Positions 1-16,061 of a stretch of DNA of 16,061 bases are shown here, piece by piece. This DNA comes from Methylophilaceae bacterium (GTDB taxonomy: Bacteria > Pseudomonadota > Gammaproteobacteria > Burkholderiales > Methylophilaceae). Location: NCBI GenBank assembly GCA_009926525.1, contig RFOR01000005.1, forward strand, positions 1 to 16,061, given 5' to 3'. The translations under genes were made by a program, and so were the position numbers. Below the pieces are notes generated by a model. It had not been told where the DNA came from. It ran no database searches and saw nothing but the letters and a program-made list of their open reading frames with translations. The number at the start of each line of letters is the position of its first letter. The stretch's first letter is position 1.

Positions 1-501
1 AACTGGCGCCTAGTCAAAATCGCAACAACTAAAGCACAGCGCAAACTGTTCTTTAACTTGCGCAGCATGAAAACTGGCGCCGGTAGCCTTCAGCCAGATG
101 AGGTCGCTCACATCGCACGTGAGCTCAATGTAAAGCCTGAGGAAGTGCTTGAAATGGAGTCTCGCCTAGGCGGTCACGAGGTCTCTCTCGAAGGCAACGC
201 AGATGATGACGGCGAAGATAAATTCAGCCCGATTGCCTACCTAGAGGATGAACAGCCTGAGCCTTCAGAAATGCTTTCAGCAATCGAGCAAGAACATTTG
301 CAAACAACTGGCTTAGCAAATGCACTTGCTAGCCTGGATGAGCGCAGCCGCCGTATTGTTGAAGCGCGCTGGTTAACGCAAGACAACAGTTCAACTTTGC
401 ATGATTTAGCTGCTGAGTTTGGTGTTTCTGCTGAGCGTATTCGCCAAATTGAACAAAAGGCGATGGAAAAGATGAAGGTTGCCTTAGCAGCTAATCATTA
501 A
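1..501 (+). CDS. rpoH: RNA polymerase heat-shock sigma factor RpoH (sigma-32), C-terminal part
   Basis: 5'-truncated by the window edge: the frame is open from base 1 and encodes the last 166 residues (E. coli RpoH is about 284 aa, so roughly the last 58%). RpoH directs RNA polymerase to heat-shock promoters. The diagnostic RpoH box QRKLFFNLR lies at residues 13-21 of the visible part. An acidic linker follows (about 60-95), then region 4 with LDERSRRIVEARWL and the -35-binding helix-turn-helix LAAEFGVSAERIRQIEQKA (about 137-155). An internal TTG at base 58 is not the true start, because the RpoH box lies upstream of it in the same frame. The gene ends just before a strong terminator. Identity is firm; promoter and start are outside the window. 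Confidence 0.97.
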   Translation, partial: NWRLVKIATTKAQRKLFFNLRSMKTGAGSLQPDEVAHIARELNVKPEEVLEMESRLGGHEVSLEGNADDDGEDKFSPIAYLEDEQPEPSEMLSAIEQEHLQTTGLANALASLDERSRRIVEARWLTQDNSSTLHDLAAEFGVSAERIRQIEQKAMEKMKVALAANH

Positions 502-527
502 TATCTATTTCAAGAAACCTAAGAAAT

Positions 528-556
528 AAAAAAAGCTGCCAGTGGCAGCTTTTTTT
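528..556. terminator. Bidirectional rho-independent terminator after rpoH
   Basis: Six GC-rich stem pairs GCTGCC (535-540) / GGCAGC (544-549) with loop AGT, flanked by seven A (528-534) and seven T (550-556). The A and T runs can extend the stem and give a U-tract in both directions. It ends rpoH on the plus strand and could end the minus-strand small ORF whose stop codon is 26 bases away. Confidence 0.93.
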
Positions 557-581
557 ATTGGGCAATTACGCCTTTGTACTT

Positions 582-683
582 TTAGTGAAAGAAAATCACT
601 GATAGCGCGCTAAACCAAGAAAATGCGATTAGGCCAATCAACATGGTTAATGGCAAATTATCGAATGTGAAATATTGTTTCAT
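582..683 (-). CDS. Putative 33-aa single-span membrane protein downstream of ccoS
   Basis: Unrecognised. A 33-codon ORF runs from ATG (683) to TAA (582). It begins MKQYFTFDN and then has one continuous hydrophobic segment (about residues 10-32, PLTMLIGLIAFSWF and on), ending FFH. This is the composition of a one-helix membrane micropeptide. It lies 108 bases downstream of ccoS on the same strand and ends just before the bidirectional terminator. The ribosome binding site is weak (GGAC about 7 bases before ATG). Small oxidase-associated subunits of this size exist (CcoM, CydX and similar), and the ccoS neighbour makes a respiratory role conceivable, but I see no sequence match to any of them. 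Chance occurrence cannot be excluded for so short an ORF; the complete TM pattern and the terminator placement argue for a real gene. Confidence 0.45.
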   Translation of the reverse strand: MKQYFTFDNLPLTMLIGLIAFSWFSALSVIFFH

Positions 684-791
684 ATGAAGTCCGTTTTCAA
701 TAAAAAATAAATTCTGTGGTTTTATGTAACTAGGTTTGTAGTTTATTAGCTTAGGGCCAGTAGTTCAACTCAAGATTACACCAAAATAAGT

Positions 792-1010
792 TTATTTAGT
801 CTTAGTTTGATCTGGCTCAATTGCTGGCCGAGTTGGTTTTGAGTGATTAAATGGAATCATCGGATCATCCTCATCCATCAAAATGCGCTGAGCAGGGCCA
901 TCAAGGTCGTCATACTGGCCACTTTTAATCGCCCATAAAATCCCAATCGCGGCCAAGGCAATAAACACCACCGACAAACCCAACTGAAAAAATAAAGCGC
1001 TAAGACTCAA
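792..1010 (-). CDS. ccoS: Cbb3-type cytochrome oxidase assembly protein CcoS
   Basis: A 72-aa protein with one N-terminal membrane helix (about residues 7-28) followed by the CcoS signature WAIKSGQYDDLDGPAQRILM (residues 26-45) and an acidic/proline-rich tail. CcoS is needed for maturation of the haem/copper-containing cbb3 oxidase in the cytoplasmic membrane. The start is TTG at 1010: an in-frame stop lies directly before it, and a good ribosome binding site (AGAGGA, 8 bases upstream) supports it. The next ATG would fall inside the signature. The usual partners (ccoNOQP, ccoGHI) are absent: rpoH lies on one side and the ubi operon, divergently read, on the other. Expression is probably from the minus-strand promoter at 1082-1111. 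Confidence 0.92.
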   Translation of the reverse strand: MSLSALFFQLGLSVVFIALAAIGILWAIKSGQYDDLDGPAQRILMDEDDPMIPFNHSKPTRPAIEPDQTKTK

Positions 1011-1081
1011 TCAAGTATTCCTCTTTAAAAAATTAAAACTCAATGTTGTAATGATACGCGCTTAACTATTATGCATCTTGA

Positions 1082-1111
1082 TTTATATCAGCCATCTTTA
1101 GTTTGGCTCAA
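1082..1111 (-). promoter_or_regulatory. Predicted sigma-70 promoter for ccoS
   Basis: On the minus strand, -35 TTGAGC (1111-1106) is separated by 18 bases from -10 TATAAA (1087-1082), which is preceded by an extended -10 TGA. Predicted transcription start is near 1075, giving a leader of about 65 bases to the ccoS TTG. Pattern match only. Confidence 0.5.
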
Positions 1112-1126
1112 TGCAAGTGCGCTTTC

Positions 1127-1135
1127 TGCTATGAT
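1127..1135 (+). promoter_or_regulatory. Predicted extended -10 promoter for the DUF971-ubiE-ubiJ-ubiB operon
   Basis: TGC followed by TATGAT (1130-1135) is a full extended -10 element (TGn-TATGAT). There is no good -35 box at normal spacing, which extended -10 promoters tolerate. A start near 1142 would leave a leader of about 20 bases before the ATG at 1161, which itself lacks a clear Shine-Dalgarno sequence. It shares the short divergent region with the ccoS promoter. Confidence 0.42.
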
Positions 1136-1160
1136 TAAGCTTTAAGTTTATTTAACATTT

Positions 1161-1544
1161 ATGCACTCAAATAACGCCAATCCACCAAGACCAAGCAACA
1201 TCAAACTGCATCAAAAATCACGACTCTTAGAAATCGCTTTTGATGACAACACAGAATGCATGCTTTCTTGTGAGTTTCTCCGAGTTTATTCTCCTTCAGC
1301 CGAAGTGCGAGGCCACGGTATAGGCCAAGAAGTATTACAAACCGGTAAAGAAGATGTGAACATTTTGGCCATTGAGCCTGTCGGACAATATGCCATTAAG
1401 CTTATTTTTTCTGATGGCCACGACACAGGGCTATATTCTTGGGACTATTTATACGACTTAGCCCGCAATTACGAGGGGCTTTGGTTAGAATACATAGGCA
1501 AGCTAGATGCCGCAGGCGTGAAGCGCACCCCTAGCGAAGCTTAA
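1161..1544 (+). CDS. DUF971 (gamma-butyrobetaine hydroxylase-like N-terminal domain) protein
   Basis: A 127-aa protein that is essentially one DUF971/GBBH-like_N domain: IKLHQKSRLLEIAFDDN (residues 14-30), CEFLRVYSPSAEVRGHG (37-53) and a C-terminal SDGHDTGLYSWDYLYDL (84-100). The domain is also found at the N-terminus of 2-oxoglutarate-dependent gamma-butyrobetaine hydroxylases, but here the catalytic domain is absent, so no hydroxylase activity should be inferred. The stand-alone form is common in Betaproteobacteria next to ubiE. The function is unestablished, and co-transcription with ubiE, 18 bases downstream, suggests a link to quinone or iron-related metabolism only by association. The ATG at 1161 is chosen because it precedes the whole domain, although no Shine-Dalgarno sequence is obvious. 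Confidence 0.9.
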   Translation: MHSNNANPPRPSNIKLHQKSRLLEIAFDDNTECMLSCEFLRVYSPSAEVRGHGIGQEVLQTGKEDVNILAIEPVGQYAIKLIFSDGHDTGLYSWDYLYDLARNYEGLWLEYIGKLDAAGVKRTPSEA

Positions 1545-1562
1545 CTCAGAAGGCACAAAAAA

Positions 1563-2303
1563 ATGTCAGATTCAAATCAAACACACTTCGGTTTTAAAAC
1601 CGTCAACGAAAGCGAGAAAGCCAGCAAGGTTGGCGAGGTATTCCATTCCGTTGCACGCAAGTATGACTTGATGAACGACGTGATGTCAGCAGGCCTGCAC
1701 CGCACCTGGAAACGCTTTGCGGTTGAAATCAGCGGCGTAAAAGCGGGAGATAAGGTACTGGATGTTGCTGGCGGCAGTGGAGATCTATCTCGACTATTCA
1801 ACAAAAAAGTAGGGCCAACAGGCCAAGTTATTTTGACTGACATCAACGCATCCATGTTAGCCGTTGGGCGTGACCGCCTGATTGACGACGGCGCTGCAGT
1901 GCCGGCATTGCAATGCGATGCAGAAAAACTGCCCTTCCCAGACAATCACTTTGACTGCGTGATTGTAGCGTTTGGCCTACGTAACATGACGCATAAAGAC
2001 AGAGCGCTTGCCGAGATGCGACGCGTACTTAAAACTGGCGGTCGTTTATTAGTGCTTGAGTTCTCACAAGTCTGGAAGCCGCTCGCACCGCTATACGATG
2101 CCTACTCATTCAAGCTACTACCTTTCATGGGTAAATTGTTTGCTAAGGATGCTGATAGTTATCAATACTTAGCAGAATCAATTCGCATGCATCCAGACCA
2201 AGAAGCCTTGCGCCAAATGATGCTAGATGCAGGTTTAGGCAAAGTGGATTATTACAACCTAGCCGCTGGCGTGGTTGCTTTGCACAAAGGTTGGAAAGTC
2301 TAA
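1563..2303 (+). CDS. ubiE: UbiE, C-methyltransferase of ubiquinone/menaquinone synthesis
   Basis: A 246-aa class I SAM-dependent methyltransferase (E. coli UbiE 251 aa). It C-methylates the 2-polyprenyl-6-methoxy-1,4-benzoquinol intermediate of ubiquinone synthesis, and demethylmenaquinol where that pathway exists. Family landmarks are [25 protein letters not shown] (residues 27-50), SAM-binding motif I DVAGGSGD (67-74; most homologues have GGTGD), the acidic LTDIN (91-95) that contacts the SAM ribose, and [24 protein letters not shown] (137-160). Ribosome binding site AGAAGG lies about 9 bases before ATG. It is followed by ubiJ and ubiB, the same order as E. coli ubiE-ubiJ-ubiB, which strongly supports the assignment. 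Confidence 0.97.
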
Positions 2304-2311
2304 AGCACTTT

Positions 2312-2884
2312 ATGTTCAAGCCTTTATTAAGCCGCTTACTCAATCATCTCATTACGCAAAATCAATGGGCGCGTGCACATCTTTTGCCTTTTAGCGGCAA
2401 AACGGTGCAGTTTAATATCCCACCAGCAAATGCTAGCTTAACCATCTTAGAAGATGGCGGTTTGGCAATGGCAGGTGAAACATTAAATGCGGATGCATCT
2501 ATTCATTTATCCCCATCTCTGGCATTGAGACTAATAGCCAAAGATACCGATGCCATGTCGCAAGTAAGGATTGAAGGCGACACCGAACTTGCAAAAACTT
2601 TAGCTAAAGTTCTGCAAAACATTAAGTGGGACTACGAAGAAGATTTAAGCAAAGTCGTTGGCGATATTTCAGCCAACAAGGCGAGTACGTTTGCCAAAAA
2701 CACCGCCCAAGAAATCAGGCAACAATCTGTGAATTTTGCCGAGATGGCAGTTGAATACTGGCAAGAAGAGAATCCGCTCATCGCCAAAAAGCGCCATGTG
2801 GAAGACTTTGTGCAAAAAGTGGATGTGCTGCGCGACGATGTTGAGCGCCTAGAGAAGCGTTTAGCTAAATTGCTGACGAAATAA
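2312..2884 (+). CDS. ubiJ: UbiJ, SCP2-domain accessory factor of aerobic ubiquinone synthesis
   Basis: A 190-aa protein with an SCP2-like lipid-binding domain (about residues 15-105; FNIPPANASLTILEDGGLAM, then LRIEGD-type VRIEGDTELAKTLAKVLQNIKWDYEEDLS) and a charged C-terminal coiled coil (about 160-190, VDVLRDDVERLEKRLAKLL). In E. coli, UbiJ (formerly YigP) with UbiK organises the soluble Ubi complex and binds hydrophobic quinone intermediates. I chose ATG 2312, 8 bases after the ubiE stop. An in-frame TTG at 2291 would overlap ubiE by 13 bases and add seven residues without domain value. Sequence conservation in this family is low, so the order ubiE-ubiJ-ubiB is an important part of the evidence. 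Confidence 0.9.
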   Translation: MFKPLLSRLLNHLITQNQWARAHLLPFSGKTVQFNIPPANASLTILEDGGLAMAGETLNADASIHLSPSLALRLIAKDTDAMSQVRIEGDTELAKTLAKVLQNIKWDYEEDLSKVVGDISANKASTFAKNTAQEIRQQSVNFAEMAVEYWQEENPLIAKKRHVEDFVQKVDVLRDDVERLEKRLAKLLTK

Positions 2885-2906
2885 ACAAATAAAAGAAAAA
2901 TAAACG

Positions 2907-4436
2907 ATGCGCTTTTTTAGATTACTCAAAATTATATTCATCTCACTCAAGTTTGGTCTTGATGAGTTTGTGCTTGCGCATAGCAAATTTGCCTTTCTCC
3001 GAAAAACAATTCAAACCGTATTATTTTTCCGTAACAGCAAACAATCCCGCGGCGAACGCCTGCGTTTGGCGCTTGAAGTACTTGGCCCTATCTTCGTGAA
3101 GTTTGGGCAAATGCTCTCCACACGTCGTGATTTAATTCCACTCGACATCGCTGACGAACTTGCCAAGCTGCAAGACCAGGTGCCGCCGTTTGAGTATGCG
3201 CTGGTCGAAAACATCTTAATCGAGACCTACAAAAAACCTGTTAACCAAATTTTCAGCCAATTTGACGCCACACCGATAGCTAGCGCTTCTGTGGCGCAAG
3301 TGCATTTTGCGCACCTCTTGGATGGCAAGCCAGTGGCGGTCAAGATCTTGCGTCCAGGAATTGCATCCGTTATTCAAAAGGACATCAAGTTGCTTGAGGT
3401 TGCTGCCTGGCTTATTCAGGCCTTGCTTGCCGATGGCAAAAGACTTCGTCCGCGCGAGGTTGTAGAAGACTTCGCACAGCACATCAACAACGAACTTGAC
3501 CTCATGCTTGAGGCCGCGAACTGCAGTTTACTAGGTCGCAACTTCCCGAACAGCCCATTACTTCAAGTACCCGAAGTTTATTGGGACTGGTGCCATGAGC
3601 AGGTCATGGTCATGGAGCGCATGAACGGCACGCCGGTAAGCCAAGTAGATAAACTACGAAGCATGGGCATCGATATCCCAAAACTTGCACGAGATGGTGT
3701 AGAGATTTTCTTCACACAAGTTTTCCGTGATGGCTTTTTCCATGCCGACATGCACCCTGGCAACATTCAAGTCGCTGACGATGGTCGTTACATCGCGCTT
3801 GATTTTGGCATCATGGGCACACTCACCGAAAGTGACAAACAATATTTAGCTCGTAACTTCTTGGCGTTTTTCCGCCGTGACTACCGCGAGGTGGCGCAAG
3901 CGCATATTGAATCGGGCTGGGTGCCAAGCGATGTGTCTATCGACCAATTTGAAACCGCGATTCGTGCAGTGTGTGAGCCTATTTTCAATAAGCCGCTTAA
4001 AGACATCTCATTCGGCCGGGTGCTCATTCGATTGTTCCACACAGCAAGAAGATTTGGCCTCATCATTCAGCCACAACTCACCATGCTCCAAAAAACGTTA
4101 CTTAACGTTGAAGGATTAGGGCGCGATTTAGACCCAGAACTAGACCTATGGAAAACTGCGCAGCCATTTCTTGAGCGATGGATGTCCGAGCAAATTGGCT
4201 GGCGCAGCGTATTAAAACGTATCAAAACAGAGGCGCCACATTGGGGCGCTGTGATACCAACATTACCCCGAAAAATTGACGCGTTTTTAACGCATGACAT
4301 CAATCAAGCTGCAGAGTTAAAACTGGAAGTGTCTCGCTTAAATGATTTGCATCAGAAACAAACACGACTCATCAATGTGCTTAGTGCAGTTTTGATCGGC
4401 CTTGCTTTGTTTGGTATTTTCAAATTAAATCAATAA
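2907..4436 (+). CDS. ubiB: UbiB, atypical ADCK-family kinase of ubiquinone synthesis
   Basis: A 509-aa member of the UbiB/ADCK/COQ8 atypical kinase family, which has ATPase activity and supports ubiquinone synthesis at the inner membrane. Visible motifs are KxGQ-type KFGQ (residues 65-68) with MLSTRRDLIP; the alanine-rich loop ASASVAQVH (126-133) that replaces a protein-kinase P-loop; VAVKILRP (143-150, ATP-binding Lys146); ELDLMLEAAN (196-205); catalytic-loop FFHADMHPGN (277-286); and DFG (299-301). The C-terminus has one clear hydrophobic helix (about 486-506) after a charged coiled-coil-like stretch. It is somewhat shorter than E. coli UbiB (546 aa), but all kinase motifs are intact. ATG is 22 bases after ubiJ and the ribosome binding site is poor (A-rich). 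Confidence 0.96.
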   Translation: MRFFRLLKIIFISLKFGLDEFVLAHSKFAFLRKTIQTVLFFRNSKQSRGERLRLALEVLGPIFVKFGQMLSTRRDLIPLDIADELAKLQDQVPPFEYALVENILIETYKKPVNQIFSQFDATPIASASVAQVHFAHLLDGKPVAVKILRPGIASVIQKDIKLLEVAAWLIQALLADGKRLRPREVVEDFAQHINNELDLMLEAANCSLLGRNFPNSPLLQVPEVYWDWCHEQVMVMERMNGTPVSQVDKLRSMGIDIPKLARDGVEIFFTQVFRDGFFHADMHPGNIQVADDGRYIALDFGIMGTLTESDKQYLARNFLAFFRRDYREVAQAHIESGWVPSDVSIDQFETAIRAVCEPIFNKPLKDISFGRVLIRLFHTARRFGLIIQPQLTMLQKTLLNVEGLGRDLDPELDLWKTAQPFLERWMSEQIGWRSVLKRIKTEAPHWGAVIPTLPRKIDAFLTHDINQAAELKLEVSRLNDLHQKQTRLINVLSAVLIGLALFGIFKLNQ

Positions 4437-4451
4437 GCAATTTGATTGCTT
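4435..4451 (+). terminator. Weak hairpin at the ubiB stop codon
   Basis: A 7-bp stem AAGCAAT / ATTGCTT with loop TTG overlaps the ubiB stop codon. It is AT-rich and followed only by TTAAATTA rather than a clean T run. It is at best a leaky terminator or an mRNA 3'-end stabiliser. Confidence 0.3.
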
Positions 4452-4521
4452 TAAATTAGAGGCACCCTATTTGACGGTACATGTTGACCCTATAACCAGA
4501 AATTAAAAATTTGTAATAATT

Positions 4522-4551
4522 TTGACATGTATTTTCGAAAAAATTTATATG
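4522..4551 (+). promoter_or_regulatory. Predicted sigma-70 promoter upstream of the HU gene
   Basis: Perfect -35 TTGACA (4522-4527), then 18 bases, then -10-like TATATG (4546-4551, 4 of 6 matches) in an AT-rich stretch. Predicted start is near 4558. The terminator-like hairpin at 4579-4603 lies between this promoter and the HU ATG at 4635. Two further TTGAC words (4471, 4484) have no properly spaced -10 box. Confidence 0.5.
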
Positions 4552-4578
4552 AATGCTTCTCCTACGCATTACTCTATT

Positions 4579-4603
4579 GAGCGTCTTTGGACGCTCTTTT
4601 TTT
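4579..4603 (+). terminator. Rho-independent terminator or attenuator in front of HU
   Basis: A perfect 7-bp GC-rich stem GAGCGTC (4579-4585) / GACGCTC (4590-4596) with loop TTTG, followed by seven T (4597-4603). It meets all criteria of an intrinsic terminator. It lies 143 bases after ubiB and 31 bases before the HU start, downstream of the predicted HU promoter. It may stop ubiB read-through, act as a leader attenuator, or end a very short transcript of about 45 nt. Confidence 0.8.
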
Positions 4604-4634
4604 ATCAGTTTTTTGTACTAGATTGGAATTAGAT

Positions 4635-4938
4635 ATGAACAAATCAGAATTAATTGATGCAGTTGCAAACTCTGCAGACCTTTCAAAGGCCTCAGCAGGT
4701 CGAGCTGTTGATGCAACAGTTGCTGCTATTACTGCGGCACTTAAAAAAGGTGAACCAGTTACATTGATTGGCTTTGGTACATTTAAAGTATCACACCGCG
4801 CAGCACGCACAGAAAGTATCACACCGCGCAGCACGCACAGGTCGCAATCCACAAACAGGTGCTGAGTTGAAAATTGCAGCTCGCAAAGCACCAGCATTTA
4901 CTGCAGGCAAAGCATTGAAAGAAGCTGTTAACAAATAA
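4635..4938 (+). pseudogene. hupB: HU-type DNA-binding protein gene, frameshifted by a 28-bp tandem duplication
   Basis: HU is a small nucleoid protein that binds and bends DNA as a dimer. The frame starts normally ([20 protein letters not shown], then [16 protein letters not shown], residues 1-59; Shine-Dalgarno GGA 7 bases upstream). It then shifts because 28 bp are duplicated in tandem. As read, translation continues 17 foreign residues and stops at TGA 4863-4865, giving a 76-aa product without the DNA-binding arm. If one repeat copy is removed, the frame restores a textbook 91-aa HU with [21 protein letters not shown] and the C-terminal helix, ending at 4938. No other damage is visible, so the lesion is recent or is a sequencing/assembly error. 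The HU-beta label rests on general resemblance; other HU/IHF genes may exist elsewhere in the genome. Confidence 0.9.
4785..4840 (+). repeat. Exact 28-bp tandem duplication inside the HU gene
   Basis: Copy 1 is 4785-4812 and copy 2 is 4813-4840. Each begins AAAGTATCACACC and ends GCACGCACAG, with no mismatch between copies and no spacer. Because 28 is not a multiple of 3, the copy number sets the HU reading frame. The flanking bases (T before copy 1, G after copy 2) do not extend the repeat, so there is no microhomology beyond the unit itself. Confidence 0.97.
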
Positions 4939-4953
4939 AGCTCTTAAATGGAT

Positions 4954-4983
4954 AAAAAAAGCTAGGCGAGCCTAGCTTTTTTT
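4954..4983. terminator. Bidirectional rho-independent terminator after HU
   Basis: GCTAGG (4961-4966) / CCTAGC (4971-4976) with loop CGAG, flanked by seven A (4954-4960) and seven T (4977-4983). It works on the plus strand for HU and, by its symmetry, on the minus strand for the small ORF that stops at 4996. Confidence 0.92.
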
Positions 4984-4995
4984 ATGTGCTGAAAA

Positions 4996-5094
4996 TCAAT
5001 TATTGTCGAGCCACTTTGAGAATACGTAAAGAATGAAGCTCACCACGACCAAAATCCCAACCAATGTTGCAATGCCTTGCCATCCGAAAAACAT
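4996..5094 (-). CDS. Putative 32-aa single-span membrane protein
   Basis: Unrecognised. A 32-codon ORF runs from ATG (5094) to TGA (4996). It starts MFFGWQG, continues with a clean hydrophobic helix (about residues 7-25, IATLVGILVVVSFILYVF), then SKWLDNN, a short charged tail, which predicts a single transmembrane span. A very strong purine-rich ribosome binding site (six G followed by AAA) lies 5 to 6 bases before the ATG, which is the best evidence that it is translated. It has its own space between the HU terminator, which it converges on, and the miaB promoter, from which it diverges. A minus-strand TATAAC (5125-5120) is a possible -10, but no convincing -35 accompanies it. The function is unknown and I see no similarity to the 33-aa ORF near ccoS. 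Confidence 0.55.
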   Translation of the reverse strand: MFFGWQGIATLVGILVVVSFILYVFSKWLDNN

Positions 5095-5203
5095 ATGATT
5101 TCCCCCCAAGTATTTTGTTGTTATAAAAATTACGTATTAAATTGTGCCACAGATTTAATCAAAATTGATAGCACGCCTACTTTATGAATAAATGATATGG
5201 CGT

Positions 5204-5232
5204 TTGGCATTCCACTCTTGCTAAGCTACAAT
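5204..5232 (+). promoter_or_regulatory. Predicted sigma-70 promoter of the miaB operon
   Basis: -35 TTGGCA (5204-5209, 5 of 6), a 17-base spacer, and -10 TACAAT (5227-5232, 5 of 6). A start near 5239 gives a leader of about 99 bases before the miaB ATG. This is the best-matching promoter in the window. Confidence 0.65.
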
Positions 5233-5337
5233 TAAGGCTTATCTTTTTGAGTTTTAAATCTATTTTGCGAAGTTGCTCCTGCAGCCCTCCTACAACGCCC
5301 CACCACGTGCCTTTCAGCGCGCAAAGTTTGCTTAGCC

Positions 5338-6681
5338 ATGCACTCCCCTAAAAAAGTATTCATCAAAACCTTTGGTTGCCAGATGAACGAATACGACTCG
5401 TCACGCATGGCAGATATGCTGTCATCGTCAGACGGCATGGTAGAAACCGACAAAGCGGAAGATGCCGATGTCATTTTGCTCAACACCTGCTCAGTCCGCG
5501 AAAAAGCCGAAGATAAAGTGTTTAGTCACCTTGGCCGTTTTGTTGAGCTCAAAGAGAAAAATCCAAACTTAGTGATTGGCGTTGGTGGTTGTGTGGCTTC
5601 ACAAGAGGGTGACAACATCATCAAACGTGCGCCTTACGTGGATATCGTTTTTGGTCCACAGACCTTGCACCGCTTGCCGGAGATGATCAAAAACAAGCAA
5701 TCTAGCGGCACATCGCAGGTTGACATCAGCTTCCCTGAAATTGAAAAGTTTGACCATTTACCACCGCCACGTGTTGAAGGCGCGAGTGCTTTTTTAAGCA
5801 TCATGGAAGGTTGTAGCAAATACTGTACATTTTGTGTGGTGCCTTATACCCGAGGCGAAGAAGTCTCCCGCCCATTTGAAGATATTCTGACCGAAGCGAT
5901 TCAGTTGGCAGAGCAAGGCGTGAAAGAAATCACCCTGCTCGGACAAAACGTAAATGCTTACCGCACTGAATACCAAGGCGACACAGCTGATTTAGCATTA
6001 TTGATTGAGACCATTGCCGAAATTCCACAAATCGAGCGCATACGTTTTACCACCAGCCATCCAAATGAAATGAGCGAGCAATTAATTAACTGCTTCGCTA
6101 ATGTGCCAAAACTGGCGACACAACTGCACCTGCCGGTACAGGCTGGTAGCGACCGTATTCTGATGGCGATGAAGCGCAATTACACTGGGCTTCAGTTCAA
6201 ATCGATTGTTCGCAAGCTACGTACTGCCAATCCTAATCTTACATTCACCTCTGACTTTATTATTGGCTTCCCGGGGGAAACCGAAGCGGACTTTGAGGCC
6301 ACAGTAAAGCTCATGCAAGACGTTGGATTTGATGCGAGCTTTAGCTTTCTATACAGCCCGCGCCCCGGTACCCCAGCAGCATTCTTAAAAGACGATGTGG
6401 ATGAAGCCACAAAACTAGCGCGCCTAGATAAACTGCAAGCCATTAACGAAGCACAAGCCAAAGCCATATCCGAAGCGATGCTGGGCACAGTGCAACGTGT
6501 ATTGATTGAAGGCGCCTCCTGGAAGGATGCTTCATTGCTTGCAGGCAAAACTGACAACAACCGTGTGGTGGATATTGAAGGTGATGCAAGCCTCATACAC
6601 CAATTTGTGAACGTAACAATTACCGATGTCTCTAACCCACGCCGTTTAGTTGGCATTATTTTTGAACAGACGATTGAATAA
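5338..6681 (+). CDS. miaB: MiaB, tRNA-2-methylthio-N6-isopentenyladenosine synthase
   Basis: A 447-aa radical-SAM methylthiotransferase that converts i6A37 to ms2i6A37 in tRNAs reading UNN codons. Layout: N-terminal UPF0004 domain with the auxiliary-cluster cysteines C14 ([11 protein letters not shown]), C51 ([13 protein letters not shown]) and C85 (GGCVASQEG); radical-SAM core with CxxxCxxC at C159/C163/C166 ([16 protein letters not shown]); and a C-terminal TRAM domain (about 380-445). All six cluster ligands are present. Length matches the family (E. coli 474 aa). The ATG at 5338 is the only usual start before the conserved N-terminus, yet it has no Shine-Dalgarno sequence. It heads the conserved series miaB-phoH-ybeY-corC and overlaps phoH by one base (TAATG). 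Confidence 0.98.
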
Positions 6682-7661
6682 TGGAAATCACCTTACAGCC
6701 AGAAGATAACCACCGCCTTGCAAACCTTTGCGGGCCGCTTGATGAAAATCTCAAACAGATTGCATCCGCATTAGACATTGAGATTGCACGTCGTGGCGCG
6801 CATTTCAAACTTAGTGGGGATAAGGAGCACACGCGACTCGCCGCGCAGCTTTTAGAAACCTTCTATGCGCGTTCAAAACAGGCGATTGATTTGGAAGATA
6901 TTCAATTGGGCTTGGTTGAAGTGAATAAACTGAATCCAGACACCATCACCACCGCGGCGATGCCGACCTTAATGACACGTCGCGCTGACCTTCATGGCCG
7001 TACACCCCGCCAAGTGAGTTACTTGCAACAAGTGCAAGATTACGACATCACCTTTGGTATCGGCCCAGCAGGTACGGGTAAAACCTACCTGGCTGTCGCC
7101 TGTGCGGTGGATGCGCTGACCCGTGACAAAGTCAAAAGGATTGTCCTAGTTCGCCCAGCGGTTGAAGCGGGTGAAAGACTAGGCTTTTTACCTGGAGATT
7201 TATCCCAAAAAGTTGACCCATATTTACGCCCCTTATACGACGCACTTTATGATTTAGGCGGCTATGACAGCGTGAATAAGATGTTTGAGCGTGGCGCAAT
7301 TGAAATAGCACCACTTGCTTATATGCGGGGCCGAACGCTCAACCAAAGCTTTATCATTTTGGATGAAGCCCAAAACACTACGCCTGAACAAATGAAAATG
7401 TTTTTAACGCGCATTGGCTTTGGTACTAAAGCAGTGATTACTGGTGACGTGACGCAAATCGACTTAGGGCGCGGCCAAAAGAGCGGCTTAGTAGAGGCGC
7501 AGCAGGTGCTCAAAGACATCAAAGGTATCGCGTTTACACACTTCCTGTCAGAAGACGTTGTTCGCCATCCTTTAGTGCAAAAAATTGTGAATGCTTATGA
7601 AAAATTCGATGCGTCTAAACATGCACAACCACATGACCCGAAACATAGAAGCCATGAGTAA
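6681..7661 (+). CDS. ybeZ: PhoH-family ATPase (YbeZ)
   Basis: A 326-aa PhoH-like cytoplasmic P-loop NTPase. Visible are Walker A GPAGTGKT (residues 128-135), a VRPAVEAGERLGFLPGDL segment (157-174), Walker B FIILDEAQN (224-232) and the ITGDVTQIDL sensor (253-262). An N-terminal domain of about 100 residues, KH-like in related proteins, precedes the ATPase core. In E. coli, YbeZ partners with YbeY in RNA/ribosome metabolism; nucleotide hydrolysis is expected, but the exact substrate is unsettled. The start codon overlaps the miaB stop and the 3' end overlaps ybeY by 8 bases, so the three are translationally coupled. Confidence 0.95.
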   Translation: MEITLQPEDNHRLANLCGPLDENLKQIASALDIEIARRGAHFKLSGDKEHTRLAAQLLETFYARSKQAIDLEDIQLGLVEVNKLNPDTITTAAMPTLMTRRADLHGRTPRQVSYLQQVQDYDITFGIGPAGTGKTYLAVACAVDALTRDKVKRIVLVRPAVEAGERLGFLPGDLSQKVDPYLRPLYDALYDLGGYDSVNKMFERGAIEIAPLAYMRGRTLNQSFIILDEAQNTTPEQMKMFLTRIGFGTKAVITGDVTQIDLGRGQKSGLVEAQQVLKDIKGIAFTHFLSEDVVRHPLVQKIVNAYEKFDASKHAQPHDPKHRSHE

Positions 7662-8103
7662 ACTTCCGATGCTCTCTATGGATGTGCAATATGCCAGCGA
7701 ACTCGCTGGCTTGCCAACTGCGACGCAGTTTAAACGATGGGCACGCAACACTATCCGTGTTGATAGCGAGATCACCCTCCGGATCGTAGACGAGGCCGAA
7801 GGCCGTGAGCTTAATAATGCCTACCGCCAAAAAGATTACGCGACGAATGTGCTGACGTTTCCATTGGCGGAAGAGCCATTCATCATGGCGGACATTGTCA
7901 TTTGCGCCCCCGTGGTGGCAAAAGAAGCAAGAGAGCAAGGCAAGACTTTAGAAGCACATTTTGCACATTTAACTGCTCACGGCGTTTTACATGCCCATGG
8001 TTATGACCACGATATTGCAGAACAAGCTGAATTGATGGAAAGTGTAGAAACACAAATTTTAACTAAACTAGGCTATGCAGATCCATACTCTGATAGCGAA
8101 TAA
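7654..8103 (+). CDS. ybeY: YbeY endoribonuclease / rRNA maturation factor
   Basis: A 149-aa zinc-dependent UPF0054 protein. YbeY acts in 16S rRNA 3'-end maturation and 70S ribosome quality control. The metal-binding motif HGVLHAHGYDH contributes H109, H113 and H119. The conserved NNAYRQKDYATNVLTFP (residues 54-70) and MADIVIC (78-84) are also present. I chose ATG 7654, which overlaps the phoH stop (ATGAGTAA). The frame remains open to an earlier ATG at 7591, but that would add 21 residues lying entirely within phoH and absent from typical homologues; a further in-frame ATG at 7669 cannot be excluded. Confidence 0.95.
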   Translation: MSKLPMLSMDVQYASELAGLPTATQFKRWARNTIRVDSEITLRIVDEAEGRELNNAYRQKDYATNVLTFPLAEEPFIMADIVICAPVVAKEAREQGKTLEAHFAHLTAHGVLHAHGYDHDIAEQAELMESVETQILTKLGYADPYSDSE

Positions 8104-8138
8104 CCCCTCAAACTTAATGGAAAACGAGAGCAAAAATC

Positions 8139-8975
8139 ATGGCTGAAGCAGAAAAACCAAGCTGGTTGGAGCGATTAAGTCATTTCTTACTTCGCGAACC
8201 CGATGACCGCGATCAACTTGTTGAGTTATTACACGCATCCTTTGAAAAAAGCCTGCTAGATGCGGATGCGCTCGCCATGATTGAGGGCGTGCTTCAAGTA
8301 TCTGAAACCCAAGTGCGTGACGTGATGATTCCTCGCTCGCAAATGGATGTGATCGACATCACCCAAACGCCAGACGAGTTTATTCCATTCGTCATCGAGA
8401 CTGCGCACTCGCGCTTTCCTGTAATTGATGATGATAAAAACGACATCATCGGCATTTTATTGGCCAAAGACTTACTCCGTTACTATGCTGGCGAGGACTT
8501 TAATGTGCGTGACATGTTGCGACCAGCAGTCTTTATTCCTGAGTCTAAACGCCTCAATGTATTGCTTAAAGAATTCAGAAGTAACCGCAACCATATTGCC
8601 ATCGTGGTGGATGAATACGGCGGCGTTGCGGGCATGATTACCATTGAGGACGTGCTTGAGCAAATCGTTGGCGACATCGAAGACGAGTACGACTTTGATG
8701 AAACAGAGGACAATATCATCCGTGATACGCAGGGCAAATACCGCGTAAAAGCGCTCACAGAAATCACCGATTTCAATGAAGTCCTTGGCACAGAGTTTAG
8801 TGATGAAGAATTTTCGACTATCGGTGGATTAGTAGTGAGCCAGTTTGGTCACCTGCCAAAACGTGGCGAAACTGTGACCTTTAACAACCTCAAATTTACG
8901 GCACTAAGAGCAGATAGCCGACGCTTGCACTCGGTACTTATTGAAGAATTAGAAGTGCCAGAAGAAGCAGAATAG
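8139..8975 (+). CDS. corC: CorC/YbeX-family CBS-domain protein
   Basis: A 278-aa cytoplasmic protein (E. coli YbeX/CorC 292 aa). Layout: short N-terminal segment; CBS pair (about residues 60-185), including VSETQVRDVMIPRSQMDVID, HSRFPVIDDD and HIAIVVDEYGGVAGMITIEDVLEQIVGDIEDEYD; then a C-terminal CorC_HlyC transporter-associated domain (about 195-275, with FNEVLGTEF and STIGGLVVSQFGHLPKRGE). There is no membrane domain, which separates it from HlyC/CorC proteins that carry DUF21. Roles in Mg/Co efflux and in ribosome metabolism have both been proposed for this family. It follows ybeY by 35 bases in the classical operon order. Confidence 0.94.
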   Translation: MAEAEKPSWLERLSHFLLREPDDRDQLVELLHASFEKSLLDADALAMIEGVLQVSETQVRDVMIPRSQMDVIDITQTPDEFIPFVIETAHSRFPVIDDDKNDIIGILLAKDLLRYYAGEDFNVRDMLRPAVFIPESKRLNVLLKEFRSNRNHIAIVVDEYGGVAGMITIEDVLEQIVGDIEDEYDFDETEDNIIRDTQGKYRVKALTEITDFNEVLGTEFSDEEFSTIGGLVVSQFGHLPKRGETVTFNNLKFTALRADSRRLHSVLIEELEVPEEAE

Positions 8976-9038
8976 CTAGCTGCTGGAACTTATTTTTAAT
9001 CATTTGCTCATATCATTACTGATCACTTGGAGCGCATC

Positions 9039-9413
9039 ATGAAACTAGCCACATTTGCATTACTGTTAAGTCTTTCTGGAATTGCATTTGCTGGCACAGC
9101 GCCTGCAAAACCAAGCTCCGAAATCCCTACCGCCGAAAACGACTTTGTTGCCAAAATTAATGGATTTGATAAAGCCAAGATTATCGAGCAACTTGGTGAG
9201 CCTAGCAAAATCGAAGATGTTCAATCATCCTCGGGAACAGCATTCGCTTCTATCTGGCAATATCACTACTTGAACACCAATGATAAGGGCGAATACTACC
9301 AGACTACTGAGTTAGACTTTATAGACGACAAAGTGGTCATGGTAGTGTTTATGAATAATGATGGAAGTGAAATTCCTCCTGACGCCGTCAAAGCAACGCC
9401 AAACAAGAAATAG
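9039..9413 (+). CDS. Small secreted protein, BamE/SmpA-like fold possible
   Basis: A 124-aa protein of unknown function. An N-terminal signal peptide (MKLATFALLLSLSGIAFA, likely cut after residue 18, A-F-A|G) with no lipobox cysteine points to a soluble periplasmic protein. The mature part contains a pattern reminiscent of the SmpA/OmlA (BamE-like) fold: IIEQLGEPSKIEDV, then a W-x-Y-containing strand (IWQYHYL), then LDFIDDKVVMVVF. This is only a fold-level guess. I chose ATG 9039, preceded by GGAG at 6 bases; an in-frame TTG at 9027 would overlap that ribosome binding site. It lies between corC and lnt, where E. coli has no gene, and ends at a strong terminator. Confidence 0.85.
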   Translation: MKLATFALLLSLSGIAFAGTAPAKPSSEIPTAENDFVAKINGFDKAKIIEQLGEPSKIEDVQSSSGTAFASIWQYHYLNTNDKGEYYQTTELDFIDDKVVMVVFMNNDGSEIPPDAVKATPNKK

Positions 9414-9430
9414 CATTGCGATGTTTTCCC

Positions 9431-9458
9431 AAAGCGACTTTAAAAGTCGCTTTTTTTT
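9431..9458 (+). terminator. Rho-independent terminator closing the miaB-corC operon
   Basis: AAAGCGACTT (9431-9440) pairs with AAGTCGCTTT (9444-9453), followed by a run of T to 9458. It lies 17 bases after the small secreted protein gene, separating it from lnt. Confidence 0.92.
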
Positions 9459-9559
9459 ATTTCTACATTTGATTTTTTATTAAAATCACCAAGTCCAATA
9501 AACCAAACATCAGTGCGATTCTCTATACTGTTGAACATCATCATTAGAAACAGCAAAAC

Positions 9560-11041
9560 ATGTCTTGGTTAAAAAGCCACCCACAAGTCACCAGCCTTTT
9601 ACTTGGCGCTCTATGCGTATTTGGCTTTGCACCATTTTATGTATTTATCATCCCTATACTTAGTCTCGCCAGCTTATTTTATTTATGGCAACTCAGCGCC
9701 TCAGCGAAGCAGGCAGCAAAAATAGGTTTTGCTTTTGGCCTAGGCTTTTTTATCGCGGGTATTTATTGGATTTACATTAGTCTCCACGACATCGGCGGCA
9801 TGCCATTTTGGATGGCCGGTTTGGCAACTTTTCTATTGTGCGCATTTTTGGCGCTATTTCCTGCCATCGTTGGCTACCTAGCAAAAAGAAGCGGCTATCC
9901 CCTGGTAGGGGCAACAATCCTTTGGGTGCTAAGTGAATGGGTACGCAGTTGGATTTTTACTGGCTTCCCTTGGCTGGCGGTTGGTTATTCACAAGCCCCA
10001 TTTAGTCCACTCGCTGGCTATGCGCCACTATTTGGGGCATTTGGCGTGAGCTTAGCGGTCACAGTAAGTGCAAGCCTTTTGGTTTGGATTGCTCAAGCAA
10101 AACAACACCGCCAAGGAATTGTTGGGCTTTTGGGAATTTGGCTCATTGGCGTAGTTTTCAGCCTAATTAATTGGACGACCCCTGCTGGCGAACCTACTAA
10201 AGTTGCCTTACTGCAAGGCAATATCGCGCAAGACATAAAATGGGATGAGTCTATTGCCATCCAAACCGTGAATCAGTACTTGGGCATGGCCAAGCAAGCG
10301 CAAGCAGAATTGGTCGTCCTGCCTGAAACTGCCTTACCGCTCGCGATCGATTTAGCCCAAAAAGACATGGCAAAAGACCAACTATTGGCACCATTTAAAA
10401 ATATTGCCATGCAAGACCATAAGGCGATCTTAGTAGGCGCAGTTTCACAAAAAGCAGATGCCTATTTCAATACCATGTTTGGCATCTCAAACCTTGATGC
10501 GGTTCAAACTTATCACAAATCGCACCTAGTGCCATTTGGCGAATTCATTCCACTCAAGTCGCTTATAGGATGGATTTACAGAGATTGGCTCAATATGCCG
10601 CTCAGCGATTTAAGCCGGGGCGGTTATGCACAAAAGCCCATGCTAATGGCGGGACAAAAAATCGCAGTAAATATTTGCTATGAGGATGTGTTTGGCGAAG
10701 AAATTATTCGCCAATTGCCTGAAGCAACGTTAATTGTAAACGCCAGCAACGATGCTTGGTATGGCCGCTCAAATGCCGCCGAACAGCATTTACAGTTCTC
10801 ACAAATGCGCGCCTTAGAAACAGGCCGCATGGTTTTACGAGCCACCAACACAGGCGCGACAGCCATTATCAGTAGCAAAGGTCATGTTCTTGCCACCGTG
10901 CCGCAATTCACCACCGTGATCTTAAACGGTAGCGTGCAAGGTTACGCAGGCAGCACGCCGTTCATCCGCTGGGGCAATTGGGCGATTATTAGCCTATTAT
11001 TCATCGCGTTAATTCTTTTATGGGCGCGCAAAAAGAAGTAA
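9560..11041 (+). CDS. lnt: Apolipoprotein N-acyltransferase Lnt
   Basis: A 493-aa inner-membrane enzyme (E. coli Lnt 512 aa) that adds the third acyl chain to the N-terminal cysteine of lipoproteins, using phospholipid as donor. The N-terminal part (about residues 8-205) is rich in membrane helices. The nitrilase-like periplasmic domain follows, with the catalytic triad visible as E256 (VVLPETALP), K320 ([14 protein letters not shown]) and C373 ([11 protein letters not shown]). A last transmembrane helix (about 472-488) ends in RKKK, cytosolic. The downstream [24 protein letters not shown] is also conserved. The gene has its own upstream gap after a terminator. A TATACT at 9524-9529 is a possible -10, but no matching -35 is seen. 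Confidence 0.97.
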
Positions 11042-11102
11042 AATCGCGAGTTACCACTTACGTCGCAAAGTTGCGGCTTTAATAACACCAAGAAAACCAA
11101 TC

Positions 11103-12062
11103 ATGCTGACGTTTCAACAGATTATTTTAAACCTGCAAAACTACTGGGATAAGCAAGGCTGCACATTGATGCAACCTTACGACATGGAAGTTGGCGCAGG
11201 CACCTCTCACACTGCCACATTCTTGCGCGCGCTTGGTCCAGAGCCATGGAAAGCCGCTTACGTGCAACCAAGCCGCCGCCCTAAAGATGGCCGCTACGGA
11301 CAAAATCCAAACCGCTTACAGCACTATTACCAATTCCAGGTCGTACTTAAACCAGCCCCAGCGAATATTCTTGAGCTTTACCTAGGCTCACTAGAATCTC
11401 TTGGATTCGACCTCAAACAAAATGACATCCGCTTTGTAGAAGATGACTGGGAAAACCCAACGCTAGGTGCATGGGGACTAGGCTGGGAAGTTTGGCTTAA
11501 CGGCATGGAAGTCACCCAATTCACCTACTTCCAACAAGTGGGTGGAATCAACTGCAAACCGATTACGGGTGAAATCACTTATGGTTTAGAGCGCTTAGCG
11601 ATGTACCTCCAAGGCGTGGATAACGTTTATGACCTGGTTTACTCAAAAGGTGTGAATGGTTCAGCTGATGTGAAATATGGCGATGTATTTCATCAAAATG
11701 AAGTCGAGCAATCGACCTACAACTTTGAGCACAGCGATGTGGATTTCTTGCTGACCGCATTTAATGCTTACGAGAAACAAGCGCAGCACCTCACAGAAAA
11801 CAAGCTAGCCTTGCCTGCTTATGAGCAGGTGCTAAAAGCGGCACACACCTTCAACTTACTCGATGCGCGTGGCGCAATCTCTGTGACTGAGCGAGCGGCA
11901 TATATTGGCCGCATTCGTAACTTGGCCCGTGCAGTGGCTGCGGGTTATTTAGATAGCCGCGCCCGCCTTGGCTTCCCAATGGCGCCAAAAGCATGGGCTG
12001 ATGAAGTATTAGAAAAAATTGAACTAGAGAAGCAAGCACAAAATAAAAAGGCAGCAGCATGA
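11103..12062 (+). CDS. glyQ: Glycyl-tRNA synthetase alpha subunit
   Basis: A 319-aa catalytic subunit of the bacterial alpha2beta2 glycyl-tRNA synthetase (class II; E. coli GlyQ 303 aa). Unmistakable family stretches include [23 protein letters not shown] (about residues 12-34), [25 protein letters not shown] (56-80), [21 protein letters not shown] (111-131) and the glycine-pocket region [13 protein letters not shown] (136-148). The C-terminal tail is lysine/alanine-rich. The 3' end overlaps glyS by 4 bases (ATGA), implying translational coupling and balanced subunit synthesis. Confidence 0.98.
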
Positions 12063-14164
12063 GTAGCAACAATCTATTAGTCGAACTATTTGTCGAAGAG
12101 CTACCGCCTAAAGTGCTCAAAAAACTAGGCGAGTCCTTCGCTGGCTCTGTACTAGAAAGCCTAAAGGCACAGGCCTTAATAGCAGAAACTAGCGTAGCAA
12201 CCGCCTTCGCTTCACCTCGCCGTTTAGCCGTTCATATCACTGCAGTGTCATCACAAGCTGAAGACAAAGCGGTTTCACAGAAATTGATGCCAGTGACAGT
12301 TGGTCTAGATGCTAATGGCAACGCCACGCCTGCACTAGTCAAAAAACTGAACGCGTTGGGGGCTGACGAGTCCGCTGTCGCCAACCTCAAGCGTGAAAAC
12401 GACGGCAAGGCAGACATCCTTTTTTACGACGCACGGGTAAAAGGCGCATCACTCGCTGAAGCCCTTCAAAAAGCCGTTGAAGAGGGCTTAAGCAAGCTGC
12501 CGATCCCTAAAGTGATGACCTACCAACTAAGCGATGGCTGGGAGAGCGTCAACTTTGTGCGCCCTGCACATAGCCTATTGGCTTTGCATGGCAACACAGT
12601 CGTGCCTGTCAGCGTACTTGGTTTGCAATCTGGCAACAGCACACAAGGCCACCGCTTTGAGGCAAGCGTTTCGCCTGTGGTGATTAACGATGCAGATAGC
12701 TACGAAGCGCAGATGCAAAACGAAGGCGCTGTTATCCCTAGCTTTGATGCTCGCCGCGCTGAAATTGTGCGTCAACTAACTGCCGCCGCACAAAAGCAAA
12801 ACCTTAAACCGATTGAAGATGATGCATTGCTCGATGAAGTGACGGCTTTGGTTGAACGTCCAAATGTGCTGCTAGGTCAATTTGAAACTGAGTTCTTGGA
12901 AGTCCCGCAAGAGTGTTTGATTTTGACTATGAAGGCGAATCAAAAATATTTCCCGTTGCTCGATGCTAAGGACAAGCTCACCAACAAATTCTTAATCGTT
13001 TCTAACATTAGCCCAGCAGATCCATTCAAAGTTGTTGATGGTAACGAGCGCGTGGTTAGACCACGCTTAGCAGATGCTAAATTTTTCTTTGACCAAGACC
13101 GCAAAAAAACCTTGGCGTCTCGTATTAGCAGCTTAGAGAAAGTGGTTTATCACAACAAGCTAGGCACGCAAGCCGAGCGCTCAAAACGCGTAAGCGATTT
13201 AGCCAAAGCGATTGCAAGTAAGATTGGCGATGCCAACTTAGCATCTAAAGCCGAGCAAGCCGCGCAACTTTCCAAAGTGGACTTACTAACCGACATGGTA
13301 GGTGAGTTCCCTGAGTTGCAAGGCATCATGGGCCGTTATTACGCGCAACATGAAAAACTTGATAACGACATTGCTTTTGCGATTGAAGATCACTACAAAC
13401 CACGTTTTGCGGGTGACGAATTGCCGCGCAATCAAGCGGGTGTGGCGGTAGCGCTTGCAGATAAATTAGAAACGCTGGTTGGTTTATTCAGCATCGGCGA
13501 AAAACCGACTGGTGATAAAGACCCATTTGCACTTCGTCGTCAGGCATTGGGCATTATCCGCATGTTGATTGAGTGCAAACTCAATATTTCATTTGAGACG
13601 ATTATCGAGCTAGCCCTTCAGCAATTCAAAGTGGAAGATAAAGCAGGTGTTTTAGCCGCAATTACCGAGTTCTGCTTTGACCGCCTGAGTGTGAATTTAC
13701 GTGAACAAGGCGCAAGCGCTCAAGAGGTGGATGCGGTATTAGCCCTCAACCCAAACTTGCTGAGCGAGATTCCAAAACGCTTGGAGGCTGTACGCGCATT
13801 CTCAGCACTTGCAGAAGCGCCAGCGCTTGCTGCTGCTAACAAACGTGTTGGTAATATCTTGAAGAAAATCGAAGGCATTGTTGATGCAAAAATCAATGAC
13901 GCCCTGCTGCAAGAGCCATCAGAAAAAGCCTTAGCAACAACGCTCGCTAAAATCAAACCAGAAGCTGACGCGCTATTTGAAAGCGGCGACTATACTAACT
14001 CTCTCAAAGCATTAGCAGCGCTCAAAGCACCTGTCGACGACTTCTTTGATAACGTGATGGTGAATGCTGATGACCCAGCGCTTAAAGCCAACCGACAAGG
14101 CTTGCTAGCAACACTGCATCAAGCCATGAACCGCGTGGCTGACTTGTCTAAGCTGGCGGCATAA
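12059..14164 (+). CDS. glyS: Glycyl-tRNA synthetase beta subunit
   Basis: A 701-aa subunit (E. coli GlyS 689 aa) that contributes tRNA recognition to the GlyQ/GlyS enzyme. Recognisable parts are the N-terminal [18 protein letters not shown] (residues 5-22), central [14 protein letters not shown] and [33 protein letters not shown], the HD-like [55 protein letters not shown], and a C-terminal DALR-type anticodon-binding domain ending [24 protein letters not shown]. The start overlaps the glyQ stop. No frameshift or truncation is seen. Confidence 0.98.
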
Positions 14165-14166
14165 GC

Positions 14167-14700
14167 ATGAAACTCGTTGTGCTAGACAGAGATGGCGTAA
14201 TTAATTTTGACTCCGTCCATTTCATCAAAAGCACCAACGAGTGGATTCCAATCCCTGGTAGTTTAGAGGCCATCGCTCTTCTCAACCAAACTGGCTATCG
14301 CGTGGCGATTGCGACTAACCAATCTGGTATTAGCAGGGGTCTTTTCGACATGGTGACGCTCAACGCTATTCACGACAAAATGCACAAGGCACTTGGCCAA
14401 CTTGGGGGCAGAGTGGATGCGATGTTTTACTGCCCACACTCAGCTGAAGACAACTGCGCTTGCCGCAAACCCAAACCCGGCATGATGGAAGAGATTGGAA
14501 AACGTTTTAGCCAAGACATGAAAGGCGTGCCAATTGTAGGAGATGCTTTACGTGACCTTCAGGCGGGTGCGGTACTTGGCATGCAACCCATGTTAGTTCG
14601 CACTGGCAAAGGCGAGGAAACGCTAGCAGCTGGTGGATTGCCAGAAGGCACTTTAGTGTTTGCTGATTTGGCTGAAGCCGTTCAACACATCATTTCTTAA
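14167..14700 (+). CDS. gmhB: D-glycero-beta-D-manno-heptose-1,7-bisphosphate 7-phosphatase
   Basis: A 177-aa HAD-family phosphatase of the ADP-heptose pathway that supplies LPS inner-core heptose. HAD motif I is LDRDGVIN (D7 nucleophile, D9 acid/base), motif II lies in ATNQSGISRG (residues 49-58), and motif III/IV is VPIVGDALRDLQAG (K102 upstream; D126, D130). The GmhB zinc loop is present as C89-P-H91 and C97-A-C99, with a shorter spacer between the His and the second Cys pair than in the E. coli enzyme. It begins 2 bases after glyS, so it is read in the same operon, and runs into plsC. Confidence 0.95.
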   Translation: MKLVVLDRDGVINFDSVHFIKSTNEWIPIPGSLEAIALLNQTGYRVAIATNQSGISRGLFDMVTLNAIHDKMHKALGQLGGRVDAMFYCPHSAEDNCACRKPKPGMMEEIGKRFSQDMKGVPIVGDALRDLQAGAVLGMQPMLVRTGKGEETLAAGGLPEGTLVFADLAEAVQHIIS

Positions 14701-14719
14701 AAACTTGAGACAAAACAAG

Positions 14720-15430
14720 ATGAGATTAATACGCTCGATATTGTTCAATCTTGGCATGATTTTAATCACGCCAATTTTCTCAGTGCTGGCAATCTTGCTT
14801 TTTCCTCTACCAGCAGTCCTGCATTCACGCATCGTCAGCAGCTGGGCTTACCTTGCAATGTTCTGGCTTAAAATCACTTGTGGCCTCAGCTTTCGCGTCA
14901 TCGGCAAAGAAAATGTCCCCAACCACTCTTGTATCGTTTTAGCCAAGCACCAATCCGCTTGGGAGACCATCGCCTTTCAAACTATTTTCCCGCCGCAAAT
15001 TTGGGTGATGAAGCGAAGTCTTTTGTGGATTCCTTTTTTAGGTTGGGCGTTCGCAGCACTTCGCGCCATTGCGATTGACCGTGCCGCAGGTCGTGAAGCA
15101 CTCAAGCAAATGGTTGACCAAGGCATGGATAGACTAGCCAAAGGTTTGTGGGTCATCATCTTCCCTGAAGGCACACGCATCGCACCAGGCAAAAAAGGAA
15201 AATACCATATCGGCGGCGCTTGGCTGGCCACCCATACCAAAGCGACCGTCGTGCCAGTGGCACATAACGCTGGTGAGTTTTGGCGTAAAAATTCATTCTT
15301 TAAAACACCAGGCGTGATTACGGTGAGCATTGGTAAGCCGATTGAAACTTCTGGCTTAAAGCCTGAGGCGGTAAATCAAATGGTGGAAGAATGGATTGAA
15401 AGCGAAATGCCGCTTTTAAGAAACCGCTAA
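14720..15430 (+). CDS. plsC: 1-acyl-sn-glycerol-3-phosphate acyltransferase (PlsC-like)
   Basis: A 236-aa membrane-bound lysophosphatidate acyltransferase. It has an N-terminal hydrophobic region (residues 5-30 and about 40-55), then motif I KHQSAWET (H77 to E82), motif II-like IDR (119-121), motif III FPEGTR (148-153) and the VVPVAHN segment (177-183). It makes phosphatidic acid, or acylates a related lysolipid, at the inner membrane. Motif I is HX4E rather than the canonical HX4D, a variant I recall in other betaproteobacterial members such as Neisseria. I chose ATG 14720, 19 bases after gmhB. An in-frame TTG at 14660 would lie inside gmhB. The true acyl donor and substrate cannot be read from sequence. 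Confidence 0.9.
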   Translation: MRLIRSILFNLGMILITPIFSVLAILLFPLPAVLHSRIVSSWAYLAMFWLKITCGLSFRVIGKENVPNHSCIVLAKHQSAWETIAFQTIFPPQIWVMKRSLLWIPFLGWAFAALRAIAIDRAAGREALKQMVDQGMDRLAKGLWVIIFPEGTRIAPGKKGKYHIGGAWLATHTKATVVPVAHNAGEFWRKNSFFKTPGVITVSIGKPIETSGLKPEAVNQMVEEWIESEMPLLRNR

Positions 15431-15431
15431 G

Positions 15432-16061
15432 ATGACCCAGCTCCATTTGCCTATCCCCAATGGCGAAGCAATTCCTTACACCCTAGAGCGTCGCGCACGC
15501 AAAACGGTTGGTCTAAAAATCAATCATAATGGCTTAATTGTTCATGCCCCAAGGCGACTCTCGCAAAAAGAGTTAGAGCGTATGTTGCTGAGCAAAGCAG
15601 ATTGGATAGTCAAAAAACTACAATCTCAGCAAGAAAACCAACTAGAGAAATTCATTTGGCAAAATGGCGCATCACTGCTATTTCTAGGCAATGCCATTGA
15701 ACTATCTGTTCGCATGGATTCGGTGAGTCGCGCTTTGGAATATGAACCAGGCCGCATATCAATTGCACTGCCCACCCCCAACAACCAAGCCAGTATCGCT
15801 AAAAAAGTGCTGCTATGGTACAAAAAACAAGCGCAGACTGACTTCACAAGACGTATTGCATTGCTAGCTGCGAAGCTCGGAGTGGAAACACCACCGCTCT
15901 TTTTAAGTAGCGCACGTTCACGTTGGGGAAGTTGTAATAGTCGCGGAGAAGTGAGGCTGAATTGGCGTTTATTACAAGCCCCGCCCCACATTATTAATTA
16001 CGTGGTGGCGCATGAGTTAGCGCATCTAAAAGAAATGAACCACTCTGCTAAGTTTTGGGCA
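15432..16061 (+). CDS. YgjP-type (DUF45, M48-like) zinc metallopeptidase, C-terminus cut
   Basis: The frame is open from ATG 15432, one base after the plsC stop, to the window edge, giving 210 residues with no stop (family members are about 230-250 aa, so little is missing). Signature of the YgjP/DUF45 family: N-terminal RRARKTVGLKINHNGLIVHAP (residues 20-40), RSRWGSCNSRGEVRLNWRLLQAPP (162-185), then the zinc motif VVAHELAHLKEMNHSAKFW, where H194, E195, H198 and H204 are the expected metal ligands and catalytic Glu. The cellular substrate of this family is not established. No signal peptide is seen, so it is probably cytoplasmic. The tight spacing places it in the glyQ-plsC transcription unit. 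Confidence 0.93.
   Translation, partial: MTQLHLPIPNGEAIPYTLERRARKTVGLKINHNGLIVHAPRRLSQKELERMLLSKADWIVKKLQSQQENQLEKFIWQNGASLLFLGNAIELSVRMDSVSRALEYEPGRISIALPTPNNQASIAKKVLLWYKKQAQTDFTRRIALLAAKLGVETPPLFLSSARSRWGSCNSRGEVRLNWRLLQAPPHIINYVVAHELAHLKEMNHSAKFWA

Follow-up and report, generated by a model that had tools for sequence, protein, structure and literature searches.

A frame-breaking 28-bp tandem duplication in an HU gene of a Methylophilaceae bacterium is very probably an assembly artefact

The HU gene of the window (the whole 16,061-nt stretch of DNA that was analysed) contains an exact 28-bp tandem duplication, which leaves the two parts of the gene in different reading frames. The duplication is real in the sequence file, but most likely it is not a biological feature. 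Our analysis indicates that the extra 28 bp very probably stem from a join error in assembly, in which the overlap between two contigs was left uncollapsed. This explanation is the best supported, because two more frame-breaking exact copies exist in the same MAG, the one in carB is contradicted by another contig of that MAG (C191), and a single-copy version of this HU is present in a protein collection (P0001).

Results

The HU gene as it stands in the assembly

TRF reported an array at 4785-4840 with a period of 28, 2.0 copies and 100% matches, composed of two identical, abutting copies (Table 1). The 28-mer occurs twice in the 16,061-nt window, with no further occurrence at up to three mismatches, and the maximum 28-mer count in 200 shuffled windows was 0. 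The period-28 self-match at HU is exactly 28 positions long, with zero added matching bases at either edge. Starting from the ATG at 4635, the HU frame reaches a stop at 4863-4865 and encodes 59 HU residues followed by 17 foreign ones. The C-terminal part of HU is read in another frame from 4813, giving 41 aa before the stop at 4936-4938. The Pfam profile PF00216 matches the first piece over profile positions 1-64 and the second over 51-90, in differing frames, and the full 90-position profile in one frame is absent from the assembled gene. The region past profile position 64, which is missing from the assembled frame, presumably includes the arm that binds DNA and the final helix. A preliminary description of this DNA had claimed two identical, adjacent copies, a 76-aa product with 17 foreign residues and an HU gene otherwise intact to 4938, and our results bear out all three claims.

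Table 1. Positions in the window of the HU gene, its duplicated unit and the neighbouring genes
Feature	Coordinates	Strand	Remarks
Left neighbour of HU (presumably ubiB)	2907..4436	+	matched in 9 of 9 other genus genomes
HU gene, frame as assembled	4635..4865	+	76 aa: residues 1-59 HU, 60-76 foreign
First copy of the 28-bp unit	4785..4812	+	TRF, 28-mer search, comparator alignment
Second, identical 28-bp copy	4813..4840	+	shares its frame with the C-terminal part of HU
HU C-terminal part	4813..4938	+	41 aa and stop; frame differs from that of the start; PF00216
Right neighbour of HU (presumably miaB)	5338..6681	+	matched in 9 of 9 other genus genomes

The surroundings of the gene contain two hairpin-like elements. 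Upstream of HU, a terminator-like hairpin and its T run occupy 4579-4603, leaving about 30 bases to the start codon (one found; shuffles average 0.7). After HU, an inverted repeat, likewise with a T run, is located at 4952-4986; it is absent from the list of the terminator scan and is also seen about 350 bp before miaB in two other genomes of the genus (G002 and G004). An Rfam scan gave no match, and a search of a phage collection returned three records, matching at 60-80% identity.

Single-copy versions and the possibility of a slippage switch

Comparison with related strains had been proposed in the preliminary description. We aligned the gene with five relatives and with the MAG's own HU paralog on contig C120, all picked from the fetched loci. 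The 28 bases are missing at this site in all six chosen comparators, which hold the segment once. P0001, a 95-aa protein of the collection, agrees with the window at every position of HU residues 1-59 and of the C-terminal 41 residues, has no duplication, and shares LELD, the four residues upstream of the HU start. It is recorded from one contig of 3,189 bp with 12 member sequences. Its source mark, '-', is that of window-encoded proteins, yet the window has no single frame for it. P0001 may come from the same sample as the window, and it could come from another cell line. P0002, a close allele from another contig, likewise lacks the duplication. Published literature, searched at title and abstract level, gave no description of this HU duplication.

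The existence of one-copy (P0001) and two-copy versions in sequence collections, together with a unit length not divisible by 3, would suit a reversible switch in which slippage takes the unit from one copy to two and back, turning HU off and on. The two forms would then coexist in one population, duplication and deletion of the 28 bp turning the accessory HU off in part of the cells. Such a switch is highly improbable here. A slippage locus would be expected to have several units or edge homology and to persist among relatives at differing copy numbers, whereas this site has only two copies, no matching bases at its edges and a single copy in each of the six comparators. Because the self-match ends exactly at 28 bases, a one-copy cell would lack a repeat that could restore the second copy, and by simple arithmetic a third copy would leave the gene out of frame as well. 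Hairpin-driven slippage was also considered and discarded, as the single-strand folds are unremarkable (z of -1.17, -0.84 and +0.97). Finally, a 91-residue HU query found a match in 149 of 150 family genomes, and among the matches listed the HU rows span residues 1-90 or 2-90 of the query and contain no internal stops.

Genomic setting

The window is the entire contig C137. The MAG to which this contig belongs totals 821,986 bases, split into 202 contigs, and is 77.14% complete and 2.9% contaminated. The best match of UbiE among the 80 loci kept is L005, from the uncultured Methylophilaceae bacterium isolate AlinenLipids_bin-0238, at 98% identity, and this similarity to Methylophilaceae suggests that the host is probably an uncultured methylotroph.

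HU is located between genes that we take to be ubiB and miaB. This interval (window 4436-5338) is a variable spot in the genus, filled by HU here, by other open frames spanning about 3.3 kb in G002, and reduced to a gap of 176-466 bp in seven of the nine other genomes. HU was not found in these seven short gaps by blastn with window 4300-5400 as the query. In the remaining genome, G004, ubiB and miaB are on separate contigs and the closest HU is located elsewhere. The MAG encodes a second HU in an open frame on C120, which scores above the cut-off for PF00216 and reaches 137.3 bits for HU-beta, below the NCBIfam cut-off of 157. A further PF00216 protein, which we take to resemble IHF-alpha, is encoded on C124. 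Since seven of the nine other genus members have a short, HU-free ubiB-miaB gap and C120 carries an open-frame HU, the window HU is an accessory copy or paralog. The search for other hup or ihf genes suggested in the preliminary description was answered by C120 and C124. The emphasis of that description on a global nucleoid protein loses weight for an accessory paralog accompanied by another open-frame HU.

Other tandem duplications in the MAG

Tandem copies with a period of 12-600, at least 94% alike and with a unit that is itself non-periodic, were sought in 81 loci of the MAG; N occurs in 16 of these loci, and the readable sequence amounts to 449,260 bases. Exact copies of at least 16 bp numbered three, with lengths of 17, 28 and 49 bp. 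None of these lengths is divisible by 3, and the copies break the genes for a [2Fe-2S]/FAD/NAD reductase, HU and carB, respectively. Edge homology amounts to zero bases at the 28-bp and 49-bp copies and to one base at the 17-bp copy. The remaining copies listed, an exact 15-bp, an exact 12-bp and a near-exact 18-bp one, all have in-frame lengths.

Two sets of control sequences were scanned. The same-genus controls, 646,038 bases in all (400,000 from G007, a one-contig relative, 116,370 from G005, 45,405 from G006 and 84,263 from other genus stretches), contain no exact tandem copy of 16 bp or more, the longest period being 15 bp. The control made up of the 80 loci kept for UbiE (788,765 bases, mostly from other Betaproteobacteria, periods of at least 15 listed) has three exact copies, all of 18 bp and hence frame-preserving. 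With a 16-bp limit chosen post hoc, after the data were seen, frame-changing exact copies number three in 449 kb of the MAG versus none in 1,434,803 control bases, a few stretches of which overlap one another (for example L223 and apparently L005). Because the window was picked for its duplication, the fair contrast leaves it out, with two events in about 433 kb versus none in 1.43 Mb; taken alone, this contrast is modest. Shorter exact control copies with lengths that are not multiples of 3 occur in G007 (13 and 14 bp) and G009 (14 bp), and the MAG has no such copy at 12-15 bp.

The reductase gene on C144 (L124) carries its exact 17-bp tandem copy at 5241-5275; the Fer2 and FAD-binding domains share a frame, and the NAD-binding domain is read in a different one. 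The stretch is matched in eight of the nine other genus genomes (four relatives aligned), being exactly 17 bp shorter in seven and 20 bp shorter in G001; G002 gave no match to it.

In carB, the exact 49-bp tandem copy is located at 5450-5547 of C142 (L122), and the two pieces of the gene match the carbamoyl-phosphate synthase large subunit profile over 144-251 and 235-1057. All nine other genus genomes match over 575 bp versus the 624-bp query, 49 fewer (five were aligned with C142). Moreover, C191 (L281) of the same MAG overlaps C142 at carB and holds a single copy of the unit. The last 99 bp of C191 equal C142:5400-5498, and no other pair sharing a 99-bp end was found among the 66 readable MAG sequences compared. 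C142 and C191 are 89% identical over 325 bp ending with the unit, and the base directly preceding the unit differs between them. The opposite end of C142 overlaps C171, with 88.6% identity over 580 bp (L122 1-580 versus L246 3155-3734). Because C142 differs in this way from both overlapping contigs, the bin holds two or more close strains, of which C142 is probably a mosaic, and the carB duplication starts where the strains branch. The pattern fits what would be expected if a strain-specific contig had been linked with a shared one and both instances of the overlap retained. Support from strain differences is limited to carB: no second contig covering the duplication was found in the MAG for HU or for the reductase, and no sign of a strain mosaic was found in the window itself.

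Two further candidate lines of evidence were rejected. In a series of contigs ordered by length, C137 with its 16,061 bp has a 6,083-bp contig on either side, which could have been taken as a sign of a later merge. Since other long contigs (C80, C126, C148, C159 and C170) are out of order as well, its place would be explained by sorting by name. Shared contig ends were discarded as evidence, the contigs concerned reading N (15 masked loci).

The duplications bear on another explanation, namely that one strain of the population carries a real and recent duplication and has lost its accessory HU, a loss tolerated since the HU on C120 is present. The exactness of the duplication and the readable remainder of the gene agree with such a private mutation, as do the accessory status of HU next to seven relatives with a short, apparently HU-free gap, and the open frame on C120. 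It would, however, require the same rare event again in two further genes that are usually kept, carB being one of them. The single-copy P0001 and the lack of edge homology at the 28-bp copies also speak against it, and we consider a private mutation unlikely.

Discussion

The preliminary description had offered three readings of the duplication: a recent gene loss, a slippage switch and an artefact. The last is the best supported in our analysis, the switch is disfavoured by its two copies, missing edge homology and lack of a notable hairpin, and the recent loss keeps a small share of the probability. For the assembly error, we propose that one contig broke off within HU, that another began within it, sharing 28 bp with the first, and that the two were placed end to end with this overlap left uncollapsed. 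The join might have been made during scaffolding or gap closing, in a sample with at least two close strains. Living cells would then carry HU once, in an intact form. An uncollapsed overlap should have abrupt edges that are not driven by sequence, and the 28-bp copies are exact with zero extra matching bases; further duplicates of the kind should exist in the same assembly, as they do in carB and the reductase gene within the 449,260 bases scanned. By analogy, the HU event probably arose in the same way as the carB event, for which C191 provides the second contig at the join.

Where a fragmented MAG is drawn from mixed strains, an exact tandem copy at a contig join can pass for a frameshifted pseudogene or a phase-variable switch. 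The rate of frame-breaking exact duplications across a single MAG offers a quick test that needs no reads.

Both HU pieces of the window match the profile of the HU family (PF00216), although, unlike full family members, the assembled frame lacks the profile past position 64. Contingency loci typically consist of many short units. The window resembles phase-variable contingency loci with slipped-strand mispairing in having, inside a reading frame, a repeat whose length is not a multiple of 3, but differs in having two long copies, with no mixture of states shown.

A likeness to known assembly errors is found in Chen et al. 2020 (PMC7111523), who describe, for IDBA-UD and CLC assemblies, scaffold joins made despite an overlap that leave duplicate sequence. 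They also state that, where scaffold ends overlap perfectly, the overlap is often as long as the largest k-mer or one base shorter (PMC7111523); the 99-bp overlap of C191 and C142, a single case, would fit such a k-mer value. In the errors described there, the copies are separated by Ns, whereas those of the window abut directly. The window otherwise shares with these errors a short duplicate at a probable join, a fragmented MAG with strain variation and frame breaks in genes that are otherwise readable.
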